Shown here in pieces: positions 1-64,000 of a stretch of 64,000 bases of DNA. Below the pieces are notes generated by a model. It saw nothing but the letters and a program-made list of their open reading frames with translations. It did not search any database and had not been told where the DNA came from. Made by a program: the position numbers and the translations under genes. This DNA is from Amycolatopsis benzoatilytica AK 16/65 (GTDB lineage Bacteria > Actinomycetota > Actinomycetes > Mycobacteriales > Pseudonocardiaceae). Numbering within the stretch: position 1 is the first letter of the stretch; each line of letters starts with the position of its first letter. The DNA lies in assembly GCF_000383915.1 (NCBI RefSeq), contig NZ_KB912942.1, positions 6,377,175 to 6,441,174 on the forward strand, read 5' to 3'.

Positions 1-34
1 AGATGAGGTCGTCGAGTTTCACAGAGTCGGTCAT
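1..34 (-). CDS. Start of a gene, possibly a Clp N-domain-like protein (partial)
   Basis: The gene reads leftward out of the window. Only the first eleven codons are visible (MTDSVKLDDLI). This opening resembles small actinobacterial proteins with a ClpC-type N-terminal repeat domain, but eleven residues cannot prove a family. The ATG lies only 3 nt from a perfect-arm palindrome, which leaves no room for a Shine-Dalgarno sequence, so the message may be leaderless. Two operator-like palindromes precede it. The identity is a weak recollection; the start codon and its position are seen directly. Confidence 0.4.
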   Translation of the reverse strand, partial: MTDSVKLDDLI

Positions 35-37
35 GCC

Positions 38-54
38 GTCAACTGTAGGTTGAC
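38..54. promoter_or_regulatory. Operator-like palindrome, proximal copy
   Basis: GTCAACTGTAGGTTGAC has 7-nt arms around a 3-nt centre with one mismatched pair. It sits 3 nt upstream of the leftward ATG at 34 and shares its arms with a second copy centred 29 bp away. Two copies about three helical turns apart upstream of one start suggest cooperative repressor binding. Confidence 0.55.
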
Positions 55-66
55 GACATCGGCGGC

Positions 67-83
67 GTCAACCTCTGGTTGAC
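67..83. promoter_or_regulatory. Operator-like palindrome, distal copy
   Basis: GTCAACCTCTGGTTGAC is a perfect 7-3-7 palindrome and the better of the two copies. It lies between the stop of the AlbA_2 gene and the leftward start at 34, so it most likely serves the leftward gene. The cognate regulator is not evident in the window. Confidence 0.55.
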
Positions 84-104
84 CAGGTAGGCGACGCGGA
101 GTGT

Positions 105-1832
105 TCATTCACCTAACATGACTTTGCTCGTACGCCGATAGCGGGCACGGGGACTGCGGGGAGACTCGCCGATCAGCTCAACCAACCCCTCGTCTCGCAG
201 AACACGCAACCACCGAGACACGGTCTTGTCTGGCATGCCCAGCAGGTCCGCAAGTTCGGCACGGGTCAATTCGGCATCCCCTAGCGCTTCCAGCACCTCG
301 CGACGCCGATCGCGGCGACCGGTCGGCCGCGCCGCGCGAGCCGAATCGGCGAGTTCATACCGCGCCCACCGCCGACCGCCGGTCTGCCACAGCAGACCGC
401 GCGCCACCAGGTCACCAAGCTCGGCAGTTGCGCGCCTCGAGTCCACCCCGGTCGCACCACGGTAGGACTGGTTGTCCAGCACGTCGCCAGCTTTGCTCAT
501 GGCCAGGCCAAGACACTGACTGTCGGTGAGCCCGTATTCGCCGAGACCGCGAATCCACGCAACAATTTCATCGCTGATCAGCGCGTGGTTCGGGAACTCG
601 ACTCGAAAGAGCGAGATCTTGTCCACGAATCGCGGCGGACTCAGCGAGGCATCCCGCAGTGCCGTCATCATCGTACGTATTCCAGAACCGCGGTTCTCGC
701 AAACAGTGCGCGCCGTGCCCGGCAGCGGGACGTCTTCGAGAAGCTTGAGCAGGGTGGCGTTCCGCGCCGACGAAACACCTTCCTCGCCCAGCGTTTCCTC
801 GGTGACCGGACCGTAGAGACCGCCGGGGTTGCGCACGACGAGCCGATCGGGATACATCTCGAGCTGAACCTGAGCACCACGAGACTCCGGCGAATAGTCA
901 CGGTGCACCAGCGCGTTGACCACTGCCTCCCGAAGCGCGGTTTCGGGGTACTCCCAGCTGTCGATGCGCCCCGCGCCGCGCACTGTGGCACGTCGCGCCA
1001 TGTTCGCTCGGAGTACGGCGAGCACGTCCCGGACCATGACGGGAATCGATCCTTCGAGTACTTTATTGTCCAGGAATCTGGTACCCGTACGGACATCGGC
1101 ACCCTCCGTCGTCGGATAATGAACGAAGGAGACCATCAACTGCGGGAAAAAATGCTGCGGGTAGCGCCCGAGTGCCAGCAGGCCAGCAACGGTCGCCTGA
1201 TCACCGGCTAGCACCTTTATCCGGCGCAGAACGTCGAGCCTGGAAAGATCAGCGAATGCATACGGTCGCTGTTGCCGGAGCCTCGCCACGAATGTCGAGA
1301 CAAGATCAGGGTCCAGTTCGTCGATGCCCGCCCCGGGAACAGGTTCCTCGTCATCTCGCGGCTGCCCACGACCAGCTGTCATGAGGTGAACCTCGTAAGC
1401 ACTGAGCCGTCGGTCTCCGTCACCGACACGGACAAAGCTGCCTTGCGCCATCCCGAGCCGCTTGGCGAAACAAGGACGGCTCCGGCTGTCAAGCACAGGC
1501 ACCTCGGCGACGACGAGGTCAACTCCCTCGAAACGGTGCACTCTGATCAGCGGCCGAAGGGGCGGCTCCATCTCCTCCGCACACAGGGACGCCAGGTCCG
1601 CAGTCATCTTCGCCGGGTCACGCACTCCGGTTGCCTCGAATCCGGAGGCCTCGTCCAGCCCAAGAACCAGCACGCCGCCATGCGTATTGGCGAACGCGGA
1701 GACTGTATCCCGCACAGATTTGGGCAGTCGGTCCTCGGCACGCTTGGCTTCGACGTCGGCATCGTCCCCGCCCAGCCGGCGAAGGTTTCCGACGATCTCC
1801 GCCAGCTCGTCGTCCAGCAATCCCGCCCCCAT
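105..1832 (-). CDS. AlbA_2/Schlafen-domain ATP-binding regulator with C-terminal winged helix
   Basis: A protein of 575 residues with three recognisable parts. Residues about 20-140 are an AlbA_2 (Schlafen-type, divergent AAA_4) domain with the family signature around TVSAFANTHGGVLVLGL. Residues about 290-420 resemble the RecG-associated HATPase-like module (REAVVNALVHRDYS, later ENRGSGI). The last 70 residues form a winged helix-turn-helix (ELADLLGMPDKTVSRWLRVL). Such proteins are usually annotated as transcriptional regulators or putative ATP-dependent helicases, and some relatives act in phage defence; the target here is unknown. The start lies 8 nt from a 25-bp inverted repeat, which suggests autoregulation. 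No strong ribosome site is visible. Confidence 0.8.
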   Translation of the reverse strand: MGAGLLDDELAEIVGNLRRLGGDDADVEAKRAEDRLPKSVRDTVSAFANTHGGVLVLGLDEASGFEATGVRDPAKMTADLASLCAEEMEPPLRPLIRVHRFEGVDLVVAEVPVLDSRSRPCFAKRLGMAQGSFVRVGDGDRRLSAYEVHLMTAGRGQPRDDEEPVPGAGIDELDPDLVSTFVARLRQQRPYAFADLSRLDVLRRIKVLAGDQATVAGLLALGRYPQHFFPQLMVSFVHYPTTEGADVRTGTRFLDNKVLEGSIPVMVRDVLAVLRANMARRATVRGAGRIDSWEYPETALREAVVNALVHRDYSPESRGAQVQLEMYPDRLVVRNPGGLYGPVTEETLGEEGVSSARNATLLKLLEDVPLPGTARTVCENRGSGIRTMMTALRDASLSPPRFVDKISLFRVEFPNHALISDEIVAWIRGLGEYGLTDSQCLGLAMSKAGDVLDNQSYRGATGVDSRRATAELGDLVARGLLWQTGGRRWARYELADSARAARPTGRRDRRREVLEALGDAELTRAELADLLGMPDKTVSRWLRVLRDEGLVELIGESPRSPRARYRRTSKVMLGE

Positions 1833-1839
1833 GCCTTGC

Positions 1840-1899
1840 CCAACTTGCTCACTTACATGCTCACCCTATCTCAAGTGAGCATGTAAGTGAGCAAGTTGG
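1840..1899. repeat. 25-bp perfect inverted repeat upstream of the AlbA_2 gene
   Basis: Arms at 1840-1864 and 1875-1899 are exact reverse complements over 25 bases, separated by 10 nt. Each arm holds two GTGAGCA half-sites at 12-bp spacing, so there are four half-sites in total. The arms are AT-richer than their surroundings. On the minus strand no T-run follows, so an operator fits better than a terminator for the upstream reductase. A TAGGGT hexamer lies across the edge of the spacer and could be a -10 box for the AlbA_2 gene. Confidence 0.75.
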
Positions 1900-1945
1900 C
1901 TCGTTACAGCCGAGGACCGCGACCGGTACGCGACGAAGCCTCCGA

Positions 1946-3169
1946 TCAAGCCGCGGTACGAGACTTCAGGTGTGCCTTGAGGTCGAAGGAGCTGGCTTCC
2001 AGGTCCGCGTAACCCGGCTGCGGTTCGGCGGCGAACAGCCGGCGCGCGGCGATGTGGTCCGGCGCGCGGTTCACCGATTCGACCGCGATCAGCACGTCGT
2101 CGCGGAAGGACAGCACGGAGAACCGGCCGCCCTCGCGGTCGCCGGTGACCACGGTCCGGTCCGCGGCCCCGAGAATGCCCGCGATCTGCAGCTTCGCGCC
2201 GGTCTGGTCGGTCCAGAACCAGGGCAGGCTGTCGTAGCGCGCGGGCTCTCCTGCGATCGCCGCCGCCACCGATCGAGCCTGGTCGACGGCGTTCTGCACG
2301 GATTCCAGCCGGGTCGCGGCACCGGCCTGCACGCACGGGAAGCACGCGCAGTCGCCGATCGCGAAGATCTTCGGGTCCTCGGTGCGCAGGTGCTCGTCGA
2401 CGACGATCCCGTTGCGCACGGTTAGCCCAGCCTGCTCGGCCAGCGCTGTCTCCGGCAGCACGCCGACCGCGACCACCACGAGATCCGCGGGCAGCCGACG
2501 TCCGTCCGACAACTCGACCGCCGACACCCGGCCGTCTCCGTGCAGCGCGGTCACCCCGACACCCAGCAACAGCGTGTGCCCGGCCGCCCGGTGATGTCCG
2601 GCGAAGAAGTCGGAGATCTCCGGTGACGCGACCCGCGCCAGCAGCCGATCCTGCGCCTCCACGACGGTGACCGGCCGCCCGGCGTGCGCCGCGAACTCCA
2701 GTCCGATGAACCCGCCGCCGATCACCACGATCTCCCCGGCCTCGTCGAGCGACGCCCGGAGCCGGTCCGCGTCCGCACGCGTCCGGAGCATCAGGACGCC
2801 TTCGAGATCGGCGCCGGGCACCGGCAACGCGCGGTTGCGCGCGCCGGTGGCCAGCACCAAATGGTCGTAGCCGAGCTCCGTGCCGTCCTCGAGCCGGACC
2901 TTCGCCGCCGCCCGGTCGATCGCGGCGACCCGGCCGCGGACCAGCTCGATGTCCTTCTCGGCGAAGTAGTCCTCCGGCCGCAGGACCAGCTGCTCGACGC
3001 CCGCGCTGCCGTCCAGGTACGCCTTCGACAGCGGCGGCCGCTGGTAGGGCACCCCCGGCTCGTCTCCGACCAAGACGACGCGGCCGGCGAACCCCTTGTC
3101 CCGCAAGGAGGCCGCGGCCTGGAAGCCGCTCTGCCCGCCGCCGACGACGAGAACGGTCTCGGTGCTCAT
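1946..3169 (-). CDS. FAD-dependent ferredoxin reductase
   Basis: A 407-residue NAD(P)/FAD oxidoreductase of the putidaredoxin/rhodocoxin reductase type, which passes electrons from NAD(P)H to a ferredoxin serving a cytochrome P450 or dioxygenase. It opens with the FAD dinucleotide fold VVGGGQSGFQAAASL. A mid-protein NAD fold (IVVIGGGFIGLEFAAHAG) and the late FAD motif IFAIGDCA follow, with a C-terminal reductase domain. The ATG was chosen over longer upstream reading because GGGAGG lies about 4 nt before it and the family begins here. No P450 or ferredoxin gene is adjacent, so its partner is unknown. Confidence 0.9.
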   Translation of the reverse strand: MSTETVLVVGGGQSGFQAAASLRDKGFAGRVVLVGDEPGVPYQRPPLSKAYLDGSAGVEQLVLRPEDYFAEKDIELVRGRVAAIDRAAAKVRLEDGTELGYDHLVLATGARNRALPVPGADLEGVLMLRTRADADRLRASLDEAGEIVVIGGGFIGLEFAAHAGRPVTVVEAQDRLLARVASPEISDFFAGHHRAAGHTLLLGVGVTALHGDGRVSAVELSDGRRLPADLVVVAVGVLPETALAEQAGLTVRNGIVVDEHLRTEDPKIFAIGDCACFPCVQAGAATRLESVQNAVDQARSVAAAIAGEPARYDSLPWFWTDQTGAKLQIAGILGAADRTVVTGDREGGRFSVLSFRDDVLIAVESVNRAPDHIAARRLFAAEPQPGYADLEASSFDLKAHLKSRTAA

Positions 3170-3239
3170 CTCGCTCCTCCCGACCTTTGCTCCCATCTGA
3201 GCACACCTCGGCCGAGAGCGTCGAGCAGCAGCTTCCCGT

Positions 3240-4313
3240 TCAGCCGCGGCGCAGGAACGCGATCCCGTCCGCCCCGGCCACCGCGTCGAACGGGACGTAA
3301 CCCCGCCCGTCCCCGGCGCGCGGCGGCAACCCAGTGTCGATACCGGCGGTTTCGACCACCTCCCGGTCCGGCAAGTGCGCCGCGAGGTACGCCTGGAGGG
3401 TGCCCGGCTCGGGCGCCGGTAGCGCATCCGAGGAGCCGAAATCGGTGGCGATGAACACATAGCGCTCGCCGATCCGGGCCGCGACCTGGGTACCCGCGTT
3501 CCACCACCGCGCACCCATCAACGCGGCCGCGGCGCGCTGCAGATGCTGGTTGTGCGCCGAGACGAACGTCCGCGGCAACGCGAGCAGGTTGCCGGCCATC
3601 ATCGCGTCCCGTTGCGCGCCGAGCCTGCTCATCCGGTCAGGGGCAGGATCGGCCATCAACGCGTGGTACCGGCACAACCCGACCGCGGTCCGCGCGAGCA
3701 GGTCGCCGCCGTCCGGGAGCCCGGGCCTCGCGCGGTCGAGGCTCCCGGACAGGTCGTCCGCGATCAACCGCAGCTCCCGCGCGTCCGGACTGTCCCCGAT
3801 CGACTTGGCCCGGCCCCACATCACCGCCTCGTCCTCCCATCGCCGGTCCTCCCCGGCCAGCCGTTCGATGGTCGCGACGTCGGAAGGCACGTCGTCGAGG
3901 TGTGCGCTGAGGAAGTTGTGCAACTCGGTGAGCACTCCGCGCGGACTCGGCGCGCTGGCCATTTCCAGCGGCCCGTCGAAGCCGTGGAAGCGCACCTGGT
4001 CGGCGCGGCCGGTGTTGTACTCGCGCAGCCACTCGACCAGCGCTCGGTTCGCCGGGAACGCGCCGAACCCGTGGCTGAAGCCGGTGGCCATCACCTGGTC
4101 CAGGTCTCCTTCGCCGGTGGTCACGTACCGATCGACGCGGCGCGCGGCGAGGCAATCGATCTCCAGCGCGATCGAGCGGTAGCCGTGCCGCTGGACCAGG
4201 TGCCGGAAGACCTTGTTCCGGAACAACGGGAAAGCCTCGGCCCAGTGCGTCGGCTCCCCGAGGCCGAGCAAGTCCGGGCAACGGCGGGAGAGAAAGTCGT
4301 CAAGGCTCTGCAT
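3240..4313 (-). CDS. Erythromycin esterase family protein
   Basis: A 357-residue protein of the EreA/EreB-like family, whose characterised members hydrolyse the macrolide lactone ring. The family signature is near the N-terminus: GLGEPTHWAEAFPLFRNK places the Glu and His of the GE-x-x-H core at residues about 19-22, although Trp follows where many members have Gly. Further His/Glu-rich segments (ALEID, FHGFDGP) fit the fold. It is divergent from a MerR-type regulator with 88 bp between starts, a typical pairing of a regulator with its target. Many chromosomal members of this family have no proven resistance role. Confidence 0.8.
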   Translation of the reverse strand: MQSLDDFLSRRCPDLLGLGEPTHWAEAFPLFRNKVFRHLVQRHGYRSIALEIDCLAARRVDRYVTTGEGDLDQVMATGFSHGFGAFPANRALVEWLREYNTGRADQVRFHGFDGPLEMASAPSPRGVLTELHNFLSAHLDDVPSDVATIERLAGEDRRWEDEAVMWGRAKSIGDSPDARELRLIADDLSGSLDRARPGLPDGGDLLARTAVGLCRYHALMADPAPDRMSRLGAQRDAMMAGNLLALPRTFVSAHNQHLQRAAAALMGARWWNAGTQVAARIGERYVFIATDFGSSDALPAPEPGTLQAYLAAHLPDREVVETAGIDTGLPPRAGDGRGYVPFDAVAGADGIAFLRRG

Positions 4314-4401
4314 TGCTTCGACCGTATCGTTGAACGTTCTGTTGGCACTTGGGCGAAGACTTCCTGGTTAAATGATGAAAAACCTTCAAACCGGAGTCAG
4401 C

Positions 4402-5079
4402 ATGCGCCCGAAGGACCTGGCCCGCGAGCACGGCTTGTCCACGCAGGCCGTGCGCAACTACGAAGAGGACGGCATCCTCCCGCGCGCCGAACGCGGTCCG
4501 CAGGGCTACCGCACCTACACCGAGCGCCACGCACAAGCGTTGCGCGCCTTTCTCACCCTGCGCCCTGGCTTCGGCCACGGCCGTGCGGCGGCGATCCTTC
4601 GCGCCGTCAACGAGAGCGCACCCGACACCGCGTTCCAGCTGATCGACGAGGGCCATGTCGAACTGCTGCGGGACCGCCGCACGCTGAGCGAAGTCGAACG
4701 CTCCCTGCAGAACCTGGCCGAGGAACCGGTCCCCCGGACGGTGCCGTCGATCGGCGAACTGGCACACCAGCTGTCCGTGCACCCGGCGACCTTGCGGAAG
4801 TGGGAAGCTGCCGGAATCCTGCGTCCGGAACGAGACCGGGCCGGCCACCGCAGATATCCGGCGGCCGCGGTGCGGGATGCCCGGCTGGCGCACCAACTGC
4901 GCCGAGGCGGCTATCCGCTGAGCCGGATTTCCGCGGTGGTGGACCAAGTGCGGCAAGCGGGCGGCGTCGCACCGCTGGAATCCGCACTGCGCACCTGGCG
5001 CGCCCGAATCACCGCCCGCGCACAAGCGATGCTGAACGGCTCGGCCCAGCTATCCCGCTACCTGGACCAACTGCCGTGA
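4402..5079 (+). CDS. MerR-type regulator with two helix-turn-helix units (TioE-like)
   Basis: A protein of 225 residues. The first winged helix covers residues 1-45 (DLAREHGLSTQAVRNYEEDG), and a second MerR-like unit lies near residue 115 (ELAHQLSVHPATLRKWEAAG). Tandem MerR-type domains are seen in the group named after TioE. The start at 4402 was preferred over two ATGs 30 nt upstream because CCGGAG precedes it at the right distance. It probably controls the divergent esterase. Its TGA stop lies inside the first copy of the dispersed hairpin repeat. Confidence 0.8.
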   Translation: MRPKDLAREHGLSTQAVRNYEEDGILPRAERGPQGYRTYTERHAQALRAFLTLRPGFGHGRAAAILRAVNESAPDTAFQLIDEGHVELLRDRRTLSEVERSLQNLAEEPVPRTVPSIGELAHQLSVHPATLRKWEAAGILRPERDRAGHRRYPAAAVRDARLAHQLRRGGYPLSRISAVVDQVRQAGGVAPLESALRTWRARITARAQAMLNGSAQLSRYLDQLP

Positions 5080-5127
5080 AGGACCCCTTGAGGGACTTGG
5101 ATTCTCTCAACCGCCCCCTGCCGGACT
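5077..5127 (+). repeat. Dispersed hairpin repeat, degenerate copy 1
   Basis: Starts with GTGAAGGACCCCTTGAGGG and contains the family loop GGACTTGGATTCTCTCAA. Its right arm is poorly paired. The TGA of the MerR gene is part of the repeat. It is directly followed by a better copy. Confidence 0.6.
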
Positions 5128-5133
5128 GAGAAG

Positions 5134-5186
5134 TCCGTGAGGGGCCCCATGCCGGACTTAGATTCCCTCAAGGGGCCCTTCACGGA
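5134..5186. repeat. Dispersed hairpin repeat, copy 2
   Basis: Arms 5134-5148 (TCCGTGAGGGGCCCC) and 5172-5186 pair at 14 of 15 positions around a 23-nt loop containing GGACTTAGATTCCCTCAA. It lies between the convergent MerR and MetE-like genes, where a bidirectional terminator would be expected. Confidence 0.75.
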
Positions 5187-5242
5187 CCGCAAGCCGAAGC
5201 CGAGCCGGGTGCCGTCGGTTTTCGCGGGGCGGCGGGGGCGAT

Positions 5243-6361
5243 TCAGCGGCCCCAAACCCGCTCCGCGACGGAAACCACCAGCTCCAGCTTTCGCATCTCC
5301 TCGTCCGCGGTCAGCTCATTCCCCTCCTCGGTCGAGGAAAAACCGCACTGCGGCGACAAACACAACTGGTCCACGTCGACAAACCGGGAAGCTTCCTCGA
5401 TCCGCCGCACCAACGCGTCCGCGTCCTCCAGTTCGGGGCGCTTCGTCGTCACCAGCCCCAGCACCACCCGCTTCCCCGGCGGCACGAAGCGCAGCGGCTC
5501 GAACCCGCCCGAGCGCTCGTCGTCGAACTCCAGAAAGAAGCCGTCCACCGCCAGCTGCCCGAACAACGCCTCGGCGACGAACTCGTATCCGCCGGAAGCG
5601 ACCCAGGACGACCGGAAGTTCCCCCGGCACAAATGCGTCGTCACCGTCAGGTCCGAAGGCTTCCCGGCCAGCGCGGCATTCATCGTCGCGATATTGCGCA
5701 GATGCAGTGTGTCCGGATCCCCGCCCATCCGGGCCACCATCTCCCGCTGCGCCGGGTCGTTCAAATAAGCCAGGCTCGTATCGTCCATCTGCAGGTAGGT
5801 GCACCCCCGCGAAGCCATCGCCGCCAGTTGCGCGGCATAAGCGGCGCTGAGATCGGCGAAGAACTCCTCCAGGTCCGGATAAACCTCGGTACTCACCGCG
5901 GCCCGCCCGCCCCGGTAATAAACCATGCTGGGCGAAGGAATAGTCAGCTTGGCGGTGATACCCGGGTCGACATGTGCCTTCAGAAAATCGAAATGCTCGG
6001 CGAAGATCGGCTCGTCCAGCCGGATCCGGCCGTCCACCTGCAACCCGGGAGGACTGAACTCCAGGTCCCCGGCCAGGTTGTGGAACTTCACATGCAACCG
6101 CTCGTCGCTGCGCGAAACCCCGCCCAGCGCGTAGATGAAGTCCATGTGCCACGACGACCGGCGGAACTCCCCGTCGGTAGCCGAGGCCAGCCCCACGGCC
6201 TTCTGCATCTTCACCACATCACGGATCGCATCGTCCTCGACAGCGCGCAGTTGTTCCTGGGAAATCGCCCCTGCCGCATAGTCGCGTCGCGCGGCCCGGA
6301 GGACGGCCGGCCGCAGCAAGCTCCCGACATGATCGGCACGGAACGGTGGTCGTGCAGTCAT
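5243..6361 (-). CDS. MetE C-terminal-like cobalamin-independent methyltransferase
   Basis: A 372-residue protein related to the catalytic half of cobalamin-independent methionine synthase, like the YxjG/YxjH group. It has the opening FRADHVGSLLRP, the zinc-site segment THLCRGN near residue 230 and the late CLSPQCGFSS segment that carries the zinc cysteine. At about half the length of full MetE it lacks the N-terminal duplicated barrel, as do YxjG-type proteins. The methyl donor and acceptor are not shown by the sequence. The start is uncertain: an ATG three codons upstream is equally possible and neither has a clear ribosome site. Confidence 0.82.
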   Translation of the reverse strand: MTARPPFRADHVGSLLRPAVLRAARRDYAAGAISQEQLRAVEDDAIRDVVKMQKAVGLASATDGEFRRSSWHMDFIYALGGVSRSDERLHVKFHNLAGDLEFSPPGLQVDGRIRLDEPIFAEHFDFLKAHVDPGITAKLTIPSPSMVYYRGGRAAVSTEVYPDLEEFFADLSAAYAAQLAAMASRGCTYLQMDDTSLAYLNDPAQREMVARMGGDPDTLHLRNIATMNAALAGKPSDLTVTTHLCRGNFRSSWVASGGYEFVAEALFGQLAVDGFFLEFDDERSGGFEPLRFVPPGKRVVLGLVTTKRPELEDADALVRRIEEASRFVDVDQLCLSPQCGFSSTEEGNELTADEEMRKLELVVSVAERVWGR

Positions 6362-6432
6362 GTCTGGCATGGTCACACACAAACCGGCGGTATGCGCAGC
6401 CATAATCAGCCGTCGAGCCGAAGGAGCCGCCC

Positions 6433-7773
6433 ATGCCGAACACCGTCCACCCGGTCGACCGGGGCCTGCCCGCCGGCCGCCTGCTCCTGCTCGGCCTGCA
6501 GCACATGGCGATCATGTACACCGGCTGCATCGCCGTCCCGCTGGTCGTCGGCAGCGCGCTGCACCTGGACGCCGCGTCGGTCGCGCTGCTGGTGAACGCC
6601 GACCTGTTCGTCGCCGGGCTGGCCACGTTGGTCCAGTCGATCGGCATCGGCAAACTCTTCGGTGTGCGGCTGCCGGTCGTCGCCGGCGCGACGTTCACCG
6701 TGGTCAACCCGATGGTCCTGATCGCCGGCCAGTACGGTCTCACCGCGGTGTACGGCGCGATGATCGCGTCCGGCGTCTTCGGGCTGCTGATCGCCCGCCC
6801 GTTCGCGGCGTTGATCCGGTTCTTCCCGCCGCTGGTGTCCGGAACGTTGCTGCTGGTCATCGGCATTTCACTGCTTGGCCCGGGCACCGCGATGATCGGC
6901 GGCCACGACACCGGCGACCCGTCCTACGGCGATCCGGCGAACCTCGGGCTGGCCTTCGGCGTCATCGCGCTGGTCGTGCTGTTCACCCGGGTGCTGCGCG
7001 GGTTCCTCGGCCAGATCGGGCCGCTGGTCGCGCTGGCGGTCGGCGTCCTCGCCGCGGTCCCGCTGGGCCGCGCGCATTTCGGCGGCGTCGCGGACGCGAG
7101 CTGGTTCGGTCTGGGCTCGCCGTTCCATTTCGGCGCGCCGACCTTCCCGGTCGCCGCGGTGGTGTCGATGTGCGTGGTGATGCTGGTGTCGTTCACCGAA
7201 ACCACCGCCGATCTGGTGGCGGTCGGCGAGATCACCGGACGTCCGGTCACCCCGGCCGACCTCTCCCGCGGCCTGGCCACCGACGGGCTGTCGGCGATCT
7301 TCGGCGGGTTCATGAACTCGTTCCCGGACACCGCGTTCGCACAGAACGTCGGGCTGGTGCAGATGACCGGCGTACGCAGCCGCTGGGTGGTCGCGGCGAC
7401 CGGCGGGATGCTGGTGGTGATGGGGCTGGTGCCGAAGATCGGCGCGTTCATCGCGGCGATCCCGGAACCGGTGGTCGGCGGCGTCGCGGTGGTGATGTTC
7501 GCGATGGTCGCGGTGGTCGGCGTGCAGACGCTGAAGAAGGTCGAGTTCTCCGGCAACCACAACGGGTTCGTCGCGTCCGTCGCGATCGGCGTCGGACTGC
7601 TGCCCGCGTTCGGACTGGACCGGTTCGGCAACTCGGTGTTCTTCCAGCACTTCCCGGCCTGGCTGCGGACGATCTGCGGCAGCCCGATCACGGTCGCCGC
7701 GGTGCTGGTGTTCGTGCTGAACCTGCTGTTCAACCACCTCGGCCGACGACGGGAGGCAGAGCTGCTGCCGTGA
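6433..7773 (+). CDS. Purine/nucleobase:cation symporter-2 (NCS2) permease
   Basis: A 446-residue polytopic membrane protein of the NCS2 family, which imports xanthine, uric acid or uracil with protons. The N-terminal LLLGLQHMAIMYTG and the segment SFPDTAFAQNVGLVQMTGV, which matches the substrate-binding helix of purine permeases such as XanQ, PbuX and UapA, favour a purine over uracil. About 12-14 hydrophobic segments are visible. GGAG lies 9 nt before the ATG. It is divergent from the MetE-like gene with only about 70 bp between them, so the promoters must overlap or abut. Confidence 0.88.
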   Translation: MPNTVHPVDRGLPAGRLLLLGLQHMAIMYTGCIAVPLVVGSALHLDAASVALLVNADLFVAGLATLVQSIGIGKLFGVRLPVVAGATFTVVNPMVLIAGQYGLTAVYGAMIASGVFGLLIARPFAALIRFFPPLVSGTLLLVIGISLLGPGTAMIGGHDTGDPSYGDPANLGLAFGVIALVVLFTRVLRGFLGQIGPLVALAVGVLAAVPLGRAHFGGVADASWFGLGSPFHFGAPTFPVAAVVSMCVVMLVSFTETTADLVAVGEITGRPVTPADLSRGLATDGLSAIFGGFMNSFPDTAFAQNVGLVQMTGVRSRWVVAATGGMLVVMGLVPKIGAFIAAIPEPVVGGVAVVMFAMVAVVGVQTLKKVEFSGNHNGFVASVAIGVGLLPAFGLDRFGNSVFFQHFPAWLRTICGSPITVAAVLVFVLNLLFNHLGRRREAELLP

Positions 7774-7866
7774 GCGTCCGGTCCACCGGCAGCGGTGCCC
7801 GGTCTTCGCCGCGGGTCAGCACCCGCTTGGCGGGAGGCCCGCTCGCGAATCGCGACGAAAGCCCCG

Positions 7867-9804
7867 CTAGCCGACGTGCACCAGCGGCCGCAGGTGCGGG
7901 TCCGGTTCCGCGCGGCGCAGCACCTCCCGGGTCACCGGCGGCACGTCCCCGTCGCCGAAGAACAGGTACCGGACGAGGAACTTGAACGGATTCCCTTCGG
8001 TCCAGGCGAAGTAGATGTGCGGCTGCATCCCGGTTTCGTCGCGCAGGTGCAGCAGCACCGCCGCGATCGCGTTGGCGATGGACGGGCTCTTCATCCGCAG
8101 GATCCGGTAGCCGGCCCGTTTCTCCCCGTGCACCTTCAGCGTCGTCTCGAAGTCGGAGGCGTCCGAAATGGTCACTTCGAGGAAGAATGGCGCACTGTCG
8201 CTCGGGATGTGGTTGTCCTCCCGCGCTTCCTGCTCCTTCTCGCGGTACTCCGCCTCGTCCCGCGCGTCCGGCTCGTTCGCGATGATCCGGATCGCGCCGG
8301 ACCGCACGGCCTTGTCGACGATCCGCTGTGCCGCCGCGTCGAACTCGACGTGTTCCACGCGCAGTTCCAGCGATCGCGTCGCCCGCGAGACCAGCGAAGT
8401 CGCCACGATCGCCGCGATGAAGAACGCCGCGATCTTCACGCCTTCCGGACGTTCGATGACGTTCGCCACCGTGGTGTACAGAAACACCAGTGTGATCACG
8501 AAGTACGCCGCGTACGCACGCTTTTGCTTGAGCCGCCTCGCCGACAGAGTCACCGCTACCGCGGCTGACGAGATCAGCACCAGCACGCCGGTCGCGTACG
8601 CGCCGCCCTGCGCTTCGACATCGGCGTCGAAGATCAGCGTGATCACGAAGGCGATCACGGTAACCACGATCACCAGCGGACGCGTCGCGCGAGCCCAATC
8701 CGGCGCCATGCCGTAGCGCGGCAGATAGCGCGGCACGATGTTGAGCAGGCCGGCCATCGCCGAGGCACCGGCGAACCACAGGATCGCGATCGTGCTCGCG
8801 TCGTAGACCGTGCCGAAACCGTCGCCGAGGTAGTCGTGCGCGAGGAACGCCAGCGCACGGCCATTCGCCTTGCCGCCGGCCTGGAATTCCCGCTGCGGAA
8901 TCAGCACCGCGGTCGCGAAGCTGGACGTGATCAGGAAGGCGCTCATGATCAGCGCCGCGGTGAGCAGCAGCCGCCGGGTGTTGCGGATCCGGCCGGCCGG
9001 ATCCACGTGGGTGTCCCCGTCCGCACCGCGCACCAGCGGCATCACCGAAACGCCGGTCTCGAAACCGGACAGGCCGAGCGCGAGCTTCGGGAACACGACC
9101 AGCGCGACGGCGACCATCAGCCAGACGTTCGGATGCTGCGCGACCAGCAGGTTCTGCCAGTCGACAATCAGCTGCGGGGCGCTGAACACGTGCACCAGCG
9201 CGGTGACCACGACCACCACGTTCAGCGCGAGGTAGAGCCCGACCAGGACCACCGCGATGCCGATCGCCTCGGAGAATCCCTTCAGGAAAACCGCGCCGAG
9301 CAACGCGATGAGCAGCAGCGTGATCCACACCTGCCCACCGTGCAGTGCCGAGGGCACGAACGGGTTCTCGATGACGTGCGCGGTCGCGTCGGCAGCGGAC
9401 AGTGTGACGGTGATGACGAAGTCGGTCGCCGCGAAGCCGAGCAGCGCGAGCACCAGCAGCTTGCCGCCCCAGCGGGACAGCAGCTTCTCCAGCATCGCGA
9501 TCGAACCCTGGCCGTGCGGGCTCTCCTTCGCGACCCGGCGGTAGATCGGCAGTGCACCGGCCAGCGTCAGGATCACCAGCACCACGGTGGCCAGCGGCGA
9601 CAGCACGCCGGCCGCGAGCGCGGCGATGCCCGGCTGATAGCCCAGCGTGGAGAAGTAGTCGACGCCGGTCAGGCACATGACCTTCCACCACGGCTGTTCG
9701 GCGTGCTTGGTCTCGCGCTTGCCGCCGGTCATCTGCTGGGCGCGCTTGTGGTCGCCTTCGAGCAGCCAGGCGCGCAGCTGGGTATTTGACACGCCGCTGA
9801 TCAT
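7867..9804 (-). CDS. APC superfamily permease with cytoplasmic C-terminal region
   Basis: A 645-residue protein with about 12 hydrophobic segments, beginning at a loop containing [19 protein letters not shown], followed by a soluble region of about 180 residues. The layout resembles APC/KUP-type transporters, including KimA-like potassium importers, but the substrate cannot be read from the sequence. A short soluble N-terminus (residues 1-40) precedes the first membrane segment. It follows the small membrane-anchored gene on the same strand with a 71-nt gap. No clear ribosome site precedes the ATG. Confidence 0.75.
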
Positions 9805-9875
9805 GCCGGGTAAGACGGTCGCGCGTCAGCGCTACTCAGCGAGCGCTCAGGGTTTCCGCGCCGGTTCGGCGGGGG

Positions 9876-10400
9876 TCAGAGGCAAATAATCTGCAGCACA
9901 CAGGGCGGGCGGCTGGTGCCGGTGGTCGACGGCGCGGTCGAGTCGGTCGGGCCGGACGAGCTGGACGGGGTATCCGGCGTCCCGCTGGTCGGGTGCGTGC
10001 TGGCCGGCGGCTGTGCCGACGTCGAGTGCGCGGGCGCGGAACCCGAAGGCCGGTCCGGCGTGCTGGAGTCGTCGAACGGGTTGAGGCGCACCTTGCTGGG
10101 TGGCGGCACCGTGGTGATGTCCTCGGTGCCTTCGACCGGCGTGGTCGGCGGGTTGCTTTCGTCCACGCCGCCCCCGCCCTCGGTGCGATCCGGCATCTGG
10201 ATCACGCGCATCTCGGTGACCCGCGCGGATCCGTCGTACGCCGTGGTCCCGTATGAGACGAGCATCGCGGCGGCCCCGCATCCGACGACCACCGCGAGCA
10301 TCACGGCGACCAGCCGCCAGCGGGAGCGCGAAGCGGGCGGCATCCTGCGCTCATAGCCTTCGCGGACCAGCAGCTCGGCGACCGAAACCTCGTCGTTCAC
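9876..10400 (-). CDS. Membrane-anchored Pro/Ser/Thr-rich protein of unknown function
   Basis: A 174-residue protein with one transmembrane segment at about residues 28-50 (WRLVAVMLAVVVGCGAAAML). A low-complexity Ser/Thr/Pro stretch follows, and the protein ends in a short hydrophobic tail, PPCVLQIICL. The tail is conspicuous after a disordered linker and might be a binding or anchoring peptide. The GTG start has AAAGG upstream. No domain is recognised. The layout resembles small anti-sigma-like or envelope proteins, but no sigma gene is adjacent. Confidence 0.65.
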   Translation of the reverse strand: MNDEVSVAELLVREGYERRMPPASRSRWRLVAVMLAVVVGCGAAAMLVSYGTTAYDGSARVTEMRVIQMPDRTEGGGGVDESNPPTTPVEGTEDITTVPPPSKVRLNPFDDSSTPDRPSGSAPAHSTSAQPPASTHPTSGTPDTPSSSSGPTDSTAPSTTGTSRPPCVLQIICL

Positions 10401-10548
10401 CAGAGAGACCTTTCACCAGGAGTGGCCACTTCCTACCGACCGGACCACCGAACGGGTGAGAAACGAAGAACTCTTTCTACCCTCTGTGCTCACTCTAGCG
10501 GGTGTGAGTCACAGCGCATTCACAGCTGGGGTTGGCCAAAATCCCAGC

Positions 10549-11352
10549 ATGCCCAGCCACTCTGGACGCATGGTGACCAGCGCGCCGGATCCGGCCCCTA
10601 CCCCAGCGCGCGATGCCGTCGTCCCACCGGCCGGGAACTCGGCGACCGGTCTTCTCGACCCGATCGAGGCCCCGCCGCTCCGCTTCCTCGCCGCGCTCCC
10701 GGCGGCCTGGCGGCCGAAGCGCGCCTGGCTGGCACTGCTCCCCTCTCCTCGGACGACTCCGTTCACCTTCGGCTATCTGGTCTTCCTGCTCGGCACGTCG
10801 CTGATCGTCCGGTTCGCCAGCCCGGCGATCACCGACCGGCTGCTCGCGATCTCCAGCACGGACGCGCACAACATGCTGCGCCACCCCCTCACCGCGCTCC
10901 TGACCAGTGCGTTCTGGATCGCGGACGGCGGCTGGCTGCCGTACGCGGTGATCTTCGCGATCGCCGTCGCCCCGTTCGAACGGCGGTTCGGCGGGTTCCG
11001 GACCGCGCTCGTCTTCTTCAGCGGCCACGTGCTCGCCACGATCGTCACCGAACTGCCGGTGATGGCGCTGATCAACTCCGGTGTCCTGCCCAATTCCGCG
11101 GGCCGATGGCTCGACATCGGCGTCAGCTATGGCTTCCTGACCACTGCCGGGGCGCTGGTCGGGCTGCTGAGCGGCCGCGCCCGCGCCCTCGGAATCGTCG
11201 CGCTGGAGCTGTTCATCGTCGGCGTCTACGTCACCGACGATCCGGCCACTCTCGCGTCCGTGGTGACCGTGCTCGGGCACGCCACCGCGGCGCACTTCGG
11301 GCTCCTCCTGTGGGGTCCGCAACTGCGCAGCGTGGCCCGGCTCGCCAGGTAG
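10549..11352 (+). CDS. Rhomboid-like membrane protein
   Basis: A protein of about 267 residues with six or so hydrophobic segments. DIGVSYGFLTTAG near residue 190 sits where intramembrane rhomboid proteases carry the GxSG serine motif, and a His in the last helix (VLGHATAAHFGLLLWG) fits the catalytic His. Tyr before the second Gly is a variant, so activity is plausible rather than certain. The N-terminal 60 residues are disordered and Pro/Ala-rich. The start is uncertain; an in-frame ATG 93 nt upstream and one 21 nt downstream are alternatives. Confidence 0.7.
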   Translation: MPSHSGRMVTSAPDPAPTPARDAVVPPAGNSATGLLDPIEAPPLRFLAALPAAWRPKRAWLALLPSPRTTPFTFGYLVFLLGTSLIVRFASPAITDRLLAISSTDAHNMLRHPLTALLTSAFWIADGGWLPYAVIFAIAVAPFERRFGGFRTALVFFSGHVLATIVTELPVMALINSGVLPNSAGRWLDIGVSYGFLTTAGALVGLLSGRARALGIVALELFIVGVYVTDDPATLASVVTVLGHATAAHFGLLLWGPQLRSVARLAR

Positions 11353-11467
11353 CCGCGCCGCCTGGTCCGGACGAGTGACGGAAGCGGCGCTCCGTGTGGA
11401 TATACACAGGCTTCACTCGGTGGTGTAATCGACGGGCCACACGCCGACGAGGGGGATCGGGAACGCC

Positions 11468-14176
11468 ATGAAGGCTGATGCCCTGGCGGGCGAACCGGGT
11501 GGAAACACCTGGCTCGCCCAGCTCGCGGGCCTGCGGTCAGCTGACGGCACGGACGTCGTGTTCTCCCTTCGCGACGGCGAGCCGGCCACCCTCACCTGGC
11601 TGCCCGGCCTCGACGCGGTCCTCGGCCTGCCCGGCGCGACCGGCAAGGAGCTGTGCGACCGGCTCACCGAGCTGCTCCGGCCGCTCACCGCGAACCTCCG
11701 GCGCACCCCGCCCGGCCGCGATTTCGAGCTCGAACAGCCGCACGAGACCGGCGACGGCTCCCGTGGGCGAATCCGGCTGCGGGCCCGGACGGTCGGCGAT
11801 CGAGACCGCACGACCGGCCTGATCGGCGTCGCGTCGGCGGTGGCCGAGAGCGAACGCTCCGAGCTGGCCGAGCTGGCCGACCGCTACCAGGTGCTGGTGG
11901 AGCGGAGCCCGGACGCGATCTGCGTGCATTCCGGCGGTGTCGTCACCTACGCCAACCGCGCGGCGCTGGATCTGTTCGCCGCGCGGAACGCACGCGAGGT
12001 GGTCAGCAGGCCGTTCGCCGAGTTCGTCGCCGCCGAGTCCGCCGCGCAGCTGGTCGACAGTCCCGGCACGGATCCGGTCGAAGTCGTGCTGAGAAGGTTG
12101 GACGGGAGCGAATTCGTGGCGGAAACCGTATCCGTGCGCACGAGCGACGGGAGCACGCCGTCGTTCCAGGTGGTGATCCGCGACAGCACCGTCAAGCACG
12201 CCGCCGCGGCCGCCGTCCGCGCACAGGAAGCGCTGGTCGACCACGTCAGCGACGCGATCGTCTCGGTCACCGGCGAAGGCATCGTGACCGGCTGGAACCC
12301 GGCCGCGGAGACGGTGTACGGCTGGCCCGCGCCGGAAGCTCTCGGCAGGCGGGTGCACGAGGTGCTCGGCATCGACCCGTACCCGGCTTCGGTGCGCGAC
12401 GCCGGCGGCGTCGCCGACCAGACTCACCGCGGCCGGGACGGTTCGCCGCGGTCGGTACGCGTGTCGGCGGCCAAGACCTCCGACGGCTACCTGCTGGTCT
12501 GCACCGACGAAACCGCGCGCCGCCGGGTCGAACAGCACTACGCCACCGTGGTCGCCGCACTGGACGAAGGCGTGCTGGTGATGGGTCCGACCGGGCTGAT
12601 CCAGTCCGCGAACCCGGCCGCCTCCCGGATTCTGGGCGTGCCCGAGGCGCAGCTGCTCGGGGTGCCGTGCACCACGCTGGTGCTGTTCGACGAGGACGGC
12701 ACCCGGATTCCGGACGACGAGCTGCCGTCGGTGCGGACCCGCCGCACCGGGGTCGCGTTCAACGGTCTCGTGGTGCGGTTGCGCCGCCCGGACGGCCGCG
12801 ACGTGTGGGTGTCGCTGACCTCGCGGCTGCTCGACCCGGACGATCCGAACGGCGTGTCGGTGGTCACCTCGTTCACCGACATCACCGAGCGGCGCGCGAT
12901 CAGCGCCCGGCTCGCGCACGAGGCGACGCACGACCCGCTGACCCGGCTCGCCAACCGCACCCTGGTGCTGGACCGGCTCGACCGGCGGAGCGCCACCGAG
13001 GCGACCGCGGTGCTGTTCCTCGACCTGGACAAGTTCAAACTGATCAACGATTCCCTCGGCCACCCGGTCGGCGACCAGGTGCTGCGGGTCGCCGGCGAGC
13101 GGCTCCGCCGGGCCACCGCGCCGGACGACGTCGTCGGACGGCTCGGCGGCGACGAATTCGTCGTGGTCACGTCCGCGACGACCGGTGCCGCCCGGGTCCG
13201 GGCGTTCGCCGCGCATCTGCGCTCGGTGCTTTCGGAACCGGTTTCCGTGCACGGCAGGCAGCTGCACCTGGACGCGAGCATGGGCATCGTGCTGGTCGAA
13301 CCGGGCGATCGGCGCAGCGCCGAAGACCTCCTGCGCGACGCGGATGTCGCTATGTACCAAGCGAAGTCCCGCGGCCGCGGGAGGTTCGAGTTCTTCGACG
13401 TCGCGCTGCGGGAGCGGATGCAGCGGCGGCTGCGAATGGAACAGGACCTCCGCGACGCCGTCCACAGCGGACAGCTGTGGCCGGCTTACCAGCCGGTGGT
13501 GGACCTGCGCACCGGCGAGATGGTCGGCGTCGAGGCGCTGCTGCGCTGGACGCACCCGAAGCACGGCGCGATCTCGCCTGCCGAGTTCATCCCGCTCGCC
13601 GAGGAAAGCGAGCTGATCAATGTGCTGGGCAAGTTCGTCCTGCGCGACACCACCCGCGAACTCGCCGCGGTGCGCGACGCGCGGGGGGTCGACCTGGGCC
13701 TGAAGGTCAACCTTTCGGTGCGGCAGCTGGACGATCCGCACCTGGTGCCCGCGGTGCGCGACGCGCTGGCCACTACCGGGCTGCCGCCGGGTGCGTTAAC
13801 CCTGGAAGTCACCGAGAGCGCGCTCATGCGCGACACCTCCGCGGCCGCGGAAGTGCTGGCCGCCTTGCGTTCCCTCGGCGTGCTGCTGGCGATCGACGAC
13901 TTCGGCACCGGTTACTCGTCGCTCGCCCAGCTGCGCCGGCTGACCCTGGACACGTTGAAGATCGACCGCTCGTTCGTCACCGGCATCGCCGAATCCCGTG
14001 ACGCGGAGGCGATCGTCACGAGCATCATCGCGATGGCGCACGCGGTGGACCTGACCGTGGTCGCGGAGGGTGTGGAGACCGCGGAAGAGCTTGCTCTGCT
14101 GCGGAAACTCGGCTGCGACCAGGCACAGGGCTACCACCTCGGGCGGCCGCTGGCCGCCGCCGAGCTGTTTCAGTAG
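11468..14176 (+). CDS. PAS-GGDEF-EAL cyclic di-GMP protein
   Basis: A 902-residue cytoplasmic protein. PAS-type sensor repeats occupy roughly residues 130-470 (YQVLVERSPDAICVHSGG; VDHVSDAIVSVTGEG; LDEGVLVMGPTGLIQSANPA). The diguanylate cyclase domain has an intact GGDEF near residue 559. The phosphodiesterase domain has EALLRW near residue 688 plus DDFGTGYSSL and AEGVET. Both catalytic signatures are complete, so it could make and break cyclic di-GMP, with the net direction set by the PAS inputs. There is no membrane segment. Its stop overlaps the convergent N-acetyltransferase by 7 bp. Confidence 0.92.
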   Translation: MKADALAGEPGGNTWLAQLAGLRSADGTDVVFSLRDGEPATLTWLPGLDAVLGLPGATGKELCDRLTELLRPLTANLRRTPPGRDFELEQPHETGDGSRGRIRLRARTVGDRDRTTGLIGVASAVAESERSELAELADRYQVLVERSPDAICVHSGGVVTYANRAALDLFAARNAREVVSRPFAEFVAAESAAQLVDSPGTDPVEVVLRRLDGSEFVAETVSVRTSDGSTPSFQVVIRDSTVKHAAAAAVRAQEALVDHVSDAIVSVTGEGIVTGWNPAAETVYGWPAPEALGRRVHEVLGIDPYPASVRDAGGVADQTHRGRDGSPRSVRVSAAKTSDGYLLVCTDETARRRVEQHYATVVAALDEGVLVMGPTGLIQSANPAASRILGVPEAQLLGVPCTTLVLFDEDGTRIPDDELPSVRTRRTGVAFNGLVVRLRRPDGRDVWVSLTSRLLDPDDPNGVSVVTSFTDITERRAISARLAHEATHDPLTRLANRTLVLDRLDRRSATEATAVLFLDLDKFKLINDSLGHPVGDQVLRVAGERLRRATAPDDVVGRLGGDEFVVVTSATTGAARVRAFAAHLRSVLSEPVSVHGRQLHLDASMGIVLVEPGDRRSAEDLLRDADVAMYQAKSRGRGRFEFFDVALRERMQRRLRMEQDLRDAVHSGQLWPAYQPVVDLRTGEMVGVEALLRWTHPKHGAISPAEFIPLAEESELINVLGKFVLRDTTRELAAVRDARGVDLGLKVNLSVRQLDDPHLVPAVRDALATTGLPPGALTLEVTESALMRDTSAAAEVLAALRSLGVLLAIDDFGTGYSSLAQLRRLTLDTLKIDRSFVTGIAESRDAEAIVTSIIAMAHAVDLTVVAEGVETAEELALLRKLGCDQAQGYHLGRPLAAAELFQ

Positions 14177-14970
14177 GTCTCGAGCAGCGCCGCGAGTTCG
14201 TCGTCGGCGAGGACGACGCCGAGGTCGGCCAGCGTCTTGCCCAGCTCGGACGGCTCGATGGTGCGGTTCTCGACCGTCCCGTCCGGGTAGCTCGCCTGGT
14301 ACTCGCGCCCGAGCAGCCGCCGGAACCGCCCCGGCTCCAGCCGCATCACCACGATCCGGCCGGTGAACGGCGATTTCGGGTGAGTGGAGGTGTAGTGGTG
14401 GAAGACCTGGTAGTCGATCGGCCGGCTGTGCACGTCCGGCAGGAACTCGTGCAGGTCGTCCCAGCCGTCCGCGGTCTGCTTCTGCAGCACCCACCAGCCG
14501 CCGCGCAGCGTCATCCGGTGCGGCCAGCCGGCCTGGTCGACCACTTCGCCGGCACGCAACGGCATCGGTACGAGAATGCCGGCCCCGAATCCGACGTCCA
14601 CCAGGTACTGCTGCCGGTCGACGGTGATCGCCAGCGTCATGTGCGTGTACGGCCCGCTCTTGCGCGGCTGCACCCGGGCGGCGGTCCGCTGGACCTCGTA
14701 GCCGAGCTGCTCGGCGACCGCGGCGAAGAGCCCCGCCTGCTCGTAGCAGTAGCCGCCACGCTGGCGCCCGACGAGCTTCTCGGCGACGACGTCCAGGCTG
14801 ATCCCCCGGTGCCGGCCGAGGACGACGTCGATGTTCTCGAACGGGATCGTCTCGACGTGCGCCTGCGCGAGCCGGGCAAGGGCGGCCGCGGAGGGCGGCT
14901 CCCTGCGCTGCCCGATCCGGGCGAGGTAGGCGTCGACGTCTACCGATTCGGAGGTCCATTCCCCAGTCAT
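14170..14970 (-). CDS. nat: Arylamine N-acetyltransferase
   Basis: A 266-residue enzyme that moves acetyl from acetyl-CoA to arylamines or hydrazines. The Cys-His-Asp triad is visible: Cys in RGGYCYEQ, His in YTHMTL and Asp in LVDVGFG, in family order. The N-terminal ARLAQAHVETIPFENIDV is typical. Length matches the family. It converges on and overlaps the end of the GGDEF-EAL gene. Confidence 0.95.
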   Translation of the reverse strand: MTGEWTSESVDVDAYLARIGQRREPPSAAALARLAQAHVETIPFENIDVVLGRHRGISLDVVAEKLVGRQRGGYCYEQAGLFAAVAEQLGYEVQRTAARVQPRKSGPYTHMTLAITVDRQQYLVDVGFGAGILVPMPLRAGEVVDQAGWPHRMTLRGGWWVLQKQTADGWDDLHEFLPDVHSRPIDYQVFHHYTSTHPKSPFTGRIVVMRLEPGRFRRLLGREYQASYPDGTVENRTIEPSELGKTLADLGVVLADDELAALLETY

Positions 14971-15154
14971 GCACCCAGTCTGCGACCTCGACCATGCTCG
15001 AAGTCAACCCCCAGAACGCTGCTTGGCGCCACGGAGCAGCCTACTGCCCGCGAAGGCCTCGCCGACACGTCGATTCGGGTGACGCCAACGCCCCCAGTCA
15101 GTCCACAGTGGACTTTCCTGGAGTCCGGCCGCTCGTCGCCCTACAGTCGGACCC

Positions 15155-15571
15155 ATGACGCAAGCCGGCAGCCCCTGCGTGTTCTGTGCCATCGCCGACG
15201 GAGACACCTCGGCGGAACGGGTTCTGTTCCGCGATGAGCACACCGTGGCCTTCCTCGACCACACTGCCGTCACTCCTGGCCACACGCTGGTGATCCCCCG
15301 GGCACACGCCACCGACATCTGGGACATCTCCGCCGACGCGGCCGCCGCCGTCATGCGGACCGTGCACCAGATGGCGGCACGGATCCGTACCGCACTGCAC
15401 CCGGACGGGCTGACGTTGTTCCAGGCGAACCGGCCGGCTGGCTGGCAGGACGTCTTCCACCTGCACGTGCACCTCGTCCCGAGGTCGGACGGCGATCACC
15501 TTGCCCGGCCTTGGAGTGCCACCGTGAAAAACGGCGCGACCCTGGCCGCGGTTCGCGAACTGCTGGCGTGA
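15155..15571 (+). CDS. HIT-family nucleotide hydrolase/transferase
   Basis: A 138-residue histidine triad protein. The catalytic HLHVHLVPR motif lies near residue 108, and an N-terminal CVFC pair could bind zinc, as in many HIT hydrolases. Known members cleave AMP-linked substrates such as adenosine phosphoramidates or dinucleoside polyphosphates. No strong ribosome site precedes the ATG; a leaderless message is possible. It is divergent from nat with 184 bp between. Confidence 0.92.
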   Translation: MTQAGSPCVFCAIADGDTSAERVLFRDEHTVAFLDHTAVTPGHTLVIPRAHATDIWDISADAAAAVMRTVHQMAARIRTALHPDGLTLFQANRPAGWQDVFHLHVHLVPRSDGDHLARPWSATVKNGATLAAVRELLA

Positions 15572-15604
15572 ACTCGGCGCCGTCCCGCAGGCCGGTGCGA
15601 AGCC

Positions 15605-15655
15605 TTGACAGCGCCTCGCCCAGACTCCACGATAGAGAAATAGGAAAGTTTCCTA
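15605..15655 (+). promoter_or_regulatory. Promoter and palindromic operator upstream of the MFS/N-oxygenase region
   Basis: TTGACA at 15605-15610 is a consensus -35. About 20 nt downstream lies GATAGA, a weak -10. The perfect palindrome TAGGAAAGTTTCCTA at 15641-15655 sits where transcription would begin. AGGAAA-TTTCCT palindromes are common operators in actinobacteria, often for ROK-type or similar sugar-responsive repressors. That assignment is a recollection, not a demonstrated match. It would control the MFS gene and perhaps the operon behind it. Confidence 0.5.
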
Positions 15656-15815
15656 ACTAATTTTCGAGCTGGTTGCCGGCCTCGGCCGGCTCGTGCCGCG
15701 ACGCATCGACGCGTTTTTCGTGGCGCTGGGGGCAATTCACAGCAGGCCGTGCTGCGGGGGCGTTCGGCCGCTGCTCCCTGCTGCCGTTTCAGTCACTGGG
15801 GAAGGGGGCCTAGCT

Positions 15816-17024
15816 GTGCTGCGTTCCAAGTCCGCCGACGTGCGCGCCCGGTTCGCGGTGCTGGGGATCTTCTGGATTTGCGGACTCCTCTGCGCGGTGT
15901 GGAGCGCGTCGCTGCCCACGCTCAACGCACGGCTCGGTCTCGGCGAAGGCAGGCTCGGCCTGGTTCTGCTGCTCACCGCACTCGGCTCGATGACCTGCAT
16001 GCCGTTGGCCGGGCGGCTGTCCGACGCGTGGTCGAGCCGGAATGCCTTGCGGGCGATCGCTCCTCTCGCGGCACTCGCCCTGCTGGGCCCCGCGCTCGCC
16101 CCGAGCTTCCCGGTTCTGCTGGCGGCCGCGTTCGTGCTCGGAGCGGCGCTGGGATCGCTGGACGTCGTCATGAACACGCAGGCCGCCGAGATCGAAAATC
16201 GTTACGGCCGCCCGATCATGTCGTCGTTCCACGGGGTATGGAGCCTCGGCGGCGTCGCTGGCGGGTTGACGATCAGTGCCGGACTGTCCCTCGGCGCAGA
16301 CGGCACAGCCTTGACCGCAGGCGTCGCCGTGGTCGCGGCCGGGTTGTTTCTCCTGCCCGGCAAGCGACTGCTCGCCGACCGACCTCGGCCCAGGAAGGCG
16401 GATGTCCCGGCTGCCGCGCAGAGCGGCTTGCCGACGATGGCGGTGCTGCTGCTCGGAATGGTGGCGATGGCGGGTTTCGTCAGCGAAGGCGCGGGCTACA
16501 GTTGGGCATCGCTGCACGCCGCGGAAGCGCTCGGCGCCGACCCGGCCACGGCCTCGTTCGCCTATCCGGTCTTCGCCGCCGCGGTGACCGTCACCCGGCT
16601 CACCGCCGACCGGCTGCGGTCGAAAACGGAGCCGGCCGCCTGGATACGGCTGACCGGCTCGATCGCGGCGGCGGGCTACGCGATCGTGCTCGCCGCGCCG
16701 TTGCTGCCAGCCGGCCGGATGGCGGCCGGCCTGGTCGGCTGGTCCGTCGCGGCGGCCGGGCTCGCGACGATCGTGCCTGGCGTTTTCAGCGTGGTCGGCA
16801 CCGCGGGAGCGAACGTCGGCCGCGCCCTTTCCGGGGTGACCACGATGGCCTACGCCGGGCAACTGGGCGGGCCAGCGGTGATCGGTCCGCTCGCCGGAGC
16901 CACGTCGCTGGGCGTCGCGATGGCGGTCCCCGGCCTTCTCGCGCTGGCGATCGCCGTCGCCGGGCCGATCGCGATCCGGCGGGCGACCGGCCCGGCCCGG
17001 GCGGCGCCCGTCTCCGCCGCCTGA
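15816..17024 (+). CDS. MFS transporter (YbjJ-like)
   Basis: A 402-residue polytopic protein with about 12 hydrophobic segments. The loop PLAGRLSDAWSSRNAL fits the conserved MFS loop between helices 2 and 3, and SFHGVWSLGGVAGG is typical of the YbjJ-like subgroup. The GTG start was chosen because AAGGGGG precedes it and the first helix begins 12 residues in; the open frame extends upstream without similarity. It lies 80 nt before the deacetylase and may be the exporter or importer of the following cluster, though a weak hairpin at 17056-17084 lies between. Confidence 0.8.
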   Translation: MLRSKSADVRARFAVLGIFWICGLLCAVWSASLPTLNARLGLGEGRLGLVLLLTALGSMTCMPLAGRLSDAWSSRNALRAIAPLAALALLGPALAPSFPVLLAAAFVLGAALGSLDVVMNTQAAEIENRYGRPIMSSFHGVWSLGGVAGGLTISAGLSLGADGTALTAGVAVVAAGLFLLPGKRLLADRPRPRKADVPAAAQSGLPTMAVLLLGMVAMAGFVSEGAGYSWASLHAAEALGADPATASFAYPVFAAAVTVTRLTADRLRSKTEPAAWIRLTGSIAAAGYAIVLAAPLLPAGRMAAGLVGWSVAAAGLATIVPGVFSVVGTAGANVGRALSGVTTMAYAGQLGGPAVIGPLAGATSLGVAMAVPGLLALAIAVAGPIAIRRATGPARAAPVSAA

Positions 17025-17104
17025 CCTGGCAAGCCGGCCGAGCAACGACAAGTCCGCACCCGTGCACCACCGGACGACGGGTGCTTCACCTAGGGGGTTA
17101 CTCG

Positions 17105-18145
17105 ATGCTGTACGCCGGAATCAGCTGGACCGCCACGGGTTTCGAGGTGCAAGTGGCCGGGCCGGACGGCCGGATCGACCGGCCGGCGGTGCGCTTCACC
17201 GCGAATCGGCCGAAAGAAATCGCTTCCTATCTGAAGGGGATCGGAAGCGCGGTGACGGTGGTCGTCGACAGCACCAACGGAATGCTCGACGGCGGGCTGA
17301 TGGCGGCCGGGCTGCGGGTGCACCGGGCCGATCCGCAGGTACTGCCCGCTCCCCCGGGCTTCGGTTCGGTGTCCGCGGCGGAACTCGCGCTGACCGCGTG
17401 GCGTGCTCCGGCCGCGGTGGTCCCGCTCGCTATCGAGACCGGTTCGCTCACCGGAAGGCTCGACGAGGTGGCCGCCGGGATCGCCGCCAGCGAGGAGGCG
17501 ACCGCCCGGATGACGGCCGCCGGAAACTGTGTGGTGCACGGCGACCGGGCCCGGCCGGAGATCGCCCTGACCTTCGACGACGGCCCGAATCCGCCGTATA
17601 CCGGCAAGATTCTCGACCTGCTGGAGCGGTACGGCGTCCGCGCGACGTTCTTCTGCGTCGGCCTGAACGCGAGCGCGTCCGGCGAAGACCTGCAGCGCAT
17701 GATCGAACAGGGCCACGAGGTGGGCAACCACACCTGGTCGCACCCGTTCCTGCCGGACCTGTCCGAAACCCAGTTGGCCGACCAGATCGATCGCACCGCC
17801 GAGGCGATCGGCTCCGCCACCGGTGCCGAGCCCGGATATTTCCGGCCGCCGTACGGCTCCCGGACGCCCGCGATCGTCCAATCCCTCGCCGGACGGGGGA
17901 CCAAGGTCGCGTTGTGGGACGTGGACACCGAGGACTGGGCCATGCGAGGCCCGGAAGTCGTCACGAAGACCGTTGCGCACCAGACCCGGCCCGGGTCGGT
18001 CGTGCTCATGCACGACGGCGGCGGCGACCGTTCGCAGACCGTCGCCGCGCTGCCCGCGGTGATCGAAGGACTGCTGTCACGCGGACTGGAGTTCGTCCGC
18101 GTCCAAGACCTGTCTGCTCCGAGTTTCCCGACAGAAGCGAGGTAG
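17105..18145 (+). CDS. Polysaccharide deacetylase with N-terminal IS110-like RNase H-fold domain
   Basis: A 346-residue protein. The C-terminal 200 residues are a NodB-type metal-dependent deacetylase with all motifs: TFDDG at 156-160, HTWSH at 209-213, RPPYG at 247-251 and the late His in VVLMHDGG. The first 110 residues do not match a usual carbohydrate-binding domain. Their pattern (GISWTATGFEVQVAGPDG; VVVDSTNGMLDGGLMAAGL; an Ala/Leu helix after GFGS) follows the DEDD N-terminal domain of IS110 transposases, with the first Asp changed to Ser. There is no signal peptide or membrane segment, so it should act in the cytosol. AGGGGG precedes the ATG. Confidence 0.85.
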   Translation: MLYAGISWTATGFEVQVAGPDGRIDRPAVRFTANRPKEIASYLKGIGSAVTVVVDSTNGMLDGGLMAAGLRVHRADPQVLPAPPGFGSVSAAELALTAWRAPAAVVPLAIETGSLTGRLDEVAAGIAASEEATARMTAAGNCVVHGDRARPEIALTFDDGPNPPYTGKILDLLERYGVRATFFCVGLNASASGEDLQRMIEQGHEVGNHTWSHPFLPDLSETQLADQIDRTAEAIGSATGAEPGYFRPPYGSRTPAIVQSLAGRGTKVALWDVDTEDWAMRGPEVVTKTVAHQTRPGSVVLMHDGGGDRSQTVAALPAVIEGLLSRGLEFVRVQDLSAPSFPTEAR

Positions 18146-18152
18146 TGCGGCC

Positions 18153-19118
18153 ATGATCCATCCGATCGAAACCCAGGAAACCCATGTGGGACCGAGCCTG
18201 CTGCGCCGGCTGGCGGCGGCGTGGCCCAAGCGCGCGACCATCCGCACGGACATGGGCGGGGTGCTCAACCCCGGCGACTACGACCCCGGCCTGCTCGACT
18301 ACCCCCTGCACCTGATGCCGTTCGCCGAGCATCCCCGGTTCGTCGCCGCCTCCGAGGAGCAACGGCTGCGCGTGAACACACTGGCGTGGATCGCCTACAA
18401 CGAAAGGGTGATCGCCGCCGAAGAGTACGTGGCGAACCCGACCTTCGAAAAGCTCGGCCACGGCGTCTTCCCCGGCGTGGACCGGTTCGAGGTCAAAGAG
18501 GCGGTGCAGCAGTCGCACATCGACGAGGTCTGGCACACCTACATGCACATGATGGCGATGCAGCGCACCCGCGAGGCCCGGCAGGTCGAAGCCGAGCACG
18601 GGTTCGCGCAGCCGGTCACCAACCGCAGGCTGTACGCACTGGCGGACACCATGAGCGAGCAATGGCAGCAGGATCTGCTCTATCTCATGTGGACGGCCGT
18701 CGGCGAGATCAGCATCAATGCCTTCCTCGATCTGCTGGCCGGCGACAAGTCGATCCAGCCGATGCACGCACTCGTCGCCCGCCTGCACGCGCGCGACGAG
18801 GCCGCCCACGGCCCGGTGCTGGCCGAGCTGATGAAGGAGATCTACCCGAAGCTGGACCGCAAGCAGCAGGACTTCTTCGTCCGGCACCTGCCCGAGGCGA
18901 TCACCGCGTTCGGGGCCGAGGACTACCAGTTGTGGCCTCAGGTGCTCCGGGTCGCGGGCATCGCGAAGGTCGACGAGATCATCGCGGATTCCCGCAGCCA
19001 GGAGGACGGCGAAGTGATGATGAACGATTTCGGCACCGTGCGCCGGCTGCTGCGCGAACTGGACATCGAGGACAAGGTCGAGTACGACTTCGGGCCGGCC
19101 AAGGACGGCGCGCGATGA
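18153..19118 (+). CDS. AurF-type diiron N-oxygenase
   Basis: A 321-residue non-haem diiron oxygenase of the AurF family, members of which oxidise aromatic or aliphatic amines to hydroxylamine, nitroso or nitro groups. All seven AurF iron ligands can be placed at exactly the AurF spacing: Glu90, Glu125, His128, Glu185, His212, Glu216, His219, the last three in HARDEAAH. The substrate is unknown. It starts 7 nt after the deacetylase and its stop overlaps the next start (ATGA), so it is translationally coupled to the deaminase-fold pair. The family call rests on my alignment with remembered AurF numbering. Confidence 0.9.
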   Translation: MIHPIETQETHVGPSLLRRLAAAWPKRATIRTDMGGVLNPGDYDPGLLDYPLHLMPFAEHPRFVAASEEQRLRVNTLAWIAYNERVIAAEEYVANPTFEKLGHGVFPGVDRFEVKEAVQQSHIDEVWHTYMHMMAMQRTREARQVEAEHGFAQPVTNRRLYALADTMSEQWQQDLLYLMWTAVGEISINAFLDLLAGDKSIQPMHALVARLHARDEAAHGPVLAELMKEIYPKLDRKQQDFFVRHLPEAITAFGAEDYQLWPQVLRVAGIAKVDEIIADSRSQEDGEVMMNDFGTVRRLLRELDIEDKVEYDFGPAKDGAR

Positions 19119-19645
19119 TCCTGACCGGGCCCGAGATCGCCGAGTCGGTGCGCGCCGGCCAGATCGAGATCTCCCCGTTCCACGCCGACCAGGTCAACCC
19201 GAACAGCTACAACGTCCGCCTCGGCGACACGCTGCTGTCCTACCGCGACGAGGTCGTGGACGCCTACCAGGAGAATCCGACCGAGGAGATCCGGCTGCCC
19301 GAGGACGGCTTCGTGCTGCGGCCGGACCGGCTCTACCTCGGGCACACCGAGGAACGGGTCGGCTCGGACGTCTACGTCCCGTTGCTGTTCGGCCGCTCCT
19401 CGGTAGGCAGGCTGGGCCTGTTCGTGGAAATCACCGCACCGATCGGCGACATCGGCTTCCACGGGCAGTGGACGCTGATGCTCTCCCCGGTGCAGCCGTT
19501 GCGGATCTACCCGGGGATGAAGATCGGCCAGATCATGTTTTTCGTCTCGTGCGGCGAGATCGACTTGTACCGGGGGAAGTACCAGTCCGCGATCGGGCCA
19601 CAGGAATCCCGGTACTGGCGCGACAGATTGGCGGCGGTGTCGTGA
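19115..19645 (+). CDS. dCTP deaminase-fold protein A (lacks catalytic Glu)
   Basis: A 176-residue trimeric-fold dCTP deaminase/dUTPase-like protein. It keeps the nucleotide-binding signature RSSVGR (Arg94, Ser95, Ser96, Arg99) and the base-contacting Asp112. At the position of the general-base Glu (27 residues after the first Ser, Glu138 in E. coli Dcd) it has Met122. Classical deamination is therefore unlikely for a homotrimer. It overlaps the N-oxygenase by 4 nt and its paralogue by 4 nt. It may have kept only nucleotide binding, or act together with protein B. Confidence 0.85.
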   Translation: MILTGPEIAESVRAGQIEISPFHADQVNPNSYNVRLGDTLLSYRDEVVDAYQENPTEEIRLPEDGFVLRPDRLYLGHTEERVGSDVYVPLLFGRSSVGRLGLFVEITAPIGDIGFHGQWTLMLSPVQPLRIYPGMKIGQIMFFVSCGEIDLYRGKYQSAIGPQESRYWRDRLAAVS

Positions 19646-20166
19646 TCCTGACCGGTGCCGCGATCGCGACAGCGGTGGCGGCCGGGGACATCGTCATCGA
19701 TCCGTTCGAGCCGGAACGGCTTTCGCCGAACGCCTACGACTGGCGCCTCGGCGACCGGATCCGCACCTGCGGCACGGAACTCGACGCCGCCCGCGCCACC
19801 CCGTTCGCCGAGGAGGTCATCCCGGAGAGCGGCATGGTTCTCCGACCGGGACAGCTGTACCTCGGCATCACCCACGAGCGGACGCATTCGGAGCGGTACG
19901 CCCAGCTCATCAACGGCGATCACACGATCGGCGGACTCGGTGTCTGGGTGCACGTGTCCGCGCCGCTCGGCCACGTCGGCCACGCGATCAGGTGGACGCT
20001 GGAGATCCGGGCCGCGCGCGCGGTCCGGATCTACCCCGGGATGACCTTCGGCAAGATCGTCTTCCTGGCGACGCACGGATCTCTGGCCAGCTATCAGCGC
20101 CTCGGCGACAAGTACACGAACACCGCGGGGATCGGTGCCTCGCGGCTGCACGAGGAGCTGAGATGA
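19642..20166 (+). CDS. dCTP deaminase-fold protein B (keeps Glu, lacks SSxxR)
   Basis: A 174-residue paralogue of the preceding gene with a GTG start in a GTGA overlap. Here the catalytic-type Glu121 is present in WTLEI, but the RSSxxR signature reads DHTIGG (His94, Thr95, Gly98) and the Asp contact is His111. It is the mirror image of protein A. In the Dcd family active sites lie at subunit interfaces, so an A-B heterotrimer might rebuild complete sites; alternatively both are pseudoenzymes used as nucleotide sensors. Which residues come from which subunit must be checked on a structure. Confidence 0.85.
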   Translation: MILTGAAIATAVAAGDIVIDPFEPERLSPNAYDWRLGDRIRTCGTELDAARATPFAEEVIPESGMVLRPGQLYLGITHERTHSERYAQLINGDHTIGGLGVWVHVSAPLGHVGHAIRWTLEIRAARAVRIYPGMTFGKIVFLATHGSLASYQRLGDKYTNTAGIGASRLHEELR

Positions 20167-21236
20167 GCACGCTCACCGGGATCGACCTTCCGCTGGGCAG
20201 CCCGGGCGGCAGCGTCGAACTGCTCTACGACCTCTATCTGGGACCGGAGGCACCGATCGATGCCGCGGTATTCATGCTGGCGCCGGATCGTCCGCGCGGC
20301 GGTGCAGCTGGCGGGCCGAAACTGCTGGACGTCCCGGGCAAACAGCTCGACGGTCCCAGCTTTTGGTCCTATGTAGACAATCTGGCGACCGCGCTCGGCA
20401 GCACCTTCGACGAGGACAGCTTCGACGCGATCCATCTGCAGCACCTCGGATTCGGTGCCACTCCGGCGCTGCTCAAGGCGTTCCCGGAGCATCCGCGGAT
20501 CGCGCTGGTGCACGGGACGGATCTGCTGTTCGCGGCGGATCACCCCACACAGCGGGAAGTCCTGCTCCGGTCCGCCCGGCTCGCCGACTCGATCGTCGTG
20601 CCGACCTCGGCGATGGCCGACCTGGTGCGCGAGATGGCGCCGGTCGGCCCGGACCGGATCGTCCGGGTGCCCTGGGGAATTCCGGACCGGCTGCTCAGCG
20701 ACCCGCCGGTTCGCGGGCCCAGTGCCCGAGACTCCTTCCGCGTGCTCTACGCCGGACGACTGACGGCCGAGAAGGGGGCCGCCGAACTGATCGCGGCCGT
20801 TTCCGGCCTGCCGGACCTGACCCTGTGCATCGCCGCTCCGGAGCACGAGTTCGCCGCGTTGTCGGCCACTGTGGACACCGCCGGTGTCGAGTACCTCGGC
20901 TGGTTCGACCGGGAGGAGCTGTGGCAGGCGTTCGCCCGGCACGACCTCTTGGTCGTTCCGTCCACAACGCTGGAAGCGTTCGGGCTCGTCGCGGTCGAGG
21001 CGCAGGCATGCGGCTTGCCGGTGGTGTATCAGCCGGTTCCGGGCCTGACCGAGGTGCTCGGCGACTCGGCCGCCCGCTCGGACGCGCGATCGCTCGCGGA
21101 CACGGTTCGGTCGCTGCAGAAGGACGACGCGGCGTTGGCGGACCTGCGCGCCGCCGGATCGCGCAACGCAGCCCGGTTCCCGTTGTCCGCGACGGCGGCT
21201 GAACTCGAGTCGCTCGCCTCGCAGGTGCGCCGGTGA
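20163..21236 (+). CDS. Family 4-type (GT-B) glycosyltransferase
   Basis: A 357-residue retaining glycosyltransferase of the GT-B fold. The donor-binding E-x7-E pattern is clear in EAFGLVAVEAQACGLPV, preceded by VLYAGRLTAEKGAAELIAA, the usual start of the C-terminal Rossmann half. There is no membrane segment. The sugar donor and acceptor are not evident. Both ends overlap neighbouring genes by 4 nt, which places it firmly in the N-oxygenase operon. Confidence 0.88.
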   Translation: MSTLTGIDLPLGSPGGSVELLYDLYLGPEAPIDAAVFMLAPDRPRGGAAGGPKLLDVPGKQLDGPSFWSYVDNLATALGSTFDEDSFDAIHLQHLGFGATPALLKAFPEHPRIALVHGTDLLFAADHPTQREVLLRSARLADSIVVPTSAMADLVREMAPVGPDRIVRVPWGIPDRLLSDPPVRGPSARDSFRVLYAGRLTAEKGAAELIAAVSGLPDLTLCIAAPEHEFAALSATVDTAGVEYLGWFDREELWQAFARHDLLVVPSTTLEAFGLVAVEAQACGLPVVYQPVPGLTEVLGDSAARSDARSLADTVRSLQKDDAALADLRAAGSRNAARFPLSATAAELESLASQVRR

Positions 21237-23056
21237 TCGCGCAGCGCGGCCTGTTCGCCGGTCCGGACCCGGCGGTCAGCCGGGAACTTTACGCCCAGAT
21301 CAGTTCCGGCGAGGCCCGCCGCGACCGAACAGCGCTGGCCGTGGAACCCGCTTCGAAGGTCACCGGGAACACCTACTTCGGCCGGTTCCCGGCGAGCTAC
21401 TGGCAGCGTTGGACCGCGGCGACCGCGGTGCGGGTCGAGATGACCGTCAGCGGCGACGGACTGATTTCGCTGCTGGCATCGGACTTCGAGGGCGAGCCGC
21501 GAGTAGCGGCGGCACAACCGGTCAGCGGTCTCCGCGCGGCCGTCGTCTCGCTCGCCGCGCCCCTCGACCGTTTCTTCGACGGCGGCGCGCTGTGGCTGGA
21601 CTGCGAAACCGGGCCAGGACAACAGCTCGTCGTGGAAGACGTGCGGTGGACGGTCGCGGCGCCGCAGCGGCGGCGGCCGGTCGACCTGACCATCTGCACG
21701 ATGAACCGGCCGGCCGACTGCGTCGCCACCCTCGCCTCGCTCGCCGGAGACGAAGCGGCACTCACCCTGGTGCGGGCAGTGCACGTCGTCGATCAGGGAA
21801 CCGAAACCGTACGCGCGCACGAAGGATTTCCGGCGGTCGCCAAGGCGTTGCGAGGCCGGCTGCGGTACCTCACGCAGCCGAACCTCGGCGGCGCGGGCGG
21901 CTTCACCCGGGGGATGTACGAGAGCACCGGCGACCGGAGCGGCGAACCGGCCGACCTGATGTTCATGGACGACGACATTCTCCTCGAACCCGACCTGCTG
22001 GTACGGATGACCGCCTTTTCCGCCTCCGCCGCGGAGCCGCTGATCCTCGGCGGCCAGATGCTGAACCTGTTGCACCCCACCTCGTTGCATGCCGCCGCCG
22101 AGCACACCGATCTCGACCGCATCCGGCCGGGAAGGCCGGCCCGGCACAGCCTGCACGCGGTCGACCTGCTCGCGACCGACCCCGCGACAGGCAGGCCGTA
22201 CCGACAGGAACTCCGGGTCGACGCGGGCTACACCGGCTGGTGGGCTTGCCTGATTCCGCACGAGGTGGTCACCGAGACCGGCTACCCGCTGGCCGTGTTC
22301 TTCCAAGGCGACGACGCGGAATACTCCTACCGGGCGCGGGCGCACGGCTTCCCCACCGTCACTCTGCCCGGCGCGGGCGTGTGGCACACCGATTTCCGGT
22401 GGAAGGACCACGATGAGGTCAACCGGTATTTCATCGTCCGCAACTACACGATCATCGCCGCGTTGCACGGTCGTTTCCCGGTGCTGCGGATCACCGGGAT
22501 CCTGCTCGCCGAACTCGTCGCCGACCTGCTCGGAATGCAGTACGGCGCCGCGGCGACGCTGATCCAGGCGGTGGAGGACTTCCTTGCCGGGCCCGAGATC
22601 CTGCAGGACGGCGGCGTCTCGGCGCTGCGCCGGATCACCGAGTTGCGAGCAGGCTATCCGGAGACGGTGACTCTTCCCGCGACCGCCGTCCCGGGGATCC
22701 GCTCGAACGACATCGTGATCAGCGAGCCGAGCTTCGCCGACCGGCTGGCTCTCGGCCCGTTGCTCGGGATGCACCGGCTCGCAGCCGGCGCGGTGCCGGT
22801 CGGCGAGGCGTCCTGGTGGCGGGTCGGTGCGCTGCGTACGGCCGTCGTGACCGACGCGTCGCAGCGCGGGGTCCGGGTGCGCACTTACCACCGCGCGCAC
22901 CTGCTGCGGCTGGCCCGGCGCGGGGCCCGCGTGCTCGCCCGGTTCGCGGGTTCGGCCTCCGAGGTCCGGGACCGCTACCGCGCCGCGCTGCCGCAGCTTT
23001 CCAGCCGGGCCGAGTGGACCAGGCTGTTCGACGAAAACCCTAGTGTGGAGGACTGA
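21233..23056 (+). CDS. GlfT2-like galactofuranosyltransferase (GT2)
   Basis: A 607-residue protein with the layout of mycobacterial GlfT2: an N-terminal beta-rich domain (residues 1-145), a GT-A core starting at VDLTICTMNRPADC, and a long C-terminal helical region. The catalytic set is intact: metal-binding DDD in MFMDDDILLEPD, acid pair in FFQGDDAEYSYRARAHGF and His in GVWHTDF. GlfT2 builds cell-wall galactan from UDP-galactofuranose. A copy inside an accessory operon may instead work on a dedicated glycan or glycolipid. The start is a GTG in a GTGA overlap. Confidence 0.87.
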   Translation: MIAQRGLFAGPDPAVSRELYAQISSGEARRDRTALAVEPASKVTGNTYFGRFPASYWQRWTAATAVRVEMTVSGDGLISLLASDFEGEPRVAAAQPVSGLRAAVVSLAAPLDRFFDGGALWLDCETGPGQQLVVEDVRWTVAAPQRRRPVDLTICTMNRPADCVATLASLAGDEAALTLVRAVHVVDQGTETVRAHEGFPAVAKALRGRLRYLTQPNLGGAGGFTRGMYESTGDRSGEPADLMFMDDDILLEPDLLVRMTAFSASAAEPLILGGQMLNLLHPTSLHAAAEHTDLDRIRPGRPARHSLHAVDLLATDPATGRPYRQELRVDAGYTGWWACLIPHEVVTETGYPLAVFFQGDDAEYSYRARAHGFPTVTLPGAGVWHTDFRWKDHDEVNRYFIVRNYTIIAALHGRFPVLRITGILLAELVADLLGMQYGAAATLIQAVEDFLAGPEILQDGGVSALRRITELRAGYPETVTLPATAVPGIRSNDIVISEPSFADRLALGPLLGMHRLAAGAVPVGEASWWRVGALRTAVVTDASQRGVRVRTYHRAHLLRLARRGARVLARFAGSASEVRDRYRAALPQLSSRAEWTRLFDENPSVED

Positions 23057-23059
23057 TCC

Positions 23060-23884
23060 ATGGCCCGGCCAGCGTTGGTGGCAACAGATCTCGACGGGAC
23101 GGTCGTGCGCCCGGACGGGACCATCTCCGAACGCACGGTAGCCGCGTTCGCCAGAGTCGAGGAGGCCGGTGCCGAGTTCGTCGTCGCGACTGGACGTCCG
23201 CCGCGCCTGGTGGACGAGATCGCCGCGAGGTTCGGCGACCGGGGCGTCGCGATCTGCTCGAACGGCGCGTTCCTCTACGACATGCACGAGCGGAAGGTCA
23301 TCGAGGAGCACGGCATCTCCCCGGAGGACCTGACCGAGGCGGTTCGCAGGCTGCGCAAGGAGATCCCGGGGATCGGCATCGCCGTGGAGCACGCCGTGGA
23401 CCTGGTAGCGGACGATCTTTACGAACCGTGGGAATGGGACCGGGGCGCGACCGTGGTGCGAGCCGACGACGAGGTCCTGCTGAGCCGCCCGGCGCCGAAA
23501 CTGCTCGGTCGGCACCCGGAATTGTCGGCGGACGAACTGCTCGCGCTCGCCGCGCCAGCCCTGGCCGGGCTGGTGACCGCCTCGCATTCCAACGGCTCCC
23601 GGCTGGTCGAAGCGGTCGCCCTCGGGGTGAACAAGGCGGCCGCGCTCGCCCGGCTGGCACAGCGGTGCGGCATCGGATCCGACCAGGTGATCGCGTTCGG
23701 CGACATGCCCAACGATCTCCCCATGCTGTCCTGGTCCGGCACGGCCTACGGAGTGGCCAACGCACATCCGGACGTCCTCGCGATGGTGGATCACGTGATC
23801 GGGAGCAACCGCGAGGACGGCGTCGCGGCCGTGCTCGAAAACCTCTACCCGGGCGCGAACGAAGGGGCTTCGGCCGATGAGTGA
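23060..23884 (+). CDS. HAD-IIB (Cof-type) phosphatase
   Basis: A 274-residue haloacid-dehalogenase-type phosphatase. Motif I is TDLDGT with both Asp residues, motif II the Thr in VVATGRPP, and motif IV is FGDMPNDLPML. A cap domain of the Cof type sits between. Such enzymes dephosphorylate sugar phosphates and small metabolites. It starts 3 nt after the GT2 stop and overlaps the GH3 gene by 8 nt. In this operon a sugar-phosphate substrate is a fair guess. Confidence 0.88.
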   Translation: MARPALVATDLDGTVVRPDGTISERTVAAFARVEEAGAEFVVATGRPPRLVDEIAARFGDRGVAICSNGAFLYDMHERKVIEEHGISPEDLTEAVRRLRKEIPGIGIAVEHAVDLVADDLYEPWEWDRGATVVRADDEVLLSRPAPKLLGRHPELSADELLALAAPALAGLVTASHSNGSRLVEAVALGVNKAAALARLAQRCGIGSDQVIAFGDMPNDLPMLSWSGTAYGVANAHPDVLAMVDHVIGSNREDGVAAVLENLYPGANEGASADE

Positions 23885-25319
23885 GCTCGACCAGATCGTC
23901 AACGCGTGCCTGCTGCCGGGCTACGAAGGCAGCGCACCGCCTGCCTGGGTGCGCGAGGGCCTTGCCGACGGCATCGCCGGGGTCGCCCTGTTCCCGGCCA
24001 ACCTGGAGGGCGGCCGGCAGTCGCTCGTCCGGCACGCCCGCGCCGTACGAGCGATCGCGCCGGACGCGTTGATCGCGGTGGACGAGGAGGGCGGCGACGT
24101 CACCCGGCTCGACTACGAGACAGGCAGCGCCAGTCCCGGAAACCTCGCGTTGGGCGAAATCGACGATCCAGCGCTGACCGGACGGGTGGCGGCGGAGATC
24201 GCGGCCGACTTGAAGGCGTGCGGCGTCAACTTCAACCTGGCGCCGTCGATCGACGTCAACAGCAGCCCGGACAACCCGATCATCGGCGTGCGCTCCTTCG
24301 GCGCCGATCCCGAACGGGTCGGGGTGCACGGCGCGTCCTTCATCCGGGCCATGCAGGACGAGGGGGTGGCGGCGGTCGCCAAGCATTTCCCCGGGCACGG
24401 CGACACGGTGACCGATTCGCATCGCTCCCTGCCCGTCGTCGACTGTTCGGAGGAAACCTTCCGGCAGCGAGAGCTGCCGCCATTCGTAGCGGCGATCCGG
24501 GCGAAGGTGCGCGCGATGATGACGGCACACGTGCTCTACCCGGCACTGGACCCGGACAATCCGGCGACGCTGAGCCGCCGTCTGCTGCACGACCTGGTCC
24601 GCAAGGAACTGGGCTACGAAGGCGTGCTGCTCTCCAGCGCGATCGCGATCGAAGCGGGCCAGGGGAACCCGGACATCGGCGCGGTGGCGGTACGGGCGCT
24701 GCGAGCCGGTTCGGACCTGCTCCTGCTCGGTCCGGGCGACGGCGAGAAGCTGTGCGCGGCGATCCGCTCCGCCGTGACCGAGGCCGTTCGCTCCGGCGAG
24801 CTCACCGCGGCGGTGCTGGAAACCGCGGCTGCCAGAGTGCGAGCGCTGCGGGAATCCTCGGCCCCGCAGCGGAGCGGCCTGGAGGCGGCCCGGCGGGCGA
24901 TCCGGCTCGAGGGGGACGTCGCCCTGCTCGCTCCCGCGGTGGTGGTCGAGCTGCGAGCCGCCGGGAACGCGGCGGTCGGGGAGGCGCAGTGGAGCCTGGC
25001 CGACCGGCTGGCCGCACTGGATGCCGCGGAGTCCACGGTCCGGGTGCACGCCGACGAGCCGACCCCGGACCAGGTGTTGCCGGCAAGCGGGCCGGTCGTC
25101 CTCGTGGCACGGGACGCCTACCGGACCCCCTGGCAGCGAGACTGGCTGCGCAAGGCGCTGGCACTCCGGCCGGACGCTGTCCTCGTGGCGGTGGGAATGC
25201 CCGACGACGTGACTCCGGAGGTCAGCGCGAGCATTCGCACGTTCGGTGCCGCCGCGGTCAACATCGAGGCGGCAGCGGAGGCACTCACCAGCCGGCTGGC
25301 CGCGACGCGATCGAGGTGA
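23877..25319 (+). CDS. GH3 (NagZ-like) protein lacking the catalytic nucleophile
   Basis: A 480-residue family 3 glycoside hydrolase homologue. The NagZ-type loop is intact, KHFPGHGDTVTDSH (Lys169 to His182), which in NagZ carries the Asp-His acid/base pair and recognises N-acetylglucosamine. The nucleophile segment, normally like VISDALDM, reads VLLSSAIAI, so Ser254 replaces the essential Asp. Ordinary hydrolysis is unlikely. There is no signal peptide. The C-terminal 150 residues form an extra domain. It ends the operon. It may bind a GlcNAc-like ligand or have a changed chemistry. Confidence 0.85.
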   Translation: MSELDQIVNACLLPGYEGSAPPAWVREGLADGIAGVALFPANLEGGRQSLVRHARAVRAIAPDALIAVDEEGGDVTRLDYETGSASPGNLALGEIDDPALTGRVAAEIAADLKACGVNFNLAPSIDVNSSPDNPIIGVRSFGADPERVGVHGASFIRAMQDEGVAAVAKHFPGHGDTVTDSHRSLPVVDCSEETFRQRELPPFVAAIRAKVRAMMTAHVLYPALDPDNPATLSRRLLHDLVRKELGYEGVLLSSAIAIEAGQGNPDIGAVAVRALRAGSDLLLLGPGDGEKLCAAIRSAVTEAVRSGELTAAVLETAAARVRALRESSAPQRSGLEAARRAIRLEGDVALLAPAVVVELRAAGNAAVGEAQWSLADRLAALDAAESTVRVHADEPTPDQVLPASGPVVLVARDAYRTPWQRDWLRKALALRPDAVLVAVGMPDDVTPEVSASIRTFGAAAVNIEAAAEALTSRLAATRSR

Positions 25320-25383
25320 ACCTCGAGCCGGCCGCCCAGCAGCCGACGCGGAGTGATCCGCCAGTCCCCGTTGACTACTCAAC

Positions 25384-25400
25384 GTCACAACGGTTGTGAC
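25384..25400 (+). promoter_or_regulatory. 17-bp perfect palindrome in the protease promoter region
   Basis: GTCACAACGGTTGTGAC reads the same on both strands apart from its central base. It lies 74 nt upstream of the protease ATG, just behind TTGACT at 25371, which may be the -35 box. That position is typical for a repressor site. Confidence 0.5.
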
Positions 25401-25474
25401 TGGCACCACTCTCTGGTGTGATGAACCCCCGATGCCTACTTGCCAGTAGCAACCGGCCTCTCGAAGGGAGCCCA

Positions 25475-26308
25475 ATGAAGACCCCTCGAATCCTGGCCCG
25501 AGCCAGTGCGGCGACGGCACTGGCCACCGCCGCGGCACTGATACCCGCAACCGCCTGGGCGGCGTCCCCAGCGTGGGCGCCCGCCGCCAGCGCCGCCGTG
25601 CATCCCGGAGTGCAGACGCACACCAACGGGGCGCAATGCACCTCGAATTTCGTGTACAGCAACGGAACCGACGTATTTCTCGGCCAGGCCGCACACTGCT
25701 CCGGCACCGGCGGCTCGACCGAGACGAACGGCTGTTCGGCCGGCTCGCTCCCGCTCGGCACCCCGGTCACCATCGACGGCGCGAGCAAGCCTGGAACGCT
25801 CGTCTACAACTCGTGGCTGACTATGCAGTCCCGGCACGAAACCGACGCGAACACCTGTCAGTACAACGATCTCGCCCTGGTGAAGGTCGACCCGGCGGAC
25901 GTCGGGAAGGTCAACCCGAGCCTGCCCTTCTGGGGCGGGCCGACCGGCCTGAACACCACCGGCACGGCCCAGCTGGCCACCGTGCTCAGCTACGGCAACT
26001 CCGAACTCCGCGGCGGGATCACCCAGCTCTCGCCGAAACAGGGTGTCAGCCTCGGCGACACCGGCGGCGGCTGGAGCCACACCGTGGCCACCATGACGCC
26101 CGGCATCCCCGGCGACTCGGGCAGCGGCTTCCTCGACCGCGACGGCAACGCACTCGGCGTGCTGAGCACGCTGAACCTGGCGCCTCAGCCCGGAACGAAC
26201 GGCGTCGGCGACCTGTCGCGAGAACTGGCGTACGCGAGCGCGCACGGCGGCCTCGGCACCGTGCAACTCGTCCCAGGGACGGAGTCGTTCCGAGGCCCGC
26301 TCATCTGA
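25475..26308 (+). CDS. Secreted trypsin-like serine protease homologue
   Basis: A 277-residue chymotrypsin-fold protein with a signal peptide (basic start, hydrophobic stretch, cleavage likely after AWAA or ASAA). The triad can be placed: His in GQAAHCSG, Asp in YNDLALV, Ser in GDSGSGF. Paired cysteines (CTSN, AHCSG, NGCSAG, NTCQ) fit extracellular disulphides. The start was set at the ATG preceded by GAAGGGAG rather than 57 nt upstream. A strong terminator follows, so it is a single-gene unit. Confidence 0.88.
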   Translation: MKTPRILARASAATALATAAALIPATAWAASPAWAPAASAAVHPGVQTHTNGAQCTSNFVYSNGTDVFLGQAAHCSGTGGSTETNGCSAGSLPLGTPVTIDGASKPGTLVYNSWLTMQSRHETDANTCQYNDLALVKVDPADVGKVNPSLPFWGGPTGLNTTGTAQLATVLSYGNSELRGGITQLSPKQGVSLGDTGGGWSHTVATMTPGIPGDSGSGFLDRDGNALGVLSTLNLAPQPGTNGVGDLSRELAYASAHGGLGTVQLVPGTESFRGPLI

Positions 26309-26315
26309 CCTCCCG

Positions 26316-26360
26316 CCCCGCCTCCGTCCGATTGTCCTTTGTGGACGGAGGCGGGGTTGT
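26316..26360 (+). terminator. Intrinsic terminator after the protease
   Basis: Arms 26316-26329 and 26343-26356 pair over 14 bp around a 13-nt loop, followed by TTGTG. It lies 8 nt after the stop. Confidence 0.75.
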
Positions 26361-26471
26361 GTCGGCCAGGCAAGGCATTCCAGCCGGGGATCGGCGACCG
26401 GCCGCCCGGCCCTGCGCCTCGACCGCGAAGGTGTTCGATCCCTGCGGGGTTCTGTCGCGGCTGACAGCGCG

Positions 26472-27395
26472 TCAGGCGACGGCCCCTTCATGGACGCGCA
26501 GGCGGACGGCCGCCGCGCGCAGCAGTGGGGTGGGCACGCTGTGCTGGGAGGCGATCCGGCAGAGGCCGCCGATGATGGGCTCGACCTCGGTGGTCCGGTT
26601 GTCGCGGAAGTCCCGGTAGAGGGAGGTGGCGAACGTCGAGCCAGGAGCGGTCAGGGTCGATGTGACACTGGCGAGCGCCTCTTCCCTGGCGGAGTGTCCG
26701 GCCGCTTCGAGCACCGAAGCCGCCTCCATGATGACCGCACGGATGGCGTCGGTGCCGTCCTTGACGGGATTGATCTGGCCGACATGGCCCCCGAGCAGCA
26801 CGGTCGCTGCTCCGCCGGCTGCCATGAACAGCCACTTCTCCCACATGTCCTGCTCGATCGAGGCCGACGCGACCGTTTCGAATCCGGCCGGAGCGAAGGT
26901 CTCGGTGATCGCCTCGACCCGCTCGCTGACATGGCCGGACAGTTCGCCGACAGCGATAGTCCCTGCGGGTGTGAGCTGCCGGATGGCACCGTCGCTGTCC
27001 ATCTGCGTGGCCACCAGGCACACGCCACCCAACAGGTGCCGAGCGCCGAAACGCTCGCCGATGGCGACGAGGTGGTCGATGCCGTTGAGCAGCGGCACGA
27101 CGCTGGTGCCGGGGCCGATCGCGGGGGCGACGTCGTCCAGTGCAGCCGCCACCGCAGTCGACTTCACCGCCAGCAGCACAACGTCGAATTGCTCCCGCAG
27201 GGACCGCGCGGTGACCGTGGCGACAGGGGTCGTCGTCCGCGTCCCGTCCGGAGCGACGAGCGTGACGCCGTCCGACCGCAGACGCTCAGCGCGCGCTTCG
27301 CGCACCAGGAACGTGACATCAACACCCGCACGGACAAGCAGCGTTCCGAAGTGGCCGCCGACTGCGCCCGCGCCGACAACGAGTACCCGCATCAT
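26472..27395 (-). CDS. Ketopantoate reductase-like (2-dehydropantoate 2-reductase family) protein
   Basis: A 307-residue NADPH-dependent reductase. The N-terminal fold RVLVVGAGAVGGHFGTLL binds the cofactor. The family Lys is in LLAVKS near residue 76, and the C-terminal helical domain has EPIIGGLCRIASQHSVPTP. Family members reduce 2-dehydropantoate in pantothenate synthesis, but many paralogues use other 2-oxo acids. It lies directly downstream of a broken TetR gene and not next to other pantothenate genes, so a specialised role is likely. GGGAG precedes the chosen ATG by 5 nt; an ATG 12 nt upstream is possible. Confidence 0.85.
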   Translation of the reverse strand: MMRVLVVGAGAVGGHFGTLLVRAGVDVTFLVREARAERLRSDGVTLVAPDGTRTTTPVATVTARSLREQFDVVLLAVKSTAVAAALDDVAPAIGPGTSVVPLLNGIDHLVAIGERFGARHLLGGVCLVATQMDSDGAIRQLTPAGTIAVGELSGHVSERVEAITETFAPAGFETVASASIEQDMWEKWLFMAAGGAATVLLGGHVGQINPVKDGTDAIRAVIMEAASVLEAAGHSAREEALASVTSTLTAPGSTFATSLYRDFRDNRTTEVEPIIGGLCRIASQHSVPTPLLRAAAVRLRVHEGAVA

Positions 27396-27461
27396 GGCAA
27401 CTCCCAATGACAGTTCCGGCTGAGAGGCGAAGCCGCAAGGTCTCTTCGCCTTAGGCCCGCT

Positions 27462-27998
27462 TCAGGCAAGCACGGGGGTCAGTTCCGCTATCACGTCGTC
27501 GAGCGGCTGGAGACTGCCCCGAAGCCGGCACATGAGTACGGCACCTTCCACCGCGGAAATTCCGAGCGTGGCCAGCGCGTCCGCCCGTGCTGGCGGATGA
27601 CCCGCTCGCGTGAACGCGCCCGCCAGAAGGTCGTGCCAGCGGGCGAAGACTCGCCGGACGGCCTCTTTCGCTTCGGGAACGAGATGCTCGTCGTCGACCG
27701 CGGCGGCGACGATCGGGCAACCCGCGCGAAAGTCCGAGGCCGCGAGCTTGCTCTTCCAGAAGTCGGCGAACGCGGCAAGCGCCTCCTGCGGACCCGCGCC
27801 GTCGCTCGCGCGCTCCATGGTCTCCCGCATTCGCTCCCCGGCCAGCTCGACGGCCGCGCTGATCAACTCGTTGCGACCGCCAGGGAAGTGGTACTACACG
27901 GACCCGCGCGGAGCCCCGCTGTCGGCCAGGACCGCGTCGAGGGTCACTGCCCCGGCACGCCCGAGGGCAGCCAGACCGGGCGGCACCGACCAAGGGCG
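27462..27998 (-). pseudogene. TetR-family regulator, broken by an in-frame stop
   Basis: The distal part (27462-27866) encodes a clear TetR C-terminal domain of the LmrA/YxaF type. Reading upstream in the same frame gives TLDAVLADSGAPRGSV, then TAG at 27894-27896, then YHFPGGRNELISAAVELAG. That is a normal helix-turn-helix in which a Tyr codon has become a stop. Farther upstream the frame closes again at 27999, and the first helix is not recognisable. The regulator should be inactive unless the stop is read through or is a sequencing error. Its likely target is the adjacent reductase gene. Confidence 0.8.
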
Positions 27999-28191
27999 CT
28001 ACGCGACCTCCGGCAAACCCTTGACCGGCACCACCCGGCCCGGCAGGGGTGAACCCGCGCCGCGAGGAGATCACCTCAGCAGGAGAGATATGGCGAACGA
28101 GCAAACGCCGGCCGTGCAACCCACCTGCGATTAGCGACGGCCAAAGCCGGTCAACGAGGGTCAACCGCAGCCAAGGCCATGATCAGCCCCG

Positions 28192-28232
28192 GAGACAAGA
28201 AAGCCGTCCTGACCTGAGTCAAGACGGCTTCT
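28192..28232 (-). terminator. Terminator of the tRNA cluster
   Basis: On the minus strand AAGCCGTC and GACGGCTT (28201-28208, 28223-28230) form an 8-bp stem followed by TTCTTGTC. It begins 10 nt after the 3' end of tRNA-Phe. Confidence 0.75.
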
Positions 28233-28239
28233 TCGTGGG

Positions 28240-28313
28240 TGGCCAGGGCCGGGGTCGAACCGGCGACCTTCCGCTTTTCAGGCGGACGCTCGTACCAACT
28301 GAGCTACCTGGCC
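28240..28313 (-). tRNA. tRNA-Phe (GAA)
   Basis: A 74-nt cloverleaf on the minus strand: acceptor GGCCAGG with CCTGGCC, D-arm AGCTCAGTTGG, anticodon stem TCCGC/GCGGA around CTGAAAA with anticodon GAA, and T-loop GGTTCGACC. CCA is not encoded. It is the last of three tRNAs. Confidence 0.95.
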
Positions 28314-28343
28314 GGGAACGCCGGCAAGGAGCCAACGATCTTG

Positions 28344-28417
28344 CGACCCTGACGGGACTCGAACCCGCGACCTTCGCCGTGACAGGGCGACGCGCTAACC
28401 AACTGCGCCACAGGGCC
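28344..28417 (-). tRNA. tRNA-Asp (GTC)
   Basis: A 74-nt cloverleaf: acceptor GGCCCTG with CAGGGTC (one G-U pair), anticodon stem TCGCC/GGCGA around anticodon GTC, and T-arm with GGTTCGAGTCC. It is the middle gene of the cluster, 30 nt upstream of tRNA-Phe. Confidence 0.95.
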
Positions 28418-28431
28418 TTACTGGTACTGCG

Positions 28432-28504
28432 TACTCCCAACGGGATTCGAACCCGCGTTGCCGCCTTGAAAGGGCGGAGTCCTAGGCCACTGAACGATGG
28501 GAGC
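28432..28504 (-). tRNA. tRNA-Glu (TTC)
   Basis: A 73-nt cloverleaf: acceptor GCTCCCA with TGGGAGT (G-U closing pair), anticodon stem CCGCC/GGCGG around anticodon TTC, and T-arm GGTTCGAATCC. It is first in transcription order of the Glu-Asp-Phe cluster, 14 nt from tRNA-Asp. Confidence 0.95.
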
Positions 28505-28752
28505 CCGATCGAGTTTCGGTAAACCGATCGACCGCGCTCTCAGGTGTTCCCCTGGGAGCGATTACAAGCATAGGGCACGTCGCGACCGCCTTGCAGGGGG
28601 GTCCCCTTAGTCGATCTGCGCCTCGCCTACCTGCGCAAACGGTCGGCTCCGGGCAGTCAGCGCGGCAGACCTCGCCGCTCGGCACAGCGGAAGCTGTTGC
28701 CGAACGATCTGCGGACGCCCCGCCACGCTACGCCGAATCCAGCGGAGCGGGC

Positions 28753-29004
28753 TCAGCGCTGCACCGGCGCCTCGCCGTCTTCGCCCGGGTTCAGCCCGAG
28801 CATTTCCAGCAGCTGGGCGCAGTCCTCCGCGCCGAGCGCGCCCGCCGCGACGGCGAGCCTGGCCCGGCGGACCTGATCGTCCGATACCCGCTGCCCCTCG
28901 GACGGCCCGCGCTGCGCCGGCACGCCGCCGGCGAGTGACGTGCTTCCCCCATCGGCACCTTCGTACCGAAGGAGGAACTGCCGAACTTCGACCGATCCGC
29001 TCAT
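28753..29004 (-). CDS. Small conserved-looking protein of unknown function
   Basis: An 83-residue protein with a strong ribosome site (GGAGGGG) before its ATG. The C-terminal half (RRARLAVAAGALGAEDCAQLLEMLGLNPGE) forms two amphipathic helices of a kind I associate with small Pseudonocardiaceae proteins. No catalytic motif or membrane segment is seen. It lies upstream of the tRNA cluster on the same strand with a 248-nt gap that must hold the tRNA promoter. Confidence 0.65.
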   Translation of the reverse strand: MSGSVEVRQFLLRYEGADGGSTSLAGGVPAQRGPSEGQRVSDDQVRRARLAVAAGALGAEDCAQLLEMLGLNPGEDGEAPVQR

Positions 29005-29454
29005 GGCCCCTCCACCCGGTTCTCATCAACTGGCCGCGAGGCTAACCAGCGGCAAGCAGCACCGGCAGCCCCCCGGAGAGTGAACCTCAGAACACTCTCC
29101 GCGAGATCCCCAGGAACGCGCGGAAAGATCGCCCAGAACGGATTTCTCCTGGCTTCCCCTCGCCGATCCCCGAAACTCGTGCAACAATCGGTGTTGCTGA
29201 CACACCCCCGGTCAGCGCCTGTGGAGATCCCCTCCGACCCCCGCGTTCCTCCCCCTGGCGCGGGGGTCTCTCCATTTCTGCACTCCTGCGCTGACCTGCG
29301 TCTACTCTCCGTACCACCGTTTGACGGACAGTGGCGGAATGCGTTTGCCCGATGGGCTGTTCAGGTGATCGAATTAGGCTTCCCGAGCACGGAAATACGT
29401 GTGTCGTGGCTCACAGTGGTTTGTTTGCCGAGACCCAACCGTTATCGTGTCCGG
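29005..29454. other. Intergenic region between divergent small genes
   Basis: About 450 nt with no convincing gene. It carries promoters for both sides. TTGACG at 29320 and TATCGT near 29443 are the most promoter-like hexamers; the latter lies only 6 nt before the GTG at 29455, as expected for a leaderless transcript. Confidence 0.5.
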
Positions 29455-29874
29455 GTGCCTCTTCCCTCCCTCGGCCGCCTCAGCAGCCGCACGAATCTCA
29501 AAGCCGTCTCGAGCGGGCGGCATCGCAATGCCGCCAAGTCGGCCGGCGACGATGTCGTCGAGGACAAGGAGCTCACCAGCTACCTCGCCGCGCTCGCCCC
29601 GGACTCCGACCCGGAAAGCACCGGGACCGGCAGCCGCTTCGGCGACGCGCAGGTCTACCAGCTGCGGATGAACCTGATCGCCAGCCAGCAGCTCAAGGAC
29701 ATCGCCGTCGCCCGCAACCTGACCCCGCAGGCGCTGGCGCAGGAATGGATCCTGGAGCGGCTCTCGTGGGAGGGTCAGGCCGCCTCCGCACAGGAGCGCC
29801 GCCACTCCGACGCAATGACCGACGAGTTCCAGTTCCCGGCGGACGCGTTCGAAGAGCCGCTGGCCCGGCGCTGA
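29455..29874 (+). CDS. Small protein with helix-rich C-terminal domain, unknown function
   Basis: A 139-residue protein from a GTG that lies 6 nt after a TATCGT -10 hexamer, so the message is probably leaderless. The first 50 residues are basic and low in complexity. Residues 70-115 (FGDAQVYQLRMNLIASQQLKDIAVARNLTPQALAQEWILERL) look like a compact alpha-helical domain, perhaps a ribbon-helix-helix-like or other DNA-binding unit. I do not recognise the family. A strong terminator follows the stop. Longer upstream reading of this frame is not supported. Confidence 0.65.
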   Translation: MPLPSLGRLSSRTNLKAVSSGRHRNAAKSAGDDVVEDKELTSYLAALAPDSDPESTGTGSRFGDAQVYQLRMNLIASQQLKDIAVARNLTPQALAQEWILERLSWEGQAASAQERRHSDAMTDEFQFPADAFEEPLARR

Positions 29875-29891
29875 CCGGCGCCCCCTGATCG

Positions 29892-29932
29892 AAAACCCCC
29901 GGCTCCCCCCGACGGCCGGGGGTTTTCCCTTT
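29892..29932 (+). terminator. Intrinsic terminator after the 139-residue gene
   Basis: A 12-bp stem (29892-29903 with 29915-29926) whose right arm ends in TTTT and runs into TTCCCTTT. It starts 17 nt after the stop. Confidence 0.8.
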
Positions 29933-30084
29933 CCGGAAACCGTCCCAGGCACCGGGCGACGAGGCGAACCGAGGCAGGACCTCCCCCGTACCGGGGATTC
30001 ACGCAAAGTCGGGCACCCAGCCGATCCGGCGACCGCCGAACGGGCAGACGCGGTTCGCTCCCCTGACCGCCCAGAACGGACCTC

Positions 30085-30623
30085 GTGCCGATCACCCTGA
30101 CCATCCCGCCGACCGAGTCCGCAGCTGCCTTGCACCTGCGTCCGTGGCGACCGGACGATGTGCCTGCCCTGCTCGCCGCCCACCGCGACCCGCAGCTGCG
30201 CCGCTGGCTGGCGACCTCTCTGGCCGACGAAGCCGACGCCGGGCAGTGGCTGCCGCGCAGGCCATCGGCTGGAGCACCGGGACCAGATTCAGCTTCGCGG
30301 TCGTCGCCGAGGACGACACGCCCCTTGGCCACGTAGTGGCGAAAGTTCACCGTGGCGGAGTCGCCGAGGTCGGTTACTGGACAGCCGCCGAAGTCCGGGG
30401 CCAGGGCGTCGCGCCGCGCGCACTGGAAGCCGTGTCGCAGTGGGCGCTGGGCGCGCAGCACATCACCCCGCTGACCCGGCTGGACCTGTTGCATGCCGAG
30501 GACAACACCGCCTCCTGTCACGTCGCGCAGAAGTGCGGTTACCCGCTCCGCGACCTGCTGCCGCCCGCACCGCCAGCCTTCCCCGGCCGCGCGCATCGCC
30601 ACGTGCGCATTTCCACGAGCTGA
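30085..30623 (+). pseudogene. GNAT acetyltransferase with a -1 frameshift
   Basis: The first part (30085 to about 30250) reads LHLRPWRPDDVPALLAAHRDPQLRRWLATSLADEADAGQWL, a RimJ/RimL-like N-terminus. The rest continues in another frame from AAAQAIGWSTGTRFSFAVVAEDD through VGYWTAAEVRGQGVAPRAL, the acetyl-CoA-binding P-loop region, to HVAQKCGYPL. The join falls at about 30252, where TGGCTGCCGCG would read correctly with one more G. The enzyme is either truncated or this is a sequencing error. The GTG start has no strong ribosome site. Confidence 0.82.
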
Positions 30624-30917
30624 CCGGATCGGCGTCCCATTCGCCGCAGCGGCCCCAGGAACTCCCGCACCGCGCCGGCGAATCCCGGGTCCGCGACCCG
30701 TTCGCGGCCAGCAGCGCTTCCCGGTCCACCAGCTCGTACGGCATCGCGTCGGCGAACGACAGCGCGCTCGATCCGTCGTCCGGATCGCACACGCGACGGG
30801 TGCCGGGCGGCCATCTGGAATGCGGTGACCCGCCGCCGGAGTGGCCGAGCACCACTCGCCAAGGGGGTCCACACCGCGATAACCGCAGTCGCCGGTAATC
30901 CCGGCAACGGAAACGGC

Positions 30918-30960
30918 AAATAGAAAGGGCCCCGGCGGGAATATCCCGCCGGGGCCCTCA
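30918..30960 (-). terminator. Strong terminator of the first cold-shock gene
   Basis: A 14-bp perfect stem (30927-30940 with 30944-30957) closed by a 3-nt loop and followed on the minus strand by TTTCTATTT. It lies 31 nt after the cold-shock stop. Confidence 0.88.
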
Positions 30961-30990
30961 CTCAGGACTGAGAAACGCGCTGGGCCTGAC

Positions 30991-31194
30991 TCAGATCGCG
31001 CGGACCTTCTGGGCCTGCGGGCCCTTCTGTCCCTGGCCGACCTCGAACTCCACCCGCTGGTTCTCTTCAAGGGTGCGGAAGCCGCGACCCTCGATCTCCG
31101 AGTAGTGCACGAACACGTCGCCTTCGCCGCCGTCCTGCGCGATGAAGCCGAAGCCCTTCTCCGCGTTGAACCACTTCACAGTGCCTTGCGCCAC
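30991..31194 (-). CDS. Cold-shock protein (CspA family), copy 1
   Basis: A 67-residue single OB-fold protein that binds single-stranded RNA and DNA. RNP motifs KGFGFI and DVFVHY are intact, and the usual end [12 protein letters not shown] is present. The GTG start has GAGGAG upstream. A 458-nt gap upstream leaves room for a long 5' leader, a common site of temperature control for this family. A second copy lies at 44879-45082. Confidence 0.95.
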
Positions 31195-31652
31195 CGCTGT
31201 ACTCCTCGTAACAGATCCGCTTCGAATGCCGCCGAAGCGGCACCCAGGCCGTCCCGGGCGGTTCCAACGAGACGAGCGAAGAGCTTTACGGCCCCACGGC
31301 TCGCGTCAGAAGTTCCGCGAGTGTGAAGCCACGAACACGCAAAACGACGGCCTGGTCAGCAGCCTACCGGGATCTCACCAAATCTGAACCCCGTTGATCG
31401 CAGGGATCGGTTCCGACGTGCGCGTATCACCGGAACGTCGTATCGCCGCCTACGCAGCGCTGTCACTTCGGCCAGCTACGCTGAACCAGTACGCCCAGCG
31501 CATTTCGGCAATGCACAGTGCGCGGTCGATCGAGCCGGTTCCGTGATGGTCACTCGGTGCAGTGTGATGCTGGTCACCCCGTTCTCGGTGAACGCGAAAG
31601 CGTGATGAGACGTCTGGGTGGTCGGGGAACAAGGGGAGATTGGGGAATCGGT
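31195..31652. other. Divergent intergenic region between the cold-shock and transpeptidase genes
   Basis: About 460 nt without a convincing gene. The right part probably holds the transpeptidase promoter and the left part the cold-shock leader. An ATG at 31605 in the transpeptidase frame is an alternative start. Confidence 0.45.
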
Positions 31653-32861
31653 GTGACAATCCGACACTTCGCACGCCGCCGGGCCGGCGTCGCGGTGCTG
31701 GGCTTGGTCGCCGTACTGACGCTCGGGGCGTGCAGCAACGGCGGATCGAGCGTGAGCGCGGGCGGTACTTCGGGCGGCGGGCCCACCGAAGCACCGGCCG
31801 CTCCGGCGAAACCGGCCGCGGTGGCGATCACGCCGGCCGCCGGCGCGGGCGACGTGGCGCCGGGCGAGCCGGCGAAGGTGACCGTCACGAACGGCACCAT
31901 CGGGTCGGTCACGCTCACCAACGCCGACGGCAAGCAGGTGCAGGGGCAACCCGCCGGGGACAAGAAGAGCTGGAGCACCACCGAGGATCTCGGCTACGGC
32001 AAGACCTACACCTGGTCCGGCCAGGCCACCGGAGACGACGGCAAGCAGGTCCCGATCAACGGCTCCTTCACCACCGTGAAACCGCGCCGGCAGATGCAGG
32101 GCAGCCTCAACGTCGGCGACGACCAGACCTACGGCATCGCGATGCCGATCGCGCTGACCTTCCCGAGCGCGGTGAAGGACAAGGCGTCAGTCGAGCGCGC
32201 GCTGTCGGTGCAAACCACACCGAAAACCGAGGGCTCGTGGGCCTGGCTCAACGGCGACACCTCGGTGCACTGGCGGCCGAAGGAGTACTTCAAACCGAAC
32301 ACGAAGGTCGTCGTCTCGGCCAACATCTACGGCATCTCGATGGGCGACGGCGTCTACGGGAAGCAGGACGTGTCCGCGAGCTTCACCATCGGCCGCTCGC
32401 AGATCGTCAAGGGCAACACCCAGGAACACACCATGCAGGTCATCCGCGACGGCCAGCAGGTGATGGATTTCCCGGTCAGCTACGGCCTGGACTCCGACCC
32501 GGGCCGCGTCACGCACAGCGGCGTGCACGTGGTGATGTCGCGGCACGCGACGTACTCGATGAGCAACCCGCGCTACGGCTACACCGACGTGAACGTGCCG
32601 TGGGCGGTCCGGATCTCCAACAACGGCGAGTTCATCCACGGCCTCGCCGGGTCGATCTGGGCGCAGGGCAAGAAGAACATCTCGCACGGCTGCCTGAACC
32701 TGTCGCCGGCGAACGCGAAGATCTACTACGACAGCGTCCTGCCGGGCGATCCGGTGGAGATCAGCGGCAGCACCCAGCAGCTGGGCCCGAAGGACGGCGA
32801 CTACAGCGACTGGACCTACGACTGGGCGTCGTGGACCAAGCTGTCGGCGCTGAACGGCTGA
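31653..32861 (+). CDS. L,D-transpeptidase lipoprotein (LdtMt2-like)
   Basis: A 402-residue cell-wall enzyme forming 3-3 peptidoglycan cross-links. It has a lipoprotein signal with lipobox LTLGAC, a disordered Ala/Pro linker, two Ig-like domains (roughly residues 50-245) and the YkuD catalytic domain with HG near FIHGLAG and the active-site ISHGCLNLS. Layout and length match mycobacterial LdtMt2. The GTG start has GGGGA upstream. It is followed by a 13-bp terminator. Confidence 0.92.
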   Translation: MTIRHFARRRAGVAVLGLVAVLTLGACSNGGSSVSAGGTSGGGPTEAPAAPAKPAAVAITPAAGAGDVAPGEPAKVTVTNGTIGSVTLTNADGKQVQGQPAGDKKSWSTTEDLGYGKTYTWSGQATGDDGKQVPINGSFTTVKPRRQMQGSLNVGDDQTYGIAMPIALTFPSAVKDKASVERALSVQTTPKTEGSWAWLNGDTSVHWRPKEYFKPNTKVVVSANIYGISMGDGVYGKQDVSASFTIGRSQIVKGNTQEHTMQVIRDGQQVMDFPVSYGLDSDPGRVTHSGVHVVMSRHATYSMSNPRYGYTDVNVPWAVRISNNGEFIHGLAGSIWAQGKKNISHGCLNLSPANAKIYYDSVLPGDPVEISGSTQQLGPKDGDYSDWTYDWASWTKLSALNG

Positions 32862-32881
32862 GCAGCGGCACGCACCACCGG

Positions 32882-32920
32882 ACGGCCGGGGACCTTCAGG
32901 TCCCCGGCCGTTCCCGTTTC
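32882..32920 (+). terminator. Terminator after the L,D-transpeptidase
   Basis: A 13-bp stem (32882-32894 with 32899-32911) around TTCA, followed by TCCCGTTT. It starts 20 nt after the stop. Confidence 0.82.
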
Positions 32921-33044
32921 CGCCGAGCCGGGAAGATCGAGCCGGGAAAAAATCTCGGGAATCCGATGCAACCCGGTCAACCACCGACGGCATGACTAGA
33001 GCAGGGAAGCGCCGCTCGGCGCTCGCAGAACCAGGAGGAAACTC

Positions 33045-33359
33045 GTGCGTGTTCGTTTCGCTCTCGCCGTCGGTGCCGCGCTGCTCGCCGGAGGTGCCGT
33101 GACCGGCGGCGCGGTCGCCTTCGCCGCGGACGCCCCGCCTGCCGTCACCCAGCCGGCCCCGCCGAGGTCCGCGGCTCCCACCGACGCACCGACCGTCGCC
33201 CCCGGCGAGCCGCGCCAGCTCCCGACCGCGGCTCCGGGCGCGCCGAAGGTCACCGCGACGCCGAGCCAGCGCGCGCCGAAGGCCGCGCACCCGCGCGTGC
33301 CGACCGCCGTCCCCGCGGGCCCGACCGGAGACCTGCACCTCCCCGCGGTCTGGGGCTGA
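33045..33359 (+). CDS. Small secreted Pro/Ala-rich protein
   Basis: A 104-residue protein with a signal peptide (VRFALAVGAALLAGGAVTGG, cleavage likely after AFAA) and a mature part made almost only of Pro, Ala, Thr and Val. The GTG start has a very good AGGAGGA. It lies 7 nt before the ECF sigma gene, so the two are probably co-transcribed. A disordered exported peptide upstream of a sigma/anti-sigma pair might be a signal or wall-associated protein; no family is recognised. Confidence 0.7.
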   Translation: MRVRFALAVGAALLAGGAVTGGAVAFAADAPPAVTQPAPPRSAAPTDAPTVAPGEPRQLPTAAPGAPKVTATPSQRAPKAAHPRVPTAVPAGPTGDLHLPAVWG

Positions 33360-33366
33360 TCACCAG

Positions 33367-33912
33367 GTGCCATCCCGCTCCCGGCCGTCGTCCGGGCAGA
33401 ACTCGCCGTGGGACGGCGAGTTCGCCCGGTACTTCGGCGAGCGCGCGCACAGTCTGCGGTCCACCGCCTACCTGCTCTGCGGGGACTGGCACCGGGCCGA
33501 AGACCTGGCTCAAGCCGCGCTGCTCAAGCTGTATCTCGCCTGGCCGCGGCTGGCCCGGCACGACGCGCTCGACGCTTACGCGCGCAAGGTCGTGCTGCGC
33601 ACATTCCTCGCGGAAAACCGCCGCAGCCGCTGGAAACGGGAGCGACTCACCGACGCACCTCCGGAGGTTCCGGCGCCTGCCGCCGAGACCGAGCACGACC
33701 AGTTGATCCAGCACGCGCTCGCCGCGCTCGCCCCGCGGCAGCGCGCGGTGCTGGTGCTGCGGTACTTCGAGGACTTGTCCGTCGAGGAGACCGCCGCGGC
33801 GCTCGGGTGCCGTACTGGCACCGTGAAGAGCCAGGCCGCCCGTGGCCTGGCCACCCTGCGGGCCCGGCTGGGTCCGCATTTCGAGACACTGCCGGTCTCC
33901 GGAGGGAGGTGA
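33367..33912 (+). CDS. SigE-type ECF RNA polymerase sigma factor
   Basis: A 181-residue ECF sigma factor. Region 2 lies at residues about 18-80 (LRSTAYLLCGDWHRAEDLAQAALLKLY) and region 4 at about 118-165 (ALAPRQRAVLVLRYFEDLSVEETAAALGCRTGTVKSQAARGLATLR). This is the actinobacterial SigE-like group often paired with a single-pass membrane protein, as here. The start is a GTG without a strong ribosome site, so its translation may depend on the preceding gene. The promoter it recognises is not evident. Confidence 0.9.
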   Translation: MPSRSRPSSGQNSPWDGEFARYFGERAHSLRSTAYLLCGDWHRAEDLAQAALLKLYLAWPRLARHDALDAYARKVVLRTFLAENRRSRWKRERLTDAPPEVPAPAAETEHDQLIQHALAALAPRQRAVLVLRYFEDLSVEETAAALGCRTGTVKSQAARGLATLRARLGPHFETLPVSGGR

Positions 33913-33916
33913 CGAG

Positions 33917-34417
33917 ATGGTTTCCGACGACCAGGCGCGCGCCCTGTTCGCGCAAGCGCCCGAGGGACCGCCGCTCCGGATGAACGCCGCCGACCTCATC
34001 GGGCGCGGCACGGCCGTCCGCCGACGCCGCAAGAAATGGGCGGTGGCAGGCAGCTCCGCGGCGACCGTTGCGGTGCTGGTGGCGGCCGGTCTCGCGGCGG
34101 GAAGCCGCGGTACCGGGCCGGCCCCCGTCATGCCGGCTGGTCCGGGCCTGGCCACCGTGTCGCCCGCCCCGGACACCCCAGCTCCGAAACTGCCGTCGGG
34201 ACCGGCCCAGTCCTCGGACGCGCCGCCAGGGTCCCGGGTGACCGGCCCGGGCAGCCGCGTCGCCCCCACCGGGCAACCGGGCGATCCTCGGCCCGGGGCG
34301 ACCCGCGGATCGCCGGCGTCGCCGCCCCGGGCGCACCCGACCACGGCAGACAGCGCGCCACAATCTCCGGGATTGATGCCGGGGAGTACGGCGCTGCCGT
34401 CCCAGACGAGCCGCTGA
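33917..34417 (+). CDS. Putative membrane anti-sigma partner
   Basis: A 166-residue protein starting 4 nt after the sigma stop with a strong GGAGGGAGG. Residues 1-40 are cytosolic with a basic end (RRRRKKW), a transmembrane segment covers about 42-62, and the outer part is a long Pro/Ser/Thr-rich tail. The order sigma then single-pass membrane protein is typical of sigma/anti-sigma pairs. No zinc-binding HxxxCxxC motif is present, so the anti-sigma role is inferred from position only. Confidence 0.7.
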   Translation: MVSDDQARALFAQAPEGPPLRMNAADLIGRGTAVRRRRKKWAVAGSSAATVAVLVAAGLAAGSRGTGPAPVMPAGPGLATVSPAPDTPAPKLPSGPAQSSDAPPGSRVTGPGSRVAPTGQPGDPRPGATRGSPASPPRAHPTTADSAPQSPGLMPGSTALPSQTSR

Positions 34418-34440
34418 GCCGAGCCGAGCCGCCGCTCAGC

Positions 34441-34497
34441 GGTCCGTGAGGGGCCCCTTCCCGGACTTGGATTCTCTGAAGGGGCCCTTCACGGACC
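34441..34497 (+). repeat. Dispersed hairpin repeat, copy 3
   Basis: Arms 34441-34459 and 34479-34497 pair at 18 of 19 positions around a loop with GGACTTGGATTCTCTG. It starts 23 nt after the anti-sigma-like stop and is probably the operon terminator or a 3' stabiliser. Confidence 0.8.
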
Positions 34498-34750
34498 CGG
34501 ATTCCGGTCGAGCGCGCCCTTCGCGAAGGGGCCGAGAACGGGGCTGAACACCCGGCGTTACCCATCGCCCCCGGCGGCGAAACCCGCGCCGGGCAAGAGT
34601 GGCCGACGTCACCACATTAAGTGGCTTTCCCACGAAATATCCCCGCCTTCTCGGGCGATATCCCCAGTGACGGCCACGTCGGCCGTCGAACCGTCGCTCA
34701 GCCGGCGCCACCACAGAGGGGCCGGCCCGAGAACCCGAGGAGGAAGCACC

Positions 34751-34870
34751 ATGGTGCTCGTTGCATTGACGATCGAAACCGTTGCCGCCGTTGTGGTCGC
34801 CGGTGGCCTGGCAGCTTGGGCCCGCAAGCGCTTCGCTCCGCGGCCGATCCAGGCGACGCAAGCCAGCTGA
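34751..34870 (+). CDS. 39-residue single-pass membrane peptide
   Basis: The peptide is one hydrophobic helix (LVALTIETVAAVVVAGGLAA) followed by a basic, Pro-containing tail (WARKRFAPRP). A strong GAGGAGGAAG precedes the ATG and a 16-bp terminator hairpin begins 14 nt after the stop, so a complete small transcription unit is present. The 333-nt region between the anti-sigma-like gene and this ATG holds the repeat at 34441 and presumably its promoter. The function is unknown; size and topology resemble small regulatory membrane peptides or type I toxins. Confidence 0.65.
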   Translation: MVLVALTIETVAAVVVAGGLAAWARKRFAPRPIQATQAS

Positions 34871-34884
34871 CCCGCCGAACCACA

Positions 34885-34921
34885 AAACCGCCCTCTGTCC
34901 ATTATGGACAGAGGGCGGTTT
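34885..34921. terminator. Bidirectional terminator
   Basis: A 16-bp perfect stem with AAA on the left and TTT on the right (34885-34900 and 34906-34921), loop ATTAT. It separates the rightward small peptide from the leftward MHS transporter, whose stop is 14 nt away. Confidence 0.88.
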
Positions 34922-34934
34922 CGCGAGCACCGAA

Positions 34935-36293
34935 TCACTTGACGACGCCGGCCAGCTTCCCGCTGTTGTCCGCGGTATCGATCTGCTCGATCGGCACCTT
35001 CGCCGTCTCCGGAATCTTGATGATCGGCACCAGCGCGATCAGCGCGGCGATGATCAAGTAGTACGCCGGCCAGTCCGCGTTCCCGGTACTGCCGATCAGC
35101 GCGGTGACGATCACACCGCAGGTCCCGCCGAACAGCGACGTCGAAACGTTGTACCCGATGGCGAACGAGCCGTAGCGGACCCGCGTCGGGAACATCGCCG
35201 GGAAGGTCGAGCCGATCACCGCCAGCATCAGGGCCAGCAGGATGGCCACCACGAGGAAGCCGACGATCAGCCACAGCAGACTGCCGCTCTGCATCAGCTT
35301 GATGCTCGGCCAGCTCAGCACGATGAACCCGATCGCGGCGGTGAGCAGCAACGGTTTCCGGCCGATCCGGTCGGACAGCGCGCCGAGCGGGATCAGCAGC
35401 GCGAACTGCACGATTTCCACGCCGATGATGATCAGGCTGGATTCGGTGTCGCCGATGTGCAGCGTGTTCGTGAAGTACGTCGGCATCGTCGTGAGCAGCA
35501 TGTAGTCGGCGATGTTCAGCAGCAGCACGATCCCGACCAGGTTGAGGATCATCCGCCAGTTGTTCTGCAGGGTCTCCCTGAGCGGAGCCTTCTCCGACTT
35601 CCCGCCGGATGCCTCCAGCCGGCGGAATTCCGGGGTGTCCTCCAGCTTGGACCGCAGATAGATCCCGACCGCGCCGATCGGCAGCGCGATGAAGAACGGG
35701 ATCCGCCAGCCCCACGCGTCGAACTGCTCGGTCGACAACGACAGCGAGGTGATCAGCACGACCGCGTTGCCGAGCACGTAGCCGGCCAGCGTGCCCATTT
35801 CCAGGAAGGAACCGAAGAAACCACGTCGTTTCGTCGGGGCGTACTCGGCGATGAAGGTCGCCGCTCCGCCGTACTCACCGCCGGTTGAGAAGCCCTGAAT
35901 GAGGCGCAGCAACAGGATCGCGATCGGCGCCGCGATGCCCATGCTGTACCCGCCCGCGTAGGTCGGCAGCACGCCGACCAGGAAGGTGCATCCGGACATC
36001 AGCAGAATCGTGATCGCGAGGACCTTCTGCCTGCCGAGTTTGTCGCCCAGCGGACCGAAAAACGCTCCGCCGAACGGCCGCACGATGAAGCCGACCGCGA
36101 GCAGTGCGAGCGATTTCAGCACCGCGTTGCCCTCGCCCGGGAAGAACAGTGTCCCGATGCTGGTCGCGATCGCACCCGAGGTGAAAACCCCGTAGTCATA
36201 CCACTCTGTCGCGTTACCCATCGCGGACGCGATCACCGCGCGTTTGACGGTTCTCTGATCGACCTCGGGTTTCCGCGTCGTTGGCTCACTCAT
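34935..36293 (-). CDS. MFS transporter of the metabolite:H+ symporter (MHS/ProP-like) family
   Basis: A 452-residue protein with 12 transmembrane segments. Family signatures are clear: SAMGNATEWYDYGVF at the N-terminus, FGPLGDKLGRQKVL, RLIQGFSTGGEYGGAATFIAEYAP and ALSDRIGRKPLLL. ProP carries betaine and proline, while relatives carry dicarboxylates or shikimate; the substrate here is not determined. The ATG with AGGAGG 11 nt upstream was preferred to a GTG 24 nt earlier. Confidence 0.88.
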   Translation of the reverse strand: MSEPTTRKPEVDQRTVKRAVIASAMGNATEWYDYGVFTSGAIATSIGTLFFPGEGNAVLKSLALLAVGFIVRPFGGAFFGPLGDKLGRQKVLAITILLMSGCTFLVGVLPTYAGGYSMGIAAPIAILLLRLIQGFSTGGEYGGAATFIAEYAPTKRRGFFGSFLEMGTLAGYVLGNAVVLITSLSLSTEQFDAWGWRIPFFIALPIGAVGIYLRSKLEDTPEFRRLEASGGKSEKAPLRETLQNNWRMILNLVGIVLLLNIADYMLLTTMPTYFTNTLHIGDTESSLIIIGVEIVQFALLIPLGALSDRIGRKPLLLTAAIGFIVLSWPSIKLMQSGSLLWLIVGFLVVAILLALMLAVIGSTFPAMFPTRVRYGSFAIGYNVSTSLFGGTCGVIVTALIGSTGNADWPAYYLIIAALIALVPIIKIPETAKVPIEQIDTADNSGKLAGVVK

Positions 36294-36498
36294 CCCGGCG
36301 GTGACCTCCTCCTGCACACGTCCCGGCAGATCCGTTCGAGCACATTTCCCCAGTCTTGCTCCGTTGGCCGCGCCCGGCAGGATGAGGCAGGAAATTTCTA
36401 CCGTGCGGAATTTTCCGACTACCCTGCGCTGAAGACGGCGCTGCCGGGCCGGTCAGGGTGGCTGTGACCGCCCTGGTCCGCCGGGTTAACGTCGTCGC

Positions 36499-37074
36499 AT
36501 GAGCCCTGTTTCCGGACCGTGGCCGCCAGTGCCGGTCGAACCGCCGGAGATCCACCCGAAAGCCCCCGCACCCGGCACCAATCTCGGCGCGCACTTCGCC
36601 GAGTGCTTCGGCTGCGGCGAGGTCGAGGGCGGTCTGCACCTGCGCTCGGCGATCGGCGACGACTACACGGTGCGCTCGAAATTCATCGTCACCGCCGCGC
36701 ACCAGGGTGCCCCCGGCCTCGCCCACGGCGGACTGCTCGCCTGCGCCTTCGACGAGGCGCTCGGCACGACCGTCGGCAACCTGCTGCACAAGCCCGCGGT
36801 GACCGGCAAGCTGGAGACCGACTTCCGGCAGCCAGTGCCGGTCGGTTCCACGCTCTACATCGAGGCGCGGCTCGACGGGATCGCCGGCCGCAAGATCTAC
36901 GTCAGCGCGGACGGGCACCTGGACGCTGTGGACGGTCCGGTGGCGGTCAACGCCCGCGCGCTGTTCATCGCGGTCGGCTTCGAGCACTTCAGCACGCATG
37001 GCGACCCGCAGGCGCTGGAAAAGCTCGCCGAACAGCACAAACGCAACAAGCGCGAGTGGGACATCAACCCCTGA
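36499..37074 (+). CDS. PaaI/hotdog-fold thioesterase
   Basis: A 191-residue acyl-CoA thioesterase-like protein. The hotdog helix motif is GLAHGGLLACAFDEALGTT, followed by strands such as GKLETDFRQPVPVGSTLYIEARL. An N-terminal CFGCGE segment is typical of actinobacterial members of this group. The natural acyl substrate is unknown. It converges on pknG, with a 24-bp hairpin between the stops. Confidence 0.85.
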   Translation: MSPVSGPWPPVPVEPPEIHPKAPAPGTNLGAHFAECFGCGEVEGGLHLRSAIGDDYTVRSKFIVTAAHQGAPGLAHGGLLACAFDEALGTTVGNLLHKPAVTGKLETDFRQPVPVGSTLYIEARLDGIAGRKIYVSADGHLDAVDGPVAVNARALFIAVGFEHFSTHGDPQALEKLAEQHKRNKREWDINP

Positions 37075-37098
37075 CGCGCCGCACTCCTGGCCGGAATG

Positions 37099-37149
37099 CC
37101 GTGAAGGGAACTTTGAGGGACTCTGAGTCCCTCAAAGTTCCCTTCACGG
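37099..37149. repeat. Dispersed hairpin repeat, copy 4 (perfect 24-bp stem)
   Basis: Arms 37099-37122 and 37126-37149 are perfect complements over 24 bases with a CTG loop. The inner part GGGACTCTGAGTCCCTCAA matches the loop region of the other copies, here folded into the stem. It starts 24 nt after the thioesterase stop and ends 9 nt from the pknG stop. Confidence 0.85.
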
Positions 37150-37158
37150 ACAAACGGG

Positions 37159-40100
37159 TCAGGTGAGCGTGCGCGGGCGGATCGCGTTGGCGCGGTCGAC
37201 CAGGGCGATCCGGTCGTTCGAGCTGTCCGCCAGCCGTGCCAGGGTGCGGTAGCAGCGCTCCAGGCCGAAGCGCACGTCGCGCTCCTCCAGCGCGCAGCCG
37301 GCCACCTTGGCCGCGGACGCCGGCTTCGATTGCCCGGGCGCCTTCAGCCAGTCGTAGGCCGCCTCCAGCACCTCGGCGGTCAGCCGGGTGTGCCGTTCGG
37401 CGTCCAGGTTCAGCCGCTCCAGCCGGCCCGACGCGTCGATCAGATCAGTTTCGGTGACCGTCGGGTTCTCGCCGGTCCCGTTGCCGTGCGCACGGGTCTT
37501 GATCTTGATCGCCGCGACCTGCGCGTCCACGTAGTGCGTCGACGTCGCCGGCACGCCCTCGAGCACCTCGACCGCGCTCGCGCGCGCACCCTGCGCCAGA
37601 TAGACCCGGGCCAGGCCGAACGCAGCGCTCACGTACGTCCGGTCCGTGCGCCACACCAGTTCGTAGAACCGCGCGGCGCCGAAGTAGTCGCCGACGCCCT
37701 CCGCGCTCACCGCCAGCGCGAGCTTCGGCGCGATCTCGCCAGGCAAGTCGTCGTACACCGCGTCGAAGGCGACATGCGCGACGCGCGGCCGGTTGTTGGC
37801 CAGCTCGATCAAGCCGCGGTACCAGTCGATGCGCCAGTCGTGCGGGAAACCGTGCCGGATCGCCAGGTACTGGGCAGCCTGCAGCTGCCGCTGCGCCTCG
37901 ACGAACTCGCCGAGCTCGATCCGGGCGCGCACGATCCGCAGCCGCACCTCGATCGACTCGCGCGGAGCGGTCGCGAGCGCCTCGATGGCCTCCCGCGGGT
38001 CCAGCGCGGTCGTCGTGGCGAGCACGCCTGCCGCCGGGTCGTCCGTGTCGACCTGCGGAATCGGCAGGCCGGCGACCACCTCGGCGGCGTCCGGCAGCGG
38101 CACGCTCTCGCCCTGCTCGGGCACCACCAGGTGCACGCCGAACGTGCGGCTTTCCGGCCCGAACACCGGCGAAGCGGCCGGACGCGGCGTGCCGGTGCCG
38201 AGCGCCATGATCTCGCGCAGCACACCGGTCAGCTGGTCGGCCATGTCGTCGGCGGCGATGAACCGGCGATCCGGGTCGGCGTGTGTCGCCCGCTTGAGGA
38301 ACCGGTAGTACGACCCGAACAGCGCGAACAGCGGCACCGCGTCCGGGCCGGGCAGGGTGTTCTTGTACTCGCGGGTGTAGCCCGCGAATTCGAAGCTCAG
38401 CACCGCCAGCGTGCGGCCGACGGTGTAGAGGTCCGAGGACACCGAAGCACCCTGCGAGGCCAGCTCGGGCGCGCTGTAGCCGGTGGTGAAGAACAGCGGG
38501 CTCTCGTAGTCGTCGACCCGGCGCACCGCTCCGAGGTCGATCAGCTTGAGCTGCTCGCGGGTCTGGATGACGTTGTCCGGTTTGAGGTCGCAGTACAGCA
38601 GGCCCTGGCCGTGCAGGTAGCCGAGCGCGGGCAGGATTTCCAGCCCGTACGCGATGACCTGGCCGATCGGCAGCGGCTCCGGCCGCTTGCTTTCCCGATG
38701 GTGCTGCAGGGCGAGCTGGCGCAGCGACTGGCCGCCGACGTACTCCATGACGATGTAGCCGACCATGTTGCCGGTCTGCGCGTCCGGATGCTCGACGAAG
38801 TTGTGGATCTTGACGATGTTCGGGTGCTCGACTTCGGCGAGGAACCGCTGCTCGTTCGCCGCGGCGGCCATCGCGGTGGCGTCGCCGGTGTCGATCAGGC
38901 CCTTAAGCACCACCCAGCGGTCGGACACGTTGTGGTCCTGGGCCAGGTAGATCCAGCCCAGCCCGCCGTAGGCGAGCGCGCCGAGCACCTCGTACTGTCC
39001 GCCGACGAGCTCGTTCGGCTGCAGTTTCGCGACGAACGAGAACCGGGTGCCGCACTTCTCGCAGGTGCCCTCGGGCTCGCCCGGCTTGCCGTCCTTGCCG
39101 CGGCCGACCTTCGCGCTGCAATTGCTGCAGAACCGCTTGTCCTCGGCGACGACCGGATTCGCGAGCACCGCCGTGGACGGGTCGCGGTAAGGAACCGGCG
39201 GTACGTCGATGAGACCCGCGCCGAGCCGCCCGCGCCGCGACCGGCGGGTGCCGCGGGTGCCGGTGCGCCGGGAAGTGCCAGGGAACGAACCGGTCCCGGT
39301 GCCCGTGCCGGTGCCGGTTCCCTGGGAACCGTGTGTGCCGGTGCCCCGGCCCTCGCTGCCGCCGGAGGGCAGGACGCTGTCCGTGCCCGGGTCGGGCAAC
39401 GGACCGCCGTCCGCCGGCGCGACGCGCGGAGACGGCGGCATGATGCTCTGCGTGTGCGGCGTCGGCATGGCGAGCACGCTGGTCGGCATCGGCGCGGCCG
39501 GATCGACCGGGGCGACCGGCTGGTTCGACTGCGGCAGGATCACCGGAGCCAGGTCGCCGGGCGGACGAGTGGGGTCCTCGGCGCCGTCCCGGTTCGCACC
39601 GGCGGGCGGATCGGCCGGACGCTGCGCTGCGGCCGGGCCCGGCGAGGAGGCACCGGGGTTCTGTGCAGCACCCATCGGGATCGGGCCGGAGTTCGGGCCG
39701 GTTTCAGCGCGACCGTCCGGTGGCCGGACCACACGGTTCCCCTGGGGCGGGCTGGCCGGACCCTGGCTGGCGGAAGCCCCCAATGTGGCATTGGGTGCAT
39801 CTGACGCACCGAATGCCACATTGGGGTGCGTTCCCTGGCTGGGTGAGGCCTGGCCCGGGCCGCGCCGGGTGGGGCCCTGGGGACGGTTCTGCTGGACCGG
39901 CCGCTGCCCGGTCCGCGACTGCGGCGGGTATGGCTGGTTCTGCGACTGCGGCGAGCCCGGGTGAGCTTGGCTCTGCGACGCCGGCGAACCGGGGTACGGC
40001 TGATTCTGCGACGCCGGCGAACCCGGATACGGCTGGTTCTGCGACTGAGGCGATCCCGGATACGGCTGGCTCTGCGATGCGGGCGAGCCAGGGTACGGCT

Positions 40101-40731
40101 GTCCCTGCGGGTACTGGCGGCCTTGCGGCGGCATCTGCTGCCCGCCGCGCGGCGCCGGGCGACCCTGGGTGCGCGGCTGGCCCTGCTGGCCGGACTGCGG
40201 CCTCTGTGACTGCTGACCAGCCTGGCCCGGCTGGCCAGCGGGACCACCGGCTGGGCCCTGCTGACCGGCCGGAACCTGGCCAGCAACACCGGGCTGCCCC
40301 TGCTGCGCTGCCTGCCCAGCCGAGCCCGGCTGCCCCGGCTGCCCGGTTTGCCCTGGCTGAGGCTGCCCCGCCGGAGCCTGTCCTTGCCCGGCCCCGCCCG
40401 TTTGGCCAGCAGGGCCTGCCTGCCCGGCCTCGCCCACCTGGCCTGCCTGCCCGGCCCCGCCCACCTGGCCGGCCTGTTCCGTCCCGCCAGGCTGTCCGGC
40501 CTGCGTCCCCTGTGGTCGCTGCACCGGAGCGCTGATCAACGTCTCCGCGTCCGGGTCGGGCTGGCCGTCCAACCTGCCCGCGTTCGATTCCGGGGCGTCC
40601 CAGCGCACCGGTGGCGGCGGGGTCCACGAAGCGTCGGCTTCCCCCCGTCCGGGCGGCTGGTCCCCGGCATTCGCCGAGCCGCCGCCTTCGTCCGGTGCTG
40701 CGTGCCGAGGACGGCGCGCCTCCTCCGACAC
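37159..40731 (-). CDS. pknG: Serine/threonine protein kinase PknG with long N-terminal extension
   Basis: A 1190-residue soluble kinase. The C-terminal part matches mycobacterial PknG: a rubredoxin-like pair (CSNC, CEKC), a kinase domain with GGLGWIYLA, catalytic Lys in VVLKGL, CDLKPDNV and LIDLGAV (DLG instead of DFG, as in PknG), then a TPR-rich domain. M. tuberculosis PknG is about 750 residues; here about 520 disordered Gly/Gln/Pro residues precede the rubredoxin part, with 11-residue repeats and an inserted palindrome. PknG phosphorylates GarA to steer 2-oxoglutarate metabolism in response to amino acids. The GTG start has GGGAGG 5 nt upstream. Confidence 0.93.
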   Translation of the reverse strand: MSEEARRPRHAAPDEGGGSANAGDQPPGRGEADASWTPPPPVRWDAPESNAGRLDGQPDPDAETLISAPVQRPQGTQAGQPGGTEQAGQVGGAGQAGQVGEAGQAGPAGQTGGAGQGQAPAGQPQPGQTGQPGQPGSAGQAAQQGQPGVAGQVPAGQQGPAGGPAGQPGQAGQQSQRPQSGQQGQPRTQGRPAPRGGQQMPPQGRQYPQGQPYPGSPASQSQPYPGSPQSQNQPYPGSPASQNQPYPGSPASQSQAHPGSPQSQNQPYPPQSRTGQRPVQQNRPQGPTRRGPGQASPSQGTHPNVAFGASDAPNATLGASASQGPASPPQGNRVVRPPDGRAETGPNSGPIPMGAAQNPGASSPGPAAAQRPADPPAGANRDGAEDPTRPPGDLAPVILPQSNQPVAPVDPAAPMPTSVLAMPTPHTQSIMPPSPRVAPADGGPLPDPGTDSVLPSGGSEGRGTGTHGSQGTGTGTGTGTGSFPGTSRRTGTRGTRRSRRGRLGAGLIDVPPVPYRDPSTAVLANPVVAEDKRFCSNCSAKVGRGKDGKPGEPEGTCEKCGTRFSFVAKLQPNELVGGQYEVLGALAYGGLGWIYLAQDHNVSDRWVVLKGLIDTGDATAMAAAANEQRFLAEVEHPNIVKIHNFVEHPDAQTGNMVGYIVMEYVGGQSLRQLALQHHRESKRPEPLPIGQVIAYGLEILPALGYLHGQGLLYCDLKPDNVIQTREQLKLIDLGAVRRVDDYESPLFFTTGYSAPELASQGASVSSDLYTVGRTLAVLSFEFAGYTREYKNTLPGPDAVPLFALFGSYYRFLKRATHADPDRRFIAADDMADQLTGVLREIMALGTGTPRPAASPVFGPESRTFGVHLVVPEQGESVPLPDAAEVVAGLPIPQVDTDDPAAGVLATTTALDPREAIEALATAPRESIEVRLRIVRARIELGEFVEAQRQLQAAQYLAIRHGFPHDWRIDWYRGLIELANNRPRVAHVAFDAVYDDLPGEIAPKLALAVSAEGVGDYFGAARFYELVWRTDRTYVSAAFGLARVYLAQGARASAVEVLEGVPATSTHYVDAQVAAIKIKTRAHGNGTGENPTVTETDLIDASGRLERLNLDAERHTRLTAEVLEAAYDWLKAPGQSKPASAAKVAGCALEERDVRFGLERCYRTLARLADSSNDRIALVDRANAIRPRTLT
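39778..39826. repeat. Palindromic repeat inserted in the pknG coding sequence
   Basis: Arms 39778-39798 and 39806-39826 are reverse complements at 20 of 21 positions with a 7-nt spacer. On the coding strand they read in frame as PNVAFGASDAPNATLGA, a duplicated-looking motif unlike the surrounding Gln/Gly/Pro sequence. This looks like a mobile palindromic element tolerated in a disordered region. Confidence 0.7.
39926..40100 (-). repeat. 33-bp tandem repeats in pknG
   Basis: Five imperfect units encode PYPGSPASQSQ-type 11-residue repeats (variants end in SQNQ, one begins AHP). They are coding, degenerate at third positions and lie in the disordered N-terminus. They are not a CRISPR array. Confidence 0.85.
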
Positions 40732-40837
40732 AACTACCTCCCGAGCTCCCCGCGGCAAGTCTGCCGCTCAAAAAGTACAACTTGCGCCGGCTTGGCGCTG
40801 CCGGACCGCATCGCGGACCCCATCCGGACCAGCCTGT

Positions 40838-41806
40838 TCACTTGTACTGCGGCGAGGGCGGCTCGGCCGGGCCGAGCCGGGCCCCGACCCAGGTCTGGTA
40901 GCTCTTCGCCCAGGTGCCGTCGCCGCGGATCTTGTCCAGCACCGCGTTGACGAAGCGGACCAGGTCCTCCTCGTCCTTCGGGATGCCGACGCCGTAGTTC
41001 TCCTGAGTCATCGGTTCGCCGACGACCTTCACCGTCGGGTCCTGCGCGGCCATGCCGGCCAGGATCGTGTCGTCCGTGGACACCGCGTCGACCTGGGCCT
41101 GCTGCAGCATCACCAGGCAGTCCGACCAGTTCGGCACCGACACCGCGATCGGCTTGGCCGGGTCGGTGGCGATCTTCGCCAGCGAGGTCGACCGCGCGGC
41201 GGCGCACACGCGTTTGCCCGCCAGGTCGGTCAGCGACTGCGCCTTCGACGACTTCGGCACCAGGATCTTCTGCCCGGCGACGTAGTAGACCGAGGAGAAC
41301 TGCACCTTCTCCCGCCGCGCGCAGGTGACGCTGTAGGTCCGGACCACCACGTCGACCTGGTGCTGCATCAGCACCTGCTCGCGCTGGGACGACGTGATCG
41401 CGCGGTACTGCACGTGTCCGTCCGCGGTGCCGAAGATCGCGGTGGCGATCTCGTTGACCAGGTCGATGTCGAAGCCCTCGAGCTTGCCGGTCTTCGGGTT
41501 GCGGAATCCGAAGAGGTAGGTCGTCTGGTCGACGCCGGCGATCAGCTTGCCGCGCTCTTTGATCTTGGCCAGCGTCGGACCGCTGGGGTCCAGACCAGCG
41601 GGCGCGAGGCTGGCCAGCGGGTTGCACCTGGTGTCGGAGTCGCCGCCGGCGGTGGCGTCCGGGCCGCCGACCCCGGCGGGCGTCGGCCAGGCCGCGTCGG
41701 TGACCGGTGCGGCGTTCATCGACTGGACCGCGGACCCGCAGGCGGCGGCAAGCACCGCGACCATGGCGAGTACCGCCGTCCGGACGAAGTGCCGCGACCG
41801 GATCAC
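40838..41806 (-). CDS. glnH: Glutamate-binding-like lipoprotein GlnH
   Basis: A 322-residue extracellular solute-binding lipoprotein (SBP family 3). The signal peptide ends in lipobox LAAACG. The binding domain begins at LAKIKERGKLIAGVDQTTYLFGF and contains GFDIDLVNEIATAIFG. In mycobacteria GlnH binds Asp, Glu and Asn and signals through GlnX to PknG; the same three genes are consecutive here. The GTG start overlaps the glnX stop by 4 nt, so the two are translationally coupled. pknG starts 106 nt downstream. Confidence 0.9.
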   Translation of the reverse strand: MIRSRHFVRTAVLAMVAVLAAACGSAVQSMNAAPVTDAAWPTPAGVGGPDATAGGDSDTRCNPLASLAPAGLDPSGPTLAKIKERGKLIAGVDQTTYLFGFRNPKTGKLEGFDIDLVNEIATAIFGTADGHVQYRAITSSQREQVLMQHQVDVVVRTYSVTCARREKVQFSSVYYVAGQKILVPKSSKAQSLTDLAGKRVCAAARSTSLAKIATDPAKPIAVSVPNWSDCLVMLQQAQVDAVSTDDTILAGMAAQDPTVKVVGEPMTQENYGVGIPKDEEDLVRFVNAVLDKIRGDGTWAKSYQTWVGARLGPAEPPSPQYK

Positions 41807-43191
41807 TGGTACTCCCTCAGTCTCTCTCGAACGCCGACTGTCGCACCGCCCGCGGCGAACACCGCGAGAATCCCGATACCGGGCGCGAGCGCGGTGATCG
41901 CGTTGTCGCCGGAGCGGGTGCTGTCGAGAAATTCCTGGCGGCACACGTCGATCGCGGCCTGCAGGTTCGTGTCCAACCGGGTGAACGCGGCGGCGGCGCT
42001 GTTCGGGCTCACGCTCGTCGCGAAGTCCACCGCCTCCTGGTATTGCCCGCCGTCGTCCAGTCGACGCACTTCGAGGTGGGCCAGCGACCATTCGCGGGCG
42101 GCCTGTTCCGCCGCTTCGATCTTCTTCTCGCCCGAGGTGCCGGACGCGAGGGTGCGCGCCTGGCCGAGCAGCCCGCCTTTGCCGTCCGCGCCGACGAGCT
42201 TCTGGGCCAGTTCGATGAACTGCTTCTCGTACTGGGCGCCGTCGCCGCGCGCGACCAGCGTGAGGGTCTCGTCCGCGCGGGCCTGCAGCGCGTAGATCCG
42301 GGCCCGCACCAGGATGTCGACCTGCGAGGTGCCGTCGGTGCGGCCGGTCGCGACGAAGCTGCCCTGCACGACCAGCGCGACCGCGCCCCACAGCAGCGAC
42401 AGCACGATGCAGCCGGTCGCGACGAGCAAGCCGATGTTCAGCACCCGGTTCGTCCGGCGGGTCAGGTAGATCTGCGCGACGACGAGCGCCGCGATCAGCA
42501 CGAGGATCAACGCGACCGCCGCCCACGGCACGTCGCTGCTGCTGTCCTCTTCGGCGAAGAGCTTGTCGGTGTGGGCTTGGTAGAGCGCGTCCGCGGCGGG
42601 CAGCAGCGTGCTGCGCATCAGCTGCGAGGCTTCGCGCAGGTACGAGGCGCCGGACGGGAAGCCCTGCCGGTTGTTCGCCCGCGCGGTCTCGACGATCCCG
42701 GTGTAGACCGGGATTTTCTGGTTCAGGATGTCCACCTGATGGGCGGCGTCGCCGACGCCGGTGGTGTCGGAGGCGGCCCGGGCGAGCGCGGAACCCGCTT
42801 CGGCGATGTCCTGCTCGTACTTCTTCCGCAGTTCCGGCGGCTCGGTGCCGACTGAAAGGAAGGCGCTCGCCGCGGTCGCGTCCGCGTCCGACAGCGAGCG
42901 GAACACCTGCTGCGCGGCCGCCGCGAGCGGTTCGCGGTGGTCGATGAGGCCGTTGATCGTGTTGTCTTTGTCCTTTACGGACAAGACGCCGACCAGGCCG
43001 GCGACGAGCGACAGCAGCACCAGCGCGATCGCGATCAGCGACAGCCGGCCGGGCGTGGTGGTGGCCGCTCTCACGACCGCGCGAATCGCCTGGCCCGGCA
43101 GGTCCAGCAGGCCGGCGATCCCGCTGCGGCCCTCCGGTTCCCCAGGCGGCGGCTCAGCAGTCGTTTCCGGCCGCGTCGCAGTGCTGGTCAT
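41803..43191 (-). CDS. glnX: Membrane signal-transmitting protein GlnX
   Basis: A 462-residue membrane protein with four hydrophobic segments (near residues 50, 235, 265 and at the C-terminus) and two helical extracytoplasmic regions, the layout of mycobacterial GlnX. GlnX is thought to relay GlnH binding across the membrane to PknG. The cytosolic N-terminus is Pro/Glu-rich. GGAGG precedes the chosen ATG; a start 48 nt upstream is possible. It is the first gene of glnX-glnH-pknG. Confidence 0.88.
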   Translation of the reverse strand: MTSTATRPETTAEPPPGEPEGRSGIAGLLDLPGQAIRAVVRAATTTPGRLSLIAIALVLLSLVAGLVGVLSVKDKDNTINGLIDHREPLAAAAQQVFRSLSDADATAASAFLSVGTEPPELRKKYEQDIAEAGSALARAASDTTGVGDAAHQVDILNQKIPVYTGIVETARANNRQGFPSGASYLREASQLMRSTLLPAADALYQAHTDKLFAEEDSSSDVPWAAVALILVLIAALVVAQIYLTRRTNRVLNIGLLVATGCIVLSLLWGAVALVVQGSFVATGRTDGTSQVDILVRARIYALQARADETLTLVARGDGAQYEKQFIELAQKLVGADGKGGLLGQARTLASGTSGEKKIEAAEQAAREWSLAHLEVRRLDDGGQYQEAVDFATSVSPNSAAAAFTRLDTNLQAAIDVCRQEFLDSTRSGDNAITALAPGIGILAVFAAGGATVGVRERLREYQ

Positions 43192-43282
43192 CCCCGATCC
43201 TCCCCATACGCCACCCGCAGAAGGTAGCCGGTCGGGCAAGTCGCAGCGAACGACACCCGGAAGGTGTCACCTGCACGTGATC

Positions 43283-44338
43283 TCAGCCGACGCAACGGCC
43301 GCTGCTGTCGCCCTTCCAGCCAGATTCGCTTGTGGCGACACTGCGCAGCAACCCCTGGGTTGCCGCTTCGGCCATCGCAGCGCGTACGTCCACGCACCAT
43401 GGTCCGTCCGGTCGCAGTTCCACGTACGCGCCTTCGCCGTTCTTCAGTTCCAGCTCGCGTTCTCCGTCTACCGCGATGACACCGCCACCCGCCGCCAGGT
43501 CAACGCGTACACCCGGGCGAAGCACGCCCCAGCCGCGTACGCCGACTGGACGCACCAGCCCAGGCGCGATCGCCGCGTGCACGACGTACGCGGAGCTATC
43601 CACCGGGCCGAGCTGCAGTGCCACGCCTTCCGCACTGGTACGAGAACTCGGACACAACTGCCCAGCGATGCTCGACAAGCCAATGCTGTCCGGTTCGGCG
43701 AACGTGCAGTACAGCTCGGTGAGCGCGGTCGGATCCCAGAGCGCCTTCGCTCCGGCGTGCCTGCTCATCGACACCGCGACGTCCACCAGCGCGATCTCGC
43801 GACGGTTCTTCGTGACCACTTCGAGCACGCTGACCCGCTGCATGACCAGGTCCGCATCGACCTGACCACTGGCCACCATGCCGGCCGCGAGACCGGCGAC
43901 AGTGGCCTCGCCAGCTTGCGGGAAGGCGTTGTTGGTGCCGGTCGGCAGTGCGAGCAGCGGCACGTCGCCGCACGCCTTCGCGGCAACGCGCGCGGTGCCG
44001 TCCCCGCCGAGGCACACGATCACGCCAGCACCCGCGTCGACCATCCGGCGCACGGCGTTGACTGTGTCGATCGCGGTGCCGGTGAGCGTGTCTTCGTCGC
44101 AGAACTCGATGCGCGGGACCGGGTCGCGACCCAGGTCGCGCAGCACGGAGGCAGTGATCCCGCCGAAATCCGTGGACAACATGACCCGGTCGACACCGGC
44201 CACGGCGAACGCCGACAGCAGCCGGCGCACGATGTTGGCCTTCTCCTCGGCCGGGAACACCGTGGCCTGGGTGACCAGTCTTCGGATGTCCCGTCCGGAC
44301 GCCGGGTTCACGACGATCCCCGCGACGACTTCGCCCAT
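43283..44338 (-). CDS. ATP-NAD/AcoX-type kinase family protein
   Basis: A 351-residue protein of the NAD kinase/diacylglycerol kinase superfamily, closest in pattern to AcoX-like proteins found near acetoin genes. NPASGRDIRRL lies at the N-terminus, the nucleotide-binding GGDGTARV near residue 115 and LPTGTNNAFP soon after. The substrate is unknown; no acetoin dehydrogenase genes are adjacent. It lies 91 nt upstream of glnX on the same strand and could be co-transcribed with that operon. Confidence 0.8.
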   Translation of the reverse strand: MGEVVAGIVVNPASGRDIRRLVTQATVFPAEEKANIVRRLLSAFAVAGVDRVMLSTDFGGITASVLRDLGRDPVPRIEFCDEDTLTGTAIDTVNAVRRMVDAGAGVIVCLGGDGTARVAAKACGDVPLLALPTGTNNAFPQAGEATVAGLAAGMVASGQVDADLVMQRVSVLEVVTKNRREIALVDVAVSMSRHAGAKALWDPTALTELYCTFAEPDSIGLSSIAGQLCPSSRTSAEGVALQLGPVDSSAYVVHAAIAPGLVRPVGVRGWGVLRPGVRVDLAAGGGVIAVDGERELELKNGEGAYVELRPDGPWCVDVRAAMAEAATQGLLRSVATSESGWKGDSSGRCVG

Positions 44339-44471
44339 CGGGCATCCCCCTCGTCCGCTCTCCGGGCCATCGAACGCCTCCTCCAGTGTGGAGGAAAGGG
44401 TTGCATCAACGTTGCAGAGGCCGCTGCCGCGACGAGAGCCTACCCTGGGTTCCTGGGTAATTACCCATAGT

Positions 44472-44693
44472 TCAGACGAGAGTTCCGAGCCCGCCGTAGC
44501 TGTACCCGGCCTCTTCGACCGCAGCCCGCACGGCCGCCTCGTCGAGCGGGCTGGCGCTGCGGACCTGGACGCGGCCGGTCTCGATGTCGACTGTGACGTT
44601 CTCGACGCCGGGCAGTGCGGTCAGTTCCTCGGTGACCGACTGGGCGCAGTGACCGCACGACATTCCGGTGACGAGGTAGCTGTTTTCGATCAT
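44472..44693 (-). CDS. Heavy-metal-associated (CopZ-like) copper chaperone
   Basis: A 73-residue ferredoxin-like metal-binding protein. The metal motif GMSCGHC is at residues 10-16, and the length is that of a lone HMA domain. Such proteins carry Cu(I) to P-type ATPases or copper-sensing repressors, none of which lies in the window. The ATG was chosen because the HMA domain begins seven residues in. Confidence 0.92.
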   Translation of the reverse strand: MIENSYLVTGMSCGHCAQSVTEELTALPGVENVTVDIETGRVQVRSASPLDEAAVRAAVEEAGYSYGGLGTLV

Positions 44694-44823
44694 GCCGGCG
44701 AGCCTACGAGTCGGTGACCGGCCACGATCGGGCGATCCACAGTGGCCGGTGTCGGAAGGGAATGCGTTGTCCGGCAACCAGAACCACCCGCCCAGATCCA
44801 CCCGGCGGGAGCGGCTGGAACGA

Positions 44824-44863
44824 GAGAAGCCGCCGCTCCCGAAGACGGGAGCGGCGGCTTCTC
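44824..44863 (-). terminator. Terminator of the second cold-shock gene
   Basis: A 17-bp perfect stem (44824-44840 with 44847-44863) around a 6-nt loop. It is 16 nt past the cold-shock stop on the minus strand, followed by TCGTTCC rather than a strong T-run. Confidence 0.8.
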
Positions 44864-44878
44864 AGCGAAGAACGTAGG

Positions 44879-45082
44879 TCAGAGAACGGTGACCGACGTA
44901 GCCTGCGGGCCCTTCTGGCCCTGGCCGATCTCGAACTGCACGCGAGCGTTCTCCTCAAGGGTACGGAAGCCGTTGCCCTGGATCTCGCTGTAGTGCACGA
45001 AGACGTCGCCGCCACCGTTGTCGGGAGTGATGAAGCCGAACCCCTTCTCGGAGTTGAACCACTTCACGGTGCCCTCAGTCAT
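44879..45082 (-). CDS. Cold-shock protein (CspA family), copy 2
   Basis: A 67-residue OB-fold protein very similar to the copy at 30991-31194, with RNP motifs KGFGFI and DVFVHY. GGAG precedes the ATG at a good distance. An upstream AT-richer stretch of about 200 nt (45083-45300) probably holds promoter and leader. The two copies differ most at the ends (QATSVTVL against QAQKVRAI). Confidence 0.95.
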
Positions 45083-45300
45083 CTAACAATCTCCATACAT
45101 AACACCAAAACAGGAAGCCACATCGACGTCCTGGGCCCAGACACGGGCGAGATCCGCCTTCGTCGAGACGACGAAGAAGCTCACGCCCGCTGAGTTCTGC
45201 GAGCGTGACTTACCACGAACACAAAATTCGAGACCACTTAAAGTAAAGCACAGCGGAGCGGCCCCCGACAAGCCGACTCACCCCAGTTCACGAGACCGGG

Positions 45301-45576
45301 TCACTCCCCGCTGGCCGGTCGCAGCGACGCGCCGAACGGCGAGCGCCAGCCTGCCCCGCTGTCCGCGGCGACGACGGCCACGTCGTGCGCTTCCGCACTG
45401 GCGCTGAACTGCACCGGAACCACTCCGGACCGGGCCTGCTCCGGCACCTGCGCGGCCTGCTCGGGCTCGTTCCGCACCACGGACACCACGGCAGCGGACT
45501 GCGTGGACCGGGCCCGGCCGCGCGTCGTGCCGGCGGCCTTCCCGGTGCGGGATTTCCCGTCCTTTTCGTCGGCCAT
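45301..45576 (-). CDS. Small hydrophilic protein of unknown function
   Basis: A 91-residue protein with a basic, Lys/Arg/Thr-rich first 25 residues (ADEKDGKSRTGKAAGTTRGR) and a Val/Ala-rich middle that could form strands. There is no membrane segment or known motif. GGGGAG precedes the ATG. It is upstream of the second cold-shock gene on the same strand, about 220 nt away. Confidence 0.55.
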   Translation of the reverse strand: MADEKDGKSRTGKAAGTTRGRARSTQSAAVVSVVRNEPEQAAQVPEQARSGVVPVQFSASAEAHDVAVVAADSGAGWRSPFGASLRPASGE

Positions 45577-45894
45577 GACGAACTCCCCTCGTTCCTTCCC
45601 GCGGCAAGCGGGGGCGATGACCGCGATGGTGCCATCCGGCACCGACAAAAACCGGCGATCCCCGATCCGGAAACGGGCCGGACGGCCGCGAACCAAGCCG
45701 GGACGCCACCCGGGAATTCCCCATCCGGACGCCAGCCGATCGAGCCGAGCGTACCGGGTCCGATTGCCGAAAACCCCGGGAACACCGTCAGGTTACCTGA
45801 GCCGGGGGCGGGCAGCTACCGAACTTCTCCGGCGTTTCCCTGTGTTCTCAGGAAGATTTCAGGTACCGGGCGGCGGCAGGCGACCGGGGACGCG
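45577..45894. other. Intergenic region upstream of the 91-residue gene
   Basis: About 320 nt with no convincing gene. Open frames here are shadows or upstream extensions of the 91-residue gene. The right end borders copy 5 of the hairpin repeat. Confidence 0.45.
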
Positions 45895-45949
45895 GTCCGT
45901 GAAGGGCCCCTTGCCGGACTCTGATTCCCCCAAGGAGCCCTTCACGGAC
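45895..45949. repeat. Dispersed hairpin repeat, copy 5
   Basis: Arms 45895-45913 and 45931-45949 pair at 18 of 19 positions around a 17-nt loop with GGACTCTGATTC. It lies 21 nt past the stop of the leftward TPP enzyme, again 3' of a gene. Confidence 0.8.
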
Positions 45950-45970
45950 AGGCAGCAACCAGGCCGGGGC

Positions 45971-47602
45971 TCAGGGAGCGGCCGGACGCGAAGCACCCAG
46001 CAGAGCGCTCAGCCGGACGTCCGGGGTCACCACATCCGGATCCGTCCGGACGTCGATCACGCACGGCCGCTGCCGTACCAGGGCGCTCGCGATGATCGGC
46101 TCGAGCCGCTCGCGATCGTCCACCGTGTACCCCGCCGCGCCGAGGCCGCGCGCCCAGGAAGCGAAGTCCGTCAGCGGGATGGTCACCCCGGACAGCCGCC
46201 CGTGGGTGCGCGCCTGGTGCATCGCGAGCGGACCGTGCAGCCCGTTCTGGAACACGACCACCATCACCGGCGCCCGGTAGCGCACCGCTGTCTCGATCTC
46301 TTGCCCAGTCATGAGCGTGCCCGCGTCGCCGACCATCGCGACCACTGCACGACGCGGCTCGGCGAGCTTGGCCGCGACCGCGGCAGGCACCGCGTACCCC
46401 ATCGCGGCGTTGCTCGGGCCGAGCTGGCTGCGCGGAGCGGTGAAGCACCAGTAGCGGTGCATGAACTGCGCGAAGTTGCCTGCGTCACTCGTGACGATGG
46501 TGTCCTCGGGTGCCAGCTTTCGCAGCGCGCGCACCACGTCTGCCGGATGCACGCGGGTGTTGTCGCTGGTGTTCGGCGGTGTCATGAAGGTGTGCACGGC
46601 GGCGTTCGCGGCCGATGCCCTGCGCGTACGCGGCGAAGCGATCGCGCGCAGCTCCTTGAGAAACGGCTCCACCTCAGAGTCGACGCGGAACGTCAGGCCG
46701 CGACGGCGCTGCTCGTCAATCCCTGTGCCGACAAGGACGAGCGTCTGCTGCGGCGTCGGGTAGCGGAAACCCTGGGTGGTGACTTCGTCGAGCTGGGTGC
46801 CGAGCGCGAGCACCAGGTCCGCGCGCTCAAGGGCGTCGAGCTGGCGCGCCGGAATGCCCAGCCCGAGGTGCCCGGCGTAGCGCGCGTGGTTCTCCGGAAA
46901 GGCATCCTGCCTGCGGAAAGCGTTGTACACGGGCAGCGCGAGCTCGTCCGCGACCGCGATCAGTTCGTCGCGCGCCGACCGCGCGCGACCGCCGACGATG
47001 ACCACCGGGTAGCGGGCTTCGTCGACAAGCCCGGCGACTGCTTCCGCCGAACGGCCCAACGTGCCGGCGGCGGGCGGGCGAACCTCGGCGGCCGGCTTCG
47101 CCGAGTCGTACGGGACGCCCCACGCGTCGGCAGGCACGCCGATCACCACCGGTCCCGGCCGGCCTTCGCGGCAGCGGGCGAGACCTTCGGCGAGCAAGTG
47201 CGGCACATCGTCCGGTGCGTCCGCGCGGACGCACCATTTGGCGATCTTCTCGAACATCGGCGTGGCATCGGACGCCGGCACCTCGCCGGTCAGCGTCCGG
47301 TCCAGCGCCGGGGTTTCCAGCAGCACCACCATCGGCGTCTCGTCCTGGTAGGCCGTCTGCACTCCCAAGACCAGCGCCGCGGCACTCGGACCGCGGCTGG
47401 CGAGCAGGATCGCGGGCCGTTCGGTGAGCTTGCCTTCGGCCTCGGCCATGAAGGCGGCGCCCGAATCGTGCCGGGCCGAGACGAGCGTGAGGTCGCGCTC
47501 GCGGCCCAGCGCGTCGAGCAATTCCAGGAACGACTCGCCGACGACCGCGTACACCCGGCGGACCCGGGCTTCGTTCAAAACGCGTACGGCCGTTTGCGCG
47601 AC
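45971..47602 (-). CDS. Thiamine-pyrophosphate-dependent acetolactate synthase-like enzyme
   Basis: A protein of about 543 residues with the N-terminal pyrimidine-binding, central and C-terminal PP-binding domains of the POX/ALS family. The PP site is VGDAGTLMTGQEIETAV followed by VVFQNG. The activating Glu near residue 50, normally in RHE, is Asp in ARHDSGAAF. The natural start is unclear: where homologues begin, the codon is GTC, preceded by AGGGAAC, and no ATG, GTG or TTG is near. The open frame continues to a GTG at 47746, which would overlap the divergent gene. A TTGACG (47659-47664) and TAAGCT pair may be its promoter. Confidence 0.75.
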   Translation of the reverse strand, partial: VAQTAVRVLNEARVRRVYAVVGESFLELLDALGRERDLTLVSARHDSGAAFMAEAEGKLTERPAILLASRGPSAAALVLGVQTAYQDETPMVVLLETPALDRTLTGEVPASDATPMFEKIAKWCVRADAPDDVPHLLAEGLARCREGRPGPVVIGVPADAWGVPYDSAKPAAEVRPPAAGTLGRSAEAVAGLVDEARYPVVIVGGRARSARDELIAVADELALPVYNAFRRQDAFPENHARYAGHLGLGIPARQLDALERADLVLALGTQLDEVTTQGFRYPTPQQTLVLVGTGIDEQRRRGLTFRVDSEVEPFLKELRAIASPRTRRASAANAAVHTFMTPPNTSDNTRVHPADVVRALRKLAPEDTIVTSDAGNFAQFMHRYWCFTAPRSQLGPSNAAMGYAVPAAVAAKLAEPRRAVVAMVGDAGTLMTGQEIETAVRYRAPVMVVVFQNGLHGPLAMHQARTHGRLSGVTIPLTDFASWARGLGAAGYTVDDRERLEPIIASALVRQRPCVIDVRTDPDVVTPDVRLSALLGASRPAAP

Positions 47603-47739
47603 GGTAGTTCCCTGTTGGTATCTAATGAGGGAGAGCTTAGGGCGGCACCGTTCACCGGCGTCAAGTGATCTTGAAAAAGTCGCTGCCGGATTATGCCGAT
47701 TGCCGGATCGGGCTGCCCGCCAGTTGGGAGGACGGCCGC

Positions 47740-49020
47740 GTGACATCCGCCGAACATGAGACTGTTTTCACTTATGGTGCCCCTGCGCTCAAGTACGGCA
47801 CCGGGGCGAGCGACGAGATCGGGTACGACCTTGCCCAGTACGGAGCGCGCCGGGTGCTGGTGGTCACCGACCCGGTCGTCGCGGCGACCGGCTGGCCGGA
47901 ACGGATCGCCGAGGGCATCCGCGGCTACCGGATCACGGTGGAGACCTTCGACGGCGTCCAGGTCGAGCCCACCGAGGTGAGCATGCAGAAGGCGGTCGAC
48001 TTCGCCCGCGGCTCCGGCCCGTACGACGCGTTCGTGGCCGTCGGCGGCGGCTCCAGCATCGACACCGCCAAGGCGGCGAACCTGCTGACCAGCAACGACG
48101 GCGAGCTGATGGACTACGTCAACGCGCCGGTCGGCGGCGGCCGGGCCCCGGCGAATCCGCTGAAACCGCTGGTCGCGGTGCCGACGACGACCGGGACCGG
48201 CTCGGAGAGCACCACCGTGTGCGTGCTGGACGTGCTGTCGCTGCGGGTGAAGAGCGGGATCAGCCACCTGCGGCTGCGCCCGACGCTGGCGGTCGTCGAC
48301 CCGCGGCTGACGGTCAGCCAGCCGGCCGGCGTCACCGCGGCGAGCGGCATGGACATCCTGTGCCACGCCGCGGAGAGCTACACCGCCAAGCCCTACACCG
48401 AGTTCGACCGGAAGCGGCCGGAACAGCGCGTGCCGTACTGCGGGGCGAACCCGCTCGCCGACATGTTCGCGGAGAAATCGCTGCAACTGCTGTCGTGGGC
48501 GCTGCCGGCCGCGGTCAAGGACGGCGAGAACCTGGCCGCGCGCGAGGCGATGGCGCTGGCCGCGACGTTCGCCGGGCTCGGCTTCGGCAACGCGGGCGTG
48601 CACATCCCGCACGCCAACGCGTACCCGATCGCCGGGCAGGTACGGGATTTCCACCCCGCGGACTATCCCGGCGACGAGGCGATGGTGCCGCACGGGATGG
48701 CGGTGTCGCTGACCGCGCCGGCCGCGTTCCGGTTCACCTTCGCGGCCGACCCGGAACGGCACCTGCGGGTAGCCCGGCTGCTCGCGCCGGACTTCGAGTG
48801 GTCCGGCGACCTGGCGGATCATCTGCCCGCGGTGCTGACCGAACTGATGCAGTCGATCGGCTTGCCGTCCGGGATCGGCGCGGTCGGCTATTCGGAGTCC
48901 GATGTGGACTCTCTCGTCTCCGGCACGGTGCAGCAGCAACGGTTGCTGGCGACCGCACCGCGCACCCCGTCCGAAGAGGACTTGGCGGGGATTCTGCGCG
49001 CATCGGTGCAGCTGTGGTGA
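47740..49020 (+). CDS. Hydroxyacid-oxoacid transhydrogenase (iron-containing ADH family)
   Basis: A 426-residue group III metal-dependent alcohol dehydrogenase resembling ADHFE1, which transfers hydride from 4-hydroxybutyrate to 2-oxoglutarate. It has the NAD-binding GGGSSIDTAKAANLL, PTTTGTGSEST, and the iron-site segments GMDILCHAAESYTAKPY, GVHIPHANAYPIAG and MVPHGMAVSL. The insert after SYTAKPY is typical of the transhydrogenase branch. The GTG start has GGGAGGA upstream. Its stop overlaps the thioesterase start by 4 nt. Confidence 0.88.
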   Translation: MTSAEHETVFTYGAPALKYGTGASDEIGYDLAQYGARRVLVVTDPVVAATGWPERIAEGIRGYRITVETFDGVQVEPTEVSMQKAVDFARGSGPYDAFVAVGGGSSIDTAKAANLLTSNDGELMDYVNAPVGGGRAPANPLKPLVAVPTTTGTGSESTTVCVLDVLSLRVKSGISHLRLRPTLAVVDPRLTVSQPAGVTAASGMDILCHAAESYTAKPYTEFDRKRPEQRVPYCGANPLADMFAEKSLQLLSWALPAAVKDGENLAAREAMALAATFAGLGFGNAGVHIPHANAYPIAGQVRDFHPADYPGDEAMVPHGMAVSLTAPAAFRFTFAADPERHLRVARLLAPDFEWSGDLADHLPAVLTELMQSIGLPSGIGAVGYSESDVDSLVSGTVQQQRLLATAPRTPSEEDLAGILRASVQLW

Positions 49021-49421
49021 GCTACCCGCATTGGCACCAGGTTCCGCTGCGGTGGAAGGACAATGACGTCTACGGCCACGTGAACAACGTGGTGCACTAC
49101 TCGCTGATGGACACGGCGATCAATACCTGGCTGATCGAGCGCGGCGGACTGGACATCGAATCCGGGCCGGTGATCGGACTGTGCGTCGAGTCGAAATGCG
49201 CCTACCACGCTTCGGTTTCGTTCCCGGACACGCTCCGGATCGGTCTGCGGGTGGCGCATCTCGGCCGGTCGAGCGTGCGCTACGAGATCGGGATGTACTC
49301 GGCTGCCGAGACGTTGGTGGCGGAAGGGCATTTCGTGCACGTGTTCGTGGACCGGGAAAGCCGGCGGCCGGTCGCGGTGGAAGGAAAACTGCGCGAGGCG
49401 CTCGCGGAACTCATCGCCTGA
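49017..49421 (+). CDS. Hotdog thioesterase (4-hydroxybenzoyl-CoA thioesterase-like)
   Basis: A 134-residue acyl-CoA thioesterase. The N-terminal LRWKDNDVYGHVNNVVHYSLMD is the 4HBT signature with the catalytic-type Asp. It starts with GTG in a GTGA overlap with the transhydrogenase, so the two are co-translated. It may release an acid from CoA in the same catabolic route. Its stop abuts that of the convergent PucR gene with no gap. Confidence 0.88.
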   Translation: MSYPHWHQVPLRWKDNDVYGHVNNVVHYSLMDTAINTWLIERGGLDIESGPVIGLCVESKCAYHASVSFPDTLRIGLRVAHLGRSSVRYEIGMYSAAETLVAEGHFVHVFVDRESRRPVAVEGKLREALAELIA

Positions 49422-50600
49422 CTACCCCGGCAAACCCAACGCGGCGCCGAACAGCAGGACGCCCTTCGCGGTCCGCGGGTCCGCACCGGTCAGCGCCGCG
49501 ATCCGGGCGAGCCGGTTGTCGACCGTGTTGGGGTGGACGTGCAGCCGCCGCGCGGTTTCCCGGCGGTTGAAGTCCGTTTCCAGGTAGGCGGTCAACGTGG
49601 TCAGCAAGTCCGGCTCGCCGCGCAGCCGGGAGGCGATCGAGCGCAGCTTCGGCACCGCTGCGCTCTCATGGCTGAGGTGGAACTCGAAGAGGTGGTCGTC
49701 GAGGACCGCTACTCCGCCGGGCGCGGACGCCAGCGGCAGGAGTTTCTCCGCCTGTCGCACCGCGGCCGGAATCGCCGCCAAGTCGGCCGCATGCGCGAAT
49801 CCGGCGGTGATCTCCACGCCGGATTCCCGCTGAGCCTGCGGAATGGCGTGCTGCGCCGCGGCGGTCGCCGCGGCCGAACCGTCCGGAGTGGACGGAAGCA
49901 GGACCAGACCGCCGTCCGGGTCGAGGGCGGCCAGCGCGTCATCGGGCAGGGCGCGGCGCAGGTGTCGCAGCAGCTGGCTGACCCGACGGTGCTCAGCGAG
50001 CCGGCGGCCGACCGAGTCGCCAGCGGATTCCGCCGGGTCCGGGGAAAACCGCAGCGCGAGCGCGCCGTACGCGGGAGCCAGCCGGAGGTCGAACCGGGCG
50101 GCGAGTTCCACAGCCGGCTCCCCCGCGGCCAGCGCCCGCGCCAGCGCCCGGATCGCCTCGCGCTCGTCGCCGTGTGCGGCCTGGAACTCCTCCTGATGCG
50201 CGCTGATCGCGGTCACCAAGACTTGGTGCAGGCAGTCCAGCAGCACCGCCGTCGCGTACGTCGGCAGGTCGCCTTCGGACTGCCGGGCCGCCTCCGCCCA
50301 CAGCTCTTCGATGCCCAGCAGGTACGCGTGCAGGAAATCGCTGACCGGCAGCCCTTCGAGCCCGCGTTCCCGGCCTCGTTCGCGGAAAAGCTCGAGCTCG
50401 TCGGCTCGCGGGGCGCGCCGCTCCCGCACCGCACGGAGGAAGAGCCGGAAAAGCTCGCGGCAGGTGTGCGCCATGTGCCGGTAGAGGTGTTCGGGCACCG
50501 GACCGCGGTAGTGCGGCGACAGCTCGACGTAGCGGCGCAGAGTCCGGTCCACCACCTGCGGCACCTGTCGTTCCAAGCTCGCCCACAGCTGTTGTGACAT
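49422..50600 (-). CDS. PucR/CdaR-type helix-turn-helix regulator
   Basis: A 392-residue regulator. The C-terminal PucR-type helix-turn-helix is clear: LTAYLETDFNRRETARRLHVHPNTVDNRLARI. An N-terminal helical sensor and a central GGDEF-like region are as in the CdaR/PucR family, which control catabolic genes for purines, aromatics or organic acids. It is divergent from the acyl-CoA ligase operon, 80 nt away, and a palindrome covers its start codon. It is the likely regulator of that operon and perhaps of the transhydrogenase pair. Confidence 0.88.
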   Translation of the reverse strand: MSQQLWASLERQVPQVVDRTLRRYVELSPHYRGPVPEHLYRHMAHTCRELFRLFLRAVRERRAPRADELELFRERGRERGLEGLPVSDFLHAYLLGIEELWAEAARQSEGDLPTYATAVLLDCLHQVLVTAISAHQEEFQAAHGDEREAIRALARALAAGEPAVELAARFDLRLAPAYGALALRFSPDPAESAGDSVGRRLAEHRRVSQLLRHLRRALPDDALAALDPDGGLVLLPSTPDGSAAATAAAQHAIPQAQRESGVEITAGFAHAADLAAIPAAVRQAEKLLPLASAPGGVAVLDDHLFEFHLSHESAAVPKLRSIASRLRGEPDLLTTLTAYLETDFNRRETARRLHVHPNTVDNRLARIAALTGADPRTAKGVLLFGAALGLPG

Positions 50601-50609
50601 GTCATAACA
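50590..50609. promoter_or_regulatory. Palindrome over the PucR start codon
   Basis: TGTTGTGACATGTCATAACA is symmetric except for one pair, with a perfect TGACATGTCA core. It overlaps the PucR ATG, so a bound protein would block PucR expression. It lies 72 nt from the divergent ligase start. Confidence 0.5.
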
Positions 50610-50680
50610 CGCTAGCCGAAACCATGGGCGATGTGCGCTTACGAGCTGGGCCGGCGCAGGCGACAGTTGGAGTTGTGTCC

Positions 50681-52711
50681 ATGACCTCGATCACAGGGAG
50701 TCCGCCGGTGCACTCCGCTCGCTGCGAACCGCTGTTCCGCCCGAAGTCGGTCGCCGTCGTCGGAGTCTCCGCGACCACCGCGCTTTCCTGGGGCCGCATC
50801 GCGCTGGACCGGCTGGTCCGCGGCGGCTACGACGGCGAAGTCGTGGCGGTGGCCCGCGGCGCGCTCGACCTGCCCGGGGTCCGCACGGTCGGCTCGCTCG
50901 CCGAGATCGGCTACGGCCCGGACCTGGTCGTGCTCGCGACCCCGGCGGAGACCGTGCCCGCCCTGGTGGCGCAAGCCCGTGACCAGGGCGCGGGCGCGGT
51001 AATCGTGTTCGCCGCCGGCTTCGCCGAGGACGGCAACCCGCAGCTGCAGGACCGGCTCCGCGCGGCGGCCGGCGATCTCCCGGTGCTCGGGCCCAACTGC
51101 CTCGGCGTGGTCAGCCGCCCGGCCGGCGTGCAGCTGTCGACCACGGTGTTCCTCGACCGCGAACGGCTCGCGCCCGGCCCGGTCGGGATCGTGACGCAAA
51201 GCGGCGCGATGGGCTTCGTGCTGGCCGATCTTCTTGAACAGGCGGGGGTCGGCTACTCCTACTACGCCAGCGTCGGCAACGAAGCCTGCCTTTCCAGCAC
51301 CGAGCTGGGCGGCTACTTGCTGGACCAGCCCGACCTCGACGTGCTGGTGCTCTACCTGGAAGGCGTGCGCGACGCGGCCGGCCTGCGCGAACTGGGCAGG
51401 CAAGCCGCCGCGGCGGGCAAGACCGTGGTGGCGCTCGCGGTCGGACGCAGTGCCGCCGGACGGCAAGCCGCGCTCTCGCACACCGCCGCGGTGGCGGGCG
51501 ACCATATGCTGCTCGCCGGACTGTGCCGGCAGGAAGGCATCCGGCTCGTCACCGATGACGACCAGCTCGTGGACGCGGTTCTCAGCGCCCGCAAGGGAGT
51601 ACGGCTGCCGCCGGTGCCGCGCCTCGCGGTGCTGACCATGTCCGGCGGCGCGGGCGGAGTCCTCGCCGACAGCCTGACGGCGATGGGCGTCCGGGTCCCG
51701 CCGCTGTCGGACGCGACCCGCGAACAGCTCGCCAAGGCCGGCGGGATCGAAGCGGCGGACACCAATCCGGTCGATCTCGGCGGCAACATCGACCGTTGGC
51801 TCGACCGGGTCGAGGACCTGCTCGGCGCGCTCGACACGGACCCCGAACTCGACGGCGTGGTGCTCTATCTGACCTTCGGGGACCGGTTTCGCGAACCGTA
51901 CCGGCGATTGGCCGAAGCCGCCGCGGCGATGCGCACCCCGGCGTGGTTCGTGTGGGCGTGCGCCCCGCCCGGCGAACTGGCTCAGCTCGGCCGGCCGGAC
52001 ACCGTGCTGCCCAGCATCGGCGCACTGGTCCGGCGATTGCGGGTGCTGGTGCCGGACGTGGTTCCGGAGCCCCGGCGACCGTCCGGCGGAGATCGTCCGA
52101 TTTGGACTGAGTTGCGGTCGGCGCCGGTGCTGGCCGAAGCAGGCATCGCGCACGTCCCGACGGTGACCGCGAACGACGCGCCGCCGCCCTGGCCGGGTCC
52201 GTACGTGCTCAAGGGCGATGCTTCCGACGTGCCGCACCGGGCGCGCGCGGGCTTGGTTCGCGTCGGCGTGACCGCGGACGAGCTTCCCGCCGCCACCACG
52301 GCACTCGCCGCGCGCCTGCGCGAGGTGTCCGCCGATCCGGACCGCGTCGTGGTCATCCAGCCGCTGGTCCCGCACACCGTCGAACTGTCGCTGGGCGCTG
52401 TCCGGGACCCGATCTACGGCACCGCCGTCCTGCTCGGCGCGGGCGGCGACCAGGCGGAAGACCCGTCCGCGCCCCGGCGGGCGCTGGTGCTGCCCGCCTC
52501 GCCCGGCCAGATCGCCGAGTTCGCCCGCTGGGCGGAAGCAGTCCTCGGCGCTCCGGCCGCCGCGGTCCGCAGCGCCGTCGACGGCTTGCTCCGCGTACTC
52601 GACAACCACCCGGAATTCGCCGAAATCGAAGCCAATCCGCTCTGCGTCACCGACGACGGCCTGATCGCCGTCGACGCGCTCATCACCACCAAGGAGGACT
52701 CCCGTGACTGA
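50681..52711 (+). CDS. ADP-forming acyl-CoA synthetase-like ligase
   Basis: A 676-residue fused enzyme of the acetate-CoA ligase (ADP-forming) family. A CoA-binding domain (PKSVAVVGVSATTALSWGRI) leads into succinyl-CoA-ligase-like domains with LGPNCLGVVS, the phospho-His segment LSHTAAVAGD and the C-terminal ATP-grasp part with IEANPLCV. These enzymes activate organic acids to CoA thioesters with ATP. The acid is unknown. GGAG precedes the ATG. Its end overlaps the MBL gene by 8 nt. Confidence 0.88.
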   Translation: MTSITGSPPVHSARCEPLFRPKSVAVVGVSATTALSWGRIALDRLVRGGYDGEVVAVARGALDLPGVRTVGSLAEIGYGPDLVVLATPAETVPALVAQARDQGAGAVIVFAAGFAEDGNPQLQDRLRAAAGDLPVLGPNCLGVVSRPAGVQLSTTVFLDRERLAPGPVGIVTQSGAMGFVLADLLEQAGVGYSYYASVGNEACLSSTELGGYLLDQPDLDVLVLYLEGVRDAAGLRELGRQAAAAGKTVVALAVGRSAAGRQAALSHTAAVAGDHMLLAGLCRQEGIRLVTDDDQLVDAVLSARKGVRLPPVPRLAVLTMSGGAGGVLADSLTAMGVRVPPLSDATREQLAKAGGIEAADTNPVDLGGNIDRWLDRVEDLLGALDTDPELDGVVLYLTFGDRFREPYRRLAEAAAAMRTPAWFVWACAPPGELAQLGRPDTVLPSIGALVRRLRVLVPDVVPEPRRPSGGDRPIWTELRSAPVLAEAGIAHVPTVTANDAPPPWPGPYVLKGDASDVPHRARAGLVRVGVTADELPAATTALAARLREVSADPDRVVVIQPLVPHTVELSLGAVRDPIYGTAVLLGAGGDQAEDPSAPRRALVLPASPGQIAEFARWAEAVLGAPAAAVRSAVDGLLRVLDNHPEFAEIEANPLCVTDDGLIAVDALITTKEDSRD

Positions 52712-54023
52712 CCTGCTCGACTACGCGGACAAGGTCTGGCGAGGCGAAGCGGAAACCCGCGTCTACCACTCCGGTGTGTTCCGTCGCGAAGGTCTGCACG
52801 AACTCGCCGACGGCGTGTGGATGTGGCCCGCGTTCGGCAACGTCTACCTGTTCCCCACTCGCGACGGCCTGTTCTGCTTCGACACTGGCGAACGGCGCAC
52901 CGCGGCCGACCTGTTCGACGCGACCCGCGCTCGCACCGACGCTCGGCTGCACACCGCGGTGTACTCCCACGGCCACATCGACCACGTCTTCGGCGTCGGG
53001 CCGTTCGACGCCGAAGCGGAGGAACGCGGGCTGCGCCGACCGGCCGTGCTGGCGCACGAGAACACCCCGCCCCGGTTCCAGCGCTACGACCGCACGCGCG
53101 GCTACAACACGGTGATCAACCAGCGGCAGTTCCAGTCCCCCGGCTTTCGGTGGCCCAGCGAGTACCGCTACCCCGACCTGACCTACCGGGACGCCACGAC
53201 GCTGCGGGTCGGCGACCTCGACGTACGGTTGCGCCATGCGCGCGGGGAGACCGACGACGCGACGATCGCGTGGTTGCCCGAACGCAAGATTCTCTGCTGC
53301 GGCGACTTTTTCATCTGGTCCTCGCCCAATCCGGGCAATCCGCAGAAGGTCCAGCGCTACGCGGCGGAATGGGCGCAAGCCTTGCGCTGGATGGCCGGGC
53401 TCGGCGCGGAATTGCTGCTGCCCGGGCACGGCGTGCCGATCGCCGGTGCCGACCGGGTCCGCACCGCGCTGTCGGACACCGCGGAATTCCTGGAAATTCT
53501 GCACAACCAGACCGTGGACGCGATGAACGCCGGCGCGACTCTGGACGAGGTCGTGCACAGCGTCACCGCACCGGCCGAACTGCTGGCCAAGCCGTACCTC
53601 AAGCCGTCCTACGACGAGCCGGAGTTCGTGGTGCGCAACGTGTGGCGGCTCTACGGCGGCTGGTACGACGGCAACCCGGCGAACCTCAAGCCCGCCCCGC
53701 GAGCCGACCTCTCCCGGGAAATCGCCAGCCTCGCCGGCGGAGCCGACCGGCTCGCCGAGCGCGCCCGGGAACTGCTGGCCGCGGGCGAACACCGGCTGGC
53801 CGGCCATTTCGCGCAACTCGCGGCCGACGCGGAGCCAACCGGCGAAATCGCGCACACCGCTCGCGCGGAAGTGTTCACGGCGCTGGAAAAGGCGGCGACC
53901 TCGACGATGGCCAAGGGCGTGTACGCCTGGGCCGCCGCCGAATCTCAAGCCGCGCTCGACGGAGCCGACCGCGACGAGCACTTGCGCCTGCGCGCCGCCG
54001 GCCGCACCCGCTGGGCCTTCTGA
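52704..54023 (+). CDS. MBL-fold alkylsulfatase-like hydrolase, intact metal site
   Basis: A 439-residue metallo-beta-lactamase-fold protein with a C-terminal helical dimerisation-like region as in SdsA1-type alkylsulfatases. Zinc ligands are all visible: HGHIDH at 89-94, His in RHARGETDD, Asp in CCGDFF and His in LPGHG. Substrates could be sulfate esters or other esters or lactones. The GTG start has AAGGAGG upstream and overlaps the ligase. A paralogue without these ligands lies two genes downstream. Confidence 0.87.
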   Translation: MTDLLDYADKVWRGEAETRVYHSGVFRREGLHELADGVWMWPAFGNVYLFPTRDGLFCFDTGERRTAADLFDATRARTDARLHTAVYSHGHIDHVFGVGPFDAEAEERGLRRPAVLAHENTPPRFQRYDRTRGYNTVINQRQFQSPGFRWPSEYRYPDLTYRDATTLRVGDLDVRLRHARGETDDATIAWLPERKILCCGDFFIWSSPNPGNPQKVQRYAAEWAQALRWMAGLGAELLLPGHGVPIAGADRVRTALSDTAEFLEILHNQTVDAMNAGATLDEVVHSVTAPAELLAKPYLKPSYDEPEFVVRNVWRLYGGWYDGNPANLKPAPRADLSREIASLAGGADRLAERARELLAAGEHRLAGHFAQLAADAEPTGEIAHTARAEVFTALEKAATSTMAKGVYAWAAAESQAALDGADRDEHLRLRAAGRTRWAF

Positions 54024-54120
54024 CCAGTTCCATCCCTGCCCGCACCACCACCGTTCGACCCCTCCCGCTCCACCCCGCCCGGCACACCCCGCCCGACAAC
54101 GCCGTTGAAAGGGGATCCCG

Positions 54121-55470
54121 ATGACCGCTCCCGCCGTTCCCAGCAGATCCACCCGTCCCGCCGCGACACCGGCCACCAGTGCGCGAGGCTGGGTGGTCAC
54201 CGTGCTGCTGCTGGTTTTCATGCTGATCAATTTCGCGGACAAGGCCGTGCTAGGGCTGGCCGCGAAACCGCTGATGCACGACCTCGGGCTGACGCCGGAG
54301 TCCTACGGACTGATCAGCAGCGGGTTCTACTTCCTGTTCAGCATTTCGGCGATCGTGGTCGGGTTCGTCGCGAACCGGGTGCCGTCGAAGTGGATCCTGC
54401 TGGTGCTCGGGGTGGTCTGGGCGCTCACCCAGGCCCCGATGCTCGGCTCCGCCGGGTTCGGCGTGCTGCTGGTGAGCCGGATCGTCCTCGGCGCCGCCGA
54501 AGGCCCGGCGAATCCGCTCGCGATGCACGCCGCGTACAAGTGGTTCCCCAACGAGAAACGCGCTCTGCCCAGTTCGCTGCTCAACGCCGGTTCCGGCCTC
54601 GGCGTCGCGCTCGCCGCTCCTTTGCTCACCGCGGTGATCGTCGCGCACGGCTGGCGCTGGGCGTTCTTCGCGCTGCTGGTGATCGGCCTGGTGTGGGCGG
54701 TGCTGTGGGCTGTCTTCGGCCGCGAAGGCACGGTCGCCGGGACCGCGTCGGTGCACACCGCGCAGAAATCCGAAGTGGACGAGCCGCGGGTACCGTACCG
54801 GCGGATCCTGTTGAGCGGCACCTGGCTCGGCGGGTTCCTCTCCGGATTCGCCGCCTACTGGGCGCTCGCCGTCCTGGTCGCCTGGGTCCCGCACTACTTG
54901 GAAACCGCGCTGCACTACCGCCCCGTCACTACCGGCACCCTGGTGGCGCTGCCGTGGATCGCTTCAGTGGTGTTCAACGTCTGCCAGGGCACGTTGACCG
55001 ACCGGCTGATGCGGCGCGGGGTGTCGAGCCGGATGGCGCGCGGTGTGCTCGGCGGGATCGCTGTCGTGCTCTCCGGCATCGCGATGCTGGCGTTCCCGCA
55101 CGTCGGCGCGGGGTGGCTGCAGATCGCGTTGCTCACCATCGCGTTCAGCCTCGGCGGCGTCGTGTTCGCCATCGGCATGACGGTGAACGCGGAGATCTCC
55201 CCGACCCGGCAGCGCGGCGCCGTGCTGTCCATCTCGGTCGGCCTGGTCACGACCGCCGGGCTGATCGCGCCGTACCTGACCGGGTTGCTCATCCAGTCCG
55301 CCAGCAGCCCCGCCGTCGGCTACACCCTCGCGTTCTCCATCGGCGGCGTGCTGTCCCTGGTCGGCGGCGTGGTGTCGATCGTCTTCGTCCGGCCGGAGCG
55401 GACCGCGCGACGGCTCGGGCTCCGGCCGGTCAACCCCACCGGCTCCACCGACGGAAAGGTCACGCACTGA
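54121..55470 (+). CDS. MFS transporter (anion:cation symporter type)
   Basis: A 449-residue protein with 12 transmembrane segments. FADKAVLGLAAKPLMHDLG, GFYFLFSISAIVVGF and RIVLGAAEGPANPLAMHAAYKWFP fit the ACS family, which imports organic anions such as sugar acids and aromatic acids. AAGGGGAT precedes the ATG. It lies between the two MBL genes and shares one base with the start of the second. It probably imports the compound this operon processes. Confidence 0.88.
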   Translation: MTAPAVPSRSTRPAATPATSARGWVVTVLLLVFMLINFADKAVLGLAAKPLMHDLGLTPESYGLISSGFYFLFSISAIVVGFVANRVPSKWILLVLGVVWALTQAPMLGSAGFGVLLVSRIVLGAAEGPANPLAMHAAYKWFPNEKRALPSSLLNAGSGLGVALAAPLLTAVIVAHGWRWAFFALLVIGLVWAVLWAVFGREGTVAGTASVHTAQKSEVDEPRVPYRRILLSGTWLGGFLSGFAAYWALAVLVAWVPHYLETALHYRPVTTGTLVALPWIASVVFNVCQGTLTDRLMRRGVSSRMARGVLGGIAVVLSGIAMLAFPHVGAGWLQIALLTIAFSLGGVVFAIGMTVNAEISPTRQRGAVLSISVGLVTTAGLIAPYLTGLLIQSASSPAVGYTLAFSIGGVLSLVGGVVSIVFVRPERTARRLGLRPVNPTGSTDGKVTH

Positions 55471-56666
55471 TGCCGGTACCCAGCAGCGACAACCCGCTCT
55501 ACGGCGCCGGCGAGGTCACCCAGGTCGCCGCGGGCGTGTTCACGATCGGTTTGCAGGGCAACACTCTCGCCGTGGAGACCGGAGACGGGCTCGTCGTGGT
55601 CGACACCGGTCCGGCTCCGCATCTCGTCGCGCCGGCACTGGACCGGCTGCGGGAGCACACGTCCGAGCCGGTCCAGTGGATCGTCTACAGCCACGGACAT
55701 CTCGGCTACAACTACGGCGTACCAGCGTTTTTCGACTACGCGGCGGCGCGCGGCGAACCACGCCCGACCGTGGTGGCGCACGAGAACGTGGTGCGCCGGT
55801 ATCGCCGGTACCTCGAAACCGCCGGGCTGCAGAACCGCATCAACGCCCGGCAATTTCGACGTCCCGTGACGGAGTTTCCCGAATTTCCGCCGCTGACGTT
55901 CCCCCATCAGACCTACCGCGAAGCAATGACGCTCAACCGCACCGTGCGGCTGCTGTGGGCACCGTCGGAAACCGATGACGTGACCGCGGTCTGGCTGCCC
56001 GAGCAGCGCGTCCTCTACGGCAGCGCGGCGGTGATCAACGGAATCCCCAACATCGGCACCCCGATGCGGACCATGCGGGACACCGTGCGCTGGGCAGACA
56101 CCCTCGACCGGCTCGCCGAGCTGCGGCCGTCGCTGCTCGTCCCGGAATTCGGGCCGGTCGTGCGCGACGATCCGGTCGGGCAGCTCACCGCGACCGCCGC
56201 CGCGCTCCGCTGGCTGCGGGCCGCCGTGGTGGATCGGCTCAACGACGGACGTTGCGCCGACGACATCGTGCACGACCTGGATTACCCGGCGGAGCTGTTC
56301 GACGTGCCGTGGATGCGCGAGAACTACGGGCATCGGGAGTACCTTGTCCGAGACATTGTCCGGTCGGAAACCGGTTGGTGGGACGGAAATCCGACCACGC
56401 TGCACCCGTGCAGGCCGGACGTGGCCGCGGCCGCGCGGGCGGGCGCGATCACCGACAAGCAAGGCGTGCTCGACCAGGTCGCCCGGCTGCGCGACGAAGG
56501 CCGGACGCAGGAAGCGCTGCACGCGGTGGATGTGCTCGCGCTCGCCCCTGGCGACGATCCGCTCGTCAAACAGGCCCGGGCGCTGAAGGCGGAGCTGTGT
56601 TCAGCGCGAGCGAAGGACGCCAGCAGCTACGTGTCCCGCAGTTTCTACCGAACGTCAGCGGACTGA
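55470..56666 (+). CDS. MBL-fold protein with degenerate metal site
   Basis: A 398-residue paralogue of the alkylsulfatase-like gene upstream (same order of blocks: VYSHGH, AHENVVRRYRRY, INARQFRRP, ETDDVTAVWLPEQRVLYG, GWWDGNPTTLHP). The zinc ligands are mostly gone: HxHxDH is HGHLGY, the RHARGETDD His is replaced in WAPSETDD, the Asp before FF is Ser, and LPGHG is VPEFG. It cannot bind the usual two zincs. It may be a regulatory or structural partner of the intact paralogue. Its ATG overlaps the MFS stop. Confidence 0.82.
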   Translation: MPVPSSDNPLYGAGEVTQVAAGVFTIGLQGNTLAVETGDGLVVVDTGPAPHLVAPALDRLREHTSEPVQWIVYSHGHLGYNYGVPAFFDYAAARGEPRPTVVAHENVVRRYRRYLETAGLQNRINARQFRRPVTEFPEFPPLTFPHQTYREAMTLNRTVRLLWAPSETDDVTAVWLPEQRVLYGSAAVINGIPNIGTPMRTMRDTVRWADTLDRLAELRPSLLVPEFGPVVRDDPVGQLTATAAALRWLRAAVVDRLNDGRCADDIVHDLDYPAELFDVPWMRENYGHREYLVRDIVRSETGWWDGNPTTLHPCRPDVAAAARAGAITDKQGVLDQVARLRDEGRTQEALHAVDVLALAPGDDPLVKQARALKAELCSARAKDASSYVSRSFYRTSAD

Positions 56667-57608
56667 CCGCAGCGCCCGCGCACCGAGTTCCCGCAGGTGC
56701 GCGGCCAGCTGTGGCGGTTCGTGCACCTCGAACTCGCGGCCGAGGCCGGTCAGCCGGAAAGCCAGCCATTCCAGGGTGTCCGCCGGACTGGTGACGCGGC
56801 AGGTCTGTTCGTCCACGGGCGTGACCTCGCCGGCCGCACCCCACAGCCGGGACACCTCGGCGGCCGGAGCGTGCACGGTGACCACGGCGCGGTGAGTGGG
56901 GCGCGAGGTGTGCAGCTTGCTGGTCACGTACGCCGCCGGGTCTTCCGCGGGCAGTTCGCGCCGCTCGAACCGGGTGCCGATGAGCTGCAGGCGCTCGATC
57001 CGGTCCACGCGGAAGATCCGCCAGTCGGCCCGATCGGCGTCGAAGGCCAGCAGGTACCAGCGGCGGCCGGACGAGACGAGGTGGTGCGGTTCGGCCAAGC
57101 GGCGGGTCTCCTCGCCGCTGTTGGCCAGGTAGTGAAAGCGGAGCCGTTCGGTGTTGGCGATGGCGGTGGCCAGCGCGGTCAGTCGCGACGGGTCCACGCG
57201 CGGGCCGTCGCCGGACGGCAGCGGCACAGTCGCGGCGGCCAGCGCGCGTACCCGGCGGCGCAGGCGGCTCGGCAGGACGCGTTCGAGCTTGGTCAGCGCG
57301 CGGACGGACGCCTCGTCGATGCCGGTCACCGCGTGCCCGGACGCCAGGCGCAGGCCGACCGCGATGGCGACCGCCTCCTCGTCGTCCAGCAGCAACGGTG
57401 GCAGGGCGGTGCCGGCGACCAGCCGGTATCCCCCCTCCGCGCCCATCGCGGCTTCGACCGGATAGCCCAGTTCCCGCAGTCGCTCGATGTCCCGGCGAAC
57501 CGTCCGGGGACCGACGCCGAGCCGTTCGGCCAGCTCGCTGCCCGGCCACTGGCGGGGCGTCTGGAGCAGCGAAAGCAGCTGCAACAACCGGGCGGACGGA
57601 TCGCTCAC
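56655..57608 (-). CDS. WYL-domain transcriptional regulator (YafY-like)
   Basis: A 317-residue regulator. The N-terminal helix-turn-helix is ELAERLGVGPRTVRRDIERL. The WYL domain contains RRWYLLAFDADRADWRIFRVDRI, and a WCX C-terminal extension follows. WYL domains sense nucleic-acid or small-molecule ligands. It overlaps the end of the convergent MBL gene by 12 bp and is divergent from the epoxide hydrolase, its likely target, about 45 nt away. Confidence 0.9.
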   Translation of the reverse strand: MSDPSARLLQLLSLLQTPRQWPGSELAERLGVGPRTVRRDIERLRELGYPVEAAMGAEGGYRLVAGTALPPLLLDDEEAVAIAVGLRLASGHAVTGIDEASVRALTKLERVLPSRLRRRVRALAAATVPLPSGDGPRVDPSRLTALATAIANTERLRFHYLANSGEETRRLAEPHHLVSSGRRWYLLAFDADRADWRIFRVDRIERLQLIGTRFERRELPAEDPAAYVTSKLHTSRPTHRAVVTVHAPAAEVSRLWGAAGEVTPVDEQTCRVTSPADTLEWLAFRLTGLGREFEVHEPPQLAAHLRELGARALRSVR

Positions 57609-57653
57609 GATCTAGGACCATATCTGACCTACATGGGTTCTACCGTCGTGCCT

Positions 57654-58751
57654 ATGCCGATCAAGCCGTTCCGCATCGAGATCTCCGGTGCCGCGCTCGC
57701 CGACCTGCACGCTCGGCTGACACAGACCCGCTGGCCGCCGCGGCTGCCCGGCGAAGGATGGGAGCGCGGGGTTCCGGTGGACTGGCTGCGCGAGGTCGCC
57801 TCGTACTGGGCGACCGGCTACGACTGGCGCGCACAGGAGGCCCGGCTGAACGAGTTCCCGCAATTCCGCACCGACATCGACGGCGTTGACCTGCATTTCC
57901 TGCACTTGCCGTCAGCCGCGCCGGACGCGACACCGCTGTTGCTGACACATGGCTGGCCGAATTCGTTCGTGGAGTTCACCGGACTGATCGAGCACCTCGC
58001 GGACTTCCACGTGGTCGTGCCCTCGCTGCCAGGTTTCGGGTTCTCGTCCGCACCTGGCCTCGGCTGGAACGTCGCGCGGGTCGGCCGCGCGTGGGCGGAG
58101 CTGATGCGCAGGCTCGGCTACTCGAAGTACGTCGTGCAGGGCGGCGATCTCGGCGCTTACGTGGCCCCGGAAACGGCGCTGGCCGGCGACGCGCTGGGCG
58201 TCTACGTGACCGCCGGTCTGGGCATTCCGACCGAAGCCGACCTGCCCGACCTGGACGAAACCGAGCGGGCCGCGTTCGCCGCGATGATGTCGCAGGACTG
58301 GATGAACGGCGTCGACCACCACCAGCTGCTGCGCACCGCGCCGCAGACGTTCGCCTACGGCTGGAACAATTCGCCGGTCGGCGCGCTCGCGTGGATGGCG
58401 CAGAAATTCCACGAATTCAACGCCAGCGGCAAGCCGTGGGACAAAATGCTGGACGCGTTCCTGACCAACCTGAGCATCTACTGGTTCACCGGAACCTTCG
58501 GCACGTCGTCGTGGTCCTTTTACTCGAAGGACGGATTCGCTTGGCCGCGAGGGCAGAAGAAAGCGCCGACCGGCGTGTACAGCGGGACTCCCGGGATCCG
58601 CCGGCTGGCCGCGCGCGAATCCGAGATCGTGCACTGGCCGACCGACAATCCCGCCGGGCACCACTTCATCGCGATGGACCAACCAGAGGCGTACGCGGCA
58701 GACCTGAAGAGATTCACGGCAACGGTGCGGTCACTCGCCGACCATGGCTGA
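57654..58751 (+). CDS. Epoxide hydrolase (alpha/beta fold, EHN type)
   Basis: A 365-residue epoxide hydrolase with the N-terminal EHN domain (PFRIEISGAALADLHARLTQTRWP). The oxyanion loop HGWPNS, nucleophile Asp in GGDLGAY and late catalytic His in AGHHFIAMDQPE are all present. It opens epoxides to diols through an aspartyl ester. A start 21 nt upstream (57633) is equally open; neither has a ribosome site. It is controlled most likely by the divergent WYL regulator. Confidence 0.88.
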   Translation: MPIKPFRIEISGAALADLHARLTQTRWPPRLPGEGWERGVPVDWLREVASYWATGYDWRAQEARLNEFPQFRTDIDGVDLHFLHLPSAAPDATPLLLTHGWPNSFVEFTGLIEHLADFHVVVPSLPGFGFSSAPGLGWNVARVGRAWAELMRRLGYSKYVVQGGDLGAYVAPETALAGDALGVYVTAGLGIPTEADLPDLDETERAAFAAMMSQDWMNGVDHHQLLRTAPQTFAYGWNNSPVGALAWMAQKFHEFNASGKPWDKMLDAFLTNLSIYWFTGTFGTSSWSFYSKDGFAWPRGQKKAPTGVYSGTPGIRRLAARESEIVHWPTDNPAGHHFIAMDQPEAYAADLKRFTATVRSLADHG

Positions 58752-58868
58752 ACCCGGGGATGGACGAGACCTCCACGCGGGCTTCCAGCCCTAGCCGATT
58801 CCGCCGTCCGCCGGACGGGAGATAGCTTTCGGAAAACGACATTCCGAGCGATTGAGCCCGGGGCGGGC

Positions 58869-58985
58869 ATGACAACGAATACTCTGGCCGACGCAAGGCA
58901 ACTGCGGAACCTGCACCAGGGAATCAAGCCAGCCGACCTCGCCCTTGCCTCGGCCGCATTCGCGTTCTCCCAGAGATCTGTTTGA
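58869..58985 (+). CDS. Possible 38-residue peptide
   Basis: An ATG preceded by GGGGCGGG opens a 38-codon frame (MTTNTLADARQLRNLHQGI to AFSQRSV) that ends 10 nt before a strong rightward terminator. The helix-prone, non-repetitive composition is compatible with a real peptide. No homologue is known to me. It may simply be the 3' leader of the epoxide hydrolase transcript. Confidence 0.3.
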   Translation: MTTNTLADARQLRNLHQGIKPADLALASAAFAFSQRSV

Positions 58986-58995
58986 GCACTGGCTC

Positions 58996-59034
58996 AGGTG
59001 CGTCCGGATCGATCGAGCCGGACGCACCTTTTCT
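58996..59034 (+). terminator. Intrinsic terminator before the convergent membrane gene
   Basis: A 12-bp perfect stem (58996-59007 with 59018-59029) around a 10-nt loop and followed by TTTTCTCC on the plus strand. It ends the rightward transcription of the epoxide hydrolase or the small frame. Confidence 0.88.
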
Positions 59035-59035
59035 C

Positions 59036-59551
59036 CTACGCCGTAGCCGATTCCCGCGGCAACAGCCGCGACCGGAACACCCAGACTCCCGCAGTGCGCA
59101 CGACGACCATCGTCAACGCCATCGCCACGAAGAACGCCGCGACCCCGCCGTCGTCGATCCCAGTCCGATACAGGAACGTCCCGAAAGACTCCCGGACCGT
59201 CTGACTCTCCTGAACCGCGTACAGAAACGCCAATCGCCCAACGAGCACCGCCAGCCACAACCCGAGGTAGCCGACGCCAGCGGTGGTGTAGACCGCTTTC
59301 TTCCGCGCATCCCACTCGACCTTGGTCAGCTTCACCAGTCCCAGCCCCACCACGATGCCGACCACGATTCCCGCCGCTCCAGTGAGAACGTTGGGGCCGG
59401 TCAGCCTGAGGTCGGCGAGCGCGCCCCAGCCGATCAGCGCGGAAGTGAAGAACGGCATGATCAGGAGAACCCGATTCTCCTTCCGCCGCCCGATATGCGC
59501 CAGCAGCACCACCGCGAGCAGCACTCCGCTGAGAATCAACGCGTCCTTCAT
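59036..59551 (-). CDS. Polytopic membrane protein of unknown function (CcdC-like layout)
   Basis: A 171-residue protein with four to five transmembrane segments. The layout (ILSGVLLAVVLLAHI first helix, then two close helices, a basic loop WDARKKAVYTT, two further helices) resembles CcdC/DUF1453-type proteins. No catalytic motif is seen. GGGGAGG precedes the ATG well. It is divergent from the response regulator with 199 nt between and may be its target, as in some cell-envelope two-component systems. Confidence 0.65.
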   Translation of the reverse strand: MKDALILSGVLLAVVLLAHIGRRKENRVLLIMPFFTSALIGWGALADLRLTGPNVLTGAAGIVVGIVVGLGLVKLTKVEWDARKKAVYTTAGVGYLGLWLAVLVGRLAFLYAVQESQTVRESFGTFLYRTGIDDGGVAAFFVAMALTMVVVRTAGVWVFRSRLLPRESATA

Positions 59552-59750
59552 AACTGCCTCCCCGTGTTCGCGCAATGCCGCCCACAGCGCGTTCCCATCG
59601 TCGGAAAACCGAAGCTAGCCCCGGCGGGCAGGGCGAAACATCGCCGTGCGGGTGGAATCACGACCGGCGACGGGTGCACATTTCTCCACCCGCGGGTGGC
59701 CACCCGGCCGGTAGCTGGCAAGCCGCCCGTGAGTCCGGGATCATGCGGCC

Positions 59751-60398
59751 ATGACAGAGAACCAACCGCTGCGACTCGTGATCGCGGACGATCAGTCCGC
59801 AGTGCGGGAAGGGCTCGCGCTGCTCGTGGATACCGTGCCCGGCATCGACGTGGTCGGGCAGGCCGGCGACGGCGACGCGGCGGTCGAACTCGCTGAGACG
59901 CTTTTGCCCGACGTGGTGCTGATGGACTTGAACATGCCCCGCTGCGACGGCGTCGAGGCGACCCGTCGGATCCGCGAAAGCCATCCGGAAATCCAGGTCG
60001 TCGTCCTCACCACGTACGCCGACGACGACTGGATCATGCGAGCGCTCCAGGCCGGTGCGCTCGGTTATCTCACCAAGTCGGCGAACAAGCACGAAATCGG
60101 CCGGGCGGTGCAAGCCGCGGCGGCAGGACAGGCCGTACTCGACACCGAAGTCCAGCGCCGGCTGCTCGCCGCCGCCAGTGCGCGCCCGGCGGGACGTCCG
60201 CGGACCGGCGTGCTGACCACCCGGGAGGCGAACGTGCTGCAGCTGATGGCCGCCGGGTTGAACAACCGGGAGATCGCCGAGCAGCTGTTCGTCAGCGAAG
60301 CGACCGTGAAGAGCCACATCAACCGGATCTTCGCCAAAACCGGCAGCCGGGACCGGGTGCAAGCGATCCAGTATGCGAACGATGCTGGCTACGCCTGA
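59751..60398 (+). CDS. NarL/FixJ-family response regulator
   Basis: A 215-residue regulator. The receiver domain has acidic residues in VIADDQ, the phosphoacceptor Asp in VVLMDLNMP, Thr in VVLTTYADD and Lys in GYLTKSA. The LuxR-type helix-turn-helix is LTTREANVLQLMAAGLNNREIAEQLFVSEATVKSHINRIF. It overlaps the histidine kinase by 10 bp tail to tail, an unusual orientation for partners. Confidence 0.94.
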   Translation: MTENQPLRLVIADDQSAVREGLALLVDTVPGIDVVGQAGDGDAAVELAETLLPDVVLMDLNMPRCDGVEATRRIRESHPEIQVVVLTTYADDDWIMRALQAGALGYLTKSANKHEIGRAVQAAAAGQAVLDTEVQRRLLAAASARPAGRPRTGVLTTREANVLQLMAAGLNNREIAEQLFVSEATVKSHINRIFAKTGSRDRVQAIQYANDAGYA

Positions 60399-61591
60399 CC
60401 AGCTGGGCCCGCCGAAACGGCCGCTCGCACCTCCCAGCACGGTCCGGACTCGTGGTCCGGGATCGCCCGGCTCTCCAGCGAGCCGTCCACCAGCTCGATC
60501 CGCTCCCGCATCCCGGTCAGCCCGTAGCCGCTAGCCGGCTTCCAGACCGGTTCGCCGGTCACGCCGGCGTCCGGGTCGAGCCGGTTGCGAACCACGACCG
60601 TCGCCCCCGCGGCACCGTAAGCCAGGTCGACCGTCACTGGCTGGCCGGGCGCGTGCTTGGCGGCGTTAGTCATCGCCTCTTTCGCGATCCGCACCAGCGC
60701 GACCGTTTCCGGTGGAGACAACACCCGGTACTCGCCGTGCTGCCGGAACTCGACCGGCGTCCGATGAGCGCGACCGAACGCTTCGGTGAGATCCGCCAGC
60801 GCTTCCGGCAGCGACCGAACCTCTTCCCGAAGCGCGGAAATCGCGTCCCGCGCGTCCGACAGCCCCTGCTCGGCCAACCGCTGCGCGCTGACCAGGTACT
60901 CAATCGCCCGGTCCGTTTCACCCTGCTCGGCCAGCAGCGTGTGCGTCACCTCGAGCTGCACGCGAAGCGCGCCGAGAGAATGCGCGAGAACGTCGTGCAT
61001 TTCGCGCGCGATTCTAGTCCGCTCCTCGGCCGCCGCGACGTGCAACTGTTCCTGGTGAGTGGCCTCCGCCTGGCGCGTCCGCGCCAGGTACAGCCTTCGG
61101 TTGAGCCCGATGAGAACGGCGATCGCGACGCCGCCGAGGTTGCCGATCCACCGATCCGCCGGACGCGACCAGAACAGGTCCGACAGCCCGACCACCGCTA
61201 CGACCAGGCAAACCACCGCAGCCAGCGACCGCGTCGCCGGCTGCGGCAGCGAAACATAGGTGCCAACCACGACCGCGGTAAGGACGATCGCTGATCCGTC
61301 GCTAGGCAGACCGGTGACGAACGCAGGTACCAGCGCAGCCGCGATCAACACCGGTGCCGCGGCACCCGGCCGCCGGTTCGCCGCGGCGAACCAGAACAGC
61401 CAGCAAACCGCCGTCGCGCCGTAGACGAACCACAACCAGTCATGCCCGCCCGACGGCCGCGCGGTGACGAGCGTGGCCGCGAGCACGATCGTGCTGATCC
61501 ACGGCATCGCCATGTCGTCCGGCAACAACCGCCGGAAAAGATCCCGCCTCCCCGGCCGAGGCACCTCGCTCACAAGCGCGTCGTTCGGCAC
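60389..61591 (-). CDS. Sensor histidine kinase (HisKA_3 type)
   Basis: A kinase of about 400 residues with five to six N-terminal membrane segments, the dimerisation/phosphoacceptor region RIAREMHDVLAHSLGALRVQLE, and an HATPase domain (IAKEAMTNAAKHAPG; GYGLTGMRERIELVDG). HisKA_3 kinases pair with NarL-type regulators, so it is the likely partner of the convergent gene. The start is a GTG without a ribosome site; another GTG lies 24 nt upstream. Confidence 0.9.
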   Translation of the reverse strand: MPNDALVSEVPRPGRRDLFRRLLPDDMAMPWISTIVLAATLVTARPSGGHDWLWFVYGATAVCWLFWFAAANRRPGAAAPVLIAAALVPAFVTGLPSDGSAIVLTAVVVGTYVSLPQPATRSLAAVVCLVVAVVGLSDLFWSRPADRWIGNLGGVAIAVLIGLNRRLYLARTRQAEATHQEQLHVAAAEERTRIAREMHDVLAHSLGALRVQLEVTHTLLAEQGETDRAIEYLVSAQRLAEQGLSDARDAISALREEVRSLPEALADLTEAFGRAHRTPVEFRQHGEYRVLSPPETVALVRIAKEAMTNAAKHAPGQPVTVDLAYGAAGATVVVRNRLDPDAGVTGEPVWKPASGYGLTGMRERIELVDGSLESRAIPDHESGPCWEVRAAVSAGPAGQA

Positions 61592-61796
61592 GCGGCCATC
61601 ATGCCAAGTCGCCACCTGCCCCGAATGCGCCAGCGAAACGTCCCCATCATTTCAGCGACGACCGCTCCGCGGGCGGGGCAACGCTGGCTCCGGCTGGCCG
61701 AACGACCGCCGCTCCGGTCGTGACCGCCCCTACCGGGTCGCGCCGGACGGCCTTCGCTAAACTCGCCTCGGTGGGTCAACCTCAGGGTCGGCCCAC

Positions 61797-61841
61797 GGGC
61801 CGCTAGCTCAGTTGGCAGAGCAGAGGACTTTTAATCCCTGG
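61797..61841 (+). pseudogene. 5' half of a tRNA-Lys (TTT)
   Basis: GGGCCGC, the D-arm TAGCTCAGTTGGCAGAGC and the anticodon loop CTTTTAA are all present. After the 3' side of the anticodon stem (TCCCT, one mismatch) the sequence departs completely: no T-arm and no acceptor complement. It is a tRNA fragment cut just past the anticodon, the place where tRNA-integrating elements recombine. Confidence 0.8.
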
Positions 61842-61870
61842 AATTGCCATGTCAATGAGTATCAACTAGT

Positions 61871-61910
61871 GCCGCCCAGGATTAACCCGTGCAGGTCAGG
61901 CGGCTTTTTT
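61871..61910 (+). terminator. Possible terminator behind the tRNA fragment
   Basis: GCCGCC at 61871 and GGCGGC at 61899 could pair across a 22-nt loop, followed by six T residues. The short stem and long loop make it moderate. Confidence 0.5.
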
Positions 61911-62215
61911 CGTCGGCGTCTATGCCGGGCAGTATCGCGGTGTATCGGGTGCTCCGCGAGCAACGGAGCCCAATCGGAGACCGGTGTCGGCCTGCGGCGG
62001 CCTACCATAGGTCACCTGGCCGATCGCCAGGGACTCCTCCATGCGGGCGCAGAGCAAGCTCGGTGTTGCGGGTCAGTAGCCAGGCGGGTTGGCGGATGCC
62101 GAGCGCCGCGACCTGAAATCGCGAGCAGAAGACGTCCGCGGAGGAGGCACAGTGGCCCGCTCTGCCTCCTCCGCGGAAACCGCATTGCTCACCGAATGCA
62201 GAGCCAAGGGGCCGG
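61911..62215. other. Degraded region between the tRNA fragment and the truncated gene
   Basis: About 300 nt with no intact gene. A minus-strand frame near 62000-62110 reads AALGIRQPAWLLTRNTEL, which faintly recalls the C-terminal part of a PIN-domain toxin, but no start or acidic residues can be placed. The GC skew and codon pattern look like decayed sequence. Confidence 0.35.
62135..62177 (-). terminator. 15-bp hairpin 3' of the truncated gene
   Basis: Arms 62135-62149 and 62163-62177 are perfect complements with a 13-nt loop. It lies 38 nt past the stop of the leftward truncated gene and lacks a T-run, as many actinobacterial terminators do. Confidence 0.6.
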
Positions 62216-62490
62216 TCAGGCACGAGCAGCCGCGTACTCCGCCTCGATCCTGGCTTTGAGTTCAGCCGCGCGTTCCGGCGTGCAGCTCTGGCCGGGTGCG
62301 TCGATGTCGCACTGCAGCTTGATCAAGCGGGAGCGAATGGCACCGGCACTGCGACCGTGCTGCTCAGCAAGCAGGTCATGCACGACGCCCGGCACCGTGT
62401 TGGAGTCGGCGGCGAGCCATTGTTCGCGCAGTTTGGCTTCCTGGTCAGAAGTCCAGGAGGCGTGCGACCGAGCTGGTCCGCCGGGCCTGA
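62216..62490 (-). pseudogene. C-terminal part of a gene cut by the IS21 element (Myb-like helices)
   Basis: About 90 residues remain. SWTSDQEAKLREQWLAAD followed by EQHGRSAGAIRSRLIKLQ is a SANT/Myb-like helix unit of the type found at the C-terminus of some helicase-related and GcrA-like proteins. A charged tail follows. The frame continues only into the left end of the IS21 element, so the N-terminus was lost by insertion. The original function cannot be named. Confidence 0.6.
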
Positions 62491-62493
62491 TGG

Positions 62494-62527
62494 TGCTCTC
62501 TGAATAGGGCCAGTCCTGCTCTCTGAA
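62494..62527 (+). repeat. Direct repeats at the IS21 left end
   Basis: TGCTCTCTGAA occurs at 62494-62504 and 62517-62527, a 23-bp period. IS21-type ends carry such multiple transposase-binding repeats. Confidence 0.7.
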
Positions 62528-62630
62528 ATTCCCCAGCTGGGGTGTCCTGTCGGCGCGTCGTTTGCGCTGGTCAGCGGCCTCGGGGTGACGGTTTCGGTGT
62601 TGATCACCGTGATCGTGACCGGAGGCGTGG

Positions 62631-63986
62631 ATGCTCACTCTGGAGGAAGACGTGGAGGCGCAGGCGCTGCGTGCTCAAGGCTGGTCGGTCTCGGCGATCG
62701 CGCGACATCTCGGACGCGACCGCAAGACGATCCGCCGCTACCTGGCCGGCGAGGTGGTGCCGGGCAAGCGACGGCCAGCGGGGCCGGACCCGTTCGAGCC
62801 GTTCCTCGGCTACTGCCGCGCCCGGCTGGCCGACGACCCGCACTTGTGGGCGGCGACGCTGCTGGACGAGGTCACCGAGCTCGGCTACCAAGGCGGCTAC
62901 TCGACGTTCACCCGGGCGCTGCGCCGCTATCAGCTGCGCCCGCACTGCGAGCCTTGCCAGGTGTCCCGCGGCCGGGACGTCGCGATCATCACCCACCCGC
63001 CGGGCGAGGAAACCCAGTGGGACTGGCTCGAGCTGCCGGACCCACCGGCGAGCTGGGGCGCCGGGAAGCAGGCACATCTGCTGGTCGGCGCGCTGGCGCA
63101 CTCGAGCAAGTGGCGCGGCGTCCTGGCCGATGCCGAGGACTTCCCGCACCTGGTCGAGGCCCTCGACGCGGTGGTCCGGCGCCTGGGCGGGGTGACCCAG
63201 GTCTGGCGCTTCGACCGGATGGCCACGGTCTGCCACCCCGCCTCAGGCCGGATCACGCCCGCATTTTCCCAGGTCGCGAAGCATTACGGGGTCCGGTCGG
63301 TGACGTGTCCGCCGCGGCGCGGGAACCGCAAGGGTGTGGTCGAGAAGGCCAACCACTCGGCCGCGCAACGCTGGTGGCGCACCCTCGGCGATGACGTCAC
63401 GATCGCCGAGGCGCAGGCCGGGCTGGATCGTCTCGCGGCCAAGCTCGATAGCCGCCGCCGGGTCCTCGACGGTGAGCGCACCACGGTCGCCGGCCTGGCC
63501 GCGGCCGAGCGGCTGCACGCCCTGCCGCTGGTCGCGTTCCCGGCCGAGTTCGACCTCGGCCGGATCGTCACGCCGCAGGCGCTGGTTTCCTTTCGCGGCA
63601 ACTCCTATTCCGTCCCGCCCGGGCTGGGCGGCGCGCAGGTTCAGGTCCGTCACCGGCTCGGCGCGGACGTGCTGCGGATCGTCACCGAGGGCGGCGCGAC
63701 GGTCGCGGTCCACCACCGCGCCCCGGACGGGGCCGGCCGGGTCGTCCGCGACGACGGGCACGTGATCGCGCTCGAACACGCCGCGATGGGCGCGTTCAGC
63801 ACCGATCGGCCCTGCACCCACAAGACGCGCCGGCCGCCGTCGGCGGCGGCGTTGGCCGAAGCAGCACGACTGCGCGGCCTGCCCGCGACGGGGCCCGCGG
63901 CCCACGTCGTGATCGACCTGGCCACCTACGCCGCCACCGCGGCGAAGCTGGGCAGCGCACCCACCTATGAGTCCAAGGAGGACTGA
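62631..63986 (+). CDS. istA: IS21-family transposase IstA
   Basis: A 451-residue DDE transposase. The N-terminal helix-turn-helix is GWSVSAIARHLGRDRKTIRRYL. The rve-type catalytic core has Asp in TQWDWLELP, a second Asp in WRFDRMATVC and Glu in GVVEKANHS. The C-terminal beta domain has LVSFRGNSYSVPPGLGG. The length is a little short of the IS21 average, and all catalytic residues appear intact. It cooperates with the AAA+ helper IstB, which begins 4 nt after its stop. Confidence 0.93.
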   Translation: MLTLEEDVEAQALRAQGWSVSAIARHLGRDRKTIRRYLAGEVVPGKRRPAGPDPFEPFLGYCRARLADDPHLWAATLLDEVTELGYQGGYSTFTRALRRYQLRPHCEPCQVSRGRDVAIITHPPGEETQWDWLELPDPPASWGAGKQAHLLVGALAHSSKWRGVLADAEDFPHLVEALDAVVRRLGGVTQVWRFDRMATVCHPASGRITPAFSQVAKHYGVRSVTCPPRRGNRKGVVEKANHSAAQRWWRTLGDDVTIAEAQAGLDRLAAKLDSRRRVLDGERTTVAGLAAAERLHALPLVAFPAEFDLGRIVTPQALVSFRGNSYSVPPGLGGAQVQVRHRLGADVLRIVTEGGATVAVHHRAPDGAGRVVRDDGHVIALEHAAMGAFSTDRPCTHKTRRPPSAAALAEAARLRGLPATGPAAHVVIDLATYAATAAKLGSAPTYESKED

Positions 63987-63990
63987 TCAC

Positions 63991-64000
63991 TTGTCCGGAA
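63991..64000 (+). CDS. istB: IstB helper ATPase (first codons only)
   Basis: A TTG start preceded by AAGGAGG within the end of istA, followed by TCC GGA. Position and ribosome site fit istB, the AAA+ partner in IS21 transposition. Only three codons lie in the window, so identity rests on context. Confidence 0.6.

What the first reader, a model, noticed from the sequence alone, without database searches (positions are those of the whole stretch)
17105..25319. Uncharacterised operon joining a cytosolic deacetylase, an AurF N-oxygenase, nucleotide-fold proteins and glycosyltransferases
Eight genes run in one direction, six of the seven junctions with gaps of 7 nt or less or overlaps of 4-8 nt. 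The deacetylase has no signal peptide and all catalytic motifs, and the next gene is an N-oxygenase with all seven AurF ligands. A deacetylase exposes an amine and an AurF enzyme oxidises amines, so together they could make an N-oxygenated amino sugar, which the GT4 and GlfT2-like enzymes then attach. The pathway is inference; gene identities and coupling are visible. I know of no described system with this composition.
Basis: partly seen in the sequence, partly recalled or inferred. Interest (0 to 1): 0.85.

Follow-up and report, generated by a model that had tools for sequence, protein, structure and literature searches.

The report
Split-enzyme nucleotide pathway in soil bacteria
A soil bacterium carries a ten-gene cluster whose heart is a pair of sister enzymes, each of which seems to have kept the half of the working site that the other lost, beside enzymes that add, strip and oxidise sugars, so it probably makes an unknown nucleotide-derived compound.

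Summary
The operon is real and tighter than reported: all seven junctions are gaps of at most 7 nt or overlaps of 4-8 nt. Relatives add an upstream HIT and an MFS gene, so the unit is 15155-25319. It reaches beyond close relatives: AurF lies directly before Dcd1-Dcd2-GT4 in 11 of 80 loci, from five genera. But NodB-AurF is not the core. Dcd1-Dcd2-GT4 is, and it also occurs in MurA/phosphoesterase and ROK-kinase clusters. The two Dcd-like proteins show complementary losses: Dcd1 keeps Arg-Ser-Ser and the next Arg but has Met for the catalytic Glu (80 of 80 rows); Dcd2 keeps the Glu but lost the Arg/Ser motif (84 of 84). Sites of this fold lie between subunits, so I infer an obligate heteromer. 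One sister cluster holds a second CTP synthase, so I read the product as a glycosylated, pyrimidine-nucleotide-derived metabolite. The GH3 protein has lost its nucleophile. Product unknown; no description found in the searches made.

The parts
15155..15571 (+). HIT-family protein (nucleotidyl hydrolase or transferase), histidine triad kept
   Evidence: Pfam PF01230 80.8 bits; same place in L013 and L014; FHLHVH/FHLHLH motif in 18 of 18 members of its cluster
15641..15655 (.). palindrome TAGGAAAGTTTCCTA between HIT and MFS, putative operator
   Evidence: similar sites at the same place in L013 and L014 and between NodB and HIT in L032; function inferred only
15816..17024 (+). MFS transporter (ORF open from 15693; start chosen by my gene caller)
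   Evidence: Pfam PF07690 60.6 bits; conserved upstream of NodB in four same-genus loci
17105..18145 (+). NodB: CE4 deacetylase with an extra N-terminal domain and no signal peptide
   Evidence: Pfam PF01522; AlphaFold model pLDDT 94, CE4 fold
18153..19118 (+). AurF-type di-iron N-oxygenase
   Evidence: PF11583 126 bits; nearest solved structure AurF 3chh, 283 bits; iron ligands kept
19115..19645 (+). Dcd1: dCTP-deaminase-like subunit with Arg-Ser-Ser/Arg kept and catalytic Glu replaced by Met
   Evidence: PF22769 148 bits; 80 of 80 rows
19642..20166 (+). Dcd2: dCTP-deaminase-like subunit with catalytic Glu kept and Arg-Ser-Ser/Arg lost
   Evidence: PF22769 95 bits; 84 of 84 rows
20163..21236 (+). 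GT4 glycosyltransferase, third core gene
   Evidence: PF00534 76 bits; found in 78 of 80 loci by tblastn, the other two end just after Dcd2
21233..23056 (+). GlfT2-like galactofuranosyltransferase, paralogue of a copy elsewhere in the genome
   Evidence: PF17994 and PF19320; 337 bits to GlfT2 4fix; second copy at C1:6766211
23060..23884 (+). Cof-type HAD phosphatase
   Evidence: PF08282 168 bits, TIGR00099 144.5 (cut-off 137)
23877..25319 (+). GH3 protein of the beta-N-acetylglucosaminidase kind without the catalytic nucleophile
   Evidence: PF00933 220 bits; Ser or Thr for Asp in 6 of 6 orthologues

Best explanation
This is one version of a family of actinobacterial specialised-metabolite clusters built on a three-gene core: Dcd1, Dcd2 and a GT4 glycosyltransferase. 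Dcd1 and Dcd2 form an obligate heteromer of the dUTPase fold, whose active site takes the Arg-Ser-Ser/Arg phosphate-binding motif from Dcd1 and the catalytic Glu from Dcd2; it acts on a cytosine nucleotide (CTP or a derivative) by deamination or a related attack. GT4 then attaches a sugar, probably an N-acetylhexosamine. In the version in the window NodB removes the acetyl group, AurF oxidises an amine (the freed sugar amine more likely than the base amine), HAD and HIT remove phosphate or nucleotidyl groups, the GlfT2-like enzyme adds a further hexofuranose, and MFS exports the product. Shown: gene content, synteny, motif losses, paralogue grouping, co-occurrence. Inferred: the heteromer, all substrates, the order of steps and the product.
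For: Core Dcd1-Dcd2-GT4 in sequence in three cluster types. Complementary motif states, 80 of 80 and 84 of 84, while the own genome's other full Dcd has both motifs. [quoted passage not shown] Dcd1 and Dcd2 genes overlap by 4 nt in 75 of 77 called pairs. Eight plasmid pairs show one partner without the Glu in 8 of 8. A second CTP synthase inside the Nonomuraea typhae AurF cluster; a cytidine deaminase beside the pair in Streptomyces F12. CE4 deacetylase only in AurF loci, 6 of 11 against 0 of 69; a PIG-L deacetylase and GT4 beside the pair in L125.
Against: The motif I Asp, which in dUTPases sits on the same subunit as motif II, is kept in Dcd2 (84 of 84) and is Asn in Dcd1 (80 of 80), so the split is not simple. 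In 7 of 8 plasmid pairs the Glu partner also keeps Arg-Ser-Ser and could work alone. The CTP synthase is in one cluster only. Three Streptomyces AurF genomes have no NodB, and no PIG-L motif was seen in the called genes of any of the 80 loci. No complex was modelled, and the Dcd2 monomer model was poor (pLDDT 59). No substrate or product is known.
Confidence: 0.5

Rival explanations
1. One reading: the operon makes an N-oxygenated amino sugar that GT4 and GlfT2 attach to a glycolipid or glycan; the Dcd pair only tunes nucleotide supply.
For: CE4 deacetylase co-occurs with AurF (6 of 11 against 0 of 69); GH3 of the GlcNAc-ase kind occurs in 5 of 11 AurF loci and in no other class; GlfT2 keeps its catalytic residues in 3 of 3.
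Against: The Dcd pair and GT4, not NodB-AurF, are constant; a complete Dcd is already present elsewhere in the genome; GlfT2 is limited to Amycolatopsis among the 80 loci; the GH3 protein has lost its nucleophile.
Confidence: 0.2
2. AurF acts on an ordinary arylamine (such as 4-aminobenzoate or an NRPS-bound aryl amine) supplied from elsewhere, and the product is a nitro- or hydroxylamino-aryl compound joined to the sugar-nucleotide part.
For: Closest solved relative is the p-aminobenzoate oxygenase AurF (283 bits); residues next to the iron ligands that bind the carboxylate in AurF (recalled) are kept in 11 of 12 proteins; NRPS adenylation-like genes lie in 2 of 11 AurF loci.
Against: No gene for 4-aminobenzoate supply was recognised in the loci (by eye; not searched with models); the NCBIfam AurF model is missed by far (329 against a cut-off of 620 bits); the deacetylase link would be left without a reason.
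Confidence: 0.15
3. The two Dcd-like proteins are non-catalytic: a nucleotide sensor or scaffold that regulates the cluster, and the GH3 protein is likewise a pseudoenzyme.
For: Neither chain has a complete active site, and GH3 beside them has lost its nucleophile.
Against: The retained halves are invariant (80 of 80, 84 of 84); dead proteins rarely keep complementary catalytic residues so strictly (general knowledge).
Confidence: 0.12

Closest known systems
dCTP deaminase and DCD-DUT (dUTPase superfamily; PF22769, TIGR02274)
   Same: Same family; Dcd1 passes the NCBIfam dCTP deaminase cut-off (96.0 against 92.8 bits)
   Different: Two adjacent genes in place of one; Dcd2 fails the cut-off (61.7 bits); each lacks a different part of the active site
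Monomeric herpesvirus dUTPases (such as that of Epstein-Barr virus), described in PMC12524310 (passages)
   Same: Duplication followed by loss of motifs, leaving one site made of parts from two copies
   Different: There the copies are fused in one chain; here they are two separate bacterial genes in a biosynthetic operon
Phaseolotoxin cluster of Pseudomonas syringae, genes phtJ and phtK
   Same: Two adjacent genes both listed as deoxycytidine triphosphate deaminase, and an HAD hydrolase, in a natural-product cluster (PMC3927611, one table passage)
   Different: No GT4, AurF or CE4 gene in the part of the table seen; sequences not compared; function of phtJ and phtK not stated there
AurF p-aminobenzoate N-oxygenase (aureothin pathway)
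   Same: Sequence over 309 residues, 283 bits, iron ligands
   Different: Different neighbours; below the NCBIfam AurF cut-off; substrate unknown
GT4 plus deacetylase routes such as mycothiol MshA/MshB and 2-deoxystreptamine aminoglycosides (recalled)
   Same: A GT4 that could transfer GlcNAc, followed by a deacetylase
   Different: CE4 in place of PIG-L; probably a nucleotide-derived acceptor; MshA model only 49 bits (cut-off 462.5)

Membership tests
dCTP deaminase | Sequence match above the NCBIfam TIGR02274 cut-off of 92.8 bits | tested here: inconclusive
   Dcd1 96.0 bits (met), Dcd2 61.7 bits (not met)
dCTP deaminase | Arg-Ser-Ser/Arg motif and catalytic Glu in one chain | tested here: not met
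   Dcd1 lacks the Glu in 80 of 80 rows, Dcd2 lacks the Arg-Ser-Ser/Arg in 84 of 84
dCTP deaminase | Deaminates dCTP | not testable with these tools
   needs purified proteins
AurF N-oxygenase | PF11583 match and seven iron ligands | tested here: met
   126 bits against 29.6; ligands kept in 12 of 12
AurF N-oxygenase | 4-aminobenzoate N-oxygenase model NF045603, cut-off 620 bits | tested here: not met
   329.3 bits
AurF N-oxygenase | Oxidises an amine | not testable with these tools
   needs an assay
CE4 deacetylase | PF01522 match with metal and catalytic motifs | tested here: met
   126 bits; motifs invariant in a 51-sequence alignment; fold
GlfT2 galactofuranosyltransferase | Both GlfT2 domains, DDD and catalytic Asp/His motifs (roles recalled) | tested here: met
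   (3 of 3 proteins)
GlfT2 galactofuranosyltransferase | Builds cell-wall galactan | not tested
   another GlfT2-type copy exists at C1:6766211, so this one is probably specialised
GH3 beta-N-acetylglucosaminidase | Nucleophile Asp | tested here: not met
   Ser or Thr in 6 of 6 orthologues; Asp in the 3 solved relatives whose alignments were shown
GH3 beta-N-acetylglucosaminidase | KHFPGHG motif and following Asp-x-His | tested here: met
   6 of 6
Pyrimidine-nucleoside metabolite cluster | Dedicated supply or processing genes for a pyrimidine nucleotide | tested here: inconclusive
   second CTP synthase in one AurF cluster; Dcd pair everywhere; no product known
Known anti-phage defence system | Match to a PADLOC model | tested here: not met
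   0 of 8 proteins at E 0.01

The most novel reading that the evidence does not exclude
The Dcd1/Dcd2 heteromer does new chemistry on CTP (substitution or aminolysis at C4 or at phosphorus in place of hydrolysis), and AurF then makes an N-oxygenated pyrimidine nucleotide. The products would belong with the Streptomyces pyrimidine-nucleotide phosphoramidate hydroxylamines EM2487 (uridine) and 1100-50 (cytidine), for which I know of no gene cluster. Tandem Dcd pairs would then mark unusual phosphorus-nitrogen or nucleobase chemistry across phyla, phaseolotoxin included.
Probability: 0.1. Interest if true: 0.92.

Novelty: new variant of a known kind. Interest (0 to 1): 0.66.

Why it matters
If the heteromer is real, a homotrimeric nucleotide enzyme has been duplicated and divided so that neither product works alone, and then recruited into secondary metabolism; this would reinterpret many tandem genes now annotated as dCTP deaminase. 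The core gives a sequence handle on an uncharacterised group of clusters seen here in twelve actinobacterial genera, and the AurF branch may give an N-oxygenated amino sugar or nucleotide, which is rare chemistry. Both claims can be tested by ordinary expression and knock-out work in non-pathogenic strains.

Tried and rejected
Defence system: PADLOC gave no match for 8 of 8 proteins. Plain nucleotide housekeeping: a complete Dcd lies elsewhere in the genome. Chance neighbourhood: excluded by the loci. Structure of Dcd2: the model was too poor (pLDDT 59) and was not searched. NodB as a marker gene: proteins covering at least 95% of it, extra domain included, fill the whole list of 120 best matches, so NodB alone marks nothing. 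The extra N-terminal domain of NodB has an RNase H-like order of strands and helices, but the 50 solved structures listed matched the CE4 part as far as their titles tell, so no function is claimed. Promoter scan: 0 found; terminator scan: 6 found against 3.5 (sd 2.0) in shuffles, uninformative.

Limits of the counts. The 80 loci were picked by similarity to Dcd2 and are the best 80 of 128, so Dcd2 is present by construction and class sizes are no census. Genes in loci were called and clustered by a home-made script; cluster names MurA, phosphoesterase, hydrolase, ROK, relaxase and so on rest on Pfam scans of one representative each or, for the NRPS and asparagine-synthase-like groups in part, on reading. 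3 of 80 loci fell in no class (L029, with a GT4 gene in pieces, and L090, L091, which begin inside Dcd2). Rows left out of the motif count: L094, L095, L096 (reported). The tree has long branches and an unsettled bootstrap. The class-wide NodB search scored only 5 candidates per genome and may miss some. Literature: six searches bear on whether the core or the AurF-Dcd combination is described; some searches asked other things. The library holds open-licence PMC papers only, so silence there is weak evidence.
Full report
Observation. Pfam identifies all eight, and the junctions are +7, -4, -4, -4, -4, +3 and -8 nt, so all seven are tight. The window lies in one contig of 8.7 Mb. Two same-genus genomes, G033 and G016, have contig lengths equal to those of the Amycolatopsis xylanica and A. 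regifaucium records, so the host is an Amycolatopsis in the GTDB sense.

Extent and distribution. The AurF protein was found (E 1e-30) in 5 of 60 genomes of the genus, the window's own counted, and in 0 of 40 from other families of the order. In the four others MFS, NodB, AurF, Dcd1, Dcd2 and GT4 follow in the same order. A scan of 84,980 species genomes for Dcd2 relatives gave 128, of which the best 80 were kept as loci. In both Amycolatopsis loci among them the order HIT-MFS-NodB-AurF-Dcd1-Dcd2-GT4-GlfT2-HAD-GH3 is intact. Streptomyces pinistramenti (L032) and Nonomuraea typhae (L042) keep the set without GlfT2, partly rearranged (L042 with a weak MFS match, 31%), so HIT and MFS belong to the unit. 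In an even sample of 394 genomes of the class, Dcd2 (E 1e-35) was found in 4, the NodB family (E 1e-90) in 3 and this AurF type (E 1e-60) in 2, the own genome counted each time: rare and patchy.

The core is not NodB-AurF. By tblastn GT4 is in 78 of 80 loci, the other two (L039, L087) ending just after Dcd2, and Dcd1 is in 78 of 80, the other two (L090, L091) beginning inside Dcd2. The Dcd1 and Dcd2 genes overlap by 4 nt in 75 of 77 called pairs. By further content: 59 loci carry a metallophosphoesterase (directly upstream of the pair in 58 of 58 with both genes called), 58 of these a MurA-like enolpyruvyl transferase and 55 a beta-lactamase-family hydrolase; 11 carry AurF directly upstream of Dcd1 (Streptomyces 4, Amycolatopsis 2, Nonomuraea 2, Actinomadura 2, Planotetraspora 1); 7 carry a ROK kinase, 6 of them with an NRPS condensation-like protein; 3 were unclassed. 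HIT is in 11 of 11 AurF loci, in 6 of 7 ROK loci (7 of 7 by tblastn) and in 0 of 59 of the MurA type.

A divided enzyme. In the dUTPase superfamily the active sites lie between subunits; [quoted passage not shown] PMC4827122, passages read). The own genome's other full-length Dcd has both GKSSLGR and TLELSN. Among the window-type proteins 80 of 80 Dcd1 rows have RSS and the following Arg but Met for the Glu, and 84 of 84 Dcd2 rows have the Glu but neither RSS nor the Arg (L094-L096 left out). That RSS/Arg bind phosphate and the Glu is catalytic is recalled from the E. coli and Mycobacterium enzymes. Against the simplest reading, the motif I Asp is kept in Dcd2 (84 of 84) and is Asn in Dcd1 (80 of 80).

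The pair is old. Eight further tandem pairs sit on plasmids of Rhizobium (2), Streptomyces (3), Nonomuraea, Nocardiopsis and Embleya. In 8 of 8 one partner has Gln for the Glu and the other keeps the Glu; in 7 of 8 the Glu partner also keeps RSS, in Embleya it does not. A lone Dcd on a Paenibacillus plasmid has both motifs (L096). In a tree of 52 proteins all Glu-keeping partners, Dcd2 included, lie on one side of a branch with 98/93 support and all Glu-less partners, Dcd1 included, on the other (24 against 24, 4 rows in neither group). Rooted on the housekeeping Dcd, the Glu-less set is not shown to be one clade, and Met in Dcd1 but Gln in the plasmid partners would fit two separate losses; the root and the long branches are unsure. 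A glycosyltransferase is annotated or found near the pair in five of the eight (L095, L125, L126, L127, L129), none is annotated in the fetched stretch of the two Rhizobium records, and L130 has no annotation. In L125 the pair is followed by a PIG-L deacetylase, WbqC and GT4, with HIT about 3 kb further on the other strand.

Nucleotide link. In Nonomuraea typhae the AurF cluster holds a CTP synthase between GH3 and HIT. That genome has two CTP synthases, while three other AurF-cluster genomes have one each. In Streptomyces F12 a cytidine deaminase gene follows the pair. With the Dcd pair, HIT and phosphatases this points to a pyrimidine nucleotide, by inference from few loci.

Sugar and nitrogen link. 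A CE4 motif occurs in called genes of 6 of 11 AurF loci and 0 of 69 others (Fisher 1.5e-6; related genomes are not independent). Searched genome-wide, the NodB family is in 6 of 9 AurF genomes and 0 of 7 others. In both Actinomadura genomes two NodB genes lie 18-21 kb upstream of Dcd2, if the contigs are the same, as the equal spacing suggests. The three Streptomyces AurF genomes L023-L025 have none, and no PIG-L motif was seen in called genes of any of the 80 loci. So deacetylation before N-oxidation is plausible but not universal. All 12 AurF proteins keep the seven iron ligands; L042 differs from the rest at two nearby positions. The GH3 protein, found in 5 of 11 AurF loci and no other class, keeps KHFPGHG but has Ser or Thr for the nucleophile Asp in 6 of 6.

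NodB. The AlphaFold model is confident (pLDDT 94). The C-terminal part is a CE4 deacetylase, nearest to a Bacillus GlcNAc deacetylase. The first 75 residues run strand-strand-strand-helix-strand-helix-strand, an RNase H-like order.

Mechanism, with status. Shown: gene order, families, motif states, grouping of the two paralogues, co-occurrence. Inferred: Dcd1 and Dcd2 act only together, on a cytosine nucleotide; GT4 adds an N-acetylhexosamine; NodB frees the amine; AurF oxidises an amine; HAD and HIT remove phosphate or nucleotidyl groups; GlfT2 adds a hexofuranose in Amycolatopsis; MFS exports.

Known systems. Six literature searches found no description of the core. The closest hint is the phaseolotoxin cluster, whose neighbours phtJ and phtK are both listed as deoxycytidine triphosphate deaminase (PMC3927611, one table passage). 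A review of rare phosphorus compounds describes Streptomyces pyrimidine-nucleotide phosphoramidates that are hydroxylamines, EM2487 with uridine and 1100-50 with cytidine (PMC6429109, passages). Linking them to this cluster is speculation and is kept as the novel case.

Noticed in passing
window 15641-15655: Palindrome TAGGAAAGTTTCCTA between HIT and MFS; similar sites at the same place in L013 and L014 and between NodB and HIT in L032; L042 carries a ROK-family regulator gene in the cluster. Perhaps an operator.
   Followed up: partly
window 17105-17330 (NodB residues 1-75): Extra N-terminal domain of the cytosolic CE4 deacetylase with RNase H-like strand order, shared by the 120 best relatives listed; function unknown.
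   Followed up: partly
MurA-type loci such as L031, L049, L087: 24 of 59 MurA-type loci have a relaxase-like gene near the cluster (representative: Pfam Relaxase 42 bits) and 21 a DUF3631 gene, so this version may travel on integrative elements or plasmids.
   Followed up: partly
L027 3680-5680 and L030 3614-5617: An elongation-factor-G-like GTPase of 666-667 aa (Pfam EF-G domains), like a ribosome protection protein by eye, lies about 3-5 kb upstream of AurF in both Actinomadura loci.
   Followed up: no
L129 7941-9140: In Embleya the Glu-less Dcd partner runs on for about 225 residues without a Pfam match at E 0.001; resemblance to a PEP-synthase-like ATP-binding domain is by eye only.
   Followed up: no
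L094 6645-9947: A His-Xaa-Ser radical SAM maturase system (hxsB, hxsC) is annotated some 2 kb from the Dcd pair on the Rhizobium etli plasmid.
   Followed up: no
L036, L040, L090, L091; L029 and L032: Streptomyces roseicoloratus yields four (partly cut) Dcd loci on four contigs; Streptomyces pinistramenti has two loci 33 kb apart, one AurF type and one with a GT4 gene in pieces.
   Followed up: no
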